This document shows, in pieces, positions 1 to 64,000 of a stretch of 64,000 nt of DNA. The translations under genes were made by a program, and so were the position numbers. Position 1 is the first letter of the stretch, and every line of letters begins with the position of its first letter. This DNA is from Maricaulis parjimensis (lineage in GTDB: Bacteria; Pseudomonadota; Alphaproteobacteria; Caulobacterales; Maricaulaceae), in assembly GCF_016817355.1 (NCBI RefSeq), contig NZ_JADOTT010000001.1, positions 732,072 to 796,071 on the forward strand, given 5' to 3'. The notes under the pieces are model-generated. The model made no database searches and was not told where the DNA came from. It was given only the letters and a program-made list of their open reading frames with translations.

Positions 1-1
1 C

Positions 2-670
<669 letters not shown>

Positions 671-798
671 GCTGGGATCAAACGGGGCAATAGAGGGCTG
701 CCCCCATTCTTTCCAAAACAATCCGGTCAAAGAGCTGGAGCTGAAAAACATCACATGAAACCCGGCAACAGGCCGGATCATGCTCAAGGGGAGTAAAA

Positions 799-3081
799 AT
801 GACTAGATTCCACAAGAAGTGGTTGCTCTGCGGAGCAGCCCTTGTCGGCGGCTTGTCCGTCACCAGCATGGCTGCGGCCCAGGATGAGAGCGCCAGCTCG
901 GCCTCCACCGATGTCATCACCGTTACGGCGCGTCGCCGTGAGGAAAACCTGCAGGATACGCCGGTTTCCGTGACGGCCTTCACGGGCGACATGCTCGAGG
1001 AAGCCCAGATCTTCTCTACCGATGATATCGACCAGGTCACGCCGAACCTTCAATTCGCCAACAATGCACCGCTGGCCGGCAATAATGCCTCGTCGCAGAT
1101 TTTCATCCGCGGTATCGGCCAGACCGACCCGACGGCAACCGTGGACCCGGGCGTCGGCATCTATATCGATGATGTCTATATGGGCCAGTCCGTGGGCGGC
1201 ACGATGGATTTCCGCGATATCGCCGGTGTCCAGGTCCTGCGCGGTCCGCAGGGTACGCTGTTCGGCCGCAACACGATCGGTGGTGCGATCGTGTTGACCA
1301 CGCGTGAGCCTGGCGATGAATTCGGTGGCAATGTCCGGGTTCGGACGGGCACCGACAATCTCATCGATGTGTTTGCCGGTGTGGATGTGCCGTTCAGCGA
1401 CACGCTGACCTCGCGTTTCACCTATGGTGCCCGGCGCCAGGATGGTTATGTCACCCGCGCCTATACGGGCGAGGATCTGGGCGACACGAATAACTGGCTG
1501 GCCACGGCCCGTTTCGTCTGGGAGCCGACCAGCAATTTCTCCGCCCGTCTGTCGATGGACTATTCCCGCGCCGATGAAAACGGCTCGCCGCTGGTCTTTG
1601 CGGCGTCCAATGAAAGCGCGACCTTCCAGCGTGTGGCCTCGGCCGATGCCGGATGTCCGGGTTTTGGCGGGAACTGGCTGGCCCTGCCGTCCGTGCCGCT
1701 GATTGATGATCCGCGTTGCGCCAACGACTTCCAGGCCGCCGGCGAATTCGTCAATAACGGTACCTATGACTTGACCAGCCAGCTGCTGAACTACGGTGCC
1801 TCGCTCGTGCTCGAGTATGATGTGAATGACAACATCGTGCTGAAGTCGATCACGGCGGTCCGTACCTTGAACTGGCGCGGTATCCGCGATGCGGACAATA
1901 CGCCGCTGACCATCCTGCACACCAATTATGACAGCCGTGGTGATGAATACAGCCAGGAATTCCAGATGCTGTATGAAGGCGACCGTCTCAATGGTGTGGT
2001 CGGTGCCTATTTCGGCGGCGACGAGACCAATGACCAGGTCCTCGTCCAGCTGAACACGCCGGCTCCGGGCGAACAGCTCGACAGTGACAATGTCATCGTC
2101 GACGATTCCACCTGGGCCGTGTTCACGCAGTGGACCTATGACTTCAACGAGGCGTTCCAGCTGACATTCGGCGGCCGCTACACCGAGGACACCAAGGGCT
2201 CCATCCCGGACCAGTTCAACTACAATAATCCCAGCGCCAAATACCTGCCGGTGCAGCTCTATGAAACCACCTTCACCGACTTCTCGCCGTCTGTGACCCT
2301 GCGCTATCGCCCGAATGAACAGGCCATGTTCTATGCGAGCTATTCCCAGGGCTTCAAAGGCGGTGGCTGGAACAGCCACTTCAACCGTCCGCAATCGCAG
2401 GCCGAACTGGATGCGTTCCATGCGTTCGACCAGGAAACGGCGGAAACCATCGAAGTCGGCTTCAAGCTGGACCTCGCCGACAATACGGTTCGCCTGAACG
2501 GTGCGATCTTCACGACGGACTATACCGATCTGCAGATCACCTATCGTGCCGGTGTTGCGCCCTACATCACCAATGCCGGCCAGGCCGGTGTTGACGGGTT
2601 CGAACTGGAAGGCACCTGGGTTCCGGCACCGGGTTGGGAGATCACGGGCGGTATCGGCTATCTGGATGCCAAGATCGAACAACTTGATCCGATTGCGGGT
2701 CTGGCAACCGGTGTCGCTGTGGGCAATGCCCTGCCCTACACACCGGAATGGCAGGGCAATATCGGCATCGCCCGGGACTGGGATTTCGATAATGGTTGGG
2801 GCGCCAGCGCCCGTGCCGGCATCTCCTACCAGTCCGAGACTTTCTTCGATGCCAACAATACCGTCGAGATTGCGCAAACGGATGCGGTCACCCTGGTGAA
2901 CCTCACCTTTGCGATCGACAATCCGGACGGAGATCTGCGTTTCTTCGCGGGTCTGAACAATGTGACCGACGAGGTCTACCCGATCGCGGGTAACTCTTCC
3001 CTGGGCACAGGCAGCGGCTATGCCGAGATCGCCTATGACCGGGGCCGGACCTGGTATGTCGGCCTGGAGCGCGACTTCTAG
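799..3081 (+). CDS. TonB-dependent outer-membrane receptor
   Basis: A 760-residue protein starting at ATG 799 behind a GGGGAG ribosome site. An N-terminal signal peptide ends at an AAAQD cleavage region near residue 28. It is followed by a TonB box (DVITVTARR), a plug domain over about residues 45-165 with the usual IRGIGQTDP and VLRGPQGTLFGRNTIGG segments, and a 22-strand-type barrel ending in the terminal Phe of LERDF. Length and order are normal for the family. It would import a scarce ligand across the outer membrane using TonB energy. Position between a LigI-like lactonase and an AAHS permease suggests an aromatic or related carboxylate rather than a siderophore, but no ligand can be read from sequence. 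A second receptor of the same type lies at 60008. Confidence 0.95.
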   Translation: MTRFHKKWLLCGAALVGGLSVTSMAAAQDESASSASTDVITVTARRREENLQDTPVSVTAFTGDMLEEAQIFSTDDIDQVTPNLQFANNAPLAGNNASSQIFIRGIGQTDPTATVDPGVGIYIDDVYMGQSVGGTMDFRDIAGVQVLRGPQGTLFGRNTIGGAIVLTTREPGDEFGGNVRVRTGTDNLIDVFAGVDVPFSDTLTSRFTYGARRQDGYVTRAYTGEDLGDTNNWLATARFVWEPTSNFSARLSMDYSRADENGSPLVFAASNESATFQRVASADAGCPGFGGNWLALPSVPLIDDPRCANDFQAAGEFVNNGTYDLTSQLLNYGASLVLEYDVNDNIVLKSITAVRTLNWRGIRDADNTPLTILHTNYDSRGDEYSQEFQMLYEGDRLNGVVGAYFGGDETNDQVLVQLNTPAPGEQLDSDNVIVDDSTWAVFTQWTYDFNEAFQLTFGGRYTEDTKGSIPDQFNYNNPSAKYLPVQLYETTFTDFSPSVTLRYRPNEQAMFYASYSQGFKGGGWNSHFNRPQSQAELDAFHAFDQETAETIEVGFKLDLADNTVRLNGAIFTTDYTDLQITYRAGVAPYITNAGQAGVDGFELEGTWVPAPGWEITGGIGYLDAKIEQLDPIAGLATGVAVGNALPYTPEWQGNIGIARDWDFDNGWGASARAGISYQSETFFDANNTVEIAQTDAVTLVNLTFAIDNPDGDLRFFAGLNNVTDEVYPIAGNSSLGTGSGYAEIAYDRGRTWYVGLERDF

Positions 3082-3104
3082 TCGGGCCCCAGCACGAAGC
3101 AGGG

Positions 3105-3140
3105 ACGCGTCCGGTGAGGCCTCGGCATCACCGGACGCGT
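3105..3140 (+). terminator. Hairpin between receptor gene and permease gene
   Basis: Perfect 13-bp arms (3105-3117 and 3128-3140) with a 10-nt loop, 23 bp after the receptor stop codon. What follows is GTCTCTTGAAAAA, not a clear T-run, so it is either a weak terminator or attenuator lowering permease expression, or an mRNA-stabilising stem. It sits inside what would otherwise be a simple co-transcribed pair. Confidence 0.4.
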
Positions 3141-3209
3141 GTCTCTTGAAAAAGACGATAAACTGCGAGGCCGGATACCGACCCGCCAAGCCAATGGAGA
3201 GGGCTTGAA

Positions 3210-4544
3210 ATGAGCCAAAATCCGAAAGAACTGATCGAGAATTCCCGTATGGTCTTCCCGCAAATCATTGCGGTGGGCATGTGTGTGTTTCTGAACGCAC
3301 TGGATGGGTTCGATGTCCTGTCGATCAGTTTTGCCTCACCCGGCATCGCGGCGGATTGGGGAATTGATCGTGGCGCGCTGGGCATTGTCCTGGCCATGGA
3401 ATTGGTCGGCATGGCCATCGGTTCCATCATTATCGGCAATCTGGCCGACCGGATTGGGCGCCGCCCCGTTATCCTTGCCTGTCTCGTGATCATGGCGGCC
3501 GGCATGTTTGCGGCAGCCTTTGCGCATGACATGAACACGCTTCTCGCCTTCCGCTTCGGAACGGGTCTGGGGATTGGCGGCATGCTGGCCGCAACCAATG
3601 CCATGGTGGCGGAATTCTCCAACCTCAAGAATCGGTCGCTTTGCGTGACCATCATGGCCGCAGGCTATCCGATGGGCGCGATCGTCGGCGGGTCCATCGC
3701 TTCCATGCTTCTGACCGAATTCGACTGGCGCGCCATTTTCATTTTCGGCGGGGCCGTTACGGCACTCAGCATCCCGCTGGTGCTCATGCTGCTGCCGGAA
3801 TCCGTCTATTTCCTGGAAGCGCGCCGTCCGAAACGGGCCCTGGAAAAAATCAACGCCGTGCTCAAGCGCATCGGGCGAGAAGCCGTCTCCGCCCTGCCGG
3901 ACCTGTCAGAGGAAGACAAGCCGAAGGTTGGCGTGCGCACCCTGTTCGGCCCGCGTCTGGCCCAAATCACCTTGCTGCTGACACTCGCCTACTTCTTCCA
4001 CATCATGACCTTCTATTTCATCCTGAAATGGATCCCGAAGATCGTGGTCGATATGGGGTTTGCCGCGCCGCTGGCCGGCGGGGTGCTGGTCTGGGCCAAT
4101 GTGGGTGGCGCCATGGGGGCAGTGCTTCTGGGCATCCTGTCCCAGCGCTTTGGCGTGCGCGGTCTCGTTATCGGCGCCATGGTCCTGGGCGCTGTCATGG
4201 TGGTCGTGTTCGGTCGCGGGCAGGAAGACCTCCATCAGCTCTCCCTGATCGCTGCCCTCGCCGGTTTCTGCACCAATGCGGGTGTGGTCGGGCTCTATGC
4301 CCTCTTTGCCCAGGGCTTCCCGACGGAAGTGCGGGCCGGAGGCACCGGATTTGCCATTGGCGTTGGCCGTGGTGGCGCCGCGCTGGGGCCGATCATTGCG
4401 GGCTTCCTGTTCGAAGCCGGTGCGGGTATCCAGGTCGTGGCCATCATCATGGCCTCCGGTTCGGTCTTCGCTGCCCTGGCGCTCTTGTTTGTGCGCCTGC
4501 GCGGAACGAGTGCCGAGCCGGCTGCGGCTGACCCCGCCCCCTGA
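3210..4544 (+). CDS. MFS permease, aromatic acid:H+ symporter (AAHS)-like
   Basis: A 444-residue, 12-segment inner-membrane carrier with ATG 3210 preceded by GGAGAGGG. The first membrane helix carries LDGFD, the charged signature characteristic of the AAHS family (PcaK and BenK type). The loop between helices 2 and 3 reads GNLADRIGRRP, the MFS motif A. It would bring a carboxylated, probably aromatic, compound into the cytoplasm by proton symport. It follows the TonB receptor at 799 on the same strand, so the pair could form an outer/inner membrane relay that delivers substrate to the LigI-like lactonase at the window's left edge. The substrate is inferred from family and context only. Confidence 0.9.
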   Translation: MSQNPKELIENSRMVFPQIIAVGMCVFLNALDGFDVLSISFASPGIAADWGIDRGALGIVLAMELVGMAIGSIIIGNLADRIGRRPVILACLVIMAAGMFAAAFAHDMNTLLAFRFGTGLGIGGMLAATNAMVAEFSNLKNRSLCVTIMAAGYPMGAIVGGSIASMLLTEFDWRAIFIFGGAVTALSIPLVLMLLPESVYFLEARRPKRALEKINAVLKRIGREAVSALPDLSEEDKPKVGVRTLFGPRLAQITLLLTLAYFFHIMTFYFILKWIPKIVVDMGFAAPLAGGVLVWANVGGAMGAVLLGILSQRFGVRGLVIGAMVLGAVMVVVFGRGQEDLHQLSLIAALAGFCTNAGVVGLYALFAQGFPTEVRAGGTGFAIGVGRGGAALGPIIAGFLFEAGAGIQVVAIIMASGSVFAALALLFVRLRGTSAEPAAADPAP

Positions 4545-4596
4545 GTCCGGAAAACTCCGGGGTCAGAGGTGCGACCTCCGGTGACCCCAAAATAAG

Positions 4597-4630
4597 AGCG
4601 CAGGCCTTCTAGGAAGGCCTGCGCTTTTCT
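4597..4630. terminator. Bidirectional intrinsic terminator
   Basis: A perfect 13-bp GC-rich stem (4597-4609 with 4613-4625) and a 3-nt loop, followed by TTTT on the plus strand. On the minus strand the stem is followed by a T-rich stretch (TCTTATTTT). It lies between the converging permease (ends 4544) and sulfide oxidoreductase (ends 4653) genes and can stop transcription from both sides. Confidence 0.85.
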
Positions 4631-4652
4631 TTGCTGCGTTCTCCGGACAGGC

Positions 4653-5933
4653 TCAGGCTTTTTCCTTCACCTTGTGGATGCCCAGCATGTCGAACACAGC
4701 CTTCTCGTAGAAGGGCTCGCCAACACCACGCCGGATCTTGCCGACGAAATAGCTTTCGAAGGCGACCTTGGCCATGTGGACCCAGCCGCCATCGGCGGAC
4801 CAGTTCACATTGCGGGGTGGGATTTGCGGCATGGCGACAAAGGCGACGCCGCCATCGCCGAAATCGGCCAGGCAGACCGCATTCCAGGTGGCCAGATTGT
4901 CGGCCGGTTTGCCGTCCAGGTCCGCGCGCAGATTGCGGGCTGTGGCGACCACCATGGACTCGATCATGAAACCGGTCTTCGGCACGCCGACCGGAACGGC
5001 GTAGTTTTCGACCGGCGGAATGGCGACGCAGACACCGATACCGAAGATATTCTTCCAGTTCGGATTGCGCTGGTGTTCGTCGACGAGGATGAAGCCGCGC
5101 GGATTGACCAGGCCTTCCACATCGCGGACCGCATCAATGCCCCGGAAGGCCGGCAGCATCATGGAATAGCCGAAGGGGAGTTCATGGGTCTTCTTGACCG
5201 AGCCGTCCTCTGCGACCTCCTCGACATGCATCACGCCGTCTTCAACCTTGGTGACGCGGGCCGACGTGATCCATTTGATGTGCCGGTTTCGCATCTCGCT
5301 TTCCAGCAGGCCCTTCGTATCGCCAACCCCGTCCAGTCCCAGATGGCCGACATAGGGTTCGGACGTGACGAAGGTCATCGGCACCTTGTCCCGGATCTTC
5401 CGCTTGCGCAGATCGGTCTCCAGGATCATCGCGAATTCATAGGCGGGGCCGAAACAGCTCGCGCCCTGGACCGCGCCGACAACAATCGGACCCGGATTCT
5501 CGACGAATTTCTGCCAGCTCTCATTGGAGTCGACCGCGTGATCGACATGGCAGATGGACTCGGTGAAACCGCCATGCGGGCCGAGGCCTTCGATTTCGTC
5601 AAAAGCGAGTTGGGGGCCGGTCGCGATGACGAGATAGTCATAGGTCAACCGCTCGCCATTATCGAGCTCGATGGCATTGTCTTCGGGAACGACCTTGGTG
5701 GCCGCAGCATGGACGAAGTCGATCCCCTTCTTTTTGAACATCGGGGCGAGTTCGACCTTGATCTGTTCCGGCTTGCGCCAGTCCACTGCCACCCAGGGGT
5801 TGGAGGGCGTGAAATGGAAGGTCGCGGAATCCGACACCACGGTGATGCGGTCTTCCTTGCGCAATTCCTTGCGCGCCTCCAGTGCCATGGGGACGCCGCC
5901 GAGACCGGCTCCGAGGACTACGATATGGGCCAT
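4653..5933 (-). CDS. sqr: Sulfide:quinone oxidoreductase, FAD-dependent
   Basis: A 426-residue flavoprotein of the pyridine nucleotide-disulfide oxidoreductase fold. The start at 5933 is chosen because CGGGAGGA stands 7 nt upstream and VVLGAGLGG, the FAD-binding Rossmann motif, begins at residue 5. An in-frame upstream extension exists but has no family-like sequence. Cysteines at residues 128, 160 (GASCFGPAYE) and 354 match the three redox cysteines known in sulfide:quinone reductases (Cys128, Cys160, Cys356 in the Acidithiobacillus enzyme); ATGP and PKTGFMIESM are also typical. The enzyme oxidises sulfide at the inner membrane, passes electrons to quinone and makes polysulfide or low-molecular-weight persulfide. 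It lies behind the persulfide-sensor gene at 5984, with which it probably forms an operon, and faces a rhodanese operon, so detoxification or energy use of sulfide is the likely role. Confidence 0.9.
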   Translation of the reverse strand: MAHIVVLGAGLGGVPMALEARKELRKEDRITVVSDSATFHFTPSNPWVAVDWRKPEQIKVELAPMFKKKGIDFVHAAATKVVPEDNAIELDNGERLTYDYLVIATGPQLAFDEIEGLGPHGGFTESICHVDHAVDSNESWQKFVENPGPIVVGAVQGASCFGPAYEFAMILETDLRKRKIRDKVPMTFVTSEPYVGHLGLDGVGDTKGLLESEMRNRHIKWITSARVTKVEDGVMHVEEVAEDGSVKKTHELPFGYSMMLPAFRGIDAVRDVEGLVNPRGFILVDEHQRNPNWKNIFGIGVCVAIPPVENYAVPVGVPKTGFMIESMVVATARNLRADLDGKPADNLATWNAVCLADFGDGGVAFVAMPQIPPRNVNWSADGGWVHMAKVAFESYFVGKIRRGVGEPFYEKAVFDMLGIHKVKEKA

Positions 5934-5983
5934 TGAAACTTCCTCCCGTTTGTCCGGCGCGTCCTTGTGGCGGCCGTTTGAAT

Positions 5984-6325
5984 TCAGGCCTTGCCCTCCA
6001 GGGCGTCTGCGGCCGTGCAGAATTGCGATTTCAGGTGATGCAGGATGCCGACGCAGCGCGGGTCCGCGATCGAGTAGTGGACTTGCAGCCCGTCCTTGCG
6101 CCCGGTGACCAGTTTTTCCGAACGCATTTTTGCCAGATGCTGGGACATGGCAGACTGGGACAGGTCGGCGACCTCGCACAGTTCGCCCACCGTCGCTTCG
6201 CCCATGGCGAGGCGGCACAGGATGAGCAGGCGTTTTTCATTGGCCAGCTGTTTGAGAAAACCGGCGGCTTCGCCTGCCTGGGATTGCAGATCCTGGATTT
6301 GCGGGTCGGGCGAGGTCAAACGCAC
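5984..6325 (-). CDS. ArsR-family regulator, BigR/SqrR-like persulfide sensor
   Basis: A 113-residue winged-helix repressor of the ArsR/SmtB fold, with recognition helix SQSAMSQHLAKMRSEKLV (residues 56-73). Cysteines at 37 (LILCRL) and 103 (SQFC) stand 66 residues apart, the same spacing as Cys41 and Cys107 of Rhodobacter SqrR. They sit in the same helices as the BigR pair, whose persulfide or tetrasulfide bridge releases DNA. Cys50 and Cys91 are extra. The metal-binding motif of classical ArsR (ELCVCDL) is not intact. The start is uncertain: GTG 6325 lies directly on the AGGAG, while TTG at 6319 has AGGAGG with 5-nt spacing and may be the true start. The gene precedes sqr and diverges from the rhodanese operon; it probably represses both until sulfide rises. 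Confidence 0.88.
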   Translation of the reverse strand: MRLTSPDPQIQDLQSQAGEAAGFLKQLANEKRLLILCRLAMGEATVGELCEVADLSQSAMSQHLAKMRSEKLVTGRKDGLQVHYSIADPRCVGILHHLKSQFCTAADALEGKA

Positions 6326-6330
6326 CTCCT

Positions 6331-6374
6331 GAATTAGTTGACACTAATTTAGAGAAGACTATATTAGGTGTCAA
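6331..6374. promoter_or_regulatory. Divergent overlapping promoters with two operator-like repeats
   Basis: Site 1 is a perfect inverted repeat AATTAGT-TGAC-ACTAATT at 6332-6349. Site 2 at about 6362-6374 reads, on the minus strand, TTGACACCTAAT, nearly the same as TTGACACTAAT in site 1. Each site contributes a consensus -35: TTGACA at 6338-6343 with TATATT at 6360-6365 (16-bp spacer) toward the rhodanese gene, and TTGACA at 6374-6369 with TAAATT at 6351-6346 (17-bp spacer) toward the regulator-sqr genes. Binding of the ArsR-type repressor at either repeat would therefore block both promoters. Confidence 0.65.
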
Positions 6375-6406
6375 TCATATTGTTGAACACGGCAGGAGCC
6401 CCTCCA

Positions 6407-6757
6407 ATGAGCCTTCGCGAACTTGATCCGAAAACCGTCCATGACGCCGTTCAGGCCGGAGAAGCCGTCATCATTGATGTGCGTGAGCCGCGCGAATTTG
6501 CAACCGAGCGCCTGCATGGCGCGTCCCTGCATCCGCTCTCGACCTTCGAGCCCAAATCCATTCCGGTCGACAAGACGCGCGATGTGATCCTGCAGTGTGG
6601 TTCCGGCAAGCGTTCCATGGACGCCCTGCAGCGCTGCGCCGCCGCCGGCGTCGACATCACCGCCCATCTCAAGGGTGGCCTCATGGCCTGGAAATCCGCT
6701 GGCCTTCCCACCGTTACGATCGACCCGGCGACGGGTCAGGTCATTGATCCGAAATAG
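6407..6757 (+). CDS. Rhodanese-domain sulfurtransferase
   Basis: A 116-residue single-domain rhodanese. ATG 6407 is preferred over an earlier in-frame GTG at 6368 because GGCAGGAG lies 8 nt upstream and the GTG would overlap the -10 region. The active loop is CGSGKRS with the sulfur-accepting Cys64; VIIDVREPREF and LKGGLMAWKSAGLP are the usual flanking motifs. It moves sulfane sulfur, for example from the persulfide made by Sqr to sulfite, cyanide or a protein acceptor, in the cytoplasm. It is the first gene of an operon continuing with a membrane-fusion protein (8 nt later), an RND pump and a small YgaP-like membrane protein, and it shares its promoter region with the persulfide sensor. Confidence 0.9.
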   Translation: MSLRELDPKTVHDAVQAGEAVIIDVREPREFATERLHGASLHPLSTFEPKSIPVDKTRDVILQCGSGKRSMDALQRCAAAGVDITAHLKGGLMAWKSAGLPTVTIDPATGQVIDPK

Positions 6758-6765
6758 GTGACATC

Positions 6766-7734
6766 ATGGCGACCGGCCTCATTCTCAGCCTCGCACTGGC
6801 AGCGGCCAGCCTGCAGACTGCCGACACTCACACGGTCGAGCAGACGGAAATCCCCGACCGCAAGGCGGTGTTCGCAACGGTCGAGAGTATCGACACGATA
6901 ACGGCGCGCGCCCGCATCGGCGGCACGATCGGCCAGTTGCAGGTCGATGAAGGGGATTCGGTTGAGGCCGGTGATGTCCTGGCTGTCGTCGTCGATGACC
7001 GTCTGGCGCCGCAGATTGCGGCGGCCAATGCCCAAGCCAATGCTTTCGCAGCCCAATTCTCCCAGGCCGAGATTGATCTGGAGCGCGCCGAGGACCTTCA
7101 CGAGCGGGGCATCTACCCCCAGGCCCGGCTCGATCAGGCGCGGACGCAGGTGGATGTTGTCAGCGGCCAGCTGGCCGCCGCTCGCCGCTCGCGGGATGTC
7201 CTGGTCCAGCAATCGCGTGAGGGCGATGTGCTCGCACCGGCCAGCGGCCGTGTCCTGGCTGTGCCCGTCACCTCGGGCAGTGTGATCCTGCCGGGTGAAG
7301 CCGTCGCCACGATCGCATCGGACCTTTATCTCCTCCGCCTGCGCCTGCCGGAACGCCATGCCCGCACGATCTCCGAAGGGGATCCTGTGGAGATCGGCAC
7401 GGCTGCCCTGGGTGGTGAAGTCGCGCCGACGGGCCGTATCCGCCAGGTCTATCCGCGTATCGAGGATGGCCGTGTCGTCGCCGATGCCGTCGTTGACGGG
7501 CTGGGTGACTTCTTCGTGGGTGAGCGCGTCCGTGTCTATGTCACCGTGGACGCTCGCGATGCGATTTTGATCCCGGCTGACTACATCTCCACCCGCTATG
7601 GTGTCGATTATGTGCGCCTGCAGCTGAGCAATGGCCATGATACGGAAATCGTGGTCCAGCGCGGTCTGGAGACATCGCAGGGTGTTGAAATCCTGAGCGG
7701 CCTGTCGGCCGGTGATGTCCTGGTGCGGCCATGA
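6766..7734 (+). CDS. RND efflux periplasmic adaptor (membrane fusion protein)
   Basis: A 322-residue adaptor, shorter than AcrA (~400), with an N-terminal hydrophobic signal over residues 1-20 and no lipobox. A biotinyl-lipoyl half motif (ARIGGTIGQLQVDEGDSV) is followed by a helical hairpin over about residues 85-145, then APASGRVLAVPV completing the lipoyl domain, and a beta-barrel. Start ATG 6766 follows AGGTGA. Its last 4 bp overlap the start of the RND gene, indicating translational coupling. It would link the RND pump to an outer-membrane channel, but no outer-membrane factor gene is in this operon, so it must borrow one or work without it. Confidence 0.88.
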   Translation: MATGLILSLALAAASLQTADTHTVEQTEIPDRKAVFATVESIDTITARARIGGTIGQLQVDEGDSVEAGDVLAVVVDDRLAPQIAAANAQANAFAAQFSQAEIDLERAEDLHERGIYPQARLDQARTQVDVVSGQLAAARRSRDVLVQQSREGDVLAPASGRVLAVPVTSGSVILPGEAVATIASDLYLLRLRLPERHARTISEGDPVEIGTAALGGEVAPTGRIRQVYPRIEDGRVVADAVVDGLGDFFVGERVRVYVTVDARDAILIPADYISTRYGVDYVRLQLSNGHDTEIVVQRGLETSQGVEILSGLSAGDVLVRP

Positions 7735-10700
7735 AGCTCGGTCTTTCCGGAAATCTCGCCCGCGCCTTCATCCGGTCGCCGCTGACGCCTCTCATCCTGA
7801 TGGCCGCACTGGCCATGGGTTTCCTGGCGCTGATGGTGATCCCGCGCGAAGAAGAGCCGCAAATCTCCGTTCCGATGGTGGATGTCATTGTGCGGGCCGA
7901 TGGCCTGCGCGCCACCGATGCCGTCGAACTGGTCACCGAACCGCTGGAAGCGATCATCCGCTCCATCAATGCGGTCGAGCACGTCTATTCCCAGACCGAG
8001 GATGACCAGGTCATGGTCACCGCGCGTTTCGATGTCGGCACGGATGCCGATGATGCGATCCTGCGCGTGCATGAACGCCTGCGCGCCAATATGGACCGGA
8101 TGCCGATGGGCATTCCGGAACCGCTCGTCGTGGGCCGCGGGATCAATGATGTCGCGATCGTCGCGCTTACCCTGTCGCCCCCTCCGGACCTGGCCGAGCG
8201 GTGGGACGACAATGCGCTTTACAATATCGCCGAGGAATTGCGGGCTTCGCTGATGTCGGTCGACGATGTCGGCCTGACCTATATTACCGGTGGCCGTTCG
8301 GACCAGATCCGTGTCGAGCCCGATCCTGAGCGCCTGTCGCAATACGGTGTGACCCTGCAACAGCTGGCGGGCCGTATCGCGGAAGCCAATCGCGCCTTCC
8401 CGGCTGGCCGCGTGAGCGCGGCCGACCAGACGCAAAGTGTCGTGGCGGGTCAGACGCTCCAGGGCATGCCCGATATCGGCCTGCTCCTCCTGACCACACG
8501 CGATGGCCGTCCGGTCTATGTCCGAGATGTCGCGGATGTCGTGATCGGTCCGGAACCGGCTGACTCGCGTGCCTGGATGCTGACGCGCGACGGCCATGAA
8601 GGCGCCTGGACGCGTACGCCGGCCGTCACCCTCGCCATTGCCAAGCGCGAAGGCGCGAACGCCGTTGTGGTGTCCGAGCACATTGTTGAGCGGCTCGAGC
8701 TTCTGCGTGGCAGCCTGATCCCGGAAGGTGTCGATGTCACCGTCACCCGGAATTACGGCGAAACCGCGAACGAGAAGGCCAATGAGCTTCTCTTCCACCT
8801 CGCTCTGGCAACGGTTTCCATCGTCCTGCTCGTGACCTTTGTCATCGGCTGGCGCGAAGGCCTCGTCGTCTTCGTGGTCATCCCGACGACCATCCTCCTG
8901 ACCCTGTTTGCTTCAAACCTGATGGGCTACACGATCAACCGGGTCTCGCTCTTCGCCCTGATCTTCTCGATCGGCATCTTGGTTGATGACGCCATTGTCG
9001 TGATTGAGAATATTGCCCGCCATTGGGGCATGAAAGACGAGCGTCCGCGCGTCCAGGCGGCTGTCGAGGCTGTGGCCGAAGTGGGTAATCCCACCATTGT
9101 GGCCACGCTCACCGTCGTGGCCGCGCTCCTGCCCATGCTCTTCGTGTCCGGCCTGATGGGCCCCTATATGGCGCCGATCCCGGTCAATGCATCGGCCGCG
9201 ATGATCTTTTCCTTCTTTGTCGCCATGGTGCTGACGCCCTGGCTGATGCTGGTCATAGCCGGCCGCCGCAAAGGGGATGTCCACGGTCATGCCGAGGGTC
9301 ATGAAGGCATTCTGGGCAAGGGATACCGGAAGGTCGCCGCCTGGGTGGTGCAGTCCCGCCGCAATGCCTGGATCCTGTTGCTCAGCGTGGGCGTGCTGAC
9401 CCTGGCCTCCATGTCCCTGTTCGGCTTCCAGGCCGTGACGGTCAAACTCCTGCCTTTCGACAACAAGTCGGAATTCCAGGTCATTGTCGACCTCCCCGAA
9501 GGTGCCACGCTGGAGCGGACGGAACGCGTGCTGATGGCCGCGGCCGACCGCCTCGCCGAACTGCCCGAAGCGACCCATATCCAGGCCTATTCCGGTACCT
9601 CGGCCCCGTTCAATTTCAACGGCCTGGTGCGCCATTATTATCTGCGCAGCCGTCCGGAACAGGGCGACCTCCAGGTCAATCTGGAAGCCAAGCACCATCG
9701 CGACCGGTCTTCCCACGAGATTGCGCTGGAAGCGCGTGAGCTTCTGGCGGATTTGGATGTGCCGGCCGGCACCAGCATCCGCATTGCGGAAATTCCGCCC
9801 GGACCGCCGGTGATCGCCACATTGCTGGCCGAGATCTACGGTCCCGATGCCGAAACCCGCCGGGCGGTGGCCCGCGAAGTCCGCAGCGTCTTCAACGAGA
9901 TCGACTATATCGTTGATACGGATGACAGTTTCGGCGAACCGCGCCCGCGTCTGCGCATTGCGATCGACCAGGACAGCCTGGAATATTTCGGCGTCCAGCA
10001 ATCGGATGTCTATGACACGATCGCGGCCCTGATCGGCGGCATGCCGGTGGGCTATTCCCACCGAGGCGAAGGCCGCAATCCGATCGAGATTGCCGTCGCC
10101 CTGCCGCGCGAGGATCGCAATTGGACCGAACGTCTCGCCTCAACGCCGGTTCCTGCCAACACGCTGCCGGGCAACCGGACCGTTGTGGAACTGGGCGATG
10201 TGGTGTCCGTGACGGAAGAGCCGGGCTCCTATCCGATCTTCCGCCGCGACGGCCGCTCCCTGGAAATGGTGATGGGCGAACTGGCGGGGGCTTTCGAGGC
10301 CCCGATCTACGGCATGTTCGCCGTCCAGGACGCCATTGCGGCCCATGACTGGGGTGATCTGCCCCAGCCGCAGATCCGCATGTATGGCCAGCCGGACAGC
10401 GATGACGAAGTCACCCTGCTCTGGGATGGCGAATGGGAGATCACCTATGTGACCTTCCGTGACATGGGTGCCGCTTTCATGGTGGCCCTGTTGGGCATTT
10501 ATGTCCTCGTTGTCGCCCAGTTCGGCTCCTTCCGGGTGCCGCTCATCATCCTAACGCCGATCCCGCTGACCTTCATCGGCATCATGCTGGGCCATTGGAT
10601 GTTCGGCGCGGCCTTCACGGCGACATCCATGATCGGCTTCATTGCCCTGGCCGGCATCATTGTTCGGAACTCCATCCTCTTGGTGGACTTCATCCGGCAC

Positions 10701-11000
10701 AGTGCCGGCAATGGCGAGCCCTTGCGGGAAACCCTGCTGAATGCCGGGGCGATCCGCTTCAAACCGATCCTGCTGACCGCTCTGGCGGCCATGATTGGTG
10801 CGGCGGTGATCCTGGGCGATCCGATCTTCCAGGGACTGGCGATCTCGCTCCTGTTCGGGCTGGCCTCGTCCACCCTGCTGACCGTGCTCGTCATCCCCGC
10901 CATCTACATCGTCTTCAAGGACGGTGACCAACCCTATCAACCCAAGACGCTGGCCAGCGAAGCTGAGACCAGTGGTTCCGAGCAAGGAGACCTCTCATGA
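7731..11000 (+). CDS. RND-family transporter of the sulfide operon
   Basis: A 1089-residue inner-membrane pump with the RND plan: one N-terminal helix, a large periplasmic loop, six helices, a second loop and six helices. The helix-4 acidic pair is present in SIGILVDDAIVVIENIA, while the helix-10 position that is usually AKN reads VRN in GIIVRNSILLVDFI, so Arg replaces the usual Lys. It belongs to the broad AcrB/hydrophobe superfamily but not clearly to a drug-pump subgroup. Start and stop each overlap the neighbouring genes by 4 bp. Co-transcription with a rhodanese and a YgaP-like protein under a persulfide sensor suggests export of a reactive sulfur compound or of a toxic by-product of sulfide oxidation; this is inference. 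Confidence 0.9.
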   Translation: MKLGLSGNLARAFIRSPLTPLILMAALAMGFLALMVIPREEEPQISVPMVDVIVRADGLRATDAVELVTEPLEAIIRSINAVEHVYSQTEDDQVMVTARFDVGTDADDAILRVHERLRANMDRMPMGIPEPLVVGRGINDVAIVALTLSPPPDLAERWDDNALYNIAEELRASLMSVDDVGLTYITGGRSDQIRVEPDPERLSQYGVTLQQLAGRIAEANRAFPAGRVSAADQTQSVVAGQTLQGMPDIGLLLLTTRDGRPVYVRDVADVVIGPEPADSRAWMLTRDGHEGAWTRTPAVTLAIAKREGANAVVVSEHIVERLELLRGSLIPEGVDVTVTRNYGETANEKANELLFHLALATVSIVLLVTFVIGWREGLVVFVVIPTTILLTLFASNLMGYTINRVSLFALIFSIGILVDDAIVVIENIARHWGMKDERPRVQAAVEAVAEVGNPTIVATLTVVAALLPMLFVSGLMGPYMAPIPVNASAAMIFSFFVAMVLTPWLMLVIAGRRKGDVHGHAEGHEGILGKGYRKVAAWVVQSRRNAWILLLSVGVLTLASMSLFGFQAVTVKLLPFDNKSEFQVIVDLPEGATLERTERVLMAAADRLAELPEATHIQAYSGTSAPFNFNGLVRHYYLRSRPEQGDLQVNLEAKHHRDRSSHEIALEARELLADLDVPAGTSIRIAEIPPGPPVIATLLAEIYGPDAETRRAVAREVRSVFNEIDYIVDTDDSFGEPRPRLRIAIDQDSLEYFGVQQSDVYDTIAALIGGMPVGYSHRGEGRNPIEIAVALPREDRNWTERLASTPVPANTLPGNRTVVELGDVVSVTEEPGSYPIFRRDGRSLEMVMGELAGAFEAPIYGMFAVQDAIAAHDWGDLPQPQIRMYGQPDSDDEVTLLWDGEWEITYVTFRDMGAAFMVALLGIYVLVVAQFGSFRVPLIILTPIPLTFIGIMLGHWMFGAAFTATSMIGFIALAGIIVRNSILLVDFIRHSAGNGEPLRETLLNAGAIRFKPILLTALAAMIGAAVILGDPIFQGLAISLLFGLASSTLLTVLVIPAIYIVFKDGDQPYQPKTLASEAETSGSEQGDLS

Positions 11001-11203
11001 CCCTTGGACGCGCAGTAATGATGTTTGCCGGCTTCATGGCCCTGTTGTCAGCGGTCCTGGCCTGGCTTGTGAGCCCCTGGTTCCTGCTGCTGACCGGCTT
11101 TGTCAGCTTGAACCTGATGCAGACCAGCGTCACGGGCTTTTGCCCCGCCGCGATGATCTTCAAGGCGATGGGCCTGCACGAAGGCAGCTGCGACTTCCGC
11201 TAG
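10997..11203 (+). CDS. Small DUF2892 (YgaP transmembrane-type) membrane protein
   Basis: A 68-residue protein with two hydrophobic helices (about residues 8-27 and 28-45) and the TGFCPAAMIFKAMGL segment common to the membrane domain of YgaP-like rhodaneses and stand-alone DUF2892 proteins. It overlaps the RND gene by 4 bp (ATGA). In YgaP a rhodanese domain and this membrane domain form one protein; here the rhodanese is encoded separately at the other end of the operon, as if a split YgaP had taken in an RND pump. Cys49 and Cys65 (GSCDFR end) are candidates for sulfur relay. It is the last gene of the operon, only 4 bp before the converging egtD stop. Confidence 0.85.
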   Translation: MTLGRAVMMFAGFMALLSAVLAWLVSPWFLLLTGFVSLNLMQTSVTGFCPAAMIFKAMGLHEGSCDFR

Positions 11204-11207
11204 CTTG

Positions 11208-12140
11208 TCAGGCCCGCTTGGGCCTCAGCACAGCCACCGCGAACAGCTGATCGGTGTCGGTGAGGAAATCGGCGATTTCCCAACCACCCCGGTCAGCGAT
11301 CGCCGCGAAGCCCTCGCGGGTGTATTTGCGGCTGTTTTCGGTGTGAATGCTTTCGCCCTTGGCAAAGCGGATCGCCTGCCCCGCCACGGTTACGGTCTGC
11401 GCCCGCTCACTGACCAGATGCATCTCGATCCGGCTGAGCTGCGCATTCCAGCGGGCTTCATGGCGGAAGGCTGACAGGTCGAAATCCGCCCCGATCTCCC
11501 GGTTCATCCGGCGCAGGAGATTGAGGTTGAAGTCGGCTGTTACGCCGGCCTGATCATCATAGGCGTCCACCAGCGTCGCCGTGTCCTTGACCAGGTCCAG
11601 ACCCAGGATCAGCGCCTCGATGCCCGGCCAGCGGCTCAGCCGGTCGAGCATGGCGGATGCTGTGTCATGCGGCAGATTGCCGATGGTCGAGCCGGGAAAG
11701 AACGCCGTCTTGGGTGCGTCGTCCAGGGCTTGCGGCAAGGTGATCTCACCGGTGAAGTCTGCCACGACTGGCCGGATCGGTGTGTCCGGATAGGCCTTTC
11801 GCAGATCTTCTGCCGTCTCTTCCAGAAAATCCGCCGAGATATCGACGGGAACATAGGCGCGCAGCCCGCTTGCCGCGTCCAGCAGGATGCGTGTCTTCAC
11901 ACTGGCCCCGCTGCCCAGTTCGACAAGGACTTGCCCGGGCTCCAGTACGGCGCTGAGGGCGTCGATCTGGTCCTTGAGGATCCCGGTCTCCGTCCGGGTC
12001 GGGTAGTATTCGGGCAATTGCGTGATCTGCTCGAAAATCGCACTGCCGTGCGTGTCATACAGCCATTTGCTGTCGAGCCATTTCGGCGAGGCTTGCAGCC
12101 CTTCCAGGGCCGACATCGCGAAGTCGCTATCGTGGATCAT
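11208..12140 (-). CDS. egtD: L-histidine N(alpha)-methyltransferase
   Basis: A 310-residue SAM-dependent methyltransferase close to the 321 residues of mycobacterial EgtD. Visible marks are YYPTRTETGIL (histidine-pocket tyrosine region), VELGSGASVKTRIL (SAM loop), FFPGSTIGNL, NLLRRMNREIGADFD and the late IHTENSRKYT containing the Glu and Ser that contact the histidine imidazole. It trimethylates histidine to hercynine, the first step to ergothioneine. ATG 12140 is used because it falls 13 bp after the egtB stop; its ribosome site is weak, and a second ATG at 12116 is possible. It forms an egtB-egtD operon. The C-S lyase for the last step is not in the window. Confidence 0.93.
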   Translation of the reverse strand: MIHDSDFAMSALEGLQASPKWLDSKWLYDTHGSAIFEQITQLPEYYPTRTETGILKDQIDALSAVLEPGQVLVELGSGASVKTRILLDAASGLRAYVPVDISADFLEETAEDLRKAYPDTPIRPVVADFTGEITLPQALDDAPKTAFFPGSTIGNLPHDTASAMLDRLSRWPGIEALILGLDLVKDTATLVDAYDDQAGVTADFNLNLLRRMNREIGADFDLSAFRHEARWNAQLSRIEMHLVSERAQTVTVAGQAIRFAKGESIHTENSRKYTREGFAAIADRGGWEIADFLTDTDQLFAVAVLRPKRA

Positions 12141-12153
12141 TGCGGTATCCAAG

Positions 12154-13398
12154 TCAGATATCCTTCGCCAGGCGCAGGCCCAGCATCTGCCAGCGTTGAT
12201 GGGGGTAGAAGAAGGTGCGGTAGCTCGGCCGCATCTGCGCGCGTGGCGTGGCACAGGACCCGCCGCGCAGGACCATCTGGTTGATCATGAATTTCCCATT
12301 GTACTCGCCGATAGCGCCGGCGCTGGGCTTGAAGCCCGGATAGGGGGAGAAGGCGCTTTGCGTCCATTCCCAGACATCGCCCCAAGTGCCGTGTCCAGGC
12401 AGGGGGCGGAACTGGTTCCGGTCTGCGAAATTCCCCTCGATGGGTGTGTCGCGGAACGCGATTTCGTGTTCGGCTTCGGTTGGAAGCCGGGCGCCGGCCC
12501 AGCGGGCATGGGCATCGGCCTCGTAATAGCTGACATGGACCACCGGTGCGTCCAGCGCGACTGGTTGCGGGCCGCGCAGCGTGTAAGACCACCATTCCCC
12601 GTCCTGTTGCCACCAATAGAGCGGGCTGTCCCAGTTCTCGCGCTCGCGCACTGCCCAGCCGTCCATCAGCCAAAGCTCTGGCGTTTCATAGCCGCCATCT
12701 TCCATGAATTCGATCCAGTCGCGGTTTGTGACAGCGCGGTTGGCGATCTGGAAGGCGGGCTGGAACAGGCGGTGGCGGGGGCTTTCACAGTCAAAGGCAA
12801 ACCCTGAACCGTCATGACCAATCCCGGTCAGGCCCTCGTCAAACCGTTGGAATTCGAGCGCAGGCGCTTCGGTCACGGGAAAGGGCTCAGGGTCCTTGTA
12901 GGCTGGCAGGAGCGGATTGAATGAGAGGCCGTGAAGCAGGTCGGTGACCAGGAGTTCCTGGTGCTGCATTTCGTGATGACAACCCAGTTCCGTCAAAGCG
13001 CAAATCTCGGGTCGACCGGTGGCCAACAGGTCAATCAGCGCGTCTTCGACATGGCGGCGATAATCGAGAACAGCGTCGAGCCCGGGGCGGGAAATCAGCC
13101 CGCGCCGGTCGCGCGCATGCCGCGGACCGGCCTGCACATAATAGGAATTGAACAGGACGGCGAAGCGCTCATCCGGTGAGGTGTAGCCGGGCAGGTTGGG
13201 CCGCAGGATGAATTCCTCGAAAAACCAGGTCGTGTGGGCCAGATGCCATTTGGCAGGGCTGGCATCCTCCATCGACTGGAGCATCATGTCCTCTGCGCTG
13301 AGAGGTTTCACGAGTTCCAGGGTTCGGGAACGGACGCTCGAAAAGAATTGGTTGACGTCCTGCGGGGCCAGGCTGTTGGGGCTGGCGGCCAGGCTCAT
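12154..13398 (-). CDS. egtB: Ergothioneine biosynthesis sulfoxide synthase
   Basis: A 414-residue non-heme iron enzyme with an N-terminal DinB-like four-helix domain, carrying the HXXXHXE iron site at His142, His146 and Glu148 plus His52, and a C-terminal formylglycine-enzyme-like fold ending with RGGSCATP and a GLRLAKD tail. It joins hercynine to a thiol (gamma-glutamylcysteine or cysteine) using oxygen. Which thiol is used cannot be read with confidence. ATG 13398 follows GAGGATGATCC. The product is an antioxidant thiol, which fits a genome segment rich in sulfur and singlet-oxygen defence genes. Confidence 0.93.
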   Translation of the reverse strand: MSLAASPNSLAPQDVNQFFSSVRSRTLELVKPLSAEDMMLQSMEDASPAKWHLAHTTWFFEEFILRPNLPGYTSPDERFAVLFNSYYVQAGPRHARDRRGLISRPGLDAVLDYRRHVEDALIDLLATGRPEICALTELGCHHEMQHQELLVTDLLHGLSFNPLLPAYKDPEPFPVTEAPALEFQRFDEGLTGIGHDGSGFAFDCESPRHRLFQPAFQIANRAVTNRDWIEFMEDGGYETPELWLMDGWAVRERENWDSPLYWWQQDGEWWSYTLRGPQPVALDAPVVHVSYYEADAHARWAGARLPTEAEHEIAFRDTPIEGNFADRNQFRPLPGHGTWGDVWEWTQSAFSPYPGFKPSAGAIGEYNGKFMINQMVLRGGSCATPRAQMRPSYRTFFYPHQRWQMLGLRLAKDI

Positions 13399-13577
13399 GG
13401 ATCATCCTCGGGGTCGCTGCCATGAGAAGGGTGATCCCCCATTCCAACGCGAAACGTTGCCGAGGGAAACCTTTCTCTCGAAAAAAGAGACAAGTGCCTG
13501 AATAGATGGCTTGCCACTGGCCGGTCGTCGACCTGAGATGGGCGCGTCCGGATTCAAATTCGTGTGAGGAGGGCGCG

Positions 13578-14519
13578 ATGACCCAATCTGTCTTTTCCGG
13601 CTGCATGCCGGCCCTGATGACGCCCTGCAATGCGGCCGGCGAGCCGGATTTCGCGGCTCTGGTCAAAACCGGCCAGGATCTGATGGCTGCCGGCATGGAT
13701 GCCGTCGTGTATTGCGGCTCCATGGGGGATTGGCCCCTGCTGACGGATGAGCAGCGCTGCGAAGGCGTGGATCGCCTGTGCGGGGCCGGCATTCCTGTCG
13801 TGGTCGGGACGGGTGCCCAGAACACGCAGCGCGCTGTTGCTATCGTCGAGCGGGCGGCCCAGGCCGGCGCGGCCGGGCTGATGGTGATCCCGCGGGTTCT
13901 GTCCCGGGGCATTTCACCCCAGGCGCAGCGAACCCATTTTGCCGCCGTACTGGGTGCGGCACCGGACCTGCCGGCGGTGATCTACAACTCGCCCTATTAC
14001 GGGTTCGAGACCCGGGCGGACCTCTTCTTCGACCTGCGCAAGGATCATCCCAACCTGATCGGGTTCAAGGAGTTTGGCGGGGCTGACTCGCTGAGCTATG
14101 CGGCCGAACACATCACCAGCGGGGATGACGCGCTCACCCTCATGGTGGGCGTCGATACCCAGGTCTTCCATGGCTATGTGAATTGCGGCGCGACCGGCGC
14201 GATTACCGGTGTGGGCAATGCCCTGCCGCGTGAAGTGCTTCGCCTTGTCGAACTGTCGAAGCGGGCGGCCGCGGGCGATGCGCAGGCACGGCGTCTCGCC
14301 CTGGAATTGAGCGAGGCCATGATGGTTCTGGCCACCTTTGATGAAGGGCCGGACCTTGTCCTCCACTACAAGCGTCTCATGGTGCTCGAAGGTCATGCTG
14401 AATATCAGCACCAGCTCTACGCGACGGACGCGCTGACCCCGTCCCAGCTGGCCTTTGTGGATGCAAGCTGGAAGCGGTTCCGCGACTGGTGGGCCAGCTG
14501 GCCGGGCGCGACGGATTGA
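13578..14519 (+). CDS. DHDPS/NAL-family lyase, candidate pyrroline-4-hydroxy-2-carboxylate deaminase
   Basis: A 313-residue TIM-barrel enzyme of the dihydrodipicolinate synthase family. ATG 13578 is set by GAGGAGGG just upstream. The Schiff-base Lys164 (GFKEFGG) and Tyr136 (YNSPYYG) are in place. The usual GTTGE loop reads GSMGDWP, indicating a substrate other than aspartate semialdehyde. Its stop is 9 bp before a hydroxyproline epimerase gene. In the trans-4-hydroxyproline pathway a DHDPS-family enzyme deaminates 1-pyrroline-4-hydroxy-2-carboxylate to 2-oxoglutarate semialdehyde, so that is the best guess. The oxidase and the semialdehyde dehydrogenase of the pathway are not in this window. 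Confidence 0.8.
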   Translation: MTQSVFSGCMPALMTPCNAAGEPDFAALVKTGQDLMAAGMDAVVYCGSMGDWPLLTDEQRCEGVDRLCGAGIPVVVGTGAQNTQRAVAIVERAAQAGAAGLMVIPRVLSRGISPQAQRTHFAAVLGAAPDLPAVIYNSPYYGFETRADLFFDLRKDHPNLIGFKEFGGADSLSYAAEHITSGDDALTLMVGVDTQVFHGYVNCGATGAITGVGNALPREVLRLVELSKRAAAGDAQARRLALELSEAMMVLATFDEGPDLVLHYKRLMVLEGHAEYQHQLYATDALTPSQLAFVDASWKRFRDWWASWPGATD

Positions 14520-14528
14520 GGCCGTGCC

Positions 14529-15470
14529 ATGCGGGTCATCGACAGCCATACGGGCGGCCAGCCGACGCGGGTGCTCATCGAGGGCGGTCCGGAGCTGGGC
14601 CGGGGGCCCCTGTCGGAACGTCTGCAGGTTTTCGCGGAGCGCTTTGATGATTATCGCCGGCGCTGTGTGTTGGAGCCGAAATGCTCAGACGCCATGGTGG
14701 GCGCACTGTTGTGCGAGCCGGAGCATGAGGGTGCCGCGGCAGGCGTGATCTTTTTCAACACGTCCGGATATCTGGGCATGTGCGGGCACGGCACGATTGG
14801 TCTGGGCGCGACCCTGGCCTGGCTGGGCCGTATGGCACCGGGTTGCCATGTTCTGGAGACGCCGGTCGGGCCAGTGGCGCTCGATCTGATCGATGCCAAT
14901 ACGGTTTGCTTCGAGAATATCGAAAGTGATTGCCTGTCACTTGATGTCACGCTGGATGTGCCGGGTCTGGGCCCGGTACGGGGTGATATCGCCTGGGGTG
15001 GAAACTGGTTCTTCCTGGTCGATGCGAAGCAGCTGGGTGAGGACGGGCTCGATCCGTCCCGGATTGAAATCCTGACCCGCAAGAGCTGGGCGGTCAGGCG
15101 GGCGCTGGCGGACCAGGGCTTCACCGGCCGCGAGGGTGCCGAGATCGACCATATCGAGGTGACCACAGCACAGGCAGGGGAAGGGGCGGATAGCCGCAAT
15201 TTCGTACTCTGTCCCGGTGGTGCCTATGATCGCTCACCCTGCGGAACAGGGACCAGCGCCAAACTGGCCTGTCTCGCCGCACGCGGTCAGCTCGAGCCGG
15301 GCCGGGACTGGGTCCAGGAGAGCATTATCGGAAGCCGCTTCACTGCGCGTTATCGGCCGGGCCGCGCCGGCATTATTCCCAGTGTGACCGGCCAGGCGCA
15401 TGTTTTCGCCGATACGCGCATCCTGACCGATGCGACGGATCCTTTCGGTCTGGGGATTCCGGAGGGCTAG
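14529..15470 (+). CDS. Proline racemase family, 4-hydroxyproline 2-epimerase
   Basis: A 313-residue cofactor-independent epimerase. Both catalytic cysteines are present: Cys85 in MCGHGTIG and Cys238 in SPCGTGTS. Retention of both argues for an epimerase or racemase rather than the trans-3-hydroxyproline dehydratases, which replace the first one. RVIDSHTGGQPTR at the N-terminus is the family opening. It would convert trans-4-hydroxy-L-proline to cis-4-hydroxy-D-proline in the cytoplasm. It is paired with the DHDPS-family gene upstream (9 bp), supporting use of collagen-type or algal hydroxyproline as carbon and nitrogen source. Confidence 0.88.
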   Translation: MRVIDSHTGGQPTRVLIEGGPELGRGPLSERLQVFAERFDDYRRRCVLEPKCSDAMVGALLCEPEHEGAAAGVIFFNTSGYLGMCGHGTIGLGATLAWLGRMAPGCHVLETPVGPVALDLIDANTVCFENIESDCLSLDVTLDVPGLGPVRGDIAWGGNWFFLVDAKQLGEDGLDPSRIEILTRKSWAVRRALADQGFTGREGAEIDHIEVTTAQAGEGADSRNFVLCPGGAYDRSPCGTGTSAKLACLAARGQLEPGRDWVQESIIGSRFTARYRPGRAGIIPSVTGQAHVFADTRILTDATDPFGLGIPEG

Positions 15471-15472
15471 GC

Positions 15473-15483
15473 ATACCGAGTAT
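15473..15483. promoter_or_regulatory. ATAC-N3-GTAT inverted repeat, copy 1
   Basis: ATACCGAGTAT directly after the epimerase stop codon, in the spacer before the hydrolase gene. The same layout (ATACCCAGTAT, preceded by the same GGC) occurs at 21602-21612 before the GPH symporter gene. The shared context suggests a regulator site, but two copies of an 11-bp motif are weak evidence. Confidence 0.25.
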
Positions 15484-15619
15484 CGCAAGTTTTGGCGATT
15501 TCACCATATGGTTTGGTTTTCGGGCAAACCCAATTTGCGGAAAGCGCTCAAGAGGCTTGCCAATTGAAGTCTGCGAAGCGCATCATCCCCGGCAAGAAAA
15601 CATGCCGGGGAGACAGACC

Positions 15620-16507
15620 ATGCCGCAGGCCATCGCCAACGGAATCACGATCGAGTACGACATTCACGGGCCAGACAATGGCGCGCCGCTCGTTCTGATC
15701 ACAGGCCTCGGCTCGCAGATGACCCGCTGGCCGCCCAGCTTTCTCGACGCCCTGGCAGAGCGCGGGTTCCGGGTCGTTTACTTCGATAACCGGGATATGG
15801 GCCTGACCACGCATTTCACCGAGGCCGGCATTCCCGATTTCAAATCCGTAGTGACCACCAAGGCTGCCGGCGGGACGCCGGATGTGCCCTATCATCTGGA
15901 CGATATGGCGGCCGATGTTGTGGGCCTGATGGATGCGTTGGGGATCGAGAAGGCGCATGTCGCCGGTGCCTCGATGGGTGGGATGATTGGCCAGCTTGTG
16001 GCGGCCGACCACGGTCATCGCGCCCTGTCGCTGACATCCATCATGTCGACCACGGGCAATCCGGACCTGCCGCGCTCCACGCCGGAAGCCCAGGCCATGC
16101 TGGCCACGCCAAGCCCCGATCCGAAGACCGATCGTGAAGCCTTTCTGGAACGGGCGGTTCAGTCCAGCCGTGTAATCGGTTCGCCCGCCTATCCGATTGA
16201 TGCAGAGACCCTGAAGGCCCGCGCCGCGGCTGATGCGGACCGTTGTCACAACCCGGCCGGTTTTGCGCGTCAGTATGCAGCCATTCTCGCAGCCCCGGAC
16301 CGCCGCGCAAAACTCGCGGGCGTTTCCTGCCCGGTCATGGTCGTGCACGGCGCCGATGATCCTCTGGTCACGGTTGAAGGTGGCAAGGACACGGCGGCCG
16401 CCATCCCGGGATCAACGCTGGAAATCATCGACGGCATGGGTCATGACCTGCCGCCGCAGGTCCATGACCGTGTTGCCTCGGCCATTGCCCGGGTCGCGGG
16501 TCTTTAG
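15620..16507 (+). CDS. Alpha/beta hydrolase
   Basis: A 295-residue alpha/beta hydrolase. ATG 15620 is chosen over upstream in-frame starts because GGGGAGA lies 7 nt before it and family similarity begins there. The oxyanion region is ITGLGSQMTRWP, the nucleophile elbow GASMGGMIG, and the late acid and histidine are near HGADDPL and GMGHDLPP. It has no signal peptide, so it is cytoplasmic. The fold covers esterases, lactonases and C-C hydrolases and the substrate is unknown. Its stop codon overlaps the stop codon of the convergent sugar kinase gene (16504-16507). Confidence 0.85.
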   Translation: MPQAIANGITIEYDIHGPDNGAPLVLITGLGSQMTRWPPSFLDALAERGFRVVYFDNRDMGLTTHFTEAGIPDFKSVVTTKAAGGTPDVPYHLDDMAADVVGLMDALGIEKAHVAGASMGGMIGQLVAADHGHRALSLTSIMSTTGNPDLPRSTPEAQAMLATPSPDPKTDREAFLERAVQSSRVIGSPAYPIDAETLKARAAADADRCHNPAGFARQYAAILAAPDRRAKLAGVSCPVMVVHGADDPLVTVEGGKDTAAAIPGSTLEIIDGMGHDLPPQVHDRVASAIARVAGL

Positions 16508-17436
16508 GCATTCGGCATGGCCTCGGCGGGCATGATGGCGCCGTGATGGCCAACCACGATCCGCGCCAGTTCGCCGCCCCGTCGGGCGGCTTCGTCGAGG
16601 CTGGCCCCTTCAATCAGTGCTGCCAGCACTCCGGCATTGAAACTGTCGCCGGCGCCGGTCGTGTCGACGACCGTGTCAGCCGGTGTGACGGGGAAAGCCT
16701 GCCCGGTCTCGCCATTTGAAACCCAGCCGCCCTTGGCGCCCTGTTTGGCGATGACGTGCCGGGCCCCGGCTTCATGCCAGCGGTCAATATGGGTTTGTGG
16801 GTCGGCGGCACCGAAGAGCAGGTCTTCATCATCCAACGACGGCAGGACGAGATCGATCTGCCGGGCCAGGGCCATGAAAAGCGTCCGGGCCTCGTCTGCG
16901 TCCGGCCAGCCGCGCGGGCGGAAATTGGGATCGAAAACGATCTGGCCGCCGCGGGCCCGCACAGCTGCCATGAGATCGAGCAGCCGACCGCGACCGGCAG
17001 CGTCGAGAATGGACAGGCTGATACCGGAGAAGTAGAGCCAGTCCGCTTTGCTGGCGGCGTCGATGGCAGCATCTGATTCCGGCAGGGCGAACATATCGCG
17101 TGCGGCGGATTCCCCTCGCCAATACTGGAAGCTGCGTTCGCCGCTGCTATCCGTTTCGATCGCATAAAGGCCCGGAATGCGGACCGGGTGACGCAGGACG
17201 AGGTCTGTCCTCACGCCTTCCGCCTGCCATTCATCGATCATGGCATCGGAATAGGGGTCCTGCCCCAATGCTGTGAAATAGGTGGGCTTGTGACCCAGCC
17301 GGCTCAGATAGATCGCCGTGTTCAGCGTGTCTCCGCCCTGCCGGAGCCTGAACATGGACCCGAGCGGCGTCGCTCCAGACTGGCCGGACAATTCCAGCAT
17401 GGCTTCGCCGAGAATGACGATATGGGGTCCGGACAT
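16504..17436 (-). CDS. PfkB-family sugar kinase, KDG kinase-like
   Basis: A 310-residue ribokinase-fold kinase. ILGEAMLEL opens the sequence, LRQGGDTLNTAIYLSRLG is the substrate-side motif, FDPNFRPRGW follows, and TTGAGDSFNAG is the PfkB signature with the catalytic Asp. This pattern resembles 2-dehydro-3-deoxygluconate kinases. It diverges from the hexuronate reductase gene at 17603, with a strong palindrome between them. A second KDG-type kinase lies at 48336 in the other uronate locus, so one of the two may serve another keto-sugar. Activity would give KDPG for the Eda aldolase encoded at 20909. Confidence 0.85.
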   Translation of the reverse strand: MSGPHIVILGEAMLELSGQSGATPLGSMFRLRQGGDTLNTAIYLSRLGHKPTYFTALGQDPYSDAMIDEWQAEGVRTDLVLRHPVRIPGLYAIETDSSGERSFQYWRGESAARDMFALPESDAAIDAASKADWLYFSGISLSILDAAGRGRLLDLMAAVRARGGQIVFDPNFRPRGWPDADEARTLFMALARQIDLVLPSLDDEDLLFGAADPQTHIDRWHEAGARHVIAKQGAKGGWVSNGETGQAFPVTPADTVVDTTGAGDSFNAGVLAALIEGASLDEAARRGGELARIVVGHHGAIMPAEAMPNA

Positions 17437-17498
17437 GGCGGGTGGCTCCAGAGATCAGGTCGGCGCGGACTTTAGGGCGGTTTCACGCTTGCGGTGAA

Positions 17499-17515
17499 GA
17501 TCACTGTCAGTGATC
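17499..17515. promoter_or_regulatory. Perfect 8-1-8 palindrome between divergent kinase and reductase genes
   Basis: GATCACTG-T-CAGTGATC lies 62 bp upstream of the kinase start and 88 bp upstream of the reductase start. A perfect 17-bp palindrome in a divergent spacer is typical of an operator for a dimeric regulator. The FadR-family gene at 19081 is the nearest candidate; LacI-type proteins encoded at 38592 and 51081 are alternatives. Confidence 0.5.
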
Positions 17516-17602
17516 ACACGGGCAGTCTTCACTCCGGCCCGGTCCGTGGCATGCTGACTGCTTCTCTGGTGCCCAGCGGGCCCCCGCGTATTTGGTGATC
17601 CG

Positions 17603-19078
17603 ATGACCCTTCCCCGTCTCTCTCCCGATTGTCTGGACACGCTGGATGCGTCGATCCGGCGCCCTGCCTATCATCGCTGCCAAGAGGCCGGGATCATTCA
17701 TCTCGGCGTGGGTGCCTTTCATCGTGCCCACCAGGCTGTCTATTTCGATCAGTTGATGGCGCAGGGCGAGGCAGGTTGGCAGATCCGCGGTGCCTCCCTG
17801 CGGTCGGCGCGCGTGGCGCATCAGCTCAATCCCCAGGGCGGGCTCTACACAATGGTCCAGCGCGACGGGCCGGCGACGCAATTGCGGGTGATCGGTGCGC
17901 TGACCGATGTTCTGGTTGCCCCGAGCGATCCGGAGACCCTCATCGCGGCGCTGGCGGAACCCTCCGTGGCCCTGGTGACCCTGACGATCACGGAGAAAGG
18001 CTATCATCTGGATCCGGACACGGGCGAGCTGATGCTGACGGACGCGGCGATCAAGGCCGATCTGGAGCGTCCGTCCCGCCCGTCCACCGCGCCCGGCTTC
18101 CTGGTTGCCGGCCTCGCTGCACGCCGTGCCGCGGGACTTCCACCCTTCACCGTGCTGTCCTGTGACAATATCCCGGACAATGGCCTGCGGACGCGCGCCG
18201 CCGTTCTGGGTTTTGCCCGTCAGGTCAATCCGGACCTGGCCGACTGGATCGAAGCCAGCGTGGCCTTTCCCGGCTCCATGATTGACCGGATCGTGCCGGC
18301 CACGACAGCCGAGGATATAGACGCGCTTGAGGCGATGACTGGCTATCGCGATGAGGCCATGGTCAAGACGGAACCCTTCACCCAATGGGTGGTCGAGGAC
18401 AATTTCTGCCATCGCCGGCCCGCTCTGGAGACAGTGGGCGTGCAGATGACGGATGATGTGGCCGCCTGGGAGCGCGCCAAACTGCGCCTTCTCAACGGAT
18501 CGCACTCCGCGCTGGCCTATCTCGGTGCGCTGGCAGGCCATACCTATGTCCACGAGGCCATTGCCGACCCGGTCTTCGCCCGCTTTGTCGACCGGCTCTG
18601 GGATGAGGTTGAGCCGGTTCTGGATGGGCCAGCCGGTTTTGACGCCACAGCCTATCGGGCAGCGCTGAAGTCGCGCTATGCGAACTCCGCGCTCAATCAC
18701 TCCCTCGTCCAGATTGCGATGGACGGGTCGCAGAAGCTCCCGCAACGCCTTCTTGCCAGCCTGCGGGCCCAGCGTGAGGCCGGTCTGCCAATGGCGGCAA
18801 TATTGATGGCCGTGGCCGCCTGGATGCGCTGGCAGTCCGGTGTGGACGAGGCCGGCGAGACCTTCACTGTGGATGACCCGCTGGCGGCAGTAACGGCTGC
18901 CGCCCTCGAAAAGGCAGGGCCTGACCCGGACGAAAGGGCGGCCGCTCTCTTGTCGATCGAGGCGGTGTTCGGCCGGGACCTCAAGAACGACCCGGTCATC
19001 GCGAGCGCGCTGGGTCATGACCTGGCGGCGCTGATGAGCCGCGGCGCCCGTGCCTGTCTTTCGGACTTTGACGTCTAG
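17603..19078 (+). CDS. Mannitol dehydrogenase-family hexuronate reductase (UxaB/UxuB type)
   Basis: A 491-residue long-chain polyol dehydrogenase, the usual length for fructuronate or tagaturonate reductases. HLGVGAFHRAHQAVYFD is the N-terminal NAD-binding start and KLRLLNGSHSALAY holds the family catalytic Lys, Asn and His. It reduces a 5-keto-hexonate to an aldonate with NADH. Neighbours are a KDG-type kinase, glk and eda. The distant uronate locus has uxaA (altronate dehydratase) but no mannonate dehydratase, so reduction of tagaturonate to altronate would complete a route visible in this window. The family does not separate the two substrates reliably by eye, so no symbol is given. Confidence 0.88.
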   Translation: MTLPRLSPDCLDTLDASIRRPAYHRCQEAGIIHLGVGAFHRAHQAVYFDQLMAQGEAGWQIRGASLRSARVAHQLNPQGGLYTMVQRDGPATQLRVIGALTDVLVAPSDPETLIAALAEPSVALVTLTITEKGYHLDPDTGELMLTDAAIKADLERPSRPSTAPGFLVAGLAARRAAGLPPFTVLSCDNIPDNGLRTRAAVLGFARQVNPDLADWIEASVAFPGSMIDRIVPATTAEDIDALEAMTGYRDEAMVKTEPFTQWVVEDNFCHRRPALETVGVQMTDDVAAWERAKLRLLNGSHSALAYLGALAGHTYVHEAIADPVFARFVDRLWDEVEPVLDGPAGFDATAYRAALKSRYANSALNHSLVQIAMDGSQKLPQRLLASLRAQREAGLPMAAILMAVAAWMRWQSGVDEAGETFTVDDPLAAVTAAALEKAGPDPDERAAALLSIEAVFGRDLKNDPVIASALGHDLAALMSRGARACLSDFDV

Positions 19079-19080
19079 CG

Positions 19081-19746
19081 CTATTGCGCCGGACGGATCA
19101 GTTCTGCCATGGCAGAGCGGGCTGCGTCCGGACCACCGGCGGCAATCGCGTCGAACAGGGGCCAATAGTCCTGCGACGGGTCCATCTGGCTCGCCAGGCT
19201 GTGCAGTCCGGCCATCACGGCATTCCCGGTTGCCGCCAGCAGGGCGGCGTGGAAGTCCTGAGCGGCCTGGCCGCGGTCTGCACTGCCCATCGCTCCGCGT
19301 TCCATCCGCATGAGGCTTTCCCGCATGGCCGTAAGATCGGCCGGTGACCGGCGCTGGGCCGCGAGCGCGGCCATTTCCGGTTCCAGGGTCAGTCTGAATT
19401 CATCGACTGCCCGCAACAGGTCGGGATCCGGTGTTCCGGACAGGCACCAGTCCAGCACATCCCGGTCCAGCAGCGACCAGCGCGAAGGCGGCAGAATGCG
19501 TGTGCCGGTGCGTGGCCGGGCCTCCACCAAACCCTTGGCTGACAGGGTGTGGATCGCTTCCCGCAGGGCGCTCCGGGACACTTCCAGCTGTCTGGAAAGC
19601 TCAATCTCGTTGGGGAGGGTTTCGCCGGGGCGGTAGCGGCCTGACGTTATGGCAGTGCCCAGCACCCGGACCAGCGCTTCCGGCCGTTTCAGGGTTTTGC
19701 CGCGCTGGACCTGCCCGTCCGGTGATGCAGAATTGCGGGGCTCCAT
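19081..19746 (-). CDS. FadR-type GntR-family transcriptional regulator
   Basis: A 221-residue regulator with an N-terminal winged helix (GRYRPGETLPNEIELSRQLEVSRSALREA split over residues ~35-65) and a C-terminal helical FCD-type effector domain. ATG 19746 is preferred to ATG 19752 because the AGGA ribosome site is 7 nt away from it and only 2 nt from the other. Relatives control uronate, gluconate and related sugar-acid genes (UxuR, ExuR and GntR-like proteins of the FadR subfamily). It converges on the reductase gene with 2 bp between stops and diverges from glk. Palindromes at 17499 and 19864 are candidate operators. Confidence 0.88.
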   Translation of the reverse strand: MEPRNSASPDGQVQRGKTLKRPEALVRVLGTAITSGRYRPGETLPNEIELSRQLEVSRSALREAIHTLSAKGLVEARPRTGTRILPPSRWSLLDRDVLDWCLSGTPDPDLLRAVDEFRLTLEPEMAALAAQRRSPADLTAMRESLMRMERGAMGSADRGQAAQDFHAALLAATGNAVMAGLHSLASQMDPSQDYWPLFDAIAAGGPDAARSAMAELIRPAQ

Positions 19747-19863
19747 GGCCATATCCTGTGGGGTGAGCGCTTTGCGGCCCGTGATCGCGGTCTAGCTGAT
19801 CCGCTGTTGGCCTGTCCACCGAAGCCGGCGCTTCAACTGGTCGGCGGGCTGGATTTGTGCTTT

Positions 19864-19879
19864 ATGTTAGGGGTAACAT
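19864..19879. promoter_or_regulatory. ATGTTA-N4-TAACAT inverted repeat upstream of glk
   Basis: ATGTTAGGGGTAACAT has 6-bp arms around GGGG in the spacer between the FadR-type regulator gene and glk, 54 bp before the glk start. It sits in an AT-richer island of the spacer where a promoter would be expected. It could be the operator of the divergent regulator; it does not resemble the palindrome at 17499, so at most one of them is likely to belong to that protein. Confidence 0.35.
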
Positions 19880-19932
19880 TGCTGCAGACTTCGAGGGCTG
19901 CCCGGAACTGGGCGCCGGGGGATGGGGAAGGC

Positions 19933-20907
19933 ATGACCGACGCGCCAACTTATCTGGTCGCCGATATTGGCGGCACGAATGCGCGCTTTGCGATTGCGCG
20001 CGGTTCCGTGGCTGACGGGTTCGAACTGCACCATATCCGGCATCTCAAGAATGAGGATTTCGACCAGCTTCGCGATGCGGCCCTGGCCTATCTGGAAACC
20101 TGCCGTGCCGAGCCGCCCCGCCGCGCCTGTTTTGCGGTGGCCTCACCCATCACGCCCGGCCGGATCCAGCTGACCAATGCGGCCTGGAGTTTCACGCCGT
20201 CCGATCTGGCCGGCACGCTGGGGCTGGAACACATTCTGCCCGTCAATGATTTCGCAGCCCAGGCGCGGGGTGCGCCGCTGACCCCATCAGCGGACCTTGT
20301 CCTGATCAATGAGGGGACGGAGCGTCCTGAGGCGCCCCGGGCCGTGCTGGGGCCGGGAACCGGGCTGGGTCTGGGCTTGCTGGTGCCGGATGGTGATCGC
20401 CTGCGGGTAATCGCGACCGAGGGCGGGCATGCCGGTTTCGCGCCGCGGACCGCGCTGGAGGTGGAGGTCTTCAAGGATCTCGCGCGCGAGTATGAATTCG
20501 TGTCCTGGGAGCGGCTGCTGTCCGGACGAGGCCTGCTCAACCTGCATCGCTCGATCTGCCGGATCGAGGGTGTGGAATGGACAGGTGACCGCCCGGAGAC
20601 GATCACCCGGACCGCCTTGAAGGATCCGGACTCCCTGGCGGCGCGCGTGGTGGATCTGTTCTGCTGCCTGCTCGGTGGCTATGCCGGCGATGTCGCCGTG
20701 CTGACCGGTGCGCGCGGCGGGGTCTATCTGGGGGGCGGCATTCTGCCCAAGATCCGCCCCCTGCTGGAAAAGAGCGCCTTTCTCGACCGCTTCATCGACC
20801 GGGAGCCGATGTCCGGCTACACCCGGGACATTCCCATCCGCCTGATCTGTAGCGATGGCGCTGCCCTGCGCGGCGCTGCGGCGCTGGCTGAACAAGGATA
20901 TCAATAG
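19933..20907 (+). CDS. glk: Glucokinase
   Basis: A 324-residue glucokinase of the Glk family (not ROK). ADIGGTNARFAIA is the ATP-phosphate motif at the N-terminus, HILPVNDFAAQARG carries the sugar-binding Asn-Asp, and VLGPGTGLGLGLL follows. ATG 19933 is set by GGGGAAGG; an in-frame upstream extension is not glucokinase-like. It phosphorylates glucose entering by the GPH-type symporter or released from oligosaccharides, feeding the Entner-Doudoroff path. The eda gene starts 1 bp after its stop, so the two are translationally linked. Confidence 0.93.
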   Translation: MTDAPTYLVADIGGTNARFAIARGSVADGFELHHIRHLKNEDFDQLRDAALAYLETCRAEPPRRACFAVASPITPGRIQLTNAAWSFTPSDLAGTLGLEHILPVNDFAAQARGAPLTPSADLVLINEGTERPEAPRAVLGPGTGLGLGLLVPDGDRLRVIATEGGHAGFAPRTALEVEVFKDLAREYEFVSWERLLSGRGLLNLHRSICRIEGVEWTGDRPETITRTALKDPDSLAARVVDLFCCLLGGYAGDVAVLTGARGGVYLGGGILPKIRPLLEKSAFLDRFIDREPMSGYTRDIPIRLICSDGAALRGAAALAEQGYQ

Positions 20908-20908
20908 C

Positions 20909-21535
20909 ATGGCTGTAAGCATGAAAGAGCTGGTCGATGCGGCCAGCGTGATCCCGGTACTCACCGTCGGTGAAGTCGCCCATGCTGCGCCGCTGGCCAG
21001 CGCGCTGAAAGCCGGTGGCCTGCGCGTGATCGAGATGACCTGGCGAACAGAGGCCGCGCTCGATGTTCTCAAGGCAATGAAAGCCGCCGAGCCGGACCTG
21101 ATTGTCGGCATGGGCACGATCCGTTCACCGGAACAGGCCCAGGCCAGTATTGATGCCGGAGCGGACTTCCTGGTTTCGCCGGGCCTGTCGCCCAGCCTGT
21201 CCGATTTCCTGCCCGATTGCGGCATCCCGGTCCTGCCGGGTGTGGCAACGGCGGGCGAAGCCATGTCGGCGATAGAGGCCGGTTTTGAAGTGCTCAAATT
21301 CTTCCCGGCGGAACAGGCCGGCGGACTGCCCTATCTGAAATCCCTGCATGGCCCACTGCCGGACATCCGCTTTTGCCCGACCGGATCGATCACGCCGGAA
21401 AAAGCGCCAGACTATCTGGCGCTGCCCAATGTCGTCTGTGTCGGTGGGTCCTGGATCGCGACCAAGGCGATGGTCGAGGCGGGCGACTGGGCCACGATCA
21501 AGGCCAATGCCCGGCGTGCCGCCGCCATGGGCTGA
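20909..21535 (+). CDS. eda: KDPG aldolase (2-dehydro-3-deoxyphosphogluconate aldolase)
   Basis: A 208-residue class I aldolase. VIEMTWRTEAAL holds the catalytic Glu and Arg, and the Schiff-base lysine is in VLKFFPAEQAGG; GMGTI, PGVATAGE and CPTGSI are other standard motifs. ATG 20909 follows AAGGA in the end of glk. It splits KDPG to pyruvate and glyceraldehyde 3-phosphate, the common last step for glucose by the Entner-Doudoroff route and for uronates processed by the kinases at 16504 and 48336. The edd and zwf genes often found with it are not here. Confidence 0.93.
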   Translation: MAVSMKELVDAASVIPVLTVGEVAHAAPLASALKAGGLRVIEMTWRTEAALDVLKAMKAAEPDLIVGMGTIRSPEQAQASIDAGADFLVSPGLSPSLSDFLPDCGIPVLPGVATAGEAMSAIEAGFEVLKFFPAEQAGGLPYLKSLHGPLPDIRFCPTGSITPEKAPDYLALPNVVCVGGSWIATKAMVEAGDWATIKANARRAAAMG

Positions 21536-21566
21536 TCCCGAATTGGCGAACCATGTTTTCGGGATC
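21534..21566 (+). other. Hairpin after eda
   Basis: Arms GATCCCGAA (21534-21542) and TTCGGGATC (21558-21566), a perfect 9-bp match with a 15-nt loop, overlapping the eda stop codon. No T-run follows, so it is more likely an mRNA 3'-end or pausing structure than a complete intrinsic terminator. Confidence 0.35.
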
Positions 21567-21601
21567 GCCATACCGGATTAATTTGACAGGGCCTTGCAGG
21601 C

Positions 21602-21612
21602 ATACCCAGTAT
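21602..21612. promoter_or_regulatory. ATAC-N3-GTAT inverted repeat, copy 2, with a nearby TTGACA
   Basis: ATACCCAGTAT in the spacer before the GPH symporter, 14 bp downstream of a perfect TTGACA at 21583-21588. If that hexamer is a -35, the repeat would overlap the -10 region, which is itself poor (CAGTAT). Its twin is at 15473-15483. A repressor or activator site for sugar control is possible. Confidence 0.3.
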
Positions 21613-21662
21613 TGGAAACGCGCCAATAAACAAAACCAGCGCGCCGATACCGGGAGGACAGC

Positions 21663-23159
21663 TTGCAGACAGATACGAACGTGGCGCCCAAGGCGCCGCG
21701 CCTGAAACAGTCGACCATTTTCCTGCACGGATCGCTGGCCCTGCCGCTGGCCGTTTATGGCTACCCGCTCGCCATCTGGCTGCCCGCCCATTATGCCGGG
21801 CATCTCGGCCTGTCCCTGTCTGTGATCGGCCTCATCATCATGCTGGCCCGGTTCACCGATGTGATCACCGACCCGCTGATGGGCGAAATCTCCGACAGGG
21901 GACGTACGCCCATCGGGCGCCGCAAACCCTATATCCTGCTCGGCGCCCCCTGTTTGATGGTCTCGACCTGGTTTCTCTTCGTGCCCCCGGAGGGCGCCGG
22001 ACTGGTCTATTTCCTGATCTGGCTGACCCTGTTTTTTGCCAGCGCGACGATGATCCAGATTCCCTTCCGGGCCTGGGGTGCTGAACTCTCTTCGGATTAT
22101 CACACGCGGACCCAGGTGACCGCGGCGCGCGAGTTCTATTATCTGGGTGGCCTTCTCCTGGCGGCCGCCGTGCCCATGGTGATCGAGATTCTCGCCGATG
22201 GCGGCGCGGTCAGCCAGATTTTCTCCTCCATGTGGCGGGACATAACCGGGGCCTTCACAGGCGGCATCATGGAACGCACGCCGTCCAACCGGGCCGCTCT
22301 GACCGGACCGGTCATGATGGGACTGGCGGTGACCATCGCCATCCTCGTTCCCCTGCTGAGCCTTCTGATCGTGACGAGTGTTTCCGAGCCGCCGCCGGCA
22401 CGCCGTGAACGGGTGCCGATGATCGAAGGGTTCAAGCACCTTTGGCGCAATGGACCGATGCGTCGCATCCTGATCATCGCCTTCCTGGTGATTGCGGGGG
22501 AAAGCCTGCGCAATGCGGTCTCGCTCTTCTTCATCCGCGATATCATCGGTATTCCAACAATCGGCGCGGCCTATTTCCTCTATTTCATCTCCGGTATCGC
22601 CGCGATCCCCTTCTGGCTCTGGCTGGGACGCAAGATGGGCAAGCACAAGGCTTTCATGGTGACGCTGGGCTTTGTCAGCGTTGTAAGCGCCTGCAACCTC
22701 CTGCTTGGCCATGGCGATTATCTCGCCTTCTTCTGCCTTTTCCTGCTGAAAGGCTTCGCGTTCGGCGGTCTGCAATTTCTGCCACTGGCGATGCTGGCCG
22801 ATGTTGTCGATATCGACAGCGCCCGCTCTGGCGGCCGCCGTGCGGGCACCTATTTCGCAGTGCTGGGCTTGGCCGAAAAACTGGCTGTCGCGATCTTCAC
22901 CGGTCTGGCCCTGAACATTGTGGGTCTGCTGGGTTATCACGCCTCAGCGGGCGTGGACGGGTCCACCGACACCGGCGTTCTCTCGCTTCGCTTGGTCTAC
23001 TGCCTGGGTCCGATCGTGCTCTACGGGCTCGCGGCACCGCTGATCTGGTCTTATCCGCTGACACCTGTGCGTCACGCCCGGCTGAATGAACGCCTGGAGC
23101 GCCGCAATGCGCGGATGACGGCGCCGGGTCAGGATGAAGCCGGACATCCGGTGACATGA
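21663..23159 (+). CDS. Sugar:cation symporter, GPH family (MFS)
   Basis: A 498-residue, 12-helix carrier. The sequence DPLMGEISDRGRTPIGRRKPYI after helix 2 is the glycoside-pentoside-hexuronide:cation symporter signature. It starts at TTG 21663 behind GGGAGGA; GTG at 21681 is a possible alternative. Relatives carry glucosides, xylosides or uronides with Na+ or H+. Its place after glk-eda suggests a glucose-yielding sugar or a uronide as substrate, but transcription may begin separately in the 127-bp spacer. Confidence 0.9.
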   Translation: MQTDTNVAPKAPRLKQSTIFLHGSLALPLAVYGYPLAIWLPAHYAGHLGLSLSVIGLIIMLARFTDVITDPLMGEISDRGRTPIGRRKPYILLGAPCLMVSTWFLFVPPEGAGLVYFLIWLTLFFASATMIQIPFRAWGAELSSDYHTRTQVTAAREFYYLGGLLLAAAVPMVIEILADGGAVSQIFSSMWRDITGAFTGGIMERTPSNRAALTGPVMMGLAVTIAILVPLLSLLIVTSVSEPPPARRERVPMIEGFKHLWRNGPMRRILIIAFLVIAGESLRNAVSLFFIRDIIGIPTIGAAYFLYFISGIAAIPFWLWLGRKMGKHKAFMVTLGFVSVVSACNLLLGHGDYLAFFCLFLLKGFAFGGLQFLPLAMLADVVDIDSARSGGRRAGTYFAVLGLAEKLAVAIFTGLALNIVGLLGYHASAGVDGSTDTGVLSLRLVYCLGPIVLYGLAAPLIWSYPLTPVRHARLNERLERRNARMTAPGQDEAGHPVT

Positions 23160-23274
23160 TGCCACGGGTTGAGAATTAATCGCAGACTGGAAAGACGGAT
23201 TTTCTGTCCTACTTCGTGCAAGCACAGTACCGACGCTATAGAAACGCCCTGTTTCTGCGTGCTGGGAGGCTTGT

Positions 23275-24381
23275 TTGACGCTGCGATTGTCCAATCTTGG
23301 TGTGGCCCTGAGCTGCGCTTGTGCGCTGGCCGTATCGGCTTGCGGTTCCGATGAAACAGCGGCCCGCTCCGGTGCCTCTGCCGGTCAGGAACGCATTCGT
23401 GTCGTCACCCAGTCGGTCCGTTTTGAGCGCGAGCGAACCGATGTGGAATCCGTCGGCACGGCGCGCGCCCGGGCGACGGCCCAGATTTATCCGGAAACCG
23501 GTGGCGTCGTCACGGCGGTCCCTTTCTCCGCCGGGCAGCATGTGGAAGCTGGGGATCTCCTGCTCCAGCTGGAAGACCGTGAAGAACGCCTAGCCGTGAA
23601 TCTCGCCCGTGTGGCGGTGCAGGAAGCGGAGCAATTGCTGGCCCGCTACCGTCGGATCGAGGATACGGGAGCGGTTTCCGCCAGTCAGATCGATGAGGCC
23701 CGGACCGCGCTCGACTCGGCCCGGATCGAGTTGGAACAGGCCGAGATCGCGCTTGAGGAACGGGCCGTCCGCGCACCCTTCGCCGGCAATGTCGGGCTGA
23801 CGGATATCGACCCGGGTTCCCGCGTCACGGCCAGCACCGCCATTACCCAGATCGATGATCGCAGCGTGCTCTATGTCGATTTCGAAGCGGCGGAACAAGT
23901 GTTCGGCTATCTGGCGGTTGGCGACAGCATCACGGTCGCGCCCTTTGCCAATCCCGATGCGGTGGTGGAAGCCGAGGTCGTGGCTGTGGACAGCCATATC
24001 AATCCCACGCGCCGGACCTTCACCGTTCGCGCCTTGCTGGACAATGCCAGCGACGGTCTGCGTCCGGGCATGAGTTTCCGGGTCAATTTCACGATTTTCG
24101 GTCAGTCCTATCCCCGTGTGCCGGAGTCGGCGATCATCTGGGGGGCTTCCGGCTCCTATATTTGGTCCGTCGAGGACGAGCAGGCCGTACGCGTGCCGGT
24201 CAATATCGTCTCCCGCCTGGACGGCCATGTCCTGGTGCGGGGCGAGATTTCAGCCGATGCCCGCATCATCACAGAGGGCGTTCAGAAGGTTCGCGAGGGC
24301 AGTCTGATCGATGACTTGGCCGCTGACCGCTCGTCGGTTGTCACGGGTGGTGGGCCGATCGCTGCGGATGAGACGCGATGA
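23275..24381 (+). CDS. RND efflux adaptor lipoprotein (membrane fusion protein)
   Basis: A 368-residue adaptor starting at TTG 23275 with GGGAGG 6 nt upstream. The signal peptide ends in a lipobox (AVSAC, Cys near residue 23), so it is probably a lipoprotein anchored in the inner membrane. Lipoyl halves (TGGVVTAVPFSAGQHVEAG and RAPFAGNVGLTDIDPGS) flank a coiled hairpin. It overlaps the RND gene by 4 bp and is the first gene of a complete three-gene efflux operon. Confidence 0.92.
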   Translation: MTLRLSNLGVALSCACALAVSACGSDETAARSGASAGQERIRVVTQSVRFERERTDVESVGTARARATAQIYPETGGVVTAVPFSAGQHVEAGDLLLQLEDREERLAVNLARVAVQEAEQLLARYRRIEDTGAVSASQIDEARTALDSARIELEQAEIALEERAVRAPFAGNVGLTDIDPGSRVTASTAITQIDDRSVLYVDFEAAEQVFGYLAVGDSITVAPFANPDAVVEAEVVAVDSHINPTRRTFTVRALLDNASDGLRPGMSFRVNFTIFGQSYPRVPESAIIWGASGSYIWSVEDEQAVRVPVNIVSRLDGHVLVRGEISADARIITEGVQKVREGSLIDDLAADRSSVVTGGGPIAADETR

Positions 24382-27300
24382 GCCTGGAACGCAATGACCT
24401 TCCTGCCCTCGCGGTAAAACGGCCGGTCCTTGTGGCCGTGCTCAACCTGCTGATCATTATCGGCGGACTGGCCGCCCTGTTCGGGGTTGAAGTCCGAGAG
24501 CTTCCGGATGTCGATCGGCCGGTTGTTTCGGTGACGGCCCAATTCCCCGGCGCGGCGCCGGAGACCGTGGATGCTGAAGTCACGGCCATTCTGGAAGGTG
24601 CGGTGGCCCGCGTTTCCGGCGTGCGTGAGATCGACGCCCAGAGCGAGGAAAACGGATCCCGTGTCCGTATCGAGTTCAATCCGGGCGTAGATTTGGACTC
24701 CGCGGCCGCCGATGTCCGCGAGGCTGTCAGCCGGGTCACTCGGGACCTGCCCGATCGCGTCGAACAGATCCGCGTCGTGAAGGCTGACGACAATGCCCAG
24801 CCCATTGTCCGTCTCGCCGTCATGTCCGACACGCTGGACGAGGAAAGCCTGACGGCCCTGGTCGAGAACGACATCGTTCCGGAGTTTCTCTCCATCGAAG
24901 GCGTCGCCAGTGTCGATCTGTCCGGCGACCGCCAGCGCCTCCTGCGCGTGGTCATGGACCCGCTCCGCCTGAGCCGTTTCGGCCTGACGGTCGGTGACGT
25001 TGCCGACGCCCTGGCCCAGGCGCCCTTCGACGTGCCGGTGGGCAGTTTCCGGTCCGATGAGCAGCAATTGATCGTGCGGGCCGAAGCCACGGCGGCAACG
25101 CCGGAGCGTGTGAAAGAGGTGATCGTCAGCGGCACCACCCGCGTGGGTGATGTGGCCGACGCCTATTTCGCGCCCGCTGACGCCAGCAGTTTCGTGCGGC
25201 TGGATGGTCAGTCCATCATTGCCCTCGGCATCGTCCGGCAGGCGCAGTCCAACACGATGTCGATCTCGCAGGGCGTGGGGGATGTGGTCGACCGGCTGAA
25301 TGCCCGCTTTGACGAAGTCACCATCCGCACCACGTCCGATGATGCCGTATTCATCGAGGGCTCGGTGCGAGAGGTCCTGACCAGCCTGGTGATCACCATC
25401 ATCATCGTGGTCGCAACCATTTGGCTCTTTTTCGCCCGCTTCCGCGCTTCGCTCATTCCCTCGACCGCCATCCCGGCCGCCCTGATCGGGGCGCTCGCCG
25501 GGATCTGGGTGCTCGGTTTCTCGATCAATCTGCTGACACTGCTCGCTCTGGTCCTGGCCACAGGGCTGATCGTCGATGACGCCATCGTCGTGATCGAGAA
25601 TATCCAGCGTTTGCAGAAGAAAGGGCTGGGCCGCCGCGCCGCCGCCGTTCTGGGGACGCGTCAGGTCTTCTTCGCGGTCGTGGCCACGACTGCGGTCCTG
25701 GTCTCGGTCTTTGTGCCGATCTCCTTCCTGCCGTCGACAGCAGGCCGCCTGTTCCGGGAGTTCGGTTTCGTCCTGGCCCTGGCCGTGGTGATTTCCTCCT
25801 TCGTGGCCCTGTCCATCGTGCCGGCCCTGGCGGCCCGGCTCTGGCTGCGCAGTGAAGGTTCGGCGCCGGGTTTGCTGGAGCGGATCGGCCTGTCGGTTTC
25901 GGCGGTTTATGCGCGCATCCTGGGCTGGACGCTCAATCATCCCTGGCTGTCTGCCGGCGTGATGGCCCTGGCGGCCCTGGGCGCTGTTGCCGCCTACATG
26001 TCGCTGGAGCAGGAGCTTGTTCCACAGGAGGATCGCGGGCGGATCTATGTCTTTGCGACCGGACCGGACGGGGTTGGTCTGGAATTCATGGAGCGACAGG
26101 CCGACTATGTTGAAGCCATCCTCCAGCCCTATCTCGACAATGGCGAGATCACCTCGCTGGAGACCATTATCGGCCGCTGGGACCCGAACCGGATTTCCGT
26201 GACAGCGACGCTCGCCGACTGGTCTGAGCGGGATCGCAGCCAGCAGGACATCATCAATGAACTGCGCCGCCCCCTGTCGGACATTCCGGGCGTGCGCGCC
26301 TCGGTTTTCGGACGTGGCAGTCTGGATGTGCGGGGTCGCAGCCGCGGTGGAATCCAGATTGCGCTGACCGGCCGGGACTATTCCGAGATCTATGAGGCTG
26401 CGCTCCTGATGGAGCGGGAGATCGACACGAATTCGCGCATGTTCGCCAATCCGTCCATCTCCTACCAGCCGACGCAGCCGCAATTGTCCATCCAGATCGA
26501 CCGTCGCCGGGCGGCTGATCTCGGTGTGCCACTGAGTGAGCTGTCCATGACCCTGCGCGTGATGGTGGGCGGGGATGAGCTGGTCGATCTCAATGTCGGC
26601 GACCAGTCGATCCCGATCTTCCTTGAGTCGACCAATGACGCGATCGATGACCCGTCGGATCTACAGAACCTCTATGTCCGTTCGACCTCGGGCGAGCTGA
26701 TCCCGATCTCCACACTGACCACGATTGTCGAGGAAGGCGTGGCCGCCGAGCTGAACCGGACCGAACAGCGACGCTCCATCGAGCTGGAAGCGGATATCGC
26801 GGCCGGGGTCGCCCTGGCGGATGCTGTGGCGGAAATGAACCGTCTGGCTGACGAACTCCTGCCGCCGGGGATCGAGATCATCATGCAGGGTGAGGCGCGT
26901 ACGCTGAACGAAACCTCGCGTGACATGACGATCACCTATCTCTTTGCACTGGTCATCGTCTTCCTCGTACTGGCCGCCCAGTTCGAAAGCGTGACCAGCC
27001 CGGTTGTCGTCATGCTGACCGTGCCCTTTGGTCTGGCTGCAGCGGTCTATGCGCTTTTCCTGACGGGCGTGTCGCTGAACATCTTCTCCCAGATTGGCCT
27101 CGTCATGCTGATCGGTCTGATGGCGAAGAACGGGATTTTGGTGGTCGAATTCGCCGACCAGCTTCGCGCGGAAGGTAAGTCGGTGCGCCAGGCCATCGAG
27201 GAGGCCGCCATCATCCGCCTGCGCCCGATCACCATGACGCTGATCTCAACCATCCTTGGCGCCTTGCCGCTTATCCTGTCGTCCGGCGCAGGTGCAGAGG

Positions 27301-27491
27301 CGCGGGCTTCGATCGGCTGGACCGTGTTCGGCGGACTGGCCCTGTCCGGTCTCTTCACCCTCTTCCTGACACCGGTCATCTATCTGGGCATTGCCCGTTT
27401 CGGCAAACCGCGTTCGGTCAATCTGGCCGAGCTCGAGGCAGAGCTGGAACGTGCTGAAGCCGACCCCGAAACCGGTCATCCGGCGGAATGA
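24378..27491 (+). CDS. RND multidrug-type efflux transporter
   Basis: A 1037-residue pump of standard AcrB/MexB length. Helix 4 has GLIVDDAIVVIENIQ with the paired proton-relay aspartates, and helix 10 has LIGLMAKNGILVVEFA with the relay lysine, so the proton path looks intact, unlike the variant pump at 7731. It has two large periplasmic loops with porter subdomains and a docking domain. Four-base overlaps with both neighbours point to a single translated unit. The substrate range cannot be predicted from sequence; family members expel hydrophobic or amphiphilic toxins. Confidence 0.94.
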   Translation: MSLERNDLPALAVKRPVLVAVLNLLIIIGGLAALFGVEVRELPDVDRPVVSVTAQFPGAAPETVDAEVTAILEGAVARVSGVREIDAQSEENGSRVRIEFNPGVDLDSAAADVREAVSRVTRDLPDRVEQIRVVKADDNAQPIVRLAVMSDTLDEESLTALVENDIVPEFLSIEGVASVDLSGDRQRLLRVVMDPLRLSRFGLTVGDVADALAQAPFDVPVGSFRSDEQQLIVRAEATAATPERVKEVIVSGTTRVGDVADAYFAPADASSFVRLDGQSIIALGIVRQAQSNTMSISQGVGDVVDRLNARFDEVTIRTTSDDAVFIEGSVREVLTSLVITIIIVVATIWLFFARFRASLIPSTAIPAALIGALAGIWVLGFSINLLTLLALVLATGLIVDDAIVVIENIQRLQKKGLGRRAAAVLGTRQVFFAVVATTAVLVSVFVPISFLPSTAGRLFREFGFVLALAVVISSFVALSIVPALAARLWLRSEGSAPGLLERIGLSVSAVYARILGWTLNHPWLSAGVMALAALGAVAAYMSLEQELVPQEDRGRIYVFATGPDGVGLEFMERQADYVEAILQPYLDNGEITSLETIIGRWDPNRISVTATLADWSERDRSQQDIINELRRPLSDIPGVRASVFGRGSLDVRGRSRGGIQIALTGRDYSEIYEAALLMEREIDTNSRMFANPSISYQPTQPQLSIQIDRRRAADLGVPLSELSMTLRVMVGGDELVDLNVGDQSIPIFLESTNDAIDDPSDLQNLYVRSTSGELIPISTLTTIVEEGVAAELNRTEQRRSIELEADIAAGVALADAVAEMNRLADELLPPGIEIIMQGEARTLNETSRDMTITYLFALVIVFLVLAAQFESVTSPVVVMLTVPFGLAAAVYALFLTGVSLNIFSQIGLVMLIGLMAKNGILVVEFADQLRAEGKSVRQAIEEAAIIRLRPITMTLISTILGALPLILSSGAGAEARASIGWTVFGGLALSGLFTLFLTPVIYLGIARFGKPRSVNLAELEAELERAEADPETGHPAE

Positions 27492-28858
27492 GTGTGATGC
27501 GCAGCCTGTTTGTCCTTGCCCCCGTTTTCGCTGTGTCGGCCTGTGTGGTCGGGCCGGATCATGTCCCGCCCCAGCCGGACCTGCCGCCTGCCTATTCTGC
27601 GCCAGCGCCCGAAATCGACGCATCGCCGGAGCTCTGGTGGCGGGGTTTCGAAGACGCCACGCTGGATGACCTGATCGCTCAGGCCCTGGACGGCAATATC
27701 GACCTGGCCATAGCCCGTGAGCGTCTCGCCGAGGCGGACGCGGTGCTGGAAGCCGCGCGGGCAGGCCTGCGCCCCAGTCTGGATGCTCAAGCGGACGGCA
27801 CCGGATCGACGGTTCTGACGGGCAGCGGAACTGCCGGCACCAGCGCTTCGTCAGGCCTCGTTTTCGGCTTCGTGCCGGACCTTTTCGGCGGCCAGCGCCG
27901 TCGCATTGAACAGGCTCAGGCGCAGCGGGATGCGTTGGACTTTGACCGTGCCGATATCGAGCGGACCACGGTCGCGGCGATAGCCGGGCGTTATATCGAC
28001 TGGCAGCGCAGCCGGGCCCGGCTCGACCTGCTGGACACCTCCCTGGCCCTGCAACAACAGACGCTCGATATCGTTGAACGCCGCGCCGAAGCCGGTCTGT
28101 CCGCTGATCTGGATGTCCAGCGTGCTGCAGCCGATCTGGCCTCCACACGGGCGCAGAAGGGCAATCTGGATATTGCCCTCGCCGAAGCCCGGCATGATCT
28201 GGCCATTCTGACCGGCCAGGCCCCGACGGGCTGGGACGGGCTGCAGGACGTGCCGGTCTACATCCCCGATTTCGCGGGCGGACCGGAAGCCGGAGTGCCG
28301 GCCGATATTGTCCGTCAGCGCGCCGACCTTCAGGCCGCTGAGCGGGAGCTGGCCGCCGCCAGCGCCGCGATTGGTGTGGCTGAGGCCGAACTCTATCCCG
28401 CCCTGTCCATTCCCGGCCGGATCACGGGTGATCTGGGCTCGGCCGACCGCATTGTCAGCAATGTCGTGGCCCAATTGGGGCTCGCCCTTTCCGTGCCGCT
28501 GATGGATGGCGGAGAGCGCCGCGCAGATGTTCGCGCCGCCGAAGCCCGTGCCCGCCAGGCTGCGCTGACCTATCAGGCCCTGTTGATCGATGCGCTGGGC
28601 GAGGTGGAAACCGCACTGGTCAGTATTGATGCGATCGAGGCGCGGTCGGTGGAGCTCCAGCGCGCGGTGACGGCGTCGGAACAGGCCTTCGACCAGCTCA
28701 ACGCGCTCTACCGTGAAGGCCTGGCCAGTTTCATCGACATTCTGGATGCCCAGCGCACCCTGATTTCCAGCCGTCAGTCGCAGCTGGAAAGCCGGGCGGA
28801 TCACGCCCAGGCCATCATCGATCTCTATCGGTCGCTGGGCGCGCCGGTCACTCCCTGA
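27488..28858 (+). CDS. Outer-membrane efflux factor, NodT family lipoprotein
   Basis: A 456-residue TolC-like channel protein with signal peptide and lipobox (AVSACVVGPD, Cys ~19). The PELWWRGFEDATLDDLIAQAL start and the two repeated helical-hairpin halves are typical of NodT-type factors. It completes the tripartite pump with the adaptor (23275) and RND (24378) genes. Its stop is 1 bp from the stop of the convergent modC gene, and I see no terminator between the two. Confidence 0.93.
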   Translation: MSVMRSLFVLAPVFAVSACVVGPDHVPPQPDLPPAYSAPAPEIDASPELWWRGFEDATLDDLIAQALDGNIDLAIARERLAEADAVLEAARAGLRPSLDAQADGTGSTVLTGSGTAGTSASSGLVFGFVPDLFGGQRRRIEQAQAQRDALDFDRADIERTTVAAIAGRYIDWQRSRARLDLLDTSLALQQQTLDIVERRAEAGLSADLDVQRAAADLASTRAQKGNLDIALAEARHDLAILTGQAPTGWDGLQDVPVYIPDFAGGPEAGVPADIVRQRADLQAAERELAAASAAIGVAEAELYPALSIPGRITGDLGSADRIVSNVVAQLGLALSVPLMDGGERRADVRAAEARARQAALTYQALLIDALGEVETALVSIDAIEARSVELQRAVTASEQAFDQLNALYREGLASFIDILDAQRTLISSRQSQLESRADHAQAIIDLYRSLGAPVTP

Positions 28859-28859
28859 C

Positions 28860-29942
28860 TCACTCCCGGCCCGGGTCCAGCGATGCCGACTTGATCAGCG
28901 CGATGAGTGTCTCGCCGGTCGCCAGCTCTAGGTCCTCAGCGGCCGACCGGGTGATGCGCGCCATCAGGACCTGGCCGTCCAGGTCTAGGGACAGATCGCA
29001 ATAGGCGCTCCCGGCCACATCCCGTATCGCGGCAAGGCGGACCGGGATCTGGTTGCGGATGGACAAACCCTCCAGCCGGGTCCGGGCAATCGCGACATCG
29101 CGGGTGTGGATGAGAAGGCGCAGCGGCGCGCCTTCCGGAATATCCGACAGGCCCGGCAGTTCGATCTGGGCCTGTCCCAGCGAAACGCGACTGAGTTGAC
29201 GTGTTTTGTCGTGCGCGCTGAGCCGGCCTGTCACCAGGACGCATGGATCCGGGGCGTTGCTGTCCTGTTGGGCAAACCAGTCATTGACCGGCATCAGCGT
29301 GCCGGTCCGGCCTGACAGGATCGGCAGGGCATGGTCGGCAAGCTGGGCCGTCTCCGAGAGGCTGTGGCTGACATGCAGGGCCGGCAGTTCATGATGGTCC
29401 AGCAACGCTCTCAGCCCTGGAAGCAAGCGGTTGCGACGGGCCGCGTCCAGTGCGGAGAAAGCCTCGTCCAGGATCAGCAGGCGGGGCCGGGACGCCAGCG
29501 CCCGCCCCAAGGCCACGCGTTGGCGTTCGCCGCCGGACAGCGAACGCACGGACTGGCCGAGAAGTCCGTCCAGATCCAGCAGGTCTATGATCTCCGGCTG
29601 TGACGGGCCCGGCTGGTCCGGCGCGGCGCGCCGGGCGGCATAGGCCAGATTGCCAGCGACATCGAGATGGCTGAAAAGCCGCGTGTCCTGGAACACCATG
29701 CCGATCCGGCGCGTGTATACCGGTCGCGTCCGATGTCCGGACATCCAGACCTCATCACCCAGCCGGACCTCTCCGCTCACATTCCGGTCCAGGCCGGCCA
29801 GGGCGCGCAAGAGGGATGTCTTGCCCGCTCCGCTTGGCCCGCTGATCGAGGTGACGCCCGACAAGGGGATCCGCCCCTCTGCCAAGAGCCGGAAATTTCC
29901 GCGTTGGGCGGTGAGGTTGAAGTCCAGCACACGATCAGCCAT
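28860..29942 (-). CDS. modC: Molybdate ABC transporter ATP-binding protein
   Basis: A 360-residue ABC ATPase. Walker A SGPSGAGKTSLL starts near residue 34, the signature is LSGGERQRVALGRAL, and Walker B is LLILDEAFSAL. A C-terminal TOBE/Mop region over about residues 290-355 probably binds oxyanion as in ModC. It energises molybdate or tungstate import at the inner membrane. It overlaps modB by 8 bp, and the operon order is modA-modB-modC. Confidence 0.93.
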   Translation of the reverse strand: MADRVLDFNLTAQRGNFRLLAEGRIPLSGVTSISGPSGAGKTSLLRALAGLDRNVSGEVRLGDEVWMSGHRTRPVYTRRIGMVFQDTRLFSHLDVAGNLAYAARRAAPDQPGPSQPEIIDLLDLDGLLGQSVRSLSGGERQRVALGRALASRPRLLILDEAFSALDAARRNRLLPGLRALLDHHELPALHVSHSLSETAQLADHALPILSGRTGTLMPVNDWFAQQDSNAPDPCVLVTGRLSAHDKTRQLSRVSLGQAQIELPGLSDIPEGAPLRLLIHTRDVAIARTRLEGLSIRNQIPVRLAAIRDVAGSAYCDLSLDLDGQVLMARITRSAAEDLELATGETLIALIKSASLDPGRE

Positions 29943-30606
29943 GGCCGGGCATCCGGCGGTTCAGCAGATAAACCAGGCTCAGGACGAGCAGGGAGAGCAG
30001 GACAAGTCCGGCGGCCAGTGCATGGGCCTCGTCATAGCGCAGCGCTTCGACATGGTCATAGAGCGCGATCGACAGGGTGCGAGTCCGTCCCGGGATATTG
30101 CCGCCCACCATCAGCACGACACCGAATTCGCCGATCGTGTGGATGAAGGTGAGAATGCCGGCCGTCAGAGAGCCCCGAACCGAGAGTGGCAGGACCAGGC
30201 TGAAGAATCGGTCCAGCGGAGAAGCGCCCAGGCTGGCCGCGGTCTCCAGCTGATCGCGTCCGACCCGTTCGAACGAGGACTGCAGAGGCTGCACCATGAA
30301 GGGCAGGGAATACAGGATGGAGGCAATGACCAGTCCGGCAAAGGAAAAGGTGAGGGTCTCGCCGGTCAGCCTGACCCAGAAATGTCCGATTGGCGCGTTC
30401 GGGTTCAGCAGGATCAGCAGATAGAAGCCGATCACTGTCGGCGGCAGGACGAGAGGAAGCGCAGTGATTGCTTCGATCACCGGTTTCAGCCGGTTGCGCG
30501 TGGTGGCCAGCCACCAGGCCAGGGGTGTGCCCAGCAGAAAGAGGAGCAGCGTCGTAACGCAGGCCAGGGCGAGGGTCAGGATGATGGCCGATCCGGTCGC
30601 GCTCAT
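29935..30606 (-). CDS. modB: Molybdate ABC transporter permease
   Basis: A 223-residue permease with five or six membrane helices and the EAA-type loop around ETAASLGASPLDRFFSLVLPL, which contacts the ATPase. It forms the channel for molybdate. Length matches ModB (~225). It overlaps modA by 4 bp and modC by 8 bp. Confidence 0.93.
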   Translation of the reverse strand: MSATGSAIILTLALACVTTLLLFLLGTPLAWWLATTRNRLKPVIEAITALPLVLPPTVIGFYLLILLNPNAPIGHFWVRLTGETLTFSFAGLVIASILYSLPFMVQPLQSSFERVGRDQLETAASLGASPLDRFFSLVLPLSVRGSLTAGILTFIHTIGEFGVVLMVGGNIPGRTRTLSIALYDHVEALRYDEAHALAAGLVLLSLLVLSLVYLLNRRMPGHG

Positions 30607-31349
30607 TCCCCGTCACCATAGCCGTGGTTGTGCAGAACCTGCGCCGCGGCAGGGCTGGTCAGGAAATCCATCCAGGCCTCCGCCGCCGGATTGCCGGACC
30701 CGCGCGTCAGCAGGACGGCATCCTGCCGGATGGGGTCATGCCAGCCGGAGGGTATGGGGTGGGCGGCAGCGGGGCGAACCAGGTCAAGCTGGGATCGTGC
30801 GATGAAGGCCAGGTCGGCATTGCCGGTACTGAAGGTCACCAGTGTCTGGGCAATGTTCTGACCCCGGATCATCTGGTGGGGCGGCAAGTCCGTGTCCAGA
30901 CGTGTGAGGACCTGTTCCGCGGCCCGGCCATAGGGGGCCAGATCTGCATTGGCCAGCGCCAGCCGAGTGACATCCCTCGCCTCCAGCCGGGCGAGCGGGT
31001 CATCGCTGCCCTGCCGCGACGAGACCAGGACAAGCCGGCCGATCGCATATGTGCGCAGGCTGTCGGCCTCAGCGAAACCGTCATCAACGAGCGCGGCCGG
31101 CCGGGCCTGGTCCGCAGCCAGGAAGACATCGAAAGGGGCGCCGTGGCGGATCTGGGCATAGAGCGCGCCAGTGGAGCCGGTGGCCAGGCGGACGGTGTGA
31201 CCCGTCTTGCTCTCGAACCGTTCTGCCAAGGCTTCAGCCGGACGGGCGAAATTGGCCGCCACGGCAATGAGGACCTCATCGCAGGCACCACGCGCCGCGC
31301 CGCCCAGACAAAGGGCCATCGCAAGGATCAGGCTGGCGAGTGGTTTCAT
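30603..31349 (-). CDS. modA: Molybdate-binding periplasmic protein
   Basis: A 248-residue periplasmic binding protein. ATG 31349 opens a clean signal peptide (MKPLASLILAMALCLGGAA), which is why it is preferred to in-frame ATGs 27 and 36 bp upstream, although its ribosome site is weak. VLIAVAANFARPAEALA and TGSTGALYAQI are ModA oxyanion-contact motifs; GAPFDVFLAAD follows. It captures molybdate or tungstate and delivers it to ModBC for molybdenum-cofactor enzymes. I see no ModE site or molybdenum-cofactor riboswitch in the 66-bp spacer upstream. Confidence 0.92.
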   Translation of the reverse strand: MKPLASLILAMALCLGGAARGACDEVLIAVAANFARPAEALAERFESKTGHTVRLATGSTGALYAQIRHGAPFDVFLAADQARPAALVDDGFAEADSLRTYAIGRLVLVSSRQGSDDPLARLEARDVTRLALANADLAPYGRAAEQVLTRLDTDLPPHQMIRGQNIAQTLVTFSTGNADLAFIARSQLDLVRPAAAHPIPSGWHDPIRQDAVLLTRGSGNPAAEAWMDFLTSPAAAQVLHNHGYGDGE

Positions 31350-31415
31350 GCCGGGCAGATGAGCCCAGCCCTCCATCCGGTGCAAGTCCCGACTTCGTGC
31401 GCGGATTGTGAAGGA

Positions 31416-33545
31416 TCAGGCGGCGAGCCGGTCTTGCAGGGCACGCGCCGTCATCGGCGGGCCATAATACCAGCCCTGGAGATAGTCGAAGCCCAGCAGG
31501 CACAGCATGGAGGCCTGGGTTTCGGTCTCGACACCTTCGGCCACCATGTCGAGATTCATGGCATCGCCGAGCAGGGCGAGCGCCTGCATCATCTTGTTCG
31601 GGCCATCGCCCTTGCCGATCGCCGACACGAAGGTGCGGTCCACCTTGATTTTCGAGAAGGGCAGCATGTGCAGATAGCCCATGGAGGCGAAACCGGTGCC
31701 GAAATCATCGAGATTCACGCGGAAACCGGCTTCGTGGAATTCCATCAGACGCTGTTTGGCCTGTTCAAAATCATCCACCAGCACGGTTTCCGTCAATTCC
31801 AGCTCGACCTGGCTGGCGGACATGCCGGCCGCTGCCAGGGTTTCTAGATAGCGCGCACACAATTCCGGATCATGCAGCTGAACCGGTGAGAGATTGATCG
31901 AGACCGAGTAGTCGGCATTGGGGCCGATATCGGTACAAACGCTGTCGACGACGAAATCGCCCAGCTTGCGGATCAGGCTGGAGCGTTCCGCGACCTTGAT
32001 GAAAACATCCGGCGGTACCGCGCCGCGCGTGGGATGTTCCCAGCGCAAAAGGGCTTCCACCGAGGCAATGGAACCGTCGGAGGCGCGCACGATGGGCTGG
32101 TAGACAACGCGGAATTCGCGACGTTCCAGGCCGGCTTCGATGTCCGCTTCCATCGTGCGGTGCTCGGCCTGTTCCAGGCCCAGGCTCGCATCATAGCAGA
32201 GCGGATGGTCGAGCTGGTCGGCCTTGGCACGATACATCGCCAGGTCGGCGTCATGGATGAGTTCGGGGAAACCCTTCACGGCATCCGGCCGCGACCAGGC
32301 AATGCCAATGGCGGCGCCGATCTCGAACTGGCGGCCGTTGAATTCGAACCGGTCTGACAGGCTGTCGGTCAGGGCCCGGGCGATCGGCAGGGCCTGGCTG
32401 GCATGGGCTTGGCCGATCAGGGCACAGGCAAATTCATCGCCGCCGACCCGGGCCACATGGACACCATCGGGAAGGGCCGCGCGGAATTTCCGGGCCACGC
32501 CCTGGATAACGGAGTCACCGGCGCGGTGGCCCGCCTTGTCATTGACCGATTTGAACCCGTTGAGATCGATATAGATGACCGCCGCAGCGCCTTCCGCAGC
32601 AGCCTGGCTGGCGGCCTCGCTTTCGGTAAACTGGGTGAAGCCAAGCCTGTTCGGCAGGCCGCTGAGACTGTCTGTCGTGGCGGCGCGAACGGCGCGCTTC
32701 TCATTGCGCTCGGCGCGCCGTGCGAGAGAGCGGGCCTTGTGGACGATGACCTGGGCGGCAATGAAGAAAGCCGCGATGTAGAAAACCAGCGGCAGGAAGG
32801 TGAAACGCAGCGTGTCCATGCCCGGGCGCGACGGCGTCCAGGTCAGGGCCACGGCGGAATGCCCCAAATGGTCGACGGCCTCCATGATCGGGCCTTCAAA
32901 CCCGTCCGGCTCGGTCACGATGGCAATGTCCGATACCAGAAAGCGCGATGCCATGTCGGTGGCGAAGGCCTGGTCAATCCGTGTGCCGATGATCAGGACC
33001 GGATCATTCATCGGATCGGTTGCAGAGCGGTCATCATACTCACCGACAACGGTCGCCGACGCGATATAGGCATACCCATTGAGGTAGAGCATGTGGCTGC
33101 CGATGAATTCGTCTTCCTGATAGGCGGCCGCCAGATCGGCGCGGATTTCCGTCAGCTGTTCTTCAGAAAGAAGCTTGGGCAGCGGTGTTTCGCCGCTGTC
33201 GCGGTGCCAGGACAAGGCATAGGCATTGTCCTTGGAGGCCATCACGACAAAATCGAAGCCGAGGTGATCGGAGAAGGAGGAGGCCATGCTCACGGAAAGT
33301 TCGTCGACGGCGCGCTGCTCCAGAAGCTCGCGGGCGTAGGACCACCAGCCGTAATCAGCGACCCAGGTTTCATTGTGGTGGATGGCTGTTTCGATGCCGG
33401 CTGTCAGCAATTGCCGGTCGGTCCGCGCGGCATTGCGGTTCAAGGCGCCCACAAAGAAATAGATCATCAGGACAGACGCGATCAGGCTGATCAGCGCTGC
33501 CACATTGATGAAGCGTCCCAATTGAGTGTCGAGCGTTCGGCTCAT
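31416..33545 (-). CDS. CHASE4-GGDEF-EAL cyclic-di-GMP signalling protein
   Basis: A 709-residue inner-membrane protein. Helix 1 (about residues 13-37), a periplasmic CHASE4-like sensor domain (to about 265), a second helix, a GGDEF domain with VARVGGDEFACAL, and an EAL domain starting SVEALLRWEHP follow in order. GGDEF and EAL cores are intact, so it may make or degrade cyclic-di-GMP. No RXXD inhibitory site stands before GGDEF. Substrate-binding positions in EAL look kept (ELTETVLVDD, LDDFGTGFASM, KVDRTF), which favours phosphodiesterase activity, possibly tuned by GTP at GGDEF. The start at 33545 is chosen at the membrane-anchor proximal ATG; another lies 21 bp upstream. Confidence 0.9.
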   Translation of the reverse strand: MSRTLDTQLGRFINVAALISLIASVLMIYFFVGALNRNAARTDRQLLTAGIETAIHHNETWVADYGWWSYARELLEQRAVDELSVSMASSFSDHLGFDFVVMASKDNAYALSWHRDSGETPLPKLLSEEQLTEIRADLAAAYQEDEFIGSHMLYLNGYAYIASATVVGEYDDRSATDPMNDPVLIIGTRIDQAFATDMASRFLVSDIAIVTEPDGFEGPIMEAVDHLGHSAVALTWTPSRPGMDTLRFTFLPLVFYIAAFFIAAQVIVHKARSLARRAERNEKRAVRAATTDSLSGLPNRLGFTQFTESEAASQAAAEGAAAVIYIDLNGFKSVNDKAGHRAGDSVIQGVARKFRAALPDGVHVARVGGDEFACALIGQAHASQALPIARALTDSLSDRFEFNGRQFEIGAAIGIAWSRPDAVKGFPELIHDADLAMYRAKADQLDHPLCYDASLGLEQAEHRTMEADIEAGLERREFRVVYQPIVRASDGSIASVEALLRWEHPTRGAVPPDVFIKVAERSSLIRKLGDFVVDSVCTDIGPNADYSVSINLSPVQLHDPELCARYLETLAAAGMSASQVELELTETVLVDDFEQAKQRLMEFHEAGFRVNLDDFGTGFASMGYLHMLPFSKIKVDRTFVSAIGKGDGPNKMMQALALLGDAMNLDMVAEGVETETQASMLCLLGFDYLQGWYYGPPMTARALQDRLAA

Positions 33546-33682
33546 CCTGCCCCGATCCCGGTCCAATGCAATCGAACCGCACGATGACAGGCTTTGGTAA
33601 AGACGCCGTCAGCAAGCCTGCATAAAATTTACACGACCTGAGAAATTCTGAAAGTCAGTGTAAAAACAGTATATTGATGGTG

Positions 33683-34927
33683 TTACGCACGGGCGGTTCC
33701 GGGCTTTTCATAGGTGAATTGGCCCACATCAATGCGGCCCGTGTCGAAACCGGCTTCGCAATAGGCGAGGTAAAGGCGCCAGATCCGGTCGAACCGGTCA
33801 TCAAAGCCCAAAGGCTTGATGGCAGGCCATGCGGCCGAATAGCGCGCGTGCCAGGCTTCGAGCGTTCGCGCATAGCTCTTGCCGAACATGTGGGTATCAA
33901 CGGGGACGAGACCGGCCCGGCGGGCTTCGCTGTCGAGGCGGCTGGGCGGCGGAAGAATGCCGCCGGGGAAGACGTATTTCTGGATGAAGTCGACGGAGTG
34001 GTAGTATTGCGCGAACAGGTCTTCGCGAATGGTGATGACCTGGAGCGAGGCGCGGCCACCAGGCTTCAAACAGGTCATCAACTGGTCGAAATAGATGGAC
34101 CAGTGGGCTTCGCCGACGGCCTCAAACATCTCGATCGAGGCAATCGCGTCAAAACTTTCCTCGACATCACGATAATCCTGCAGGCGGATGTCGGCCTTGT
34201 CGCCCAGGCCGGCCGCGTCGAGGCGGGCAATCGCATAATCATGCTGTTCCTGGGACAGGGTCAGACCGGTCACACGGCAGCCGAAATCCCGGATGGCGAT
34301 CTCCGCAAACCCGCCCCAGCCACAGCCGATCTCCAGAACATGGTCGCCGGGTTTCAGCTGGAGGCTTTCGCAAATCCGGCGGTATTTCCGCGTCTGGGCC
34401 TCTTCCAGTGCATCCTGCTGAGTGTCGTACAGGGCAGAGGAATAGGTCATGCTCTCATCGAGCCATTGCGAATAGAAGGCGTTCCCCAGATCGTAGTGGA
34501 AAGCGATATTGCGCCGGCTGCCCTTGCGCGTATTGGCATTGCGCCAATGCTGGAAGCGGCCCAGTAGCCGGCTGGGGCCGCGCTTGCCTTGGGCGGCTTC
34601 AATATCATCAAGTTCGTGGGACAGGGCTTTCAGAAGTCCCCGCAAATCATTCGTTTCCCACTCCGCATTGATGAAGCCTTCCACAAAGCCCAGCGTCCCG
34701 GAGCTCGCAATCCGCAGCAGCGCATTCCATTTGTGGATGGTCCAGTCGGCGCGTACTTGTGCTGAGCGAGGGCCGCACTCAAACCGGTAGCCGCCTGGCA
34801 GCGTGATCCGCAACCGGCTTTCCGTCAGGTCTGCCAGGGCGGATCTCAACCGTTCGCCGGCAAAACGTTGCAGGCGGCTGGGTGCGTTCGGAAGGGAGGC
34901 AGGGCTTCCCGTCTGGTAATCCATCAC
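33683..34927 (-). CDS. Cyclopropane-fatty-acyl-phospholipid synthase-type methyltransferase
   Basis: A 414-residue SAM-dependent enzyme. HVLEIGCGWGGFAEIAI is the SAM-binding motif I, followed by VTGLTLSQEQ and QDYRDV; an N-terminal lipid-binding region over residues 1-120 is present as in Cfa. It methylenates or methylates unsaturated acyl chains in membrane phospholipids. It is the third gene of an operon with a FAD oxidoreductase and a DUF1365 protein, each joined by 4-bp overlaps, led by an RpoE-type promoter at 37080-37108. Genes of this type belong to the RpoE-ChrR singlet-oxygen regulon in Rhodobacter, and this locus probably modifies membrane lipids under the same kind of stress. Several Cfa-like methyltransferases make products other than cyclopropanes, so no symbol is assigned. 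Confidence 0.88.
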   Translation of the reverse strand: MMDYQTGSPASLPNAPSRLQRFAGERLRSALADLTESRLRITLPGGYRFECGPRSAQVRADWTIHKWNALLRIASSGTLGFVEGFINAEWETNDLRGLLKALSHELDDIEAAQGKRGPSRLLGRFQHWRNANTRKGSRRNIAFHYDLGNAFYSQWLDESMTYSSALYDTQQDALEEAQTRKYRRICESLQLKPGDHVLEIGCGWGGFAEIAIRDFGCRVTGLTLSQEQHDYAIARLDAAGLGDKADIRLQDYRDVEESFDAIASIEMFEAVGEAHWSIYFDQLMTCLKPGGRASLQVITIREDLFAQYYHSVDFIQKYVFPGGILPPPSRLDSEARRAGLVPVDTHMFGKSYARTLEAWHARYSAAWPAIKPLGFDDRFDRIWRLYLAYCEAGFDTGRIDVGQFTYEKPGTARA

Positions 34928-35694
34928 AAACTCTCCGGCATAGTGTCAGTACTTCCCCGGCGCGGTGCGAATGTCGGCAATCCCTTCAGGCGAAGGCGCA
35001 AGGCCTCCAGCAGGATACCAAAAACCGTGGTGATTGTATTCGCCGGAATGGCCCGCAGGGCGCGGGCGGTGGATTGTGTCGTCAGGGGGCGGGCGCGGGC
35101 GAGGTGGACAGCGCCCATTACGCATTCCCCGTCCCGAAAGAGCTGGATGCCCAAACGCAGACTGTTCGCATCGCGGTCCAGACGGAAGCGGTACTCGCCC
35201 TCAACCGGGTTGAACGGGGACACGAAGAAGGCTTTCGGGCAGGCAAATCGCAAACTCCCGGTCGTTTCCGGGTCGACCGGAAACGCATAGGCATGGCGTC
35301 CGCTGTGAAAATTGGAGACTTCAAACAGAACGGCCCGGAGCTGGTCAGCTTCGTCATGGCAGAAGAAGACGCTGACCGGATTGAACACCAGGCCCAGCCA
35401 GCGTGGGGCGGCCAGCAACTGGATGCGGCCGGGCTTGAAGCCGATACCTTCGCGTTCCAGGACCGCGCACACCCAGTCGCGCAAATCGGCTCCGGGGGCA
35501 CCATGGTCCCGACGAAAATGGCTGAGCAGGTTGAACCGGTCGAAGGAAAACAACCGGCTTTGACGCGAAGCGCGGTGAGGCCCGTCGATATCGGCCAGAA
35601 TGCTCATCGCGCGGTAGCGCAAGGCGTGCCGCACCGGATGGTGCCGCATATGGGCGATATCGCCGACATAGAGTGAGGCCGGAAGAGGCGTCAT
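34924..35694 (-). CDS. DUF1365 family protein
   Basis: A 256-residue protein of the DUF1365 family: LYVGDIAHMRHHPVRHALRY at the N-terminus, then LGLVFNPVSVFFCHD and the AYAFPVDPE region. It has no signal peptide or clear membrane span. The biochemical function is not established to my knowledge, but the gene occurs repeatedly between a FAD amine-oxidase-like gene and a Cfa-like gene in proteobacteria, as here, and has been tied to unusual fatty-acid modification. Both ends overlap the neighbours by 4 bp. Confidence 0.88.
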   Translation of the reverse strand: MTPLPASLYVGDIAHMRHHPVRHALRYRAMSILADIDGPHRASRQSRLFSFDRFNLLSHFRRDHGAPGADLRDWVCAVLEREGIGFKPGRIQLLAAPRWLGLVFNPVSVFFCHDEADQLRAVLFEVSNFHSGRHAYAFPVDPETTGSLRFACPKAFFVSPFNPVEGEYRFRLDRDANSLRLGIQLFRDGECVMGAVHLARARPLTTQSTARALRAIPANTITTVFGILLEALRLRLKGLPTFAPRRGSTDTMPESL

Positions 35695-37046
35695 TCTGCG
35701 GCCACAGGCACCGGCTGAAGACCCGGCTGGGCGGGCTGGTCACACCAGGGAATGCGTCCCGTTGCACCCGTGCGGCCCCAAGGGCGTTCCGGCGCGCCGA
35801 GCGCCTCCGCCACAGCCAGGCCGGACTGGATACCATCCTCATGGAAGCCCGATCCCAGCCAGGCACCGGCATACCAGGTGCGGCGATGGCCTTGGACAGT
35901 GCGGAAATTCTGCTGCGCCTGGACCGCGGCCGCATCGAAGACGGGGTGGTCGTAATGGTCGGTGTGCAGCACCAGGGCCGGATCCGGCTCGATCTCGGGA
36001 TTGAGCGTCACCAGGACCGGGGTGTCGGTCGCCAGCGGCTGCAGCGCATTCATCCAATAGGTCAGGCTGATCCGGGAGGTCCGGTCTGCGACGCGCTCGC
36101 TTTCCAGGTAATTCCAGGCGGCCCAGGCCTTTCTGCGGCGGGGCATCAGACGGGTATCGGTATGCAGGACCGCCGTGTTGGGCCGGTAGCGGATCGCGCC
36201 GAGAAGCCCCTGCTCCAGCGTGTCCGCATCAGCCAGAAGGCCCAGAGCCTGGTCGCTGTGGCAGGCCAGAACGACCTGGTCGAAACGGGTTTCGCCCTGG
36301 TCCGTGCTCAGGGTCACACCCGCCTCATCCCGCACGATCTTGCGGATTGGCGTGCCCGCGCGGATATCGCCCCGGAAGGCATTGGCCAAGGCGCGGACAT
36401 AGACCTGGCTGCCGCCGCGCACAGTCCGCCAGAGCGGGCGCTGTGTCAGTTGCAGAAGGCCGTGATTGACGAAGAAGCGGAAGAATGAGCCGGCCGGATA
36501 GGCCCGCATCTGTTCGACCGGAGACGACCAGATCGCGGCACACATCGGCAGGATGTGGTCCTCACGGAAGCTCTCCGAATAGCCTTCCGCCTTTAGGAAA
36601 TCATCGAGGGAACGGTGTTCGGCTTCCGGATCGATGTGCCGCGCTTGTTCATGCAGGCGCAGAAGATCGCGCAGCATCCGCCACATGCGGGGGCGCAGGA
36701 AATTGCGCTTCTGGGCAAACAGGCCTGCGGGGTTGGAGGAATACTCGAAGCTTGCCCCGTCCAGCGAGGCCGAGAAGGACATGTCCGACGGTGCGCTTTC
36801 AACGCCGAGATGGTCCAGGAGCGGCGTGAAATTGGGATAGTTGAGCGGATTGAAGACGATGAAGCCCGTGTCGACATCGACAGCCTGGCCCATGATCTCC
36901 GCACGCACCGTATTGGCGTGGCCGCCAAGTCTGTTGGCCGCTTCAAACAGTGTCACGTCGTGGCTTTTCGACAATTGCCAAGCGGCCGACAAACCGGCGA
37001 TCCCGGATCCGATGACAGCGATTTTCTGGACAGCGACTGGTGACAT
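35691..37046 (-). CDS. FAD-dependent oxidoreductase, amine-oxidase fold
   Basis: A 451-residue flavoprotein. KIAVIGSGIAGLSAAWQLS at residues ~8-26 is the dinucleotide-binding motif, followed by LFEAANRLGGHANTV; VDTGFIVFN and the late CDQPAQPG region match the FAD oxidoreductases encoded next to DUF1365 and Cfa genes. ATG 37046 is set by GGAG 5 nt upstream. It would desaturate or oxidise an acyl chain or related lipid. It is the first gene of the three-gene lipid operon and is preceded by a TGATCC-N18-TAAGC promoter, so it is probably switched on by the RpoE encoded on the other side of the same spacer. Confidence 0.88.
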   Translation of the reverse strand: MSPVAVQKIAVIGSGIAGLSAAWQLSKSHDVTLFEAANRLGGHANTVRAEIMGQAVDVDTGFIVFNPLNYPNFTPLLDHLGVESAPSDMSFSASLDGASFEYSSNPAGLFAQKRNFLRPRMWRMLRDLLRLHEQARHIDPEAEHRSLDDFLKAEGYSESFREDHILPMCAAIWSSPVEQMRAYPAGSFFRFFVNHGLLQLTQRPLWRTVRGGSQVYVRALANAFRGDIRAGTPIRKIVRDEAGVTLSTDQGETRFDQVVLACHSDQALGLLADADTLEQGLLGAIRYRPNTAVLHTDTRLMPRRRKAWAAWNYLESERVADRTSRISLTYWMNALQPLATDTPVLVTLNPEIEPDPALVLHTDHYDHPVFDAAAVQAQQNFRTVQGHRRTWYAGAWLGSGFHEDGIQSGLAVAEALGAPERPWGRTGATGRIPWCDQPAQPGLQPVPVAAE

Positions 37047-37079
37047 TTCGGCTCCGATCCGGACGAAGGTGTGTGTCAG

Positions 37080-37108
37080 GCTTACGCTGCGGCGCGCGCG
37101 ACGGATCA
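37080..37108 (-). promoter_or_regulatory. RpoE-type promoter of the lipid operon
   Basis: Read on the minus strand: TGATCC (37108-37103), 18-bp spacer, TAAGC (37084-37080), 34 bp before the oxidoreductase start. As I recall it, the Rhodobacter RpoE consensus is TGATCC at -35 and TAAG at -10 with about 18 bp between. The same hexamer, spacing and -10 occur on the opposite strand at 37134-37162. Confidence 0.72.
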
Positions 37109-37133
37109 CCGCAAAAAGGATGAAGCGGGTGAC

Positions 37134-37162
37134 TGATCCGATCCGGCACTGGCGTCGTAAGC
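37134..37162 (+). promoter_or_regulatory. RpoE-type autoregulatory promoter of rpoE-chrR
   Basis: TGATCC (37134-37139), 18-bp spacer, TAAGC (37158-37162), 76 bp before the rpoE start. Identical in both elements and spacing to the divergent site at 37108-37080. A sigma factor with its own promoter type upstream gives positive autoregulation, the usual ECF arrangement. Confidence 0.75.
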
Positions 37163-37237
37163 GAGAACATGTACGCTGCTGCCCAAATCCAGCCCGCCAG
37201 GGCGCGACCCGCTTCGACCGAGATCAGAAGGGTGCGA

Positions 37238-37822
37238 ATGACGCAAGACAGTGAGCGTGCACGTCCGGCCTCCCAGGCCCGTGCCTTCGCGGCTCTCATG
37301 CAACGTGTCGGGCAGGAGCGGGATCGGACGGCCTTCGGGCAATTGTTCGAACACTTCGCGCCCCGCATCCGGACTTTCCTGCTCAATCGGCGGGTGGTTC
37401 CGGCGCAGGCCGATGATCTGACCCAGGAAGTCATGCTGGCCGTCTGGCGTCGCGCGTCGAGCTATGATGCGTCCAAGGCGGCGGTGACGACCTGGATCTA
37501 CACGATCGCCCGGAACCTCCACATCGATCATTTCCGCAAGACGGTACGGGCGGGAAAGATGGATGAGCAGGACCCGATCCTGCAGCCGGAGCCCGCACCC
37601 GAAGCCGATGACCTGCTCAGCCGCTCCGAGGATGTGGACCAGGTCAGCCGTGCGCTGGCGGATTTGCCGGACGATCAGAAAACCGTGCTGGAGCTGGCCT
37701 TCGTGGAAGGCCTGTCGCACAGCGAAATTGCAACCCGTTTGGACCTGCCCCTGGGCACGGTGAAATCCCGTGTCCGCCTGGCCATGTCCAAGCTGAGACT
37801 ATCCCTTGGAGACGAGACATGA
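37238..37822 (+). CDS. rpoE: ECF sigma factor, RpoE of the RpoE-ChrR (ECF11) type
   Basis: A 194-residue ECF sigma factor. Region 2 covers about residues 30-95 (DDLTQEVMLAVWRRA, then TWIYTIARNLHIDHFRK) and region 4 about 135-190 (LPDDQKTVLELAFVEGLS, then LGTVKSRVRLAMSKL). ATG 37238 follows AGAAGGGTG; an upstream in-frame ATG adds only non-family residues. It directs RNA polymerase to singlet-oxygen and related stress genes in characterised relatives. The anti-sigma gene overlaps its stop by 4 bp. Its predicted promoter type occurs on both sides of the spacer. Confidence 0.92.
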   Translation: MTQDSERARPASQARAFAALMQRVGQERDRTAFGQLFEHFAPRIRTFLLNRRVVPAQADDLTQEVMLAVWRRASSYDASKAAVTTWIYTIARNLHIDHFRKTVRAGKMDEQDPILQPEPAPEADDLLSRSEDVDQVSRALADLPDDQKTVLELAFVEGLSHSEIATRLDLPLGTVKSRVRLAMSKLRLSLGDET

Positions 37823-38478
37823 CCCGGCGTGGCAACGTGCTGGAAGACAGTTGGTACCTGGATTACGCAGCCGGTAATCTGGAAAGCAAGGCGCATGATG
37901 TGATCATGGCGTCGCATGTGGAATTGTCCGATGAGGCGCGCGAGCGCGTCCAGACCCTGGAACGGGTTGGCGCCGCGCTGATGCCCCAGGCCTCGGCGGA
38001 CACGCTCGGCTTTTCGGCCGATGATGTTCTGGCGCTCGATATGGGCGAGGTGGAAACACACCTGCCCGAACCGGCGAATGATGCCGATCCGGACCTTCCC
38101 CTGCCAGCGCCCCTGACGGACTGGATGCGGGAGACCGGCACTCAGGTGAAGTGGAGCTTCCTGGGCCCGGGCCTGTCCAAGGCCATTCTCTGGCGCGGTC
38201 CGAACGGCCAGCGTCTCTGGCTGCTGCGTGCCCAGCCGGGTGTGTCGATTCCCAATCACGGGCATAACGGGTCGGAATTGACCCTCGTCCTGAAGGGCTC
38301 GTTCTGGGATGGCGAGACGCAATATCGGCCGGGTGATCTGGAAGAAGCGCATGCCGGAGTGGAGCATGATATCCGGATCGATGATGCGGAAGAATGCGTC
38401 TGCCTGGCGCTCACAGAGGGCAAGCTGCGCTTTGATAATCCGCTGCTGAAACTCTTCCAGGTGTTCACCGGGCTCTAG
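37819..38478 (+). CDS. chrR: ChrR-like anti-sigma factor with degenerate zinc site
   Basis: A 219-residue two-domain protein: an N-terminal anti-sigma helical domain (LDYAAG, then ASHVELSDEARERV) and a C-terminal cupin. In Rhodobacter ChrR the anti-sigma zinc is held by His6, His31, Cys35 and Cys38. The equivalents here are no histidine near residue 6-8, His33, Ser37 and Ala40, so three of four ligands are absent. The cupin ligands are all kept: His147, His149, Glu153 and His183 correspond to His141, His143, Glu147 and His177. It should hold RpoE inactive until singlet oxygen or peroxides act on the cupin. How the anti-sigma domain folds without zinc is an open question. Confidence 0.88.
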   Translation: MTRRGNVLEDSWYLDYAAGNLESKAHDVIMASHVELSDEARERVQTLERVGAALMPQASADTLGFSADDVLALDMGEVETHLPEPANDADPDLPLPAPLTDWMRETGTQVKWSFLGPGLSKAILWRGPNGQRLWLLRAQPGVSIPNHGHNGSELTLVLKGSFWDGETQYRPGDLEEAHAGVEHDIRIDDAEECVCLALTEGKLRFDNPLLKLFQVFTGL

Positions 38479-38591
38479 AAAACCGGCTGGCGCGACATGA
38501 CGCAGTTGTGCCCAAGCGGCATGCGTCTATTCTGCGTTTGCGCTACCATTGCGGTCGCGACGTGTCGTCAACAGCCGGAACGCCTCTGACC

Positions 38592-39656
38592 ATGAGCGTG
38601 AAAACACGGGCCAACAAGCAATCGGGCGCCACCATCAAGGACGTCGCCCAGCATGCCGGCGTGTCGGCCATGACCGTGTCCCGCGTGCTCAATGCCGAGC
38701 CGAATGTGCGCGAGGCGACGCGTGAGCGCGTGCAGGAAGCGATCCGTGAGCTCAATTACCGACCCAATCTCTCGGCCCGGAATCTGGCGCGCGCGAACAC
38801 CTATTTCATCGGTCTTCTCTACGATAATCCCAGTGCCGGCTATATCAGCGAGCTTCTGATCGGGGCGCTGAACCGCTGCCGCAAGGCGGGCTATCATTTG
38901 ATGGTGGAGAGCTGTGGCGCCGCCGAGCAGGACTGGGAAAGCGCCATCGGCGACATGCTGCGCACGTCCAATTTCGACGGTGTCATCATTCCGCCGCCGG
39001 TTTGCGACAATGAAGCTGTCCTGGCCGCTGTCGATGCTGCCAATCTCCCGCATGTCCGGATTTCCCCGGACACGTCCCGCGAGACGTCGCCCTGCATCGT
39101 GACCGATGACCGCACAGCCTCGCAGCGGATGACGGAATATTTGCTGGAACTGGGTCATCGCCGGATCGCTTTCATCCGGGGACCGGAAACCCATGGCGCC
39201 AGCCGCACGCGTTTTGACGGGTATTGCGATGCCATGAAGGCGGCCGGGCTGGAGCTCGATCCCGCCTTGATCGCTCCGGGCGAGTTCACCTACCGGTCCG
39301 GTCTGGAGGCCGCTGATGCGCTGTTGTCGGCCGAACCGCGCCCGACGGCGATCTTTGCCTCCAATGACGATATGGCCGTGGCGGCCATCGCCATGGGCCA
39401 TCGCCATCAGCTTGATATTCCCGGCGATCTCACTGTGGTCGGGTTTGACGATACCCAGACAGCCACGGCGATCTGGCCGCAGCTCACCACGGTCCGCCAG
39501 CCGATCGCGACCATGGCGGCCGAGGCGATCGAGATGCTCGCTGACCGTCTGGACCGGCAGCGCTCCGGTGATGACGCAGCCGGTGAAGCCCGCCGGGAGA
39601 TCCGCTCGGAGCTGATTGTGCGCGACTCTTCGGCACCGCCGCCTGCGGGCGGCTAG
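38592..39656 (+). CDS. LacI-family transcriptional regulator
   Basis: A 354-residue LacI/GalR regulator. ATIKDVAQHAGVSAMTVSRVLN (about residues 13-34) is the helix-turn-helix with hinge, followed by a periplasmic-binding-like sugar-sensing domain ending VRDSSAPPP, very like the tail of the LacI protein at 51081. ATG 38592 is used because the domain begins just after it; no strong ribosome site is visible. Neighbours are not sugar genes, so its targets probably lie elsewhere. Two paralogous LacI proteins in one window suggest expanded carbohydrate control. Confidence 0.88.
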   Translation: MSVKTRANKQSGATIKDVAQHAGVSAMTVSRVLNAEPNVREATRERVQEAIRELNYRPNLSARNLARANTYFIGLLYDNPSAGYISELLIGALNRCRKAGYHLMVESCGAAEQDWESAIGDMLRTSNFDGVIIPPPVCDNEAVLAAVDAANLPHVRISPDTSRETSPCIVTDDRTASQRMTEYLLELGHRRIAFIRGPETHGASRTRFDGYCDAMKAAGLELDPALIAPGEFTYRSGLEAADALLSAEPRPTAIFASNDDMAVAAIAMGHRHQLDIPGDLTVVGFDDTQTATAIWPQLTTVRQPIATMAAEAIEMLADRLDRQRSGDDAAGEARREIRSELIVRDSSAPPPAGG

Positions 39657-39753
39657 CGCGTTCCCCTTGCGGCGCAGGGAGTCGCCCGACTAGATTGGCG
39701 GACGGATCAGGACATGCGTCTTCTGACAGGTTCGGCATGGGGGAGTGCACGGC

Positions 39754-40080
39754 ATGAGTGAATGGCAGGACCAGCCGGAACTGGACATGGCGGCGGTGTC
39801 GACGCTGGTCGCCGCTGTCGGCAAACCCGTCTTCGATGACATGAAGGGGCAGTTCGTTGCCGACCTGTCGCGCCTGGTGGAAACCTATGGCACGGCCCAT
39901 TCCGGCGGGGATGACGGGGAAGCCCGGGCGATGGCGCATGCGCTCAAGGGGGCTGCGTCGAATATCGGCCTCAAGCGCCTGGCGGCCCTGGCCGCAGAGC
40001 TTGAGCGTGGCAATGACCAGCATGCCGCTGAATTGACCGCCGTGCTGGAAGGGTCTGTTCGCCAGCTCGAGGCTGCGTGA
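39754..40080 (+). CDS. HPt phosphotransfer protein
   Basis: A 108-residue histidine phosphotransfer domain. His62 in MAHALKGAASNIGLKRL is the phosphorylatable residue in the standard HPt helix. ATG 39754 has GGGGGAG 8 nt upstream; a GTG 9 bp earlier lies inside that site. It would take a phosphate from a hybrid sensor kinase not encoded here and pass it to the receiver of the phosphatase at 40411. It leads a four-gene partner-switching operon. Confidence 0.85.
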   Translation: MSEWQDQPELDMAAVSTLVAAVGKPVFDDMKGQFVADLSRLVETYGTAHSGGDDGEARAMAHALKGAASNIGLKRLAALAAELERGNDQHAAELTAVLEGSVRQLEAA

Positions 40081-40106
40081 CACTCAGGCGGTGAAAGGAG
40101 GCCGGC

Positions 40107-40409
40107 ATGGATTTCAAGGCACAGACCGAAGCGGATGCGGTCATCGTCACTCTGAACGGTGTCCTGACATTTGATGATCACGAGACATTCCGGGGCGTGG
40201 TCACGGCGATTGTTGATGCGAACGTCTCCACCGCCATTCTCGACCTGTCCGGCCTGACCATGATCGACAGTGCCGGGATCGGCATGCTGCTGCTGGCCAA
40301 TGACCGGGCGACCAAACAGGACAAGACCCTGCGCTTGCGGGGTGTGACAGGACATGTCGCCAAAGTCGTGGAATTGTCGCGGCTGGAACAGCTCATCCCG
40401 ATCGACTGA
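40107..40409 (+). CDS. STAS-domain anti-sigma factor antagonist
   Basis: A 100-residue SpoIIAA/RsbV-like protein. Ser55 in MIDSAGIGML is the site phosphorylated by the partner kinase and cleared by the PP2C phosphatase. It starts 27 bp after the HPt gene with GGAGGCCGGC ahead of ATG 40107. When unphosphorylated it should bind the HATPase protein encoded at 41598 and free that protein's other partner. Confidence 0.92.
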   Translation: MDFKAQTEADAVIVTLNGVLTFDDHETFRGVVTAIVDANVSTAILDLSGLTMIDSAGIGMLLLANDRATKQDKTLRLRGVTGHVAKVVELSRLEQLIPID

Positions 40410-40410
40410 G

Positions 40411-41601
40411 ATGACCGGGCACAGCGATGACGGGGCGAGAGACGCCGATGACGGGGTCATTCATGCGGCCCGCATTCTCATCGTTGATGATCTGGATTCC
40501 TCGCGTCTTCTGATCGCCCAGCTTCTCAAATCGGCCGGCTTCCACAATCTGCATTTTGCCGAGGACGGTGCGTCGGCACTGGCGAGCCTCTCCGAGGCCC
40601 TGCCGGACATGGTCGTGCTTGATATCGTCATGCCCGGCATGGACGGGTTCGAAGTCTGCCGCCGTATCCGGCGGGACTTTCATCGGGATATGCCGGTCCT
40701 GATGCAGACCGGCATGCAGGATGCTGATTACCGGCTGCACGCTTTCGAAGCGGGCGCGTCGGACATCGTGTCCAAGCCGATCGATGCCGGCGAGCTGGTG
40801 TCACGTGTACGCCTCCACCTGGAACGCCGGCGCCTCATGTCCAACCTCCAGGTCTATCGGCATCGCATGGAGGAGGACCTGCGCGTTGCCCAGGCCATGC
40901 AGCACTCCCTGCTGATGACCGAGGCGGATGTCGAAGCAATCGTCGCGCCGCGCCGCGCGAGTTTGTCCACCTTCTACCGGGCGTCGAACACGCTTGGAGG
41001 AGATCTCTGGCAGGTGTTTCCGGTCGATGCCACGCGCTTCGGCCTCTTCATGGTGGACTTGTCGGGACACGGCGTGTCGGCCGCCATCAATGCCTTCCGG
41101 GTTCATATGCTGGCAGGGCGGATGTCGGATCTGGGATCCCGGCCGGACGCCTGGATGCGCACGCTCAACCTGATGCTGGTGGACATGCTGCCGGTGGAGC
41201 AGTTCGCGACGGCATTCTACGGTCTGGTGGATATACCGGCCCGGAGCTTGAAGTACGCGGCGGCCGGTGCGCCACCGCCGCTTCACTTCAGCGCGGAAGG
41301 GAATTGGACAGCCCTGGATGGCTCCGGCGTCCTGCTTGGATGCAATGCCCGCGCGGAGTATCCGGTGCGTGAATGCCCGCTGGGTGAAGGTGATCGCCTG
41401 TTCGTTTACAGCGATGCGCTCTACGAGAATTTTGACAATCCTGACGCCTCGCTCGAGGCGGATGCGCTGGCAGACGCAGTCCGGACCGTTTTGCCCCACA
41501 CCGGAAATTTTGCCGACAATCTCTTGAGCCGTTTGTTCGGCGCCCCGGATGCGCCCTTGCATGATGATCTGACCTGGATGCTGATGGAGGTTCAGGCATG
41601 A
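40411..41601 (+). CDS. Response regulator with PP2C/SpoIIE phosphatase domain (RsbU/HsbR-like)
   Basis: A 396-residue fusion. The receiver domain spans about residues 20-140 with acidic pocket ILIVDDLD, phospho-acceptor Asp71 (LDIVMPGMDGF) and Lys in SKPID. A coiled linker (about 145-185) is followed by a PP2C/SpoIIE phosphatase domain (GGDLWQVF, then VDLSGHGVSAA, then DALYENFD). ATG 40411 is 1 bp after the STAS stop. It would dephosphorylate Ser55 of the STAS protein when its receiver is phosphorylated via the HPt protein. It overlaps the HATPase gene by 4 bp. Confidence 0.9.
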   Translation: MTGHSDDGARDADDGVIHAARILIVDDLDSSRLLIAQLLKSAGFHNLHFAEDGASALASLSEALPDMVVLDIVMPGMDGFEVCRRIRRDFHRDMPVLMQTGMQDADYRLHAFEAGASDIVSKPIDAGELVSRVRLHLERRRLMSNLQVYRHRMEEDLRVAQAMQHSLLMTEADVEAIVAPRRASLSTFYRASNTLGGDLWQVFPVDATRFGLFMVDLSGHGVSAAINAFRVHMLAGRMSDLGSRPDAWMRTLNLMLVDMLPVEQFATAFYGLVDIPARSLKYAAAGAPPPLHFSAEGNWTALDGSGVLLGCNARAEYPVRECPLGEGDRLFVYSDALYENFDNPDASLEADALADAVRTVLPHTGNFADNLLSRLFGAPDAPLHDDLTWMLMEVQA

Positions 41602-42455
41602 CCCGGCATCGCAAGGACCGCATCTGGCTGGCTTTGACGCCCGGTAAGCTGGCCCAAACCCTCGTCAGCGTGCTGGAGAGCGAAGCCGGAGACCGCGTGA
41701 CCGCCGGTCCGGATATGCCGGCCGGCAGCGAGATCGGCATTGTCGTGGCGGATCAGGAACATGCCCACGCGATTGCTCTGGCGCATGGCAAGGCGGCGGA
41801 CTCCTTCCAGTCGGTATTGATCACGCCGCGCCCGGATGCCGCCGGCGAAGCGGATTTCATCCTGACGCCGGATGTCGATCCGGCGACCCTGGTCGCAATC
41901 GTCCGGATCGCCCGGGATTTCCAGGAGGAAGTCGCTGGCTTGCGATCGGATGTGGCGTCGCGCCGGTCGGCGGTCGGGACCATCATGTCCGGCCAGTTCG
42001 AGTTCCGGACGCTGGAAGAAGCGCGCAATCTCGCCACCATGCTGGCCCTGGCCTGCCCGAATTCGGATCTGGTGGCCGTCGGCCTCCAGGAATTGCTGGT
42101 GAATGCGGTCGAGCACGGCAATCTGGAAATCGGGGCCCAGGAGAAACAGGACCTTCTCCTGACCGGGGAATGGCGGGCCGAGGTTGAAAAACGTCTCGCC
42201 GATCCGCGGTACGCGCACCGGCGCGTCATCGTCAATTTCAAGCGGGGCCGCCGCATGATTTCCCTGACCATCCAGGATGATGGGGAGGGTTTTGATCATT
42301 CCGCGCTTGATGCTGAAGAGGGGGCCACGACCGGCTATCGCGGGCGCGGCGTGGCCTTGGCCCGTTCCCTGTCTTTCGCCTCCGTGACCTATCTGGGTAG
42401 CGGCAATCTGGTCGAGGCGACCATCCTTCTGGACGGGCAGACTGCACAAGCCTGA
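41598..42455 (+). CDS. HATPase serine kinase/anti-sigma-like partner protein (RsbW family)
   Basis: A 285-residue protein. The first ~120 residues resemble a degenerate receiver fold without a clear phospho-acceptor. The rest is a GHKL ATPase domain with N-box VGLQELLVNAVEHGN, G1 box DDGEGFD and G2 box GRGVALARSLSF. It should phosphorylate the STAS protein and be the switch partner. A pseudo-receiver on an RsbW-type kinase is uncommon and may serve as a docking surface. No sigma factor gene is adjacent, so its output target is unknown. Confidence 0.85.
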   Translation: MTRHRKDRIWLALTPGKLAQTLVSVLESEAGDRVTAGPDMPAGSEIGIVVADQEHAHAIALAHGKAADSFQSVLITPRPDAAGEADFILTPDVDPATLVAIVRIARDFQEEVAGLRSDVASRRSAVGTIMSGQFEFRTLEEARNLATMLALACPNSDLVAVGLQELLVNAVEHGNLEIGAQEKQDLLLTGEWRAEVEKRLADPRYAHRRVIVNFKRGRRMISLTIQDDGEGFDHSALDAEEGATTGYRGRGVALARSLSFASVTYLGSGNLVEATILLDGQTAQA

Positions 42456-42534
42456 CGGCGACGCGAAACTTTCATTGGAAATCCGGCGGCACGGGCATTA
42501 GGCCAAGCCTGACGCATGATGTGAGGATGTTGCC

Positions 42535-44034
42535 GTGTTGAAATTCCTGTCCCGCTGGGCCCTGGCGGCCCTGGTCCCGAGTGTTCTGGCCCCGGCTGCG
42601 CTGGCGCAGCCCGATCCGATGACGGCCAGTCAGGACAGCTGGGAACGGGCGCAGGCCGAGGCCGTTCGCCGTCAGGCCGTCGAGGTCCGGCCGCAACAAG
42701 CGCGCAATGTCATTCTCTTCATCGCCGACGGGATGAGTATTCCGACCATTTCCGCCGGTCGAATCTTTCTCGGCGAACACACCGGCGCAGGGGAGAGCCA
42801 GACGTACGTCTTTGAGGGGTTTGACCAGACGGCTCTGGTCCGGACCTATAACACCGACGCCCAGGTCGCGGATTCCGCCAGTACGGCCACAGCCCTGGTG
42901 ACCGGTTTCAAGACGCGGACCGGCGCTGTGAGTGTCTTGGCGAGCCAGGGTTTCGAGGCTTGTGCGCCAGGCGCCCGTTTTCCGTCCTCGCTGGCCGAAC
43001 TCGCTGAGCGCCGGGGCCTGGCGACCGGTGTGGTCAGCACGGCCCGTCTGACCCATGCCACACCGGCGACGATGTATGCCCACAGTCTCAGCCGCAATTG
43101 GGAAAGTGATGCGGACCTGCCGGAGATGGCGCGGGACGCGGGTTGCCAGGACATTGCGTCCCAGCTGATTGCCTTTGCCGAAGGTGACGGGATCGAGGTC
43201 GCCATGGGCGGCGGCCGCCGTAATTTCCTGCCGGACGGAGCGGGCGGCGAGCGCGAAGATGGCCGGGACCTCACGGCTGAATGGTCGGGTATCGTTGTGC
43301 AAGACCGTACGGCGCTCATGGCTGTTGCGGCCGATGATGATGCGCCGGTCCTTGGCCTGTTCAATGATGATCACATGTCTTACGAGGCGGATCGCGCGGC
43401 AACCGACGAGCCCTCACTCGCCGAGATGACGCGCTTTGCGATCGACCGTCTGTCCCGCAATCCCGATGGCTATGTTCTCATGGTCGAGGCCGGGCGCGTT
43501 GATCATGCCCATCACATCACCAATGCCTATCGGGCCCTGACAGACATGGAAGCCTTCAATGCGGCGATCACCACGGCTCTCGACCATGTCGACTTGGACG
43601 AAACCCTGGTCATCATCACCGCAGACCATGGTCACACCATGACCTTTGCCGGTTATCCGGCGCGCGGCAATCCGATCCTCGGTCTTGTGCGCCGGTCCAA
43701 TCCTTTCCGGCCGGGCAGTGAGCCGGAGCTGACCCTCGATGTGACGGGACGCCCCTATACGACCTTGGGCTATCGCAATGGCTCGAATGTGCGCACGCCG
43801 GACAGTCCGGCCCTGGACGAGGCCGATACGGTGCATCCGGATTATCGTCAGGAAGTTCTGGTGGGGCTGGAAGACGAGACCCATTCCGGCGCAGATGTTG
43901 CCCTCTATGCGACGGGGCCGCGCTCGCACTGGTTCTCCGGCTCGCTTGAGCAGAACACGATCTTTCATCTGATCCAGGGTGCGCTGGGTTGGCAGAGAGA
44001 TGCCGGTGACTCGGGCGAATCGTCGCAGGAATAG
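42535..44034 (+). CDS. Alkaline phosphatase, PhoA family
   Basis: A 499-residue secreted phosphatase starting at GTG 42535 (GAGGAT nearby). Signal peptide residues 1-24 end in ALAQ. Metal and catalytic marks are FIADGMS with Asp65, ADSASTATALVTG with the nucleophile Ser114, EAGRVDHAHH and ITADHGHTMTF. It hydrolyses phosphate monoesters in the periplasm or outside. Full length is about 30 residues above E. coli PhoA. No Pho box is obvious in the 79-bp spacer upstream. Confidence 0.92.
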   Translation: MLKFLSRWALAALVPSVLAPAALAQPDPMTASQDSWERAQAEAVRRQAVEVRPQQARNVILFIADGMSIPTISAGRIFLGEHTGAGESQTYVFEGFDQTALVRTYNTDAQVADSASTATALVTGFKTRTGAVSVLASQGFEACAPGARFPSSLAELAERRGLATGVVSTARLTHATPATMYAHSLSRNWESDADLPEMARDAGCQDIASQLIAFAEGDGIEVAMGGGRRNFLPDGAGGEREDGRDLTAEWSGIVVQDRTALMAVAADDDAPVLGLFNDDHMSYEADRAATDEPSLAEMTRFAIDRLSRNPDGYVLMVEAGRVDHAHHITNAYRALTDMEAFNAAITTALDHVDLDETLVIITADHGHTMTFAGYPARGNPILGLVRRSNPFRPGSEPELTLDVTGRPYTTLGYRNGSNVRTPDSPALDEADTVHPDYRQEVLVGLEDETHSGADVALYATGPRSHWFSGSLEQNTIFHLIQGALGWQRDAGDSGESSQE

Positions 44035-44159
44035 AAATATCTTGCTGTTCAGCTAGGGTTCAGCGGGTCCTTCGTCTAATCTTCTCATGCTGGACCGGAA
44101 GGTGCGGATCGCAGGGGGCGATCCCGACCGGTCAGGCAGGCTCTGGGAGGGGTCCTGAG

Positions 44160-45506
44160 ATGAGAAGTTTACTGGCAGCCCTTGTTTCCGTTGCAGCCGT
44201 GTCCGTGCCGGCCATGGCGCAGGATTACAGCGCGACACCATCCTATGGCAGCGTCAATCTGAGCTCTGGCTTCGCGCCGGACCCCTATAATGTCCAGCTG
44301 ACCTCCGGCGGCGTCCGCGCGGCCAGCAATATTTCGAGCAGCTGCCGCGGCTGGATCGCCAATGCGCCCGATTTTTCGCTTTATTACGAGGCCGGCTCGA
44401 CCTTTGACCTGACCATCGGTGCGGTGTCGAACTCCGACACCACGCTTGTCATCAACGGTCCCAGCACAAACTGGTATTGCGATGATGACAGTGGTGAAGG
44501 CCTCAACCCGTCCATCACCTTCACCAATCCGCGGTCCGGCCGGTACGACATCTGGGTCGGCTCCTATCGCGAAGGTGATTATGCCAGCGCCACCCTGTCC
44601 ATTTCCGAACTGGGCCTGGCGGGCGGTTCTCCGAGCGGGGGCGGCAATTCCTATGGCGGGATCGACTGGTCCCTGCCGGCCAATTTCGGCAGCGCCTCCC
44701 TGCGCGGCGGCTTCGCGCCGGACCCGTACACGGTGAATGTCGTTTCCGGTGGCGCCTATGCCGCTTCCAGCATTGACTCCTCCTGCCGCGGCTGGGTCTC
44801 CGGGGCTCCGGACTTTGAACTGTCCTTCTCGGCTGGCTCCCTGCCCCTGACCATTGCAGCCATGGCCAGCGGTGACACCACGCTTCTGGTGAATGATCCG
44901 AATGGCAATTGGTACTGCAATGATGATGGTGGCGAAGGCCTCAATCCGCTCCTGACCTTCTCCAACCCGGCATCGGGCACCTATGACATCTGGGTCGGTT
45001 CCTACAGCGAAGGCCGCAATATCAACGCCACCCTGTCCATTTCCGAACTGGGCCGCACCTCCGGTGGCGGCGGTGGTGGGGGCGGTGGCTCCTACGGCCG
45101 GATCGACTGGTCCCTGCCGGCCAATTTCGGCAGCGTCTCCCTGCGCGGTGGCTTCACGCCGGATCCGTATCGGGTGGACATTGTCTCTGGCGGCACGCAC
45201 CAGGCCTCCGAAGTCCGCAGCGGATGTTCGGGCTGGGTCTCTGCAGCACCTGATTTCGAACTGACCTTCTCGCCGGGTTCGCTGCCGCTGATCCTGTCGG
45301 CTGCCTCCAGCGGTGACACGACCATCCTGGTCAATGATCCCAACGGCAATTGGCACTGCAATGATGATGGCGGCAATTCCGGTCTCAACCCGGCGCTGAC
45401 CTTCCACAATCCGGCAGCCGGCACCTATGACATCTGGATCGGGTCCTACCGCCAGGGCCAGAATCTGAATGCCTCCCTGTCGATTTCCGAGCTCTACAGC
45501 GAATAG
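44160..45506 (+). CDS. Secreted protein of three ~122-residue repeats
   Basis: A 448-residue protein with signal peptide (cleavage after AMA, residue ~20) and ATG preceded by GGGAGGGG. Three repeats of about 122 residues follow, each with SSCRGW-like and NWYCNDD-like segments (two cysteines per repeat, probably one disulfide), a DTTLLVN strand and an end motif YDIWVGSY. Linkers between repeats are Gly/Ser-rich, the second having nine glycines in a row. Each unit resembles beta-sandwich domains of the pre-peptidase C-terminal type, but no catalytic domain is present. It may bind a surface or polymer in the periplasm or outside. Not recognised as a named family. Confidence 0.88.
   Translation: MRSLLAALVSVAAVSVPAMAQDYSATPSYGSVNLSSGFAPDPYNVQLTSGGVRAASNISSSCRGWIANAPDFSLYYEAGSTFDLTIGAVSNSDTTLVINGPSTNWYCDDDSGEGLNPSITFTNPRSGRYDIWVGSYREGDYASATLSISELGLAGGSPSGGGNSYGGIDWSLPANFGSASLRGGFAPDPYTVNVVSGGAYAASSIDSSCRGWVSGAPDFELSFSAGSLPLTIAAMASGDTTLLVNDPNGNWYCNDDGGEGLNPLLTFSNPASGTYDIWVGSYSEGRNINATLSISELGRTSGGGGGGGGGSYGRIDWSLPANFGSVSLRGGFTPDPYRVDIVSGGTHQASEVRSGCSGWVSAAPDFELTFSPGSLPLILSAASSGDTTILVNDPNGNWHCNDDGGNSGLNPALTFHNPAAGTYDIWIGSYRQGQNLNASLSISELYSE
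44244..45494 (+). repeat. Three tandem in-gene repeats
   Basis: Units at about 44244-44612, 44685-45051 and 45126-45494. Units 2 and 3 begin exactly 441 bp apart and share a 36-bp identical stretch from 44659 and 45100, so they arose by a recent duplication, while unit 1 is more diverged. Confidence 0.9.
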
Positions 45507-45528
45507 GATTTCGCCCGACGAAAACCGG

Positions 45529-45561
45529 AAGGACCGCCAGCGGCGCTGGCGGTCCTTTTTT
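45529..45561 (+). terminator. Intrinsic terminator after the repeat-protein gene
   Basis: A perfect 13-bp stem (45529-45541 with 45545-45557) with loop GGC, running into a six-T tract. It ends transcription of the gene closing at 45506. Confidence 0.92.
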
Positions 45562-45618
45562 GTTGGCTGAAAGCGCGCTACCCCTTTGCCCAAGAAACTC
45601 ACCAAACGGGGCGGTCGC

Positions 45619-46779
45619 ATGCGTATTTTCGGAATCATCCTGGCCGGGTTGCTGACCCTGGCCGGCATTGCCTTCTTCTACATCATTCCGGTCCGGATCG
45701 ATGCCGGTCGCAATCTCGTCCTGCCGCATGCGCCCTATGCCATCTCCGCCGAGGCGCAGGCCCTGCATGACGATCTGCGTGTGGCCGACCTGCATTCCGA
45801 CATGCTGCTCTGGATGCGCGATCCGTCACGCCGCCATGATCGGGGCCATACCGACCTGCCGCGCCTGCGCGAAGGCCGTGTCGCGCTCCAGGTTTTTGCG
45901 AGTGTCACCAAGACCCCGTCCTCGATGAATTACGAGGCCAATTCGGCGGATAGTGACAACATCACCCCGCTTGCGATTGCCCAGCGCTGGCCGGTCGACA
46001 CTTGGGGGTCGATCCGCAATCGCGCGCTCTACCATGCCGATCGCCTGAATCGTCTCGCTGACCGTGATGATGATTTCACCGTGATACGCTCGCGGACCGA
46101 TCTTGATACTCTTTTGACCGCCCGGGAGTCCCAACCTGATGCCCTGGCGGGCCTGTTGGCGACCGAGGGCGCACATCCTCTGGAAGGGGATTTGGCGAAT
46201 ATTCTCCCCCTGTGGGATGCGGGATATCGCATGGTGGGCCTGCAGCATTTCTTCGACAATGAGCTGGGCGGTTCCTTGCACGGCCTCAGCGGGGCCGGGC
46301 TTTCCGAATTCGGCCGTCAGGCTGTGCCGGCTCTCATTGAGCAGGGCTTCATCATCGATGTCGCGCACTCCTCGCCGCAGGTCGTTCGGGATGTCCTCGC
46401 GATGACGGACCGGCCGCTCATCGTCTCCCATACCGGCATCCATTCGCACTGTCCGGTGACGCGGAATATTCCGGATGATCTGATGCAAGCCATCGCAGCA
46501 GAAGGCGGGTTGATCGGGATCGGTTTCTGGGATGACGTCACATGCGATGACAGTCCCGCCGGTGTCGCTTCCGCCATTCTCGCCGCCATTGATCTGGTCG
46601 GCGTGGAGCATGTCGCACTGGGCTCGGACTATGACGGGACTATCACCACGACGTTTGATGCCTCCGAATACGCTGTCCTGACGGACCGCCTACTGGCGGC
46701 CGGTTTGGGCGAAGCGGATGTCCGCGCGGTTATGGGCGAAAACCTGATCGAATTCTTCCGCGAGAACCTGCCGGAATAG
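45619..46779 (+). CDS. Membrane dipeptidase (renal dipeptidase family M19)
   Basis: A 386-residue zinc peptidase with an N-terminal hydrophobic anchor (residues 2-24). ATG 45619 with GGGGCGG is preferred over an upstream in-frame TTG at 45586. Metal and substrate motifs are ADLHSDMLLW, EGAHPLEGD, DVAHSS, SHTGIHSHC and GSDYDGT. It cleaves dipeptides, including dehydro- or D-containing ones, at the periplasmic face. It is a stand-alone gene bounded by a terminator upstream and a convergent carboxylesterase downstream. Confidence 0.9.
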   Translation: MRIFGIILAGLLTLAGIAFFYIIPVRIDAGRNLVLPHAPYAISAEAQALHDDLRVADLHSDMLLWMRDPSRRHDRGHTDLPRLREGRVALQVFASVTKTPSSMNYEANSADSDNITPLAIAQRWPVDTWGSIRNRALYHADRLNRLADRDDDFTVIRSRTDLDTLLTARESQPDALAGLLATEGAHPLEGDLANILPLWDAGYRMVGLQHFFDNELGGSLHGLSGAGLSEFGRQAVPALIEQGFIIDVAHSSPQVVRDVLAMTDRPLIVSHTGIHSHCPVTRNIPDDLMQAIAAEGGLIGIGFWDDVTCDDSPAGVASAILAAIDLVGVEHVALGSDYDGTITTTFDASEYAVLTDRLLAAGLGEADVRAVMGENLIEFFRENLPE

Positions 46780-46788
46780 CGTTTCCTA

Positions 46789-48339
46789 TCAGGTGCCTGG
46801 CTGGACATAGGGTACGCTGGCGAACAATTCCCGCTCGGCGCCGCGCGGATCGTTCTCCATGCGCGGCGGCCAGTCGAAGACCAGGGTTTCGCGGTGTTCC
46901 ATCGTGTAGGGCTGCCAGTCGGGCAGAGCCGTATGCTGGGGTGAGCCTGTGCGCGCCAGGGCGATGAAGGCCTCGCTCAGCAGGGCCGCCATATTGCGAG
47001 CCGTTTCGCCATCCCCCGTCAGGCTGCCTTCAACCGCCGTATTGTCAAAAGCCAGTGGGATATCAAACGTGTGCGGCGCATGGGGGTTGCCCCAATCCAT
47101 CTGGTAGACATAGGCAGGCGCCCCCGCCTTGGCCCGTTCTTCCGCTTCGATCACCGCCGCCCTCCAGGACCGTGCGGCCGTGGTTGCGGTGTAGAACACC
47201 TCCTCCGGTGTGCGCTGGGGGTAGAGTTCGCGATAGCGGGCGATCACGGTCTCCGGACGGATGTCCACCCGCATGTTCGGGATCAGCAGTTCCGGCAGGG
47301 CTTCCCAGCTGATATTTTCGTAGCGCTCACCGCGCAGGAAGGCGCGGGTTTCGTCATGCGTATTCCCGATGATCATGGGAATGTGCAGGGATTGCGGTGC
47401 CGCGTCAGGATAGAAGGGGTGACGTGGCATCACCGCATCATCCTTCACCGGCCCGAAATAGACAGAGCCATAGGGCAGGACCGGATCTGAAGCCGAGAGA
47501 GCTTCGACCAGGGCCTCGGCCGGCATGTCCAGAAGCTGGTCCGCAGACGAGTCATCCAGTCCCAGTTCCGCCAGGAAGGCGCGGGTTCGCGCCGTCGCAT
47601 TGGCCGGACCTGAGGCGGTGACCTGCTGACCGCTCATGCTGGCTGCGCGATGGAACAGGCCTTCAGCCGCCGGTGTCGCCATCAGGCTGGCGATCTTGGC
47701 GCCTCCGCCGGATTGCCCGAACACCATGACCCGGTCCGGATCCCCGCCGAAGCGGGCGATGTTCTCGCGCACCCAGTGCAGGGCGAGGATCAGGTCCAGC
47801 TGGCCGGCATTGCCGGACTGGGCGAAGTCGGGGCCGAGCAGCCGTTGAAGGTAGAGATAGCCGAAGGCGTTGAGCCGGTGGTTCACCGTAACCACAACGA
47901 CATCGCCACGTGTCGCCAGACGTGTCCCGTCATAGAGCGGGTGCGAGCCGGACCCGGTCGCATAGGCGCCGCCATGGAAATAGACCATGACCGGCCGGCG
48001 GGCCGCCTCTTCCAGTCCCGGTGTCCAGACATTGAGAAACAGGCAGTCTTCGGACTGGTTGGGCTCGCGGCCGCGTTGCGGGCAGGCCGCGCCGTATTCT
48101 GTTGCGGGGGCGATGTCCGACCAGGCTTCCGGCCGGCGCGGTGCGCGGAAGCGGGCAGCTGCCGTGTCGGCGCCGTAACGGATACCGAGAAACCGATGGA
48201 TGCCTTGGCTGATGACGCCGCTGACGAGGCCATGGCTCGTCGAGACCACCGGATCGGTCCGGGTTCGGGCGCCGGCTGTCGATGTGGCCAGTATGGCCGC
48301 GCCGGTGCCGGCGAGAAGGGTGCGACGGGTCGGGGTCAT
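46789..48339 (-). CDS. Carboxylesterase type B, Tat-exported
   Basis: A 516-residue esterase. TRRTLLAGTGAAILA at the N-terminus is a twin-arginine-like signal. GIRYG, SEDCLFLNVW and the nucleophile GQSGGGAK are standard type-B motifs, with the Glu and His triad partners in the C-terminal half. The start overlaps the kdgK stop by 4 bp, so it is the last gene of the uxaA-kdgK operon. A periplasmic esterase co-expressed with uronate genes may remove methyl, acetyl or aromatic ester groups from uronic acids. That role is inferred from context; the family is broad. Confidence 0.88.
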   Translation of the reverse strand: MTPTRRTLLAGTGAAILATSTAGARTRTDPVVSTSHGLVSGVISQGIHRFLGIRYGADTAAARFRAPRRPEAWSDIAPATEYGAACPQRGREPNQSEDCLFLNVWTPGLEEAARRPVMVYFHGGAYATGSGSHPLYDGTRLATRGDVVVVTVNHRLNAFGYLYLQRLLGPDFAQSGNAGQLDLILALHWVRENIARFGGDPDRVMVFGQSGGGAKIASLMATPAAEGLFHRAASMSGQQVTASGPANATARTRAFLAELGLDDSSADQLLDMPAEALVEALSASDPVLPYGSVYFGPVKDDAVMPRHPFYPDAAPQSLHIPMIIGNTHDETRAFLRGERYENISWEALPELLIPNMRVDIRPETVIARYRELYPQRTPEEVFYTATTAARSWRAAVIEAEERAKAGAPAYVYQMDWGNPHAPHTFDIPLAFDNTAVEGSLTGDGETARNMAALLSEAFIALARTGSPQHTALPDWQPYTMEHRETLVFDWPPRMENDPRGAERELFASVPYVQPGT

Positions 48340-49400
48340 CGGATCACTCCTGCATCCTGATTGTCGAGCGCACGTTCGACTTCTGCCAGGGAGGCCATGG
48401 AGGCATCACCAGGCGTCGTCATGGCGAGGGCACCGTGAACCGTGCCGTACTCGACCGTGGTGGCGTGGGGTTTGCCGGTCAGAAGCCCGTAGGCAATGCC
48501 GGATGCGAAGGCGTCGCCGCCACCGACGCGATCGAAAATGTCCAGCCCGTCATGGGCCCGTGAGGCATGCAGCCGGTCGCCGCCAGCCCAGAGAAAGCCC
48601 TGCCAGTCATTGATGTTGGCCGTGTGCGCCTTGCGGGTCGTGGTTGCGATGACTTTCAGATTGGGGAAGTCGGTCCGGACGCTGTCGATTATGTCTCGCG
48701 GCGTGCCGGTGACAGCCGGTGTGCCCAGACCATCAGCGCCGAACAGGATGTCGACATGCGCTGCGATGCGCCGGTTGAGTTCGCGGGCCCCGTCCGAACC
48801 GCCACGCTCGGCCCACAGGGAAGGCCGGTAGTTGAGGTCATAGGAGACCAGGGTGCCATGCCGATGGGCCGCCTCGATGGCCTCCAGTGTGACGGCGGTC
48901 GTGTTGTCCGACAGCGCTGCAAAAATGCCGCCGGTATGGAACCAGCGGACGCCGCACTGACCGAAAATCTGGTCCCAGTCGATTTCGCCGGGCTGGATCT
49001 GCGAGGCGGCTGAATGTCCGCGGTCGGAGACGCCCAGGGCCGGGCGAATCCCGAATCCGCGTTCCACGAAGTTCAGCCCGACCCGGGTATTGCGTCCGAT
49101 CCCGTCAAAATCCCGCCAGATGATGTTGGATGTGTCGACCCCGCCCTGGAGGATAAGGTCCTCGGTCAATGCGCCGATATCATTGCGCGGCAAGGCGGTC
49201 GCAATACTGGCCCTCAACCCGAAACATTTTCGCGCCGCTCTCGCCAGATTGTACTCGCCGCCGCCTTCCCAGACCTGGAAATTGCGGGTGTTGCGAATGC
49301 GGTTCTCACCCGGATCCAAGCGTAGCATGACCTCGCCCAGGGCGAGGATATCCCATTGGCAATCGGCTTCCGGCCGGAAGGGGAGTGGGGTTTCGCTCAT
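48336..49400 (-). CDS. kdgK: 2-dehydro-3-deoxygluconate kinase-like PfkB kinase
   Basis: A 354-residue ribokinase-fold kinase. ILALGEVMLRLDPG opens the domain, VWEGGGEYNLA is the substrate motif, SYDLNYRPSLW follows and RVGGGDAFASG is the catalytic signature. ATG 49400 is taken as the start because upstream in-frame sequence is not kinase-like and the uxaA stop lies 11 bp away. It makes KDPG from KDG, the product of the UxaA dehydratase encoded just upstream in the same operon. It differs clearly from the kinase at 16504. Confidence 0.88.
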   Translation of the reverse strand: MSETPLPFRPEADCQWDILALGEVMLRLDPGENRIRNTRNFQVWEGGGEYNLARAARKCFGLRASIATALPRNDIGALTEDLILQGGVDTSNIIWRDFDGIGRNTRVGLNFVERGFGIRPALGVSDRGHSAASQIQPGEIDWDQIFGQCGVRWFHTGGIFAALSDNTTAVTLEAIEAAHRHGTLVSYDLNYRPSLWAERGGSDGARELNRRIAAHVDILFGADGLGTPAVTGTPRDIIDSVRTDFPNLKVIATTTRKAHTANINDWQGFLWAGGDRLHASRAHDGLDIFDRVGGGDAFASGIAYGLLTGKPHATTVEYGTVHGALAMTTPGDASMASLAEVERALDNQDAGVIR

Positions 49401-49410
49401 CGTTTCTGGC

Positions 49411-50919
49411 CTAGAGGGTGACGCCGCCCTTCCAGAGGGCAATTTCGCGTTCGTCATAGAGTTCGTTGCGGGCCCGTCGGCCTGAGGCTGTGTCCAGGAT
49501 AAGCTGCCAGAGCCGGTCCGCGGCGGCATCCAGACTTTCGCCCGATGCCACCGGCCCGGCATCGAAATCAATCCAGTGCGGCTTGCGTTCAGCGAGGTCG
49601 GACTGGGTCGATAGCTTCAGGGTTGGCACCGCTGTGCCCAGCGGCGTGCCCCGGCCGGTCGTGAACAGGACAAGATTGGCGCCGGCCGCGGCCATGGCCG
49701 TGGTCGAAACCGCATCATTGCCGGGCGCTTCCAGCAGGGTGACCCCCGTCGTGCGGACCCGCCCGCCATAGGCCAGCACATCCGTCACGCTCGCCGTGCC
49801 GGCTTTTTGAACGGCGCCGAGGGATTTCTCTTCCAGCGTGGTAATCCCGCCTTCGATATTGCCCGGCGAGGGATTGGCGTGGACGACTTCGCCATGGTCC
49901 AGGAAATAGCGCTTGAACCTGTTCATCATCTGGCCGATGCGCGATTGGACGCCCGGATTGGCAGCCCGCTGCATGAGCAGGTGCTCTGCCCCGAACATTT
50001 CCGGCACTTCTGTCAGGATGGCGCTGCCGCCCAAAGCGGTCAGCCGGTCTGTGATGCGGCCAAGCAGCGGGTTGGCTGTCAGCCCGGAGAAAGCATCCGA
50101 ACCGCCGCATTTCAGGCCGATGACAAGATCGGACACCGGGCAGGCTTCGCGGCGATCCATGTCAGCCATGTGGCTGGCGATGTCGGACACGGCGGTGATG
50201 CCCGCGTCCAGCTCATCACCCATGTCCTGGCAGGCAAAAGCGCGGACGCGCAACGGATCCGTGTCCGGCATGGCCTCAAGCAGGTCGCGATACTGGTTGG
50301 ATTCGCATCCGAGCCCTACAAGCAGGACCCCTCCGGCATTCGGGTTTTGGGCCAATCCGGCGAGGATGGCGCGGGTGTGGGCCAGGTCGTCACCGAGTTG
50401 GGAACAACCGAACGGGTGGGTCACAGCATGCACGCCATCCACCCGGCCCCGGACCTGGTTGCCTGCCATGCGGGCGATCCGTTCGGCGATCTTGTTGACG
50501 CAGCCGACCGTCGCCACGATCCATATTTCATTGCGGATACCGACCCGGCCATTGAAGCGCCGATATCCCATGAAATGGCTGTCTTCGATCGGTCGTTTGC
50601 CGCGAAGAGGTGCTTCCAGCGGGACGGAATAGTCGACCTCGCCGGACAGGGCAGACAGCAGGTTGTGGCTGTGCACATGTTCGCCCGGCCGGATGGCCGA
50701 GAGGCTGGCGCCGATGGGAGCACCATACTTGACCACCGCGGCCCCTGCCGGCACCGGCCGCAGGGCGAATTTGTGTCCGCGGGGGATGTCATTGATGACG
50801 TGCGGATATCCCGGGCCGGGGGATGTGCCGGCTCTGAGATCTTCCAGCGCCACTCCCACATTGTCGTCGGGGTGAAGCGTGAGGGCCGTCCGAACGGCTG
50901 TTTTCTCGGCTACGGTCAT
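49411..50919 (-). CDS. uxaA: Altronate dehydratase
   Basis: A 502-residue two-domain dehydratase: an SAF domain over about residues 1-95 and a large C-terminal catalytic region with FGCSQLGDD, GLKCGGSDAFSGLTANP, TEVPEMFGAEH and DFDAGPVASGE. It removes water from D-altronate to give 2-keto-3-deoxygluconate in galacturonate breakdown. It heads the operon uxaA-kdgK-esterase, divergent from the lacI gene at 51081. The operator-like site 50948-50963 stands 29 bp upstream of its start. Confidence 0.92.
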   Translation of the reverse strand: MTVAEKTAVRTALTLHPDDNVGVALEDLRAGTSPGPGYPHVINDIPRGHKFALRPVPAGAAVVKYGAPIGASLSAIRPGEHVHSHNLLSALSGEVDYSVPLEAPLRGKRPIEDSHFMGYRRFNGRVGIRNEIWIVATVGCVNKIAERIARMAGNQVRGRVDGVHAVTHPFGCSQLGDDLAHTRAILAGLAQNPNAGGVLLVGLGCESNQYRDLLEAMPDTDPLRVRAFACQDMGDELDAGITAVSDIASHMADMDRREACPVSDLVIGLKCGGSDAFSGLTANPLLGRITDRLTALGGSAILTEVPEMFGAEHLLMQRAANPGVQSRIGQMMNRFKRYFLDHGEVVHANPSPGNIEGGITTLEEKSLGAVQKAGTASVTDVLAYGGRVRTTGVTLLEAPGNDAVSTTAMAAAGANLVLFTTGRGTPLGTAVPTLKLSTQSDLAERKPHWIDFDAGPVASGESLDAAADRLWQLILDTASGRRARNELYDEREIALWKGGVTL

Positions 50920-50947
50920 GGGGTCTCTTCGTCTGTCTGGCCTTGAT

Positions 50948-50963
50948 GGTAACCGGTGTCATT
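50948..50963. promoter_or_regulatory. Uronate operator, copy 1
   Basis: GGTAACCGGTGTCATT upstream of uxaA, exact reverse complement of 52221-52236 upstream of uxaC. The centre ACCGGT is palindromic, with partly symmetric flanks, as LacI-family operators usually are. The two copies flank the LacI gene at 51081. Confidence 0.62.
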
Positions 50964-51026
50964 TTTTCGACAAGTGGGAAAATTCACGCAGACCGCGCGA
51001 GCGCGCTAAAAGCATGACAAGCAAGG

Positions 51027-51048
51027 AAATGTCCTATAGGAGACATTT
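51027..51048 (+). promoter_or_regulatory. Inverted repeat in the lacI promoter region
   Basis: AAATGTC (51027-51033) and GACATTT (51042-51048) surround TATAGG, which could serve as a -10, with ATGACA upstream as a poor -35. It lies 33 bp before the lacI start and may be an autoregulatory site or part of the promoter itself. Confidence 0.3.
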
Positions 51049-51080
51049 TTGATGGTAGCGCGAACGGGGGACAGTCGCGG

Positions 51081-52166
51081 ATGTCGGACGAAGAAAATCC
51101 GGAGAATTCCGAACCGAAACCGTCCTTGCGTGACGAATTCAGAAACCGCCGTCCCACGATCAATGATGTCGCCCGGCTGACAGGGGTCTCCAAAAAAACC
51201 GTCTCGCGGGTGATCAACAAGTCGCCGGCTGTGAAGGAAGACACGCGCGAAGCCATCCTTCGGGTCATGCACGAGATCGGCTATGCGCCGGACCCGCAGG
51301 CGCGAGGGCTGGCTTTCCGCCGCTCCTTCCTGGTCGGGATGATCTATGACAATCCGAACCCGCAATATGTGGTCAACATGCAGCAGGGTCTGCTGGACGG
51401 GATCCGGGGTACCGGTTTCGAGCTGGTCGTTCACCCCTGTGACCGGGCGAGCGAGACCTTCCTGACCGATCTGCGGAATTTCGTGGAACGCCAGAAGCTC
51501 TTCGGTGTGGTCCTCACCCCCTCTGTGTCGGAAGACGAACGCATCCCGCCGGTGCTCCGGGAGATCGGGTGCGAGTTCATCCGCATTGCGTCGGTCTCGC
51601 TGGACGAGCCGGAACACATGATCGTCACGCGGGACCATCTGGGCGGTGAAGCGGCCGGTCGCCATCTGGCTGAGCTGGGTCATAAACGGGTGGGCTTCAT
51701 CTCGGGGCGCCCGACCTTCCGGTCCTCACACGAACGCCGCCGCGGATTCGAGGCGGGTCTCGCAGAGGGCGGCGTATCCCTGGACGAGGCGAATGTCGCT
51801 CAGGGCGCCTACACATTCGAGTCCGGCTATGACTGCGCGCGTGAGCTGCTGAGCCGGGCAGACCGCCCGACGGCGATCTTCGCGGCGAATGATGAAATGG
51901 CGGCCGGCGTCCTTCAGGCAGCGCGCTCGCTGGACATTCCGGTTCCCTCCCAATTGTCTGTGGTCGGCTATGATAATTTTCAGCTCGCAGAACGGCTCTG
52001 GCCGCGTCTGACGACGGTCAATACACCAACCCGGGAAGTGGGGCGTCGGGCCTCGACCAAACTCATCAATCAGCCAGCTACGGCAGATATCGACACGGAT
52101 GATGACCGTGCCAAGCCCAGCCTGGTCGTGCGGGAAAGTTCTGCGCCGCCTCCGGCTGCTCCCTAG
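51081..52166 (+). CDS. LacI-family regulator of the uronate locus
   Basis: A 361-residue LacI/GalR protein. An acidic 25-residue lead is followed by PTINDVARLTGVSKKTVSRVI (helix-turn-helix at about residues 30-50) and a sugar-binding core ending VVRESSAPPP. ATG 51081 follows GGGGGA. It lies between the divergent uxaA operon and the uxaC operon; identical inverted sites at 50948 and 52221 are the most likely operators. The inducer is probably a uronate or KDG. Confidence 0.92.
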   Translation: MSDEENPENSEPKPSLRDEFRNRRPTINDVARLTGVSKKTVSRVINKSPAVKEDTREAILRVMHEIGYAPDPQARGLAFRRSFLVGMIYDNPNPQYVVNMQQGLLDGIRGTGFELVVHPCDRASETFLTDLRNFVERQKLFGVVLTPSVSEDERIPPVLREIGCEFIRIASVSLDEPEHMIVTRDHLGGEAAGRHLAELGHKRVGFISGRPTFRSSHERRRGFEAGLAEGGVSLDEANVAQGAYTFESGYDCARELLSRADRPTAIFAANDEMAAGVLQAARSLDIPVPSQLSVVGYDNFQLAERLWPRLTTVNTPTREVGRRASTKLINQPATADIDTDDDRAKPSLVVRESSAPPPAAP

Positions 52167-52220
52167 CCTTACCGGATCCATCGACCGCCGGAATTCCTGA
52201 ACGGGCTGGTTGATGTTCGA

Positions 52221-52236
52221 AATGACACCGGTTACC
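52221..52236. promoter_or_regulatory. Uronate operator, copy 2
   Basis: AATGACACCGGTTACC, 37 bp upstream of the uxaC start, 16 of 16 identical to the reverse complement of 50948-50963. The conserved length exceeds chance in a 64-kb window and both copies fall in promoter spacers next to the same regulator gene. Confidence 0.62.
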
Positions 52237-52273
52237 TTCCTGGCAGGACAAAGCCAGAAAACGGGCTGATTTC

Positions 52274-53698
52274 ATGCCTGCAACCCCGCAGCTTCACGAA
52301 GACCGGTTATTCCCGGCCGACCCGGCTACGCGCGCGATTGCCCGCGCGCTGTACGACCGTGTGAAGTCGCTTCCGATTGTCTCGCCTCATGGCCATACGG
52401 ATCCGCGCTGGTTTTCCGGGAATGCGGCCTTTGACAATCCGACGGAACTTTTCCTGGCACCGGACCACTATGTGTACCGCATGCTCTACAGCCAGGGGAT
52501 AAGCCTGGACCGGTTGGGTGTGCCGTCGAAGGCTGGGCGACCCGACACGGACCCCAGGGAAGCCTGGCGCCTGTTTGCGCAGCACTTCTACCTGTTCCGC
52601 GGAACGCCCTCCGCGATGTGGATGAACCATGTCCTGGGCGAGGTGTTCGGCATCGAAGCCCGGCTTGACGAGAATTCGGCCGATGCCATCTATGACGAAG
52701 TCGACGCGGCCTTGAAGACGGAGGCATTCCGTCCGCGCGCCCTATTTGACCGCTTCAATATCGAGTTGCTGGCGACGACGGAATCACCCGCGGACACGCT
52801 GGATCACCACCACACAATCGCGGCGAGCGATTGGAATGGGCGCGTGGTGACGGCCTACCGGCCCGACCCGGTTGTCGATGCCGATCATGAGGATTTCCGG
52901 TCTTCCCTTGAACGGTTCGGCGATGTGACCGGAGAGGACACGTTCACCTGGCGCGGCTATCTGGCGGCCCACCGGCAACGCCGGGTCGACTTCATGGCGG
53001 CCGGTGCGACGTCGACGGACCATGGGCATCCCACGGCGGCGACCGCTGATCTCGACCCCGGTGCCGCTGAAGCTCTTTTTGATCGGATCGTATCCGGTAA
53101 TTGTGGTGAGGGTGATGCCGAGTTGTTCCGCGCGCAGATGCTGACCGAGATGGCGGCGATGAGTCTGGAAGACGGTCTGGTCATGCAGATCCACCCCGGC
53201 TCCTTCCGCAACCATAATGCTGCGCTCTTCGCAAGCCATGGCCGGGACAAGGGTGCCGACATTCCAAGCCGAACGGATTATGTCCACGCGCTCAAGCCCT
53301 TGCTGGATCGTTTCGGCAGCGAAAAGGGTCTCGATATCATCGTCTTCACCCTCGACGAGACCAGCTATTCGCGCGAACTCGCGCCGCTGGCGGGCCACTA
53401 TCCCGTCCTCAAACTGGGCCCGGCCTGGTGGTTCCATGACAGTCCGGAAGGCATGATGCGCTTTCGCCGGCACACCACCGAGACAGCCGGCTTCTACAAC
53501 ACGGTCGGCTTTAACGACGATACCCGTGCTTTCCTCTCCATCCCGGCCCGCCATGACATGGCGCGGCGGGTGGATTGCGCCTTTCTGGCCGGCCTGGTGG
53601 CGGAACATCGCCTCGGCGAGGACGAAGCCGCCGACCTGATCACCGACCTTTCCTATAATCTGGCGAAACGCGCCTACAAGCTCGACGCCCTCAATTGA
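52274..53698 (+). CDS. uxaC: Uronate isomerase
   Basis: A 474-residue enzyme of the amidohydrolase-superfamily uronate isomerases. LPIVSPHGHTDPRWF carries the first metal histidines, and QIHPGSFRNHN, VFTLDETSYSREL and KLGPAWWFHDSPEGM are family-specific. It interconverts glucuronate and fructuronate or galacturonate and tagaturonate in the cytoplasm. It is the first gene of an operon with an RpiB-like isomerase (14 bp) and a KduD-like dehydrogenase. Confidence 0.94.
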   Translation: MPATPQLHEDRLFPADPATRAIARALYDRVKSLPIVSPHGHTDPRWFSGNAAFDNPTELFLAPDHYVYRMLYSQGISLDRLGVPSKAGRPDTDPREAWRLFAQHFYLFRGTPSAMWMNHVLGEVFGIEARLDENSADAIYDEVDAALKTEAFRPRALFDRFNIELLATTESPADTLDHHHTIAASDWNGRVVTAYRPDPVVDADHEDFRSSLERFGDVTGEDTFTWRGYLAAHRQRRVDFMAAGATSTDHGHPTAATADLDPGAAEALFDRIVSGNCGEGDAELFRAQMLTEMAAMSLEDGLVMQIHPGSFRNHNAALFASHGRDKGADIPSRTDYVHALKPLLDRFGSEKGLDIIVFTLDETSYSRELAPLAGHYPVLKLGPAWWFHDSPEGMMRFRRHTTETAGFYNTVGFNDDTRAFLSIPARHDMARRVDCAFLAGLVAEHRLGEDEAADLITDLSYNLAKRAYKLDALN

Positions 53699-53712
53699 GA
53701 CAGGATGCTCCC

Positions 53713-54351
53713 ATGAAGATCGCGCTCATCATTGAAAACAGCCAAGCCGCCAAAAGCGACATTGTTCATGATGCCCTCAAGGCCGTTGCCGAACCCCTCG
53801 GTCATGAAGTCTTCCACTACGGCATGTACTCGCCGGAGGACAAAGCCTCGCTGACCTATGTGATGAATGGTTTGCTGGCCGGTCTTCTGATCAATTCCAA
53901 GGCTGCGGACTTCGTGGTGACGGGTTGCGGGACGGGGATGGGCTCCAACCTTGCAGCCAATTCCATGCCGGGCGTGTTCTGTGGCCTGATCATTGACCCG
54001 ACCGATGCCTTCCTGTTTGGTCAGATCAATGCTGGCAACGCCATCTCTATGCCCTATGCCAAGGGATTTGGCTGGGCGGCCGAGCTGAACCTTCAAGATT
54101 GCTACCGCAAGATCTTCGAGTTCGAGGCCGGCGCTGGCTACCCCAAGGAACGCGCTGAGATCATGGCGAAGAACCGGGGCATTCTCACGGATCTCAAGGC
54201 GGCGTCCTGCCATGACATGCTGACCGTCCTGAAGACGGTCGATCAGGACCTGCTCAAGGCCGCGATCGCGGGCGAGAAATTCCAGGAATATTTCTTTGCC
54301 AATTGCCAGGACGAGGCGATCGCCGACTACATCCGCGGCGTGCTGGCCTAA
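53713..54351 (+). CDS. RpiB/LacAB-family isomerase, DhuI-like candidate
   Basis: A 212-residue sugar-phosphate-isomerase-fold protein with VTGCGTGMGSNLAANSMPG, the RpiB active-site loop with its cysteine, and a longer C-terminal region than the ~150-residue RpiB. ATG 53713 follows AGGA. Its place between uxaC and a KduD-like dehydrogenase suggests the role of the streptococcal RpiB-family isomerase DhuI, which acts on 4-deoxy-5-hexosulose uronate from unsaturated uronic acids in place of KduI. No kduI is visible. That assignment rests on context and fold. Confidence 0.85.
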   Translation: MKIALIIENSQAAKSDIVHDALKAVAEPLGHEVFHYGMYSPEDKASLTYVMNGLLAGLLINSKAADFVVTGCGTGMGSNLAANSMPGVFCGLIIDPTDAFLFGQINAGNAISMPYAKGFGWAAELNLQDCYRKIFEFEAGAGYPKERAEIMAKNRGILTDLKAASCHDMLTVLKTVDQDLLKAAIAGEKFQEYFFANCQDEAIADYIRGVLA

Positions 54352-54383
54352 CCGGCATTCTACCGACAGAGACGGAGACATTC

Positions 54384-55139
54384 ATGAGCAATCCCTTCAG
54401 CCTTGAAGGCAAGGTCGCCCTCGTCACTGGCGGCAATACCGGCTTGGGCCAGGGCATGGCTGTGGCGCTGGCCGAGGCGGGCGCCGATATTGCGGTTGCC
54501 GGGCGATCCAGCGCGGCGGAAACCGGCCGGGCTGTTGAGGCGCTGGGGCGCCGCTTCTTTGAGGTGAAGGCCGATTTTTCCGACCCCTCCTGCGTCGAGG
54601 GCGTGGTTGCGGAGACCGTCGAGAAGGCCGGGGCCATCGATATCCTGGTCAATAATGCAGGCATCATCCGCCGCAATGACGCGATCGACTTCACCGAGGA
54701 CGACTGGGACAGCGTCATGGACGTGAACATCAAGTCGGCCTTTTTTCTGTGCCAGGCTGCGGCCAAGCGGATGATCCCGGCCGGAGGCGGCAAGATCATC
54801 AACATCGCCTCCATGCTCTCTTTCCAGGGCGGGATCAGGGTGGCGTCCTACACCTCGTCCAAAAGCGCGATTGCCGGCCTGACCAAGCTCTTGGCCAATG
54901 AGTGGGCGGCCAAGGGTATCAATGTGAATGCCATCGCCCCGGGCTATTTTGCGACGAATAATACCGCGGCCCTGCAGGCCGACGAAGATCGCAACAAGCA
55001 GATCCTCGAACGGATTCCGGCCGGCCGCTGGGGCGACCCGAAGGATTTGGGCGGCGCCGCCGTCTTTCTGGCGTCCTCTGCCGCGGACTATGTCCAGGGT
55101 ACCGTTCTGGCGGTCGATGGCGGTTGGCTGGCGCGCTAG
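54384..55139 (+). CDS. kduD: SDR oxidoreductase, 2-deoxy-D-gluconate 3-dehydrogenase (KduD)-like
   Basis: A 251-residue short-chain dehydrogenase. TGGNTGLGQG is the NAD-binding loop, NNAGIIRR follows, and catalytic Ser, Tyr and Lys occur in IASMLSFQGG and YTSSK. ATG 54384 has GGAG 7 nt upstream. KduD and DhuD reduce 2,5-diketo-3-deoxygluconate to KDG, which the KdgK kinase at 48336 can use. It is the last gene of the uxaC operon, before a terminator. Confidence 0.85.
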   Translation: MSNPFSLEGKVALVTGGNTGLGQGMAVALAEAGADIAVAGRSSAAETGRAVEALGRRFFEVKADFSDPSCVEGVVAETVEKAGAIDILVNNAGIIRRNDAIDFTEDDWDSVMDVNIKSAFFLCQAAAKRMIPAGGGKIINIASMLSFQGGIRVASYTSSKSAIAGLTKLLANEWAAKGINVNAIAPGYFATNNTAALQADEDRNKQILERIPAGRWGDPKDLGGAAVFLASSAADYVQGTVLAVDGGWLAR

Positions 55140-55163
55140 CCCGTACAGGCTTCTTTCCCTCGT

Positions 55164-55198
55164 GGCCGGACAGGGTTTGCCTGTCCGGCCCTCTTTTT
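55164..55198 (+). terminator. Intrinsic terminator after the uxaC operon
   Basis: A perfect 11-bp stem (55164-55174 with 55180-55190), loop GTTTG, followed by CTCTTTTT. The convergent oxidoreductase gene ends at 55197, so its stop codon overlaps the T-run. Confidence 0.88.
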
Positions 55199-56828
55199 AT
55201 GCCGGCATGCGCTTGCCGAAATCCTTGAGAATTTCCCGGGCCGCATTGTGTCCCGGCGCACCGGTGACACCGCCGCCCGGATGGGTTCCGGAGCCGCATT
55301 GATAAAGGGCTTTCACGGGAGACCGATGATCGGCATGGCCCAGGACCGGACGGGCCGAAAAGAGCTGGTCCAGACTGAGTGCGCCGTGGAAAATATCGCC
55401 CCCGACCAAGCCAAATTTGCGCTCCAGATCCTTGGGGGAATGGATCTGCCGGCCGATGACGAGATCCCTGAAGCCCGGTGCCCAGCGATCGACCGTGTCG
55501 ATCATCAAATCGGCGACTTCTTCTCTATGATCATCCCAGTCCCGGCCTTCGGGGAGTTCCGGCGCGACATGCTGGCAGAACAGGCTGGCGACATGCTGGC
55601 CGGGTGGGGCAAGGCTGTCGTCCAGCGTGGATGGGATCAGCATTTCCACGATGGGTTCGCGTGACCAGCCATCCCGGCGGGAATCCATCCAGGCGCGGTC
55701 CATATATTCGAGGCTGGGGGCAATGATGATGCCGGCGGTCAGATGGTCACCGGGTTCGGGCTTGCAGGTGAAACGCGGCAGGCCGGACAGGGCGACATTC
55801 ATTCGGAAGGTGCCGGAGCCGCAGCGGAAATTGCCGATCCGCTCCCGGAAATCATCCGGCAGGTCTCCGGGATCGACCAGGCTGGAAAAGAGGAGTTTGG
55901 GGTTCAGGTTGGACACCACGGCCCGCGCCACGAATTGCCGTCCGTCCTCCAGCTCCACACCGCAGGCTCGGCCTTGTTCCGTCAGGACCTCACGGACGGC
56001 CGCTCCGGTCTCCAGCACCACACCGGCTTCCCGGCATGCCGCAGCCATGGCCTGGGTGATCCCCCCCATGCCACCGATCGCATGCCCCCAGGCGCCCTTC
56101 TTGCCATTCACCTCGCCGAACAAATGGTGCAGCAGGACATAGGCGCTGCCTGGCGTGTAGGGGCTGGCATAATTGCCGACAATGCTGTCAAAGCCGAACA
56201 GGGCCTTGATCGGCGCGCTCTCGAACCAGCCATCCAGCCAATCTCCGGCCGACTTGGAAAACAGGTCGAGCAAATCCCGCTTGGCCGTCAGGGACAGCTT
56301 GCCCAGTTTTGATCCGAGGCCGAGTGTTTTGAGAAGCTCGGGCAGGGCGCTGGTCCAGCCGTCTTCCCGCAGATTGGGCGGGGTCTCCAGAACAAGGTTG
56401 CGCAGCGTGTCGGCGATGGCCTCCAGGCGCGCCTCATAATCCGGCAGGCGGTCTGCGTCGCGTGCCGAAAAGCGAGCGACTTCCGACCGGGTCAGACCTT
56501 CGCCAGCCAGGAGGTAATCATCCTCCAGCGGCAGGAAATTTCCGACCTTTCGCTCAACGACTTTAAGGCCATGCCGCGGAAGGTCGAGATCGGCAATGAC
56601 TTTGGGGTTGAGCAGGGAGACCGTGTAGGACGCCACAGAATTGCGAAAACCGGGGTGGAACTCCTCTGTGACCGCAGCGCCGCCCAGCACCTCCCGCCGC
56701 TCCAGCACGGTCACGGACAGGCCGGCCTTGGCCAGATAGGCGGCACAGACAAGGCCGTTATGGCCTCCGCCGATGATGACGATATCGGTCTTGGCCGACG
56801 CGCTGGCCGTGCTTGCTGGGACTGTCAT
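55197..56828 (-). CDS. NAD(P)/FAD oxidoreductase, phytoene-desaturase/PYROXD2-like
   Basis: A 543-residue flavoprotein. DIVIIGGGHNGLVCAAYLA near residue 15 is the dinucleotide motif with ERREVLGGAA after it; HAIGGMGGITQAM and YQCGSGTHPGGGVTGAPG near the C-terminus are typical of the COG1233 group around PYROXD2. It is not a carotenoid-cluster gene here; the next gene upstream in the same direction is an acyl-CoA ligase, suggesting a lipid or isoprenoid acid substrate. Localisation is cytoplasmic or membrane-associated. Confidence 0.88.
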   Translation of the reverse strand: MTVPASTASASAKTDIVIIGGGHNGLVCAAYLAKAGLSVTVLERREVLGGAAVTEEFHPGFRNSVASYTVSLLNPKVIADLDLPRHGLKVVERKVGNFLPLEDDYLLAGEGLTRSEVARFSARDADRLPDYEARLEAIADTLRNLVLETPPNLREDGWTSALPELLKTLGLGSKLGKLSLTAKRDLLDLFSKSAGDWLDGWFESAPIKALFGFDSIVGNYASPYTPGSAYVLLHHLFGEVNGKKGAWGHAIGGMGGITQAMAAACREAGVVLETGAAVREVLTEQGRACGVELEDGRQFVARAVVSNLNPKLLFSSLVDPGDLPDDFRERIGNFRCGSGTFRMNVALSGLPRFTCKPEPGDHLTAGIIIAPSLEYMDRAWMDSRRDGWSREPIVEMLIPSTLDDSLAPPGQHVASLFCQHVAPELPEGRDWDDHREEVADLMIDTVDRWAPGFRDLVIGRQIHSPKDLERKFGLVGGDIFHGALSLDQLFSARPVLGHADHRSPVKALYQCGSGTHPGGGVTGAPGHNAAREILKDFGKRMPA

Positions 56829-56864
56829 GGCGAACCTGTTGTCTGGGGCCGGTGCGGGACGCGG

Positions 56865-58394
56865 CTAGTCAGGCGTCGGAACGTAGCCGGACTCGGTGCG
56901 GATTTGGGGAACAGGAAGCAGATGCTTCTGGATCTTGCCCGCCGCGGTGCGGGGCAGGCTGTCACACCGGATGAAATGACGGGGCACCTTGTAGGCGGCC
57001 AAGCGGTCCCGGCACCAGCGCTCCAGCTGGTCGGTGGGAATCTCCTGCCCGTCATGGCTGACATAGTAGGCACAGCCGACTTCACCCCATTTGTGGTCGT
57101 CGACTCCGGCGATGGCGATATCCGCCAGTGCCGGGTGCTGGGCCAGCACATCCTCGATTTCCGCCGGGTACACATTTTCGCCGCCGGAAATATACATCTC
57201 CTTGATCCGGCCCACGACATAACCGTGCCCGTCCGCATCGATACGGCCCAAATCCCCGCTTCGAAGCCAGCCGTCATCGGTGAAGAGTTCGGCGGTTTCA
57301 GTCGGGCGTTGCCAATAGCCCGGTGTCAGGCCGGGCCCGAAGAACTGGACCTCGCCAATCTCGCCCGTTGGCAGGATTGTGCCATCTGGTGCCGCAATGC
57401 GGGCCTGTGACAGAATCTGTGTCTGCCCGACCGATCCGATATGCGAGAGCGCGTGTGCGGGGTCAGCCAGGAAGGCCGTGGGGCCGGTCTCTGTCATGCC
57501 GAACCCGTTACACAGGATCGCCCCCCGCTCGGCAAAGGTTTCGACGATCGCGTTGGGCAGGGGCGCACCGCCGCTGGCCCAGTGGCGCACGCGGGTCAGC
57601 TCCGCCGCCGCGAAGTCCGGATGCTCGATCAATTCGCGGAAAACCGAAGGCACACCCAAAAGGATGTCGATCTGATCCTGGTTGATCAGGTCCAGCATGC
57701 GACCTGCATCGAAACCCGGCATGATGTGAACCTGCCCGCCGGCGATCAGCACCGGAAGCGTGTGCAGATTGATGCCTGCGGTATGAAAGAGGGGCAGGAA
57801 GTTGAGGGTGGAGTCCGCTCCGGTCAGGCCGGTGGCCTGGGCGATGTTGACGTAATTCACCAGCGCCATGCGGTAGGTCTGGATCACACCCTTGGGCCGG
57901 CCCGTCGTGCCGGATGTGTAGATCAGGTACCAAGTCTCATCGCCTGGCCAGGCTTGGCGCCCGGCATGAGGCTGTGCGGCATCACGGCCCGCCGGGAAGT
58001 CCTGTTCCAGGTCGACCAGTTCGATCCCGGTATCCGACAGGGCCTGGCTCGCCAAAGCGAACTCTTCGCCCCCTGCCAGGCACAGCGTGGGCGCGCAATC
58101 ATCCACCAGATCCCGCAGTTCGCGGGCGGTCATGCGCCAGTTGAACGGGACCAGGATGGCGCCGAGTTTGGCGCATCCGAAGAGAAGCTCGAAAAACTCC
58201 ACCCGGTTGCGGCAGAACACGCCCACCCGGTCGCCCGGTCGGACACCCCGGCCGGCGAGATAGCCGGCTGTCCGGGCGCCGCGCAGGTCCAGCTGCGCAT
58301 AGGTCGTCTTGTCGCCGGTCAGGACATCGCGAAATGCGACCTTGTCCGGCGTTAGCTCTGCCCGGCGGGCTGTGATGTCGGTGATGATATCCAT
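56865..58394 (-). CDS. Acyl-CoA synthetase (AMP-dependent ligase)
   Basis: A 509-residue ANL-superfamily ligase. YTSGTTGRPKGVIQTY is the ATP-binding P-loop, GFGMTETGP the A5 motif, WLRSGDLGRID and GRIKEMYISGGENVYP the hinge region, and GKIQKHLL the C-terminal catalytic lysine. It activates a carboxylic acid to its CoA thioester. It is 36 bp upstream of the PYROXD2-like gene and 19 bp downstream of the TetR gene, so all three may be one operon. Confidence 0.92.
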   Translation of the reverse strand: MDIITDITARRAELTPDKVAFRDVLTGDKTTYAQLDLRGARTAGYLAGRGVRPGDRVGVFCRNRVEFFELLFGCAKLGAILVPFNWRMTARELRDLVDDCAPTLCLAGGEEFALASQALSDTGIELVDLEQDFPAGRDAAQPHAGRQAWPGDETWYLIYTSGTTGRPKGVIQTYRMALVNYVNIAQATGLTGADSTLNFLPLFHTAGINLHTLPVLIAGGQVHIMPGFDAGRMLDLINQDQIDILLGVPSVFRELIEHPDFAAAELTRVRHWASGGAPLPNAIVETFAERGAILCNGFGMTETGPTAFLADPAHALSHIGSVGQTQILSQARIAAPDGTILPTGEIGEVQFFGPGLTPGYWQRPTETAELFTDDGWLRSGDLGRIDADGHGYVVGRIKEMYISGGENVYPAEIEDVLAQHPALADIAIAGVDDHKWGEVGCAYYVSHDGQEIPTDQLERWCRDRLAAYKVPRHFIRCDSLPRTAAGKIQKHLLPVPQIRTESGYVPTPD

Positions 58395-58413
58395 CGCCTC
58401 ACTCAGTCCCGTC

Positions 58414-59022
58414 CTATTGGTTCAGGCCATGGGCGATCAGGTCTGCCGCGGCGCGGGCGACCTCTTCCGCGCTGCGTTCCTGGTCCCAGATTCCATAGCG
58501 CAGGCCGAGGAAGACGCTCATTCCGATCAGGGCCCAGGCCCGGGTCGATTGATCGCCATCGCTGATTTCGCCGCGGGCTGTGGCATCCGACAGATTGCGC
58601 TCATAACGCGCGGCGAAACTGTCATAATGGAGGCGGTAGGCGTCCGGTGCGACGAACTGGGACTCCTCGATGATGCGATAGAGATTGGGGTGGGCGCGGG
58701 CGAATTCGATATAGGCCAGCAAGCCCAGATATTCCGCGTCCAGACGGTCGGTCGCCGTCTTCACCCGGTCGGCGATCCAGCTTCGGGTCATTTCACCCAT
58801 ATGAGCCACAAGCGCCCGGAATATTTCGTCTTTGGAGTCGAAATAGACGTAGAAAGTCCCCAGGGCGACAGAGGCGCGCCGGGTAATGTCGCCGATGGAA
58901 GTGGTGTGGAATCCGTTCTCGCCGAAAGCGCCCTCGGCGGCCTCCAGCAACTTCTTCCGTGTCCTTTCCCCCCGCGCGGTCTTTGGTTTTTTCGACGCCG
59001 CGTGTGTTTCAAAAGTTGACAT
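58414..59022 (-). CDS. TetR-family transcriptional regulator
   Basis: A 202-residue repressor. ERTRKKLLEAAEGAFGENGF and GTFYVYFDSKDEIFRAL make the TetR helix-turn-helix (about residues 18-65); the rest is a helical ligand-binding domain. ATG 59022 is at the edge of an 83-bp spacer shared with the divergent hydrolase-receptor operon. It probably controls both directions and senses an acyl-CoA or fatty-acid-like ligand, as many TetR proteins beside CoA ligases do. Confidence 0.9.
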   Translation of the reverse strand: MSTFETHAASKKPKTARGERTRKKLLEAAEGAFGENGFHTTSIGDITRRASVALGTFYVYFDSKDEIFRALVAHMGEMTRSWIADRVKTATDRLDAEYLGLLAYIEFARAHPNLYRIIEESQFVAPDAYRLHYDSFAARYERNLSDATARGEISDGDQSTRAWALIGMSVFLGLRYGIWDQERSAEEVARAAADLIAHGLNQ

Positions 59023-59105
59023 ATGATTCAGTTTTCACAAGATTGCCCTCAAAGCAATATGCCACACAAAGGTCGAAAGCAAACGGCCGACAGGGGAGAG
59101 ATCAC

Positions 59106-60011
59106 GTGCTGCACGTCCGTCAGGACCGAGCATTGAAGCGTGACAGCGCGGGACAGGTCGTCCTGCGTGACGGAACCCCCATGGTTTTTTCCGACACCGG
59201 ATCCGGGCCCGTCATCCTGGCCGTTCATGGCTGGGCGGCGAGCCGCAGTTTCTTTGCCGATCTGGCAGATCGCCTCGGGGACCGCTACCGGGTGATTGTG
59301 CCGGACCTGCGGGCCCACGGGGATACGCCGGCCGGCAGCCTGCCGCTGGATATTGATACGCTGGCCGCTGATCTCGCCGAGCTCATGGACAAGCTGGAGC
59401 TGGACCATGTCGTCCTGATCGGCTGGTCGATGGGGGCGATGATTGCCTGGGCAATGATCCGCCAGAGCGGTGTTGCGCGCCTGTCCGGCCTGGTTGTCGA
59501 AGACATGACGCCGCGCGTGCTGAACGACACGGACTGGTCGCTCGGCATGGCCAGCGGGTTGAATGCGTCGGGCAGTGCCCGGGCGACGGATCTGATGCGC
59601 GCCAACTGGCCGGCCTATGCCGCCGGGTTTGCGCCGCGCCTGTTCGCGTCCGGCAGCACGGATGCCGGACTGGTCCGAGAGACCGCTGAAGAATTGTCGC
59701 GCCGGGACGGCGAGGCGATGGCTGTTCTGTGGAGTTCGATGACCTCCCAGGACATGCGACCGGCCCTGGGTGATATGAGCCTGCCCATTCTGGTTGCGCA
59801 CGGTGCTGAAAGCGCCGCCTACGGACCGGAGACGAGCCGGTATCTCGTCGACACCCTGCCTCAGGCAGACCGCCTAGAGTTTGCCCATTCCGGGCACACG
59901 CCGCATCTCGAGCAAGCTGAAGAATTTGCGCATGCGGTCGACCAGTTCGCCTCCCGCATTCTTGCCGGAGCCGAGTACCAACGAAAAATCGAGGGGAGTA
60001 TCTCACCATGA
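59106..60011 (+). CDS. Alpha/beta hydrolase
   Basis: A 301-residue hydrolase starting at GTG 59106, chosen for GGGGAG 7 nt upstream; in-frame sequence further up overlaps the TetR promoter. AVHGWAASRSFF is the oxyanion segment, IGWSMGAMIAW the nucleophile elbow, and the late acid and histidine are near HGAESAAYG and HSGHTPHLEQ. No signal peptide. The receptor gene starts within its stop codon (4-bp overlap), so the two are co-translated and the hydrolase may act on what the receptor imports. Confidence 0.87.
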   Translation: MLHVRQDRALKRDSAGQVVLRDGTPMVFSDTGSGPVILAVHGWAASRSFFADLADRLGDRYRVIVPDLRAHGDTPAGSLPLDIDTLAADLAELMDKLELDHVVLIGWSMGAMIAWAMIRQSGVARLSGLVVEDMTPRVLNDTDWSLGMASGLNASGSARATDLMRANWPAYAAGFAPRLFASGSTDAGLVRETAEELSRRDGEAMAVLWSSMTSQDMRPALGDMSLPILVAHGAESAAYGPETSRYLVDTLPQADRLEFAHSGHTPHLEQAEEFAHAVDQFASRILAGAEYQRKIEGSISP

Positions 60012-62314
60012 TCCGCAACATGACCAAAGCCGCGCTCCTTCTGAGCACGGTCGCCAGCACGGCCTTTGTCGCTGCTCCGGCCCTGGCCCAGGACGAGGGC
60101 GCCGGCCAGACCAATGATGTCATCACCGTCACGGCCCGCCGTCGCGAAGAGACCATCCAGGACGTGCCGATGTCCGTGACCGCCATTTCCGGGGATACCC
60201 TGGAAGACATGGGCGCGATCGACATCACCGCGATTGCCGAAACCACGCCGAACGTGACGCTGGAAGTGTCGCGCGGCACCAACTCCACCCTGTCCGCCTT
60301 CATCCGTGGCGTCGGCCAGCAGGACCCGGTTGCCGGTTTCGAAGCCGGTGTCGGCATCTATGTCGACGACATCTATCTGAACCGTCCGCAGGCGGCCGTT
60401 CTGGACATCTATGATGTCGACCGGATCGAAGTCCTGCGCGGCCCGCAGGGTACGCTCTATGGCCGCAACACGATCGGTGGTGCCGTGAAATACGTCACCC
60501 GCCGTCTGGACCCGGATCAGCCGACCTTCAATGCCCGCGTCAACTTCGGCACCTATGGCCAGTTCGACCAGATCGTGTCCGGCTCCATGCCGCTCACCGA
60601 CACGTTCCGCGTTGGTGGTGCTGTCGCCAACATCCAGCGTGACGGTTTCGGCCAAAACCTGACCACGGGCGAAGAGAATGCCAACAAGGACGTTCTGGGC
60701 CTGCGCCTCTCGGCCGAGTGGGAGCCGACCGACAGCCTGTTCTTCCGTCTGTCCTATGACAATGTCCAGGACGACTCCACGCCGCGTGGTGGTCACCGCC
60801 TGACCCCGGGTGCCTTCTCCGGCGCTCCGGTTCTGGACAGCGTGTTCGACACCCGCTCCGGCCTGAATGTGGTCGAGCAGGAAGTTGAATCCGAAGGCCT
60901 GTCCCTGACGGCCGAATGGCAGATCAACGAGAACTGGACGGTTCGCAACATCCTGTCCGATCGCAATGACACCTCTGTCACGCCGATCGACTTCGACAAC
61001 CTGCCGTCCGGCGACCTGGATGTTCCGGCCATCTATGAGAACGAGCAGTTCTCCGAGGAATTCCAGCTGCTCTACACGGGTGATCGTCTCAGCGGTGTGA
61101 TGGGGTATTTCTACCTCGACGCCAATGCTTCGACCGTCTTCGACGTGCTGCTGGAAAACACCGGTACGCTGATCGGTCTGCCGGGCCTGAACGCCCAGAC
61201 CTTTGGCGATGTCGACACCAAGACCTGGTCCGTCTTTGCCAACTTCACCTATGACCTGACCGATCAGTGGAGCGTCACATTGGGTGGCCGCTACACCGAG
61301 GACGAACGCACCTCGCAGGTCCTGCGCCGCACCTATATCGGCGGCTTCTCCGAATTCTTCGGTGGCGCCGGTATCCCGATCGCGACGACGTCGGACTTCA
61401 ACGGCACGAACTCCTGGGATGATTTCTCCCCGACGGTGACGCTGGCCTGGCAGCCGAACGATCAGCACAATATCTATGCGACGTTCAGCCAGGGCTTCAA
61501 AGGCGGCGGTTTCGACCCGCGCGGCCAGACCTCGGCGGCTCCGGACCTGAACGGTTCCGGTGCTGTGGATGCCGATGACATCTTCAACTTCATGGCCTTT
61601 GATCCGGAGTCGGTCGACAGCATCGAAATCGGCTGGCGCTTCCAGAGCGGTCGCTACCGTCATGCCCTGGCCTTCTTCAACATGGACTATACCGACATCC
61701 AGGTGCCGGGTTCCGTGGGCGTGGACACCAATAATGACGGCGTCAACGACACCTTCACGGGCGTCACGACCAATGCCGGTGCCGCCACCATTCGCGGTAT
61801 CGAGTATGAAGGCTATCTGGATGCGGTCGACGGCATCTTCCACGAGGATGACAACCTGTCCTTCACCTGGGCCCTGGGTCTGCTGGACGGTCAGTACGAC
61901 CAGTTCGTCAATGCCTTCGGTGTCGACGTTTCCAGCGATGTCGTGATCCAGAACACGCCGGACGTCACCGCCTCGCTGACGGCGACCTATACCCGCCCAA
62001 TGGGTGATGGTGACCTGGCCGTGCTCAACACGCTCAGCCACCGTGGCGACTCCAGCCAGTTCGAATTCCCCTTCCCGCTGCTCGACCAGCCGGCCTACAC
62101 GCTGTGGAACGCCTCCGTGGTCTGGACCAGCTCGGATGATCGTTGGGAATTCGGCCTGCACGGCCGCAACCTGACGGACAAAGAGTACAAGGTCTCCGGC
62201 TATGACTTCGTCAATAATGCGACGCTGGCACCGGAACTGGGTCTGGAAGGTACGCTGATCGCCTATTACGGCAATCCGCGCACCGTCACGGCCACGGCAG
62301 CCTTCCGCTACTGA
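60008..62314 (+). CDS. TonB-dependent outer-membrane receptor
   Basis: A 768-residue receptor with signal peptide (cleavage near ALA-QD, residue 28), TonB box DVITVTARR, plug (VLRGPQGTLYGRNTIGG within residues ~45-165) and barrel ending in the terminal residues AAFRY. It shares the TonB-box and plug style of the receptor at 799 but differs in the extracellular loops. Co-translation with a hydrolase and divergence from a CoA-ligase operon suggest a lipid, ester or terpenoid ligand. Confidence 0.95.
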   Translation: MIRNMTKAALLLSTVASTAFVAAPALAQDEGAGQTNDVITVTARRREETIQDVPMSVTAISGDTLEDMGAIDITAIAETTPNVTLEVSRGTNSTLSAFIRGVGQQDPVAGFEAGVGIYVDDIYLNRPQAAVLDIYDVDRIEVLRGPQGTLYGRNTIGGAVKYVTRRLDPDQPTFNARVNFGTYGQFDQIVSGSMPLTDTFRVGGAVANIQRDGFGQNLTTGEENANKDVLGLRLSAEWEPTDSLFFRLSYDNVQDDSTPRGGHRLTPGAFSGAPVLDSVFDTRSGLNVVEQEVESEGLSLTAEWQINENWTVRNILSDRNDTSVTPIDFDNLPSGDLDVPAIYENEQFSEEFQLLYTGDRLSGVMGYFYLDANASTVFDVLLENTGTLIGLPGLNAQTFGDVDTKTWSVFANFTYDLTDQWSVTLGGRYTEDERTSQVLRRTYIGGFSEFFGGAGIPIATTSDFNGTNSWDDFSPTVTLAWQPNDQHNIYATFSQGFKGGGFDPRGQTSAAPDLNGSGAVDADDIFNFMAFDPESVDSIEIGWRFQSGRYRHALAFFNMDYTDIQVPGSVGVDTNNDGVNDTFTGVTTNAGAATIRGIEYEGYLDAVDGIFHEDDNLSFTWALGLLDGQYDQFVNAFGVDVSSDVVIQNTPDVTASLTATYTRPMGDGDLAVLNTLSHRGDSSQFEFPFPLLDQPAYTLWNASVVWTSSDDRWEFGLHGRNLTDKEYKVSGYDFVNNATLAPELGLEGTLIAYYGNPRTVTATAAFRY

Positions 62315-62322
62315 TCAGCCTT

Positions 62323-62351
62323 GGGCGCGCCGGCACCTCCCCGGCGCGCCC
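62323..62351. repeat. GC-rich hairpin after receptor gene
   Basis: A perfect 11-bp inverted repeat (62323-62333 with 62341-62351), 7-nt loop, 8 bp after the receptor stop. No T-run follows. It may protect the mRNA 3' end or act together with the terminator 17 bp downstream. Confidence 0.5.
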
Positions 62352-62367
62352 GAAGCGGCTAAACTGG

Positions 62368-62399
62368 ACCGGCGCTTCACCCGAAGTGCCGGTCTTTTC
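62368..62399 (+). terminator. Intrinsic terminator after the hydrolase-receptor operon
   Basis: An 11-bp stem with one G-T wobble (62368-62378 with 62383-62393), loop ACCC, followed by CTTTTC. It lies 30 bp before the next hydrolase gene. Confidence 0.7.
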
Positions 62400-62428
62400 A
62401 TGAACACCTCCAGTTCGGGGAACGGAAA

Positions 62429-63367
62429 ATGTCACGCTTTGTTTGGCTCCTGGCCATTGTCCTGATTGTTGCGGCGGGGGCGGCCTGGTTGCTGTTGGGC
62501 CGGGCTGGTCCTGATGCGGAACCTGTGGCGGCGATTGAGTCCCCTTATTGGTGGGACGCGGCCGACCAGCTGGTCGATGTGGACGGGGTCACGGCCCGGG
62601 TCCGGATCGAGGGTCCGGACGACGCACCGGCCATCGTGCTGGTGCACGGTTTTTCCCACTCCCTGGAAAGCTGGGATGGCTGGGCGGCGGACCTGTCAGC
62701 GGATTATCGCGTGATCCGCATGGACCTGCCCGGTCACGGTCTCACCGGACCGGATCCGCAGGCGCGATATTCTGTGCCGCAGACGGTGGATTTCCTGGCC
62801 GGTCTGATGGATGCGCTGGAGATTGACCAGGCCTATCTGGCCGGCAATTCGCTCGGCGGTCTGGTGGCCTGGCGCTATGCTGTCGACCATGCGGACCGGG
62901 TGCAGGGCCTTGTTCTGGTTTCGCCGGGCGGCTTCTCGATCAATGGGGTCACCGAAGACCCGGTACCGGTCCCCATTGGCGTGAGCTTTTTTCTCACCCA
63001 GGCACCGGAAGCCATGGTGGCAGCAGCCACCGGTGCCCTTTATGGCGACTCCACGCGGATGGACCCTTCTGTGCCGACCCGCGTGCACGCCCTGATGCGC
63101 CGCGACGGTGTCGGTGAGGCGATGGTGGAGCGGCTGGAAGTCTTCACCCTGCCGGATCCCGAGGCGGATCTTGCCCGGGTGACAGCGCCGACACTGATCC
63201 TTTGGGGTGAGCGCGATGCCATGGTTCCGGTGGATCATGCCGCGCAATTCGAGGCGGCCATGCCGGATGCCCAGGTCATTCTCTATCCGGATCTCGGGCA
63301 TGTCGCACAGGAAGAGGACCCGGCGCGAACGCTGGCCGATGTCCGTAGCTTCCTGTCGGAGAACTAG
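62429..63367 (+). CDS. Alpha/beta hydrolase with N-terminal membrane anchor or signal
   Basis: A 312-residue hydrolase. Residues 1-25 (FVWLLAIVLIVAAGAAWLLL) form a signal peptide or anchor, placing the enzyme in the periplasm. VLVHGFSHSLESWDGWA, AGNSLGGLVAWRYA (nucleophile), LWGERDAMVP and GHVAQEEDP give the fold and catalytic triad. It may cleave esters in the periplasm before or after import by the receptor encoded at 60008, though a terminator separates the two. Confidence 0.9.
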   Translation: MSRFVWLLAIVLIVAAGAAWLLLGRAGPDAEPVAAIESPYWWDAADQLVDVDGVTARVRIEGPDDAPAIVLVHGFSHSLESWDGWAADLSADYRVIRMDLPGHGLTGPDPQARYSVPQTVDFLAGLMDALEIDQAYLAGNSLGGLVAWRYAVDHADRVQGLVLVSPGGFSINGVTEDPVPVPIGVSFFLTQAPEAMVAAATGALYGDSTRMDPSVPTRVHALMRRDGVGEAMVERLEVFTLPDPEADLARVTAPTLILWGERDAMVPVDHAAQFEAAMPDAQVILYPDLGHVAQEEDPARTLADVRSFLSEN

Positions 63368-63738
63368 CCCTTGCGGCGTTCGGCAATCTCGGCCTGAAGG
63401 TCTGCCCAGTCCTTCGGGTCGATATCGCTTTCTCGCAGTACGACCACGCCGAGACCATTCGATCCGGCCGGCTGATCGCCGGACAGAAGACGGCCCAGCG
63501 CATGGGTGCGGGCCGTTTCCCGGTTCAGGCGCGGCCGGTAGATGACATCGCGGCCGGTCTGGTGCCGCGAGACGGCGCCCTTGTTGCGCAGGCCGCGCAG
63601 CAGGTTCAGCAGCTCACCGGCCGGGCGCTGGGTGGCCATGGCCAGCTCACCCACAGACGCACCGCCGCGATCCCACAGGATGCGCATGGCGTGGTTCTCG
63701 TCTTCGGTGAGTGATTGATGTGCCGATTTCTCTGCCAT
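63364..63738 (-). CDS. BlaI/MecI-like winged-helix regulator
   Basis: A 124-residue protein. The segment LTEDENHAMRILWDRGGASVGELA and the following LRGLRNKGAVSR form a winged helix like that of BlaI/MecI/CopY repressors; a short C-terminal tail is present. ATG 63738 starts the similarity; upstream in-frame sequence looks non-coding. No BlaR/MecR-type sensor gene is visible nearby. Its stop overlaps the stop of the convergent hydrolase gene. Confidence 0.7.
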   Translation of the reverse strand: MAEKSAHQSLTEDENHAMRILWDRGGASVGELAMATQRPAGELLNLLRGLRNKGAVSRHQTGRDVIYRPRLNRETARTHALGRLLSGDQPAGSNGLGVVVLRESDIDPKDWADLQAEIAERRKG

Positions 63739-63836
63739 CTTTCCAGCCTTGTCCCGATCGCCTCGTTTTGCAACAGACGTCCTGTTGTTAACGTCTCGTT
63801 TGCAATTGCCGCGCCGACCGGAACGGGCCCACCGGG

Positions 63837-64000
63837 TCAGGCTGTCCGGGGCAGGAGGCGCGGGTTTCTCAACAGGATCGCTGAAACGAGGCTGACCAGG
63901 ACGCCGACCGGGAAAATCTCGGCAAAGGTCATGGGCATGCGGAACCACCAATTGGCATAGAGGTCGGCAAAGCCCTGCATCGAGGCCTGGAAGGCGGCGA
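63837..64000 (-). CDS. DUF4199 family membrane protein, 3' end only
   Basis: The last 54 or so codons of a minus-strand gene enter from the right edge and stop at TGA 63839-63837. The visible residues include QGFADLYANWWFRMPMTF followed by AEIFPVGVLVSLVSAILLR, a membrane segment typical of the C-terminus of DUF4199 proteins. Function is unknown. The BlaI-like gene 98 bp downstream on the same strand may be its neighbour in an operon. Confidence 0.7.
   Translation of the reverse strand, partial: AAFQASMQGFADLYANWWFRMPMTFAEIFPVGVLVSLVSAILLRNPRLLPRTA

Follow-up and report, generated by a model that had tools for sequence, protein, structure and literature searches.

A divergon in Maricaulis parjimensis joins a SqrR-type repressor and sulfide:quinone oxidoreductase to an RND pump of a distinct clade, a candidate exporter of sulfane sulfur

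To our knowledge, there is no settled route by which membrane sulfide oxidisers discharge zero-valent sulfur. One locus of Maricaulis parjimensis raises the question whether an RND pump could provide it. The original prediction had sqr and arsR in the window (the whole stretch of 64,000 nucleotides analysed) face genes for a rhodanese, a periplasmic adaptor (MFP), an RND permease and a DUF2892 protein. All six genes are located as claimed, sqr and arsR on the minus strand. A SqrR-type dithiol repressor, a sulfide:quinone oxidoreductase (SQR), a rhodanese, a YgaP-type membrane domain and an RND pump indeed make up one divergon.

The sqr gene (4653-5933, minus strand, ATG at 5933, stop codon ending at 4653) encodes an SQR of 426 residues. 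The three predicted redox cysteines, Cys128, Cys160 and Cys354, are all present, together with Cys302. The closest solved structure is 3sz0 (502 bits across residues 2-425), which we take to be the sulfide-quinone reductase of A. ferrooxidans. With three redox cysteines and full-length similarity, the protein belongs with the 3sz0-type SQRs, presumably the class named 'type I'. Cys128, Cys160 and Cys354 are present in 44, 44 and 42 of 45 linked SQR ORFs, respectively. On the plus strand, a single-domain rhodanese with active-site Cys64 occupies 6407-6757; its start is most likely ATG 6407, and the frame is open from 6368. It matches PF00581 with 47 bits, and among solved structures 1yt8 is best (52.2 bits) and the YgaP rhodanese domain 2moi is second (44.5 bits). 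The DUF2892 protein (10997-11203, plus strand, 68 residues) has a YgaP-like TM domain (PF11127, 41.5 bits, cut-off 25.3) and Cys49 in the motif TGFCPAA. A fold search with it gave a single, uninformative match (E 6.1). YgaP holds a rhodanese and a PF11127 TM domain in one protein; here they are separate proteins of one operon. The pair is not a YgaP orthologue, but it may function as a split YgaP.

The arsR ORF (6325-5984, minus strand) encodes the repressor, with Cys37, Cys50, Cys91 and Cys103. In our own reading, translation more likely starts at TTG 6319, which follows AGGAGG by 5 bases, than at GTG 6325, so the residue numbers may drop by two. The SqrR-type pair Cys37/Cys103 is present as predicted and aligns with the cysteines of 13ct/6o8l, an entry we take to be SqrR, and with those of HlyU. 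The first cysteine belongs to the DNA-binding part and the second to the C-terminal helix, the dithiol arrangement of SqrR/BigR/YgaV repressors. The spacing of 66 is the same as that of BigR C42/C108 (PMC5823870) and sHdrR C50/C116 (PMC12423496) in the available parts of these papers. Cys37 is present in 69 of 73 linked ArsR ORFs, 67 of which also have a cysteine in the C-terminal stretch; the exact position of Cys103 is kept in just 40 of the 73. The protein scores 82.1 bits against the general model NF033788 (cut-off 55). Assignment as a BigR equivalog was rejected (NF040642, 67.6 bits versus a cut-off of 155). HlyU, SqrR and YgaV score above SmtB, NmtR and CzrA. By analogy with characterised relatives, persulfide or polysulfide would trigger release of this ArsR from DNA.

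A putative shared operator region (6333-6375) contains TTAGTTGACACTAA at 6334-6347 and the inverted half ATTAGGTGTCAAT at 6363-6375. The left arm TTAGTTGACACTAA has a single occurrence in the 3.35 Mb genome, even at one mismatch, and is conserved in relatives, with 9 of 13 intergenic stretches containing it. We also read two putative promoters here, one for the rhodanese-pump operon (6338-6365, plus strand; -35 TTGACA at 6338-6343, -10 TATATT at 6360-6365, spacer 16) and one for arsR-sqr (6346-6374, minus strand; -35 TTGACA at 6374-6369, -10 TAAATT at 6351-6346, spacer 17). The SqrR-type repeat ATTC-N8-GAAT, as given in the available parts of the literature, is absent from the 25 top-ranked repeats. 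The recovered repeats of the window type are TTAGT-N4-ACTAA and ATTAG-N6-CTAAT, and a further repeat, TATAT-N12-ATATA, occurs in 17 of 67 regions. Regulation of the divergon by sulfane sulfur appears well supported at the sequence level.

The MFP (6766-7734, plus strand, 322 residues) scores 122.4 bits against TIGR01730 (cut-off 94.9), and the RND permease (7731-11000, plus strand, 1089 residues) scores 510 bits against PF00873. MFP and RND overlap by 4 bases, as do RND and DUF2892, so the plus-strand genes look like a single transcription unit. The permease shares with the HAE-1 drug pumps AcrB, AcrD and CmeB the fold (TM 0.84 with AcrD and 0.81 with AcrB) and the ACR_tran domain with the TM4 Asp pair (D419/D420, the same DD motif as in the aligned drug pumps), and is about 21-22% identical to HAE-1 pumps over the fold alignment. 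However, it falls below the NCBIfam RND subfamily cut-offs, both for HAE-1 (TIGR00915, 278.5 versus 940.35 bits; NF033617, 420.8 versus 1250 bits) and for HME metal pumps of the CusA/CzcA type (TIGR00914, 275.7 versus 701.45 bits). In place of the HAE-1 relay Lys it has Arg979, which aligns with Lys of CmeB, AcrD and BpeF; we take this Lys to be the proton relay residue K940 of AcrB. Across 148 clade members the relay position is Arg in 141 (motif not found in 7), whereas 20 control RND pumps have Lys in 7 and Asn in 3 (motif not found in 10). The clade separates from 20 other RND pumps, and judged on these sequence features the pump is a member of a distinct RND clade. Neither MFP nor RND contains cysteine. 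Cysteine depletion as a sign of sulfur cargo was dropped, because the signal is weak: control RNDs average 1.65 Cys and the clade groups 0.29 to 1.12. A defence-system scan gave no match for pump and rhodanese and generic HTH matches alone for ArsR.

The gene order extends beyond this strain, a point on which the original prediction turned. It is exact in 7 of 9 RND loci of the same genus or family, and the set recurs far outside; of the other two loci, one has the same genes with an ambiguous ORF call and one is without the partners. The RND is absent from 3 of 8 other genomes of the genus. In an even draw within the window's own class, 18 of 192 genomes carry an RND orthologue, and PF11127, matched in 71 of the 192, is matched in all 18 (Fisher 3.6e-9; Fisher values here ignore relatedness). 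Eight of the 10 even-draw genomes with window-type SQR have the RND.

Neighbours were labelled with HMMs built from the window proteins and neighbours, cut at E 1e-3, and a Pfam check of the labels covered ten neighbour proteins. Neighbour counts cover loci with at least 4.5 kb of sequence upstream of RND and 1.5 kb downstream (1 of 14 omitted in the order-comparison set). Within 5.5 kb of the even-draw orthologues (2 of 17 omitted), DUF2892 is found at 12 of 15 loci, ArsR at 10, rhodanese at 5 and SQR at 4. Around control RND pumps (14 from orthologue-bearing genomes, 5 from the own genome and 1 from G171, which is without the orthologue; 1 of 20 omitted), the same distance holds ArsR at 1 of 19 loci and DUF2892, rhodanese and SQR at none. 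The best 80 matches by RND similarity (L002-L081, several Bradyrhizobium among them) include 53 alphaproteobacterial loci with enough flank (15 of 68 omitted), with ArsR at 46, DUF2892 at 43, SQR at 36, rhodanese at 25, thioredoxin at 20, a persulfide-dioxygenase-like gene at 10 and TauE at 7. The five named loci of these 80 from other classes (7 of 12 omitted) have DUF2892 at 2, ArsR at 1 and SQR and rhodanese at none. L015/L109, L026/L152 and L029/L155 are, judging by the equal lengths of their contigs, each very likely one locus sampled twice. The distant loci were hand-picked, mostly on long contigs, from part of the matches. One set has 24 loci with 43-46% identity (2 omitted) and the other 16 with 34-43% (none omitted); some few come from the class to which the window belongs, and L193 is from a separate list. 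DUF2892 is found at 15/22 and 9/16 of them, rhodanese at 10/22 and 8/16, and SQR at 4/22 and 6/16. Sulfur genes accompany the RND clade in several lineages. DUF2892 and ArsR are its steadiest partners; SQR is frequent, not obligate, and was rejected as an obligate partner because 11 of the 15 even-draw loci are without it within 5.5 kb. In a sister branch of the clade (20 more loci at 45-47% identity from the top of the match list, 4 omitted), the four partners are absent near the pump in 16 of 16 loci, so the RND protein is not bound to sulfur everywhere. Plasmid copies of the module occur in Paracoccus denitrificans PD1222 and Azospirillum brasilense; on plasmid 1 of PD1222 a bigR-like operon lies near a DUF2892-MFP-RND run (PDEN_RS23390-RS23380). 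The 21 kb examined there contain no window-type SQR: the best HMM score is 54.6, compared with 755-772 in Shinella and Asticcacaulis.

The original prediction also held that an RND pump set between a stand-alone rhodanese and a YgaP-type membrane domain was not, to its author's knowledge, a described sulfide-response module. As a claim that RND pumps are new to such modules this is too strong: two papers precede it, as their available parts show (PMC5358917, PMC12423496). In the first (2017), operon Dsui_3440-3443 of Azospira suillum PS comprises an unknown protein, an RND pump, SQR and MFP. Expression of this operon is high while H2S is being oxidised, and Bar-seq fitness data single it out (the available part leaves the direction unstated); its deletion leaves the H2S oxidation rate unaltered. 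Three further RND pumps are induced as well under H2S, the DUF2892 gene Dsui_0042, outside the operon, is about 10-fold up, and the authors interpret the pumps as stress and metal-sulfide export (PMC5358917). RND, SQR and MFP stand together as in the window, the pumps being compared by description only. However, the Azospira gene order is seen in none of the examined loci, and in the available text rhodanese has no occurrence and the operon description has no ArsR. In the second (2025), dithiol ArsR regulators seemingly also control RND efflux pump genes, besides sqr, sox, pdo, rhd, shdr, TauE and YeeE genes (PMC12423496). RND genes near sHdrR/SqrR-type regulators take up a single sentence of its available part, which gives no pump clade or operator, and its main text does not mention DUF2892, a gene that the window has. 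We found no description of the rhodanese-MFP-RND-DUF2892 set or of the RND pump clade in the literature searched.

In E. coli, as far as the available text goes, YgaV regulates ygaP and sulfide derepresses it, so that, as in the window, a dithiol ArsR repressor stands over a rhodanese and a TM domain; the ygaVP operon is apparently without SQR or RND (PMC9774250). The two domains fused in E. coli YgaP are encoded in the window by separate genes flanking MFP and RND. SqrR controls sqr and a rhodanese gene in R. capsulatus, again from the available text (PMC9995734). The bigR operon (Xylella, Agrobacterium) and SqrR systems have the same sensor type and a sulfur transferase. The bigR operon, in the part of the source available, also encodes a dioxygenase fusion, Blh, and a sulfite transporter related to TauE (PMC5823870), whereas both are missing from the window divergon and neither is labelled within 5.5 kb of RND. 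A persulfide-dioxygenase homologue (55%) lies on another contig of the same M. parjimensis genome, so export would not be the sole exit for sulfane sulfur. A SoxZ search of this genome gave no match, and its control likewise gave none.

The gene set, the cysteines, the shared operator repeat, the conservation and the distinct pump clade are visible in the sequence. The reading we favour, with moderate confidence, is a sulfane-sulfur stress module, derepressed by sulfane sulfur, whose pump extrudes sulfane-sulfur species. Polysulfide or persulfide would accumulate, from SQR-oxidised sulfide or an external source, and would cross-link Cys37 and Cys103 of ArsR. Release of the repressor from the one operator between the operons would then turn on both. 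SQR would pass sulfide electrons to quinone and form sulfane sulfur, which the rhodanese and the DUF2892 protein, as counterparts of YgaP's two domains in separate proteins, would hand to the membrane, and RND-MFP with a TolC-type channel encoded elsewhere in the genome would expel the product. The likeliest cargo would be amphiphilic or hydrophobic sulfane sulfur (long polysulfides, S8, organic polysulfanes), with either the membrane or the periplasm as the site of uptake by the pump. Both the relay through the DUF2892 protein and sulfane sulfur as the cargo are what we infer.

Adjacency of the sulfide and pump operons by chance deserves next to no credence. Partners are missing at L153, L158 and throughout the sister branch, but conservation across genera and classes, neighbour enrichment, the Fisher value and the conserved, genome-unique operator arm contradict it; by order, operator arm and enrichment over control pumps, the association is more than chance. 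A general role in envelope stress or multidrug efflux, in which sulfane sulfur merely induces the pump and the cargo is lipophilic toxicants or damaged envelope components encountered during sulfide stress, is unlikely. The RND fold is nearest AcrD/AcrB/CmeB, and the unlinked sister branch shows that it is usable elsewhere. MexR controls an RND pump of Pseudomonas. Sulfane sulfur is sensed by regulators of the MarR family, MexR among them (PMC9495516, PMC11211675), and several Azospira RND pumps are up under H2S (PMC5358917), according to the available parts of these papers. Yet the clade is distinct from 20 other RND pumps, and DUF2892, rhodanese or SQR are frequent neighbours in several lineages, unlike at the 19 control pumps.

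We regard as improbable the export of a small sulfur anion or adduct, such as sulfite, thiosulfate or a rhodanese-made thiocyanate carried by the YgaP-type domain. Rhodanese and DUF2892 do share an operon here, and in the available text the TM domain of YgaP shows a response to SCN- and is a proposed exporter of it (PMC4730233), while a TauE-related sulfite transporter lies in the bigR operon (PMC5823870). However, TauE-type genes stand beside the pump at 7 of 53 loci from the best 80 RND matches and at 2 of 15 even-draw loci, which would make the RND redundant for sulfite. Amphiphilic cargo is, moreover, the rule for RND pumps. Removal of metals or metal sulfides building up with H2S, proposed for the H2S-induced Azospira pumps (PMC5358917, available part) and in keeping with a repressor of the ArsR family, is very improbable. 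It was dropped as the main reading, since the permease scores 275.7 bits against the CusA/CzcA-type cut-off of 701 and ArsR is nearer HlyU, SqrR and YgaV than SmtB, NmtR and CzrA; the TM4 motif DD, matching the aligned drug pumps, also argues against it.

Returning to sulfane-sulfur export, many other bacteria carry a similar gene set, and on that ground the pump is a good candidate exporter of surplus reactive sulfur. Tentatively, the dedicated RND clade could be the missing zero-valent-sulfur exporter, controlled by a persulfide-sensing repressor: rhodanese and the DUF2892 protein would load SQR-made sulfane sulfur into the membrane or periplasm, and RND-MFP-TolC would extrude it as polysulfide, S8 or organic polysulfanes. 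A conserved, sensor-linked pump clade beside SQR, rhodanese and a YgaP-type domain is a concrete candidate for sulfur export that can be tested genetically, with P. denitrificans PD1222 and A. brasilense as tractable carriers of the pump module. DUF2892 proteins would thereby gain a likely functional partner.

The divergon at 4653-11203 comprises six genes, as read from open reading frames and profile searches of the window (G000:C1:732072-796071 of a 3.35 Mb genome). The sqr gene (5933-4653) and the ArsR repressor gene (6325-5984) lie on the minus strand. The plus-strand genes encode, in order, a single-domain rhodanese (6407-6757), the RND adaptor (MFP, 6766-7734), the RND permease (7731-11000) and a 68-residue DUF2892 protein (10997-11203), a member of PF11127, 'YgaP-like TM'. 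The 4-base overlaps at the adaptor/permease and permease/DUF2892 junctions point to a single transcription unit for these three genes.

The solved enzyme 3sz0 matches Sqr over its full length (502 bits), and the three redox cysteines named in the original prediction, Cys128, Cys160 and Cys354, are all present. They are kept in 44, 44 and 42 of 45 linked SQR ORFs, respectively. The SqrR-type pair proposed for the ArsR protein is likewise borne out: Cys37 and Cys103 align, in the alignments shown, with cysteines of the closest solved proteins, HlyU (5znx, 3jth), 13ct/6o8l, which we take to be SqrR, and YgaV (3cuo). The score against the NCBI BigR model is under its cut-off. Cys37 is found in 69 of 73 linked ArsR ORFs and the exact Cys103 position in 40; Cys37 together with any cysteine from alignment column 95 on is found in 67. 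Cys64 of the rhodanese is kept in 35/36 linked ORFs and Cys49 of the DUF2892 protein in 70/70. The YgaP rhodanese domain is the second-best solved relative of the rhodanese, and the DUF2892 protein is predicted, at a mean pLDDT of 86.6, to fold into three helices, of which one is short and the others long. Both YgaP domains thus have counterparts in the operon, but here they are separate proteins with the pump genes in between.

The arsR-rhodanese intergenic region holds two TTGACA hexamers on opposite strands, inside an inverted repeat with arms TTAGTTGACACTAA (6334-6347) and ATTAGGTGTCAAT (6363-6375). With -10-like boxes at spacers of 16 (plus strand) and 17 (minus strand), these are putative promoters of both sides. 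Among 13 intergenic stretches, one of which (L146) was misplaced and has neither arm version, the left arm is identical in nine (window, L145, L147-L152 and L063), and TTAGTGTTTACTAA takes its place in three (L157, L002 and L057). A repressor needing the left arm would control the divergon and little else, because this 14-mer occurs once in the whole own genome with up to one mismatch allowed; the reversed 14-mer, used as control, does not occur there. A second repeat type, TATAT-N12-ATATA, often directly 3' of a TTGACTA box, is found in 17 of 67 divergent intergenic regions (shuffled mean 0.1). It lies, operator-like, upstream of the pump operons of L004-L007, L011, L012, L016, L018, L022, L023, L029, L030, L038, L044, L053, L054 and L111.

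Next to the divergon, and convergent to the DUF2892 gene with a gap of 4 bases, are egtD and egtB of ergothioneine synthesis (11208-13398, minus strand; TIGR03438, 375.1 bits, cut-off 290.9; TIGR03440, 547.7 bits, cut-off 360). Among the loci examined, an adjacent pair beside the pump recurs only in the closest relative, L145; L149 has a weaker egtD match (43%). Further on (13506-15467), a gene for a dapA-like product (90 bits against a cut-off of 206) and, following it, one for a protein resembling 4-hydroxyproline epimerase (416 bits against 450) may belong to hydroxyproline catabolism.

At E <= 1e-150, the RND permease is found in 54 of 150 genomes of the order, including five of eight other genomes of the genus (absent in three) and four from other genera of the family. 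In this survey it is absent from at least 17 family members; the 76 further genomes without a match are counted but not itemised. The predicted gene order is conserved outside the strain: SQR and ArsR leftward, then rhodanese, MFP, RND and DUF2892 rightward, is exact in seven of the nine loci that make up all genus and family matches. One of the seven, L150, has an extra SQR-like ORF downstream. L146 has the full gene set, with one ORF call ambiguous, and L153 has no partner gene near the RND gene.

In an even draw of the class, 18 of 192 genomes carry an RND orthologue, all among the 71 with a PF11127 match; in these 71, identities are 62-100% for the orthologues and at most 32% for the next, among the matches listed. 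Window-type SQR is found in 10 of the 192, eight of which also carry the RND gene. Within 5.5 kb of the orthologue, for the 15 with enough flank of the 17 besides the window's, DUF2892 is present in 12, ArsR in 10, rhodanese in five and SQR in four. The control was 20 other RND pumps (14 from orthologue-carrying genomes, five from the own genome and one other); in the 19 with flank, DUF2892, rhodanese and SQR are each absent and ArsR is present once. Fisher values, which ignore relatedness, are 8e-7 for DUF2892, 2e-4 for ArsR, 0.01 for rhodanese and 0.03 for SQR. Among the best 80 loci by RND similarity, the 53 alphaproteobacterial ones with flank have ArsR (46), DUF2892 (43), SQR (36), rhodanese (25), thioredoxin-2 type (20), OMF (13), persulfide-dioxygenase-like (10) and TauE (7) neighbours; the five with flank from elsewhere have OMF (3), DUF2892 (2) and ArsR (1), with neither rhodanese nor SQR.

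Three loci, L002 and L057 of Aliiroseovarius and L157 of the same class as the window, encode permeases 77-78% identical to the window's, closer than those of Marinicauda in its own family (71-72%). They keep ArsR-MFP-RND and have no SQR, rhodanese or DUF2892 nearby. The L157 permease sits inside the genus/family branch of the tree; L002 and L057 are outside the tree's sample. Horizontal transfer with reduction is likely.

In a FastTree phylogeny of 104 RND proteins, a branch with support 100 separates 84 clade members from 20 controls, a split partly expected as the members were chosen by similarity. The TM4 pair Asp419 and Asp420 is invariant in 32 aligned sequences. Arg979 aligns with the relay-motif lysine of CmeB, AcrD and BpeF; a motif search places arginine there in 141 of the 148 clade members and gives no motif match in the other seven; the 20 controls have lysine (7), asparagine (3) or no motif match (10). 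The predicted permease structure has a full AcrB-type fold (mean pLDDT 85.2), nearest to AcrD and AcrB at 21-22% identity. The permease sequence scores below every listed NCBIfam cut-off for RND subfamilies.

The original prediction held that an RND pump between a stand-alone rhodanese and a YgaP-type membrane domain was not a known kind of sulfide-response module. This is too strong, since the pairing of an RND pump with sulfide-response genes is in print. PMC5358917 describes the operon Dsui_3440-3443 of Azospira suillum PS (unknown protein, cation/multidrug efflux pump, SQR and RND adaptor), suggested by Bar-seq fitness data and highly expressed under H2S-oxidising conditions. Three other RND transporters also increased, and a DUF2892 gene elsewhere rose about 10-fold, its deletion causing a minor delay. 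Strains deleted for the SQR operon oxidised H2S at an unaltered rate, and the authors propose stress and metal-sulfide export. According to PMC12423496, RND efflux pump genes also appear to be among the targets of dithiol ArsR regulators. In open-licence literature, mostly the openings of abstracts, we found no description of the pump clade, of DUF2892 as a partner of RND pumps or of a gene set made up of rhodanese, MFP, RND and DUF2892; a direct search there for DUF2892 with RND surfaced PMC5358917 alone.

In the most likely mechanism, by analogy with SqrR, BigR and YgaV, sulfane sulfur, which SQR generates, derepresses both sides through the sensor and their shared operator. Rhodanese and the DUF2892 protein would pass it on, and the pump would expel a sulfane-sulfur product together with an outer-membrane channel whose gene lies elsewhere. 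Such removal by the pump is a tentative reading, somewhat less likely than not. The recurrent thioredoxin, persulfide-dioxygenase-like and TauE neighbours support a general role in sulfane-sulfur detoxification and do not single out the cargo. The own genome also has a persulfide-dioxygenase-like gene away from the divergon (L223, G000:C12:233736-234596), 55% identical to one inserted in the L063 divergon.

In a sample of the phylum, 139 of 397 genomes have an RND match at E <= 1e-150, with identities of 58-77% in the window's class and lower bands from 48% to 34%, mostly in other classes. At 43-46% identity, 22 of 24 loci have flank, with DUF2892 in 15, ArsR in 11, rhodanese in 10 and SQR in four. 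At 34-43% (16/16 with flank, one locus drawn from the order survey), DUF2892 and ArsR each occur in nine, rhodanese in eight and SQR in six; one example runs ArsR, OMF, MFP, RND, DUF2892, rhodanese and, further on, SQR, all rightward. Arrangements vary: Shinella has ArsR leftward, then SQR, DUF2892, MFP and RND rightward; Asticcacaulis has DUF2892 and SQR leftward, then rhodanese, MFP, RND and ArsR rightward; Azospirillum TSH58 has DUF2892 leftward, MFP, RND and rhodanese rightward, then ArsR leftward. The pump also occurs, at E <= 1e-150, in 53 plasmid records. On plasmid 1 of P. denitrificans PD1222 (L199 3719-12159), a DUF2892-MFP-RND run lies close to a bigR-like operon, with cytochrome c and cytochrome b genes between the two; the bigR-like operon encodes an MBL-fold protein, DUF2892, YeeE, DUF6691 and a TIGR01244 sulfur transferase and has a convergent ArsR gene with both cysteines.

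One or more branches of the pump clade sit among different neighbours, because in a sister branch of 20 further loci at 45-47% identity (L203-L222) DUF2892, ArsR, rhodanese and SQR are each absent from all 16 with flank. A protein of about 135 residues upstream of the RND gene is common to 19 of these 20, and a Pfam scan of one member returned no name. The function of this protein could hint at the ancestral cargo of the pump.
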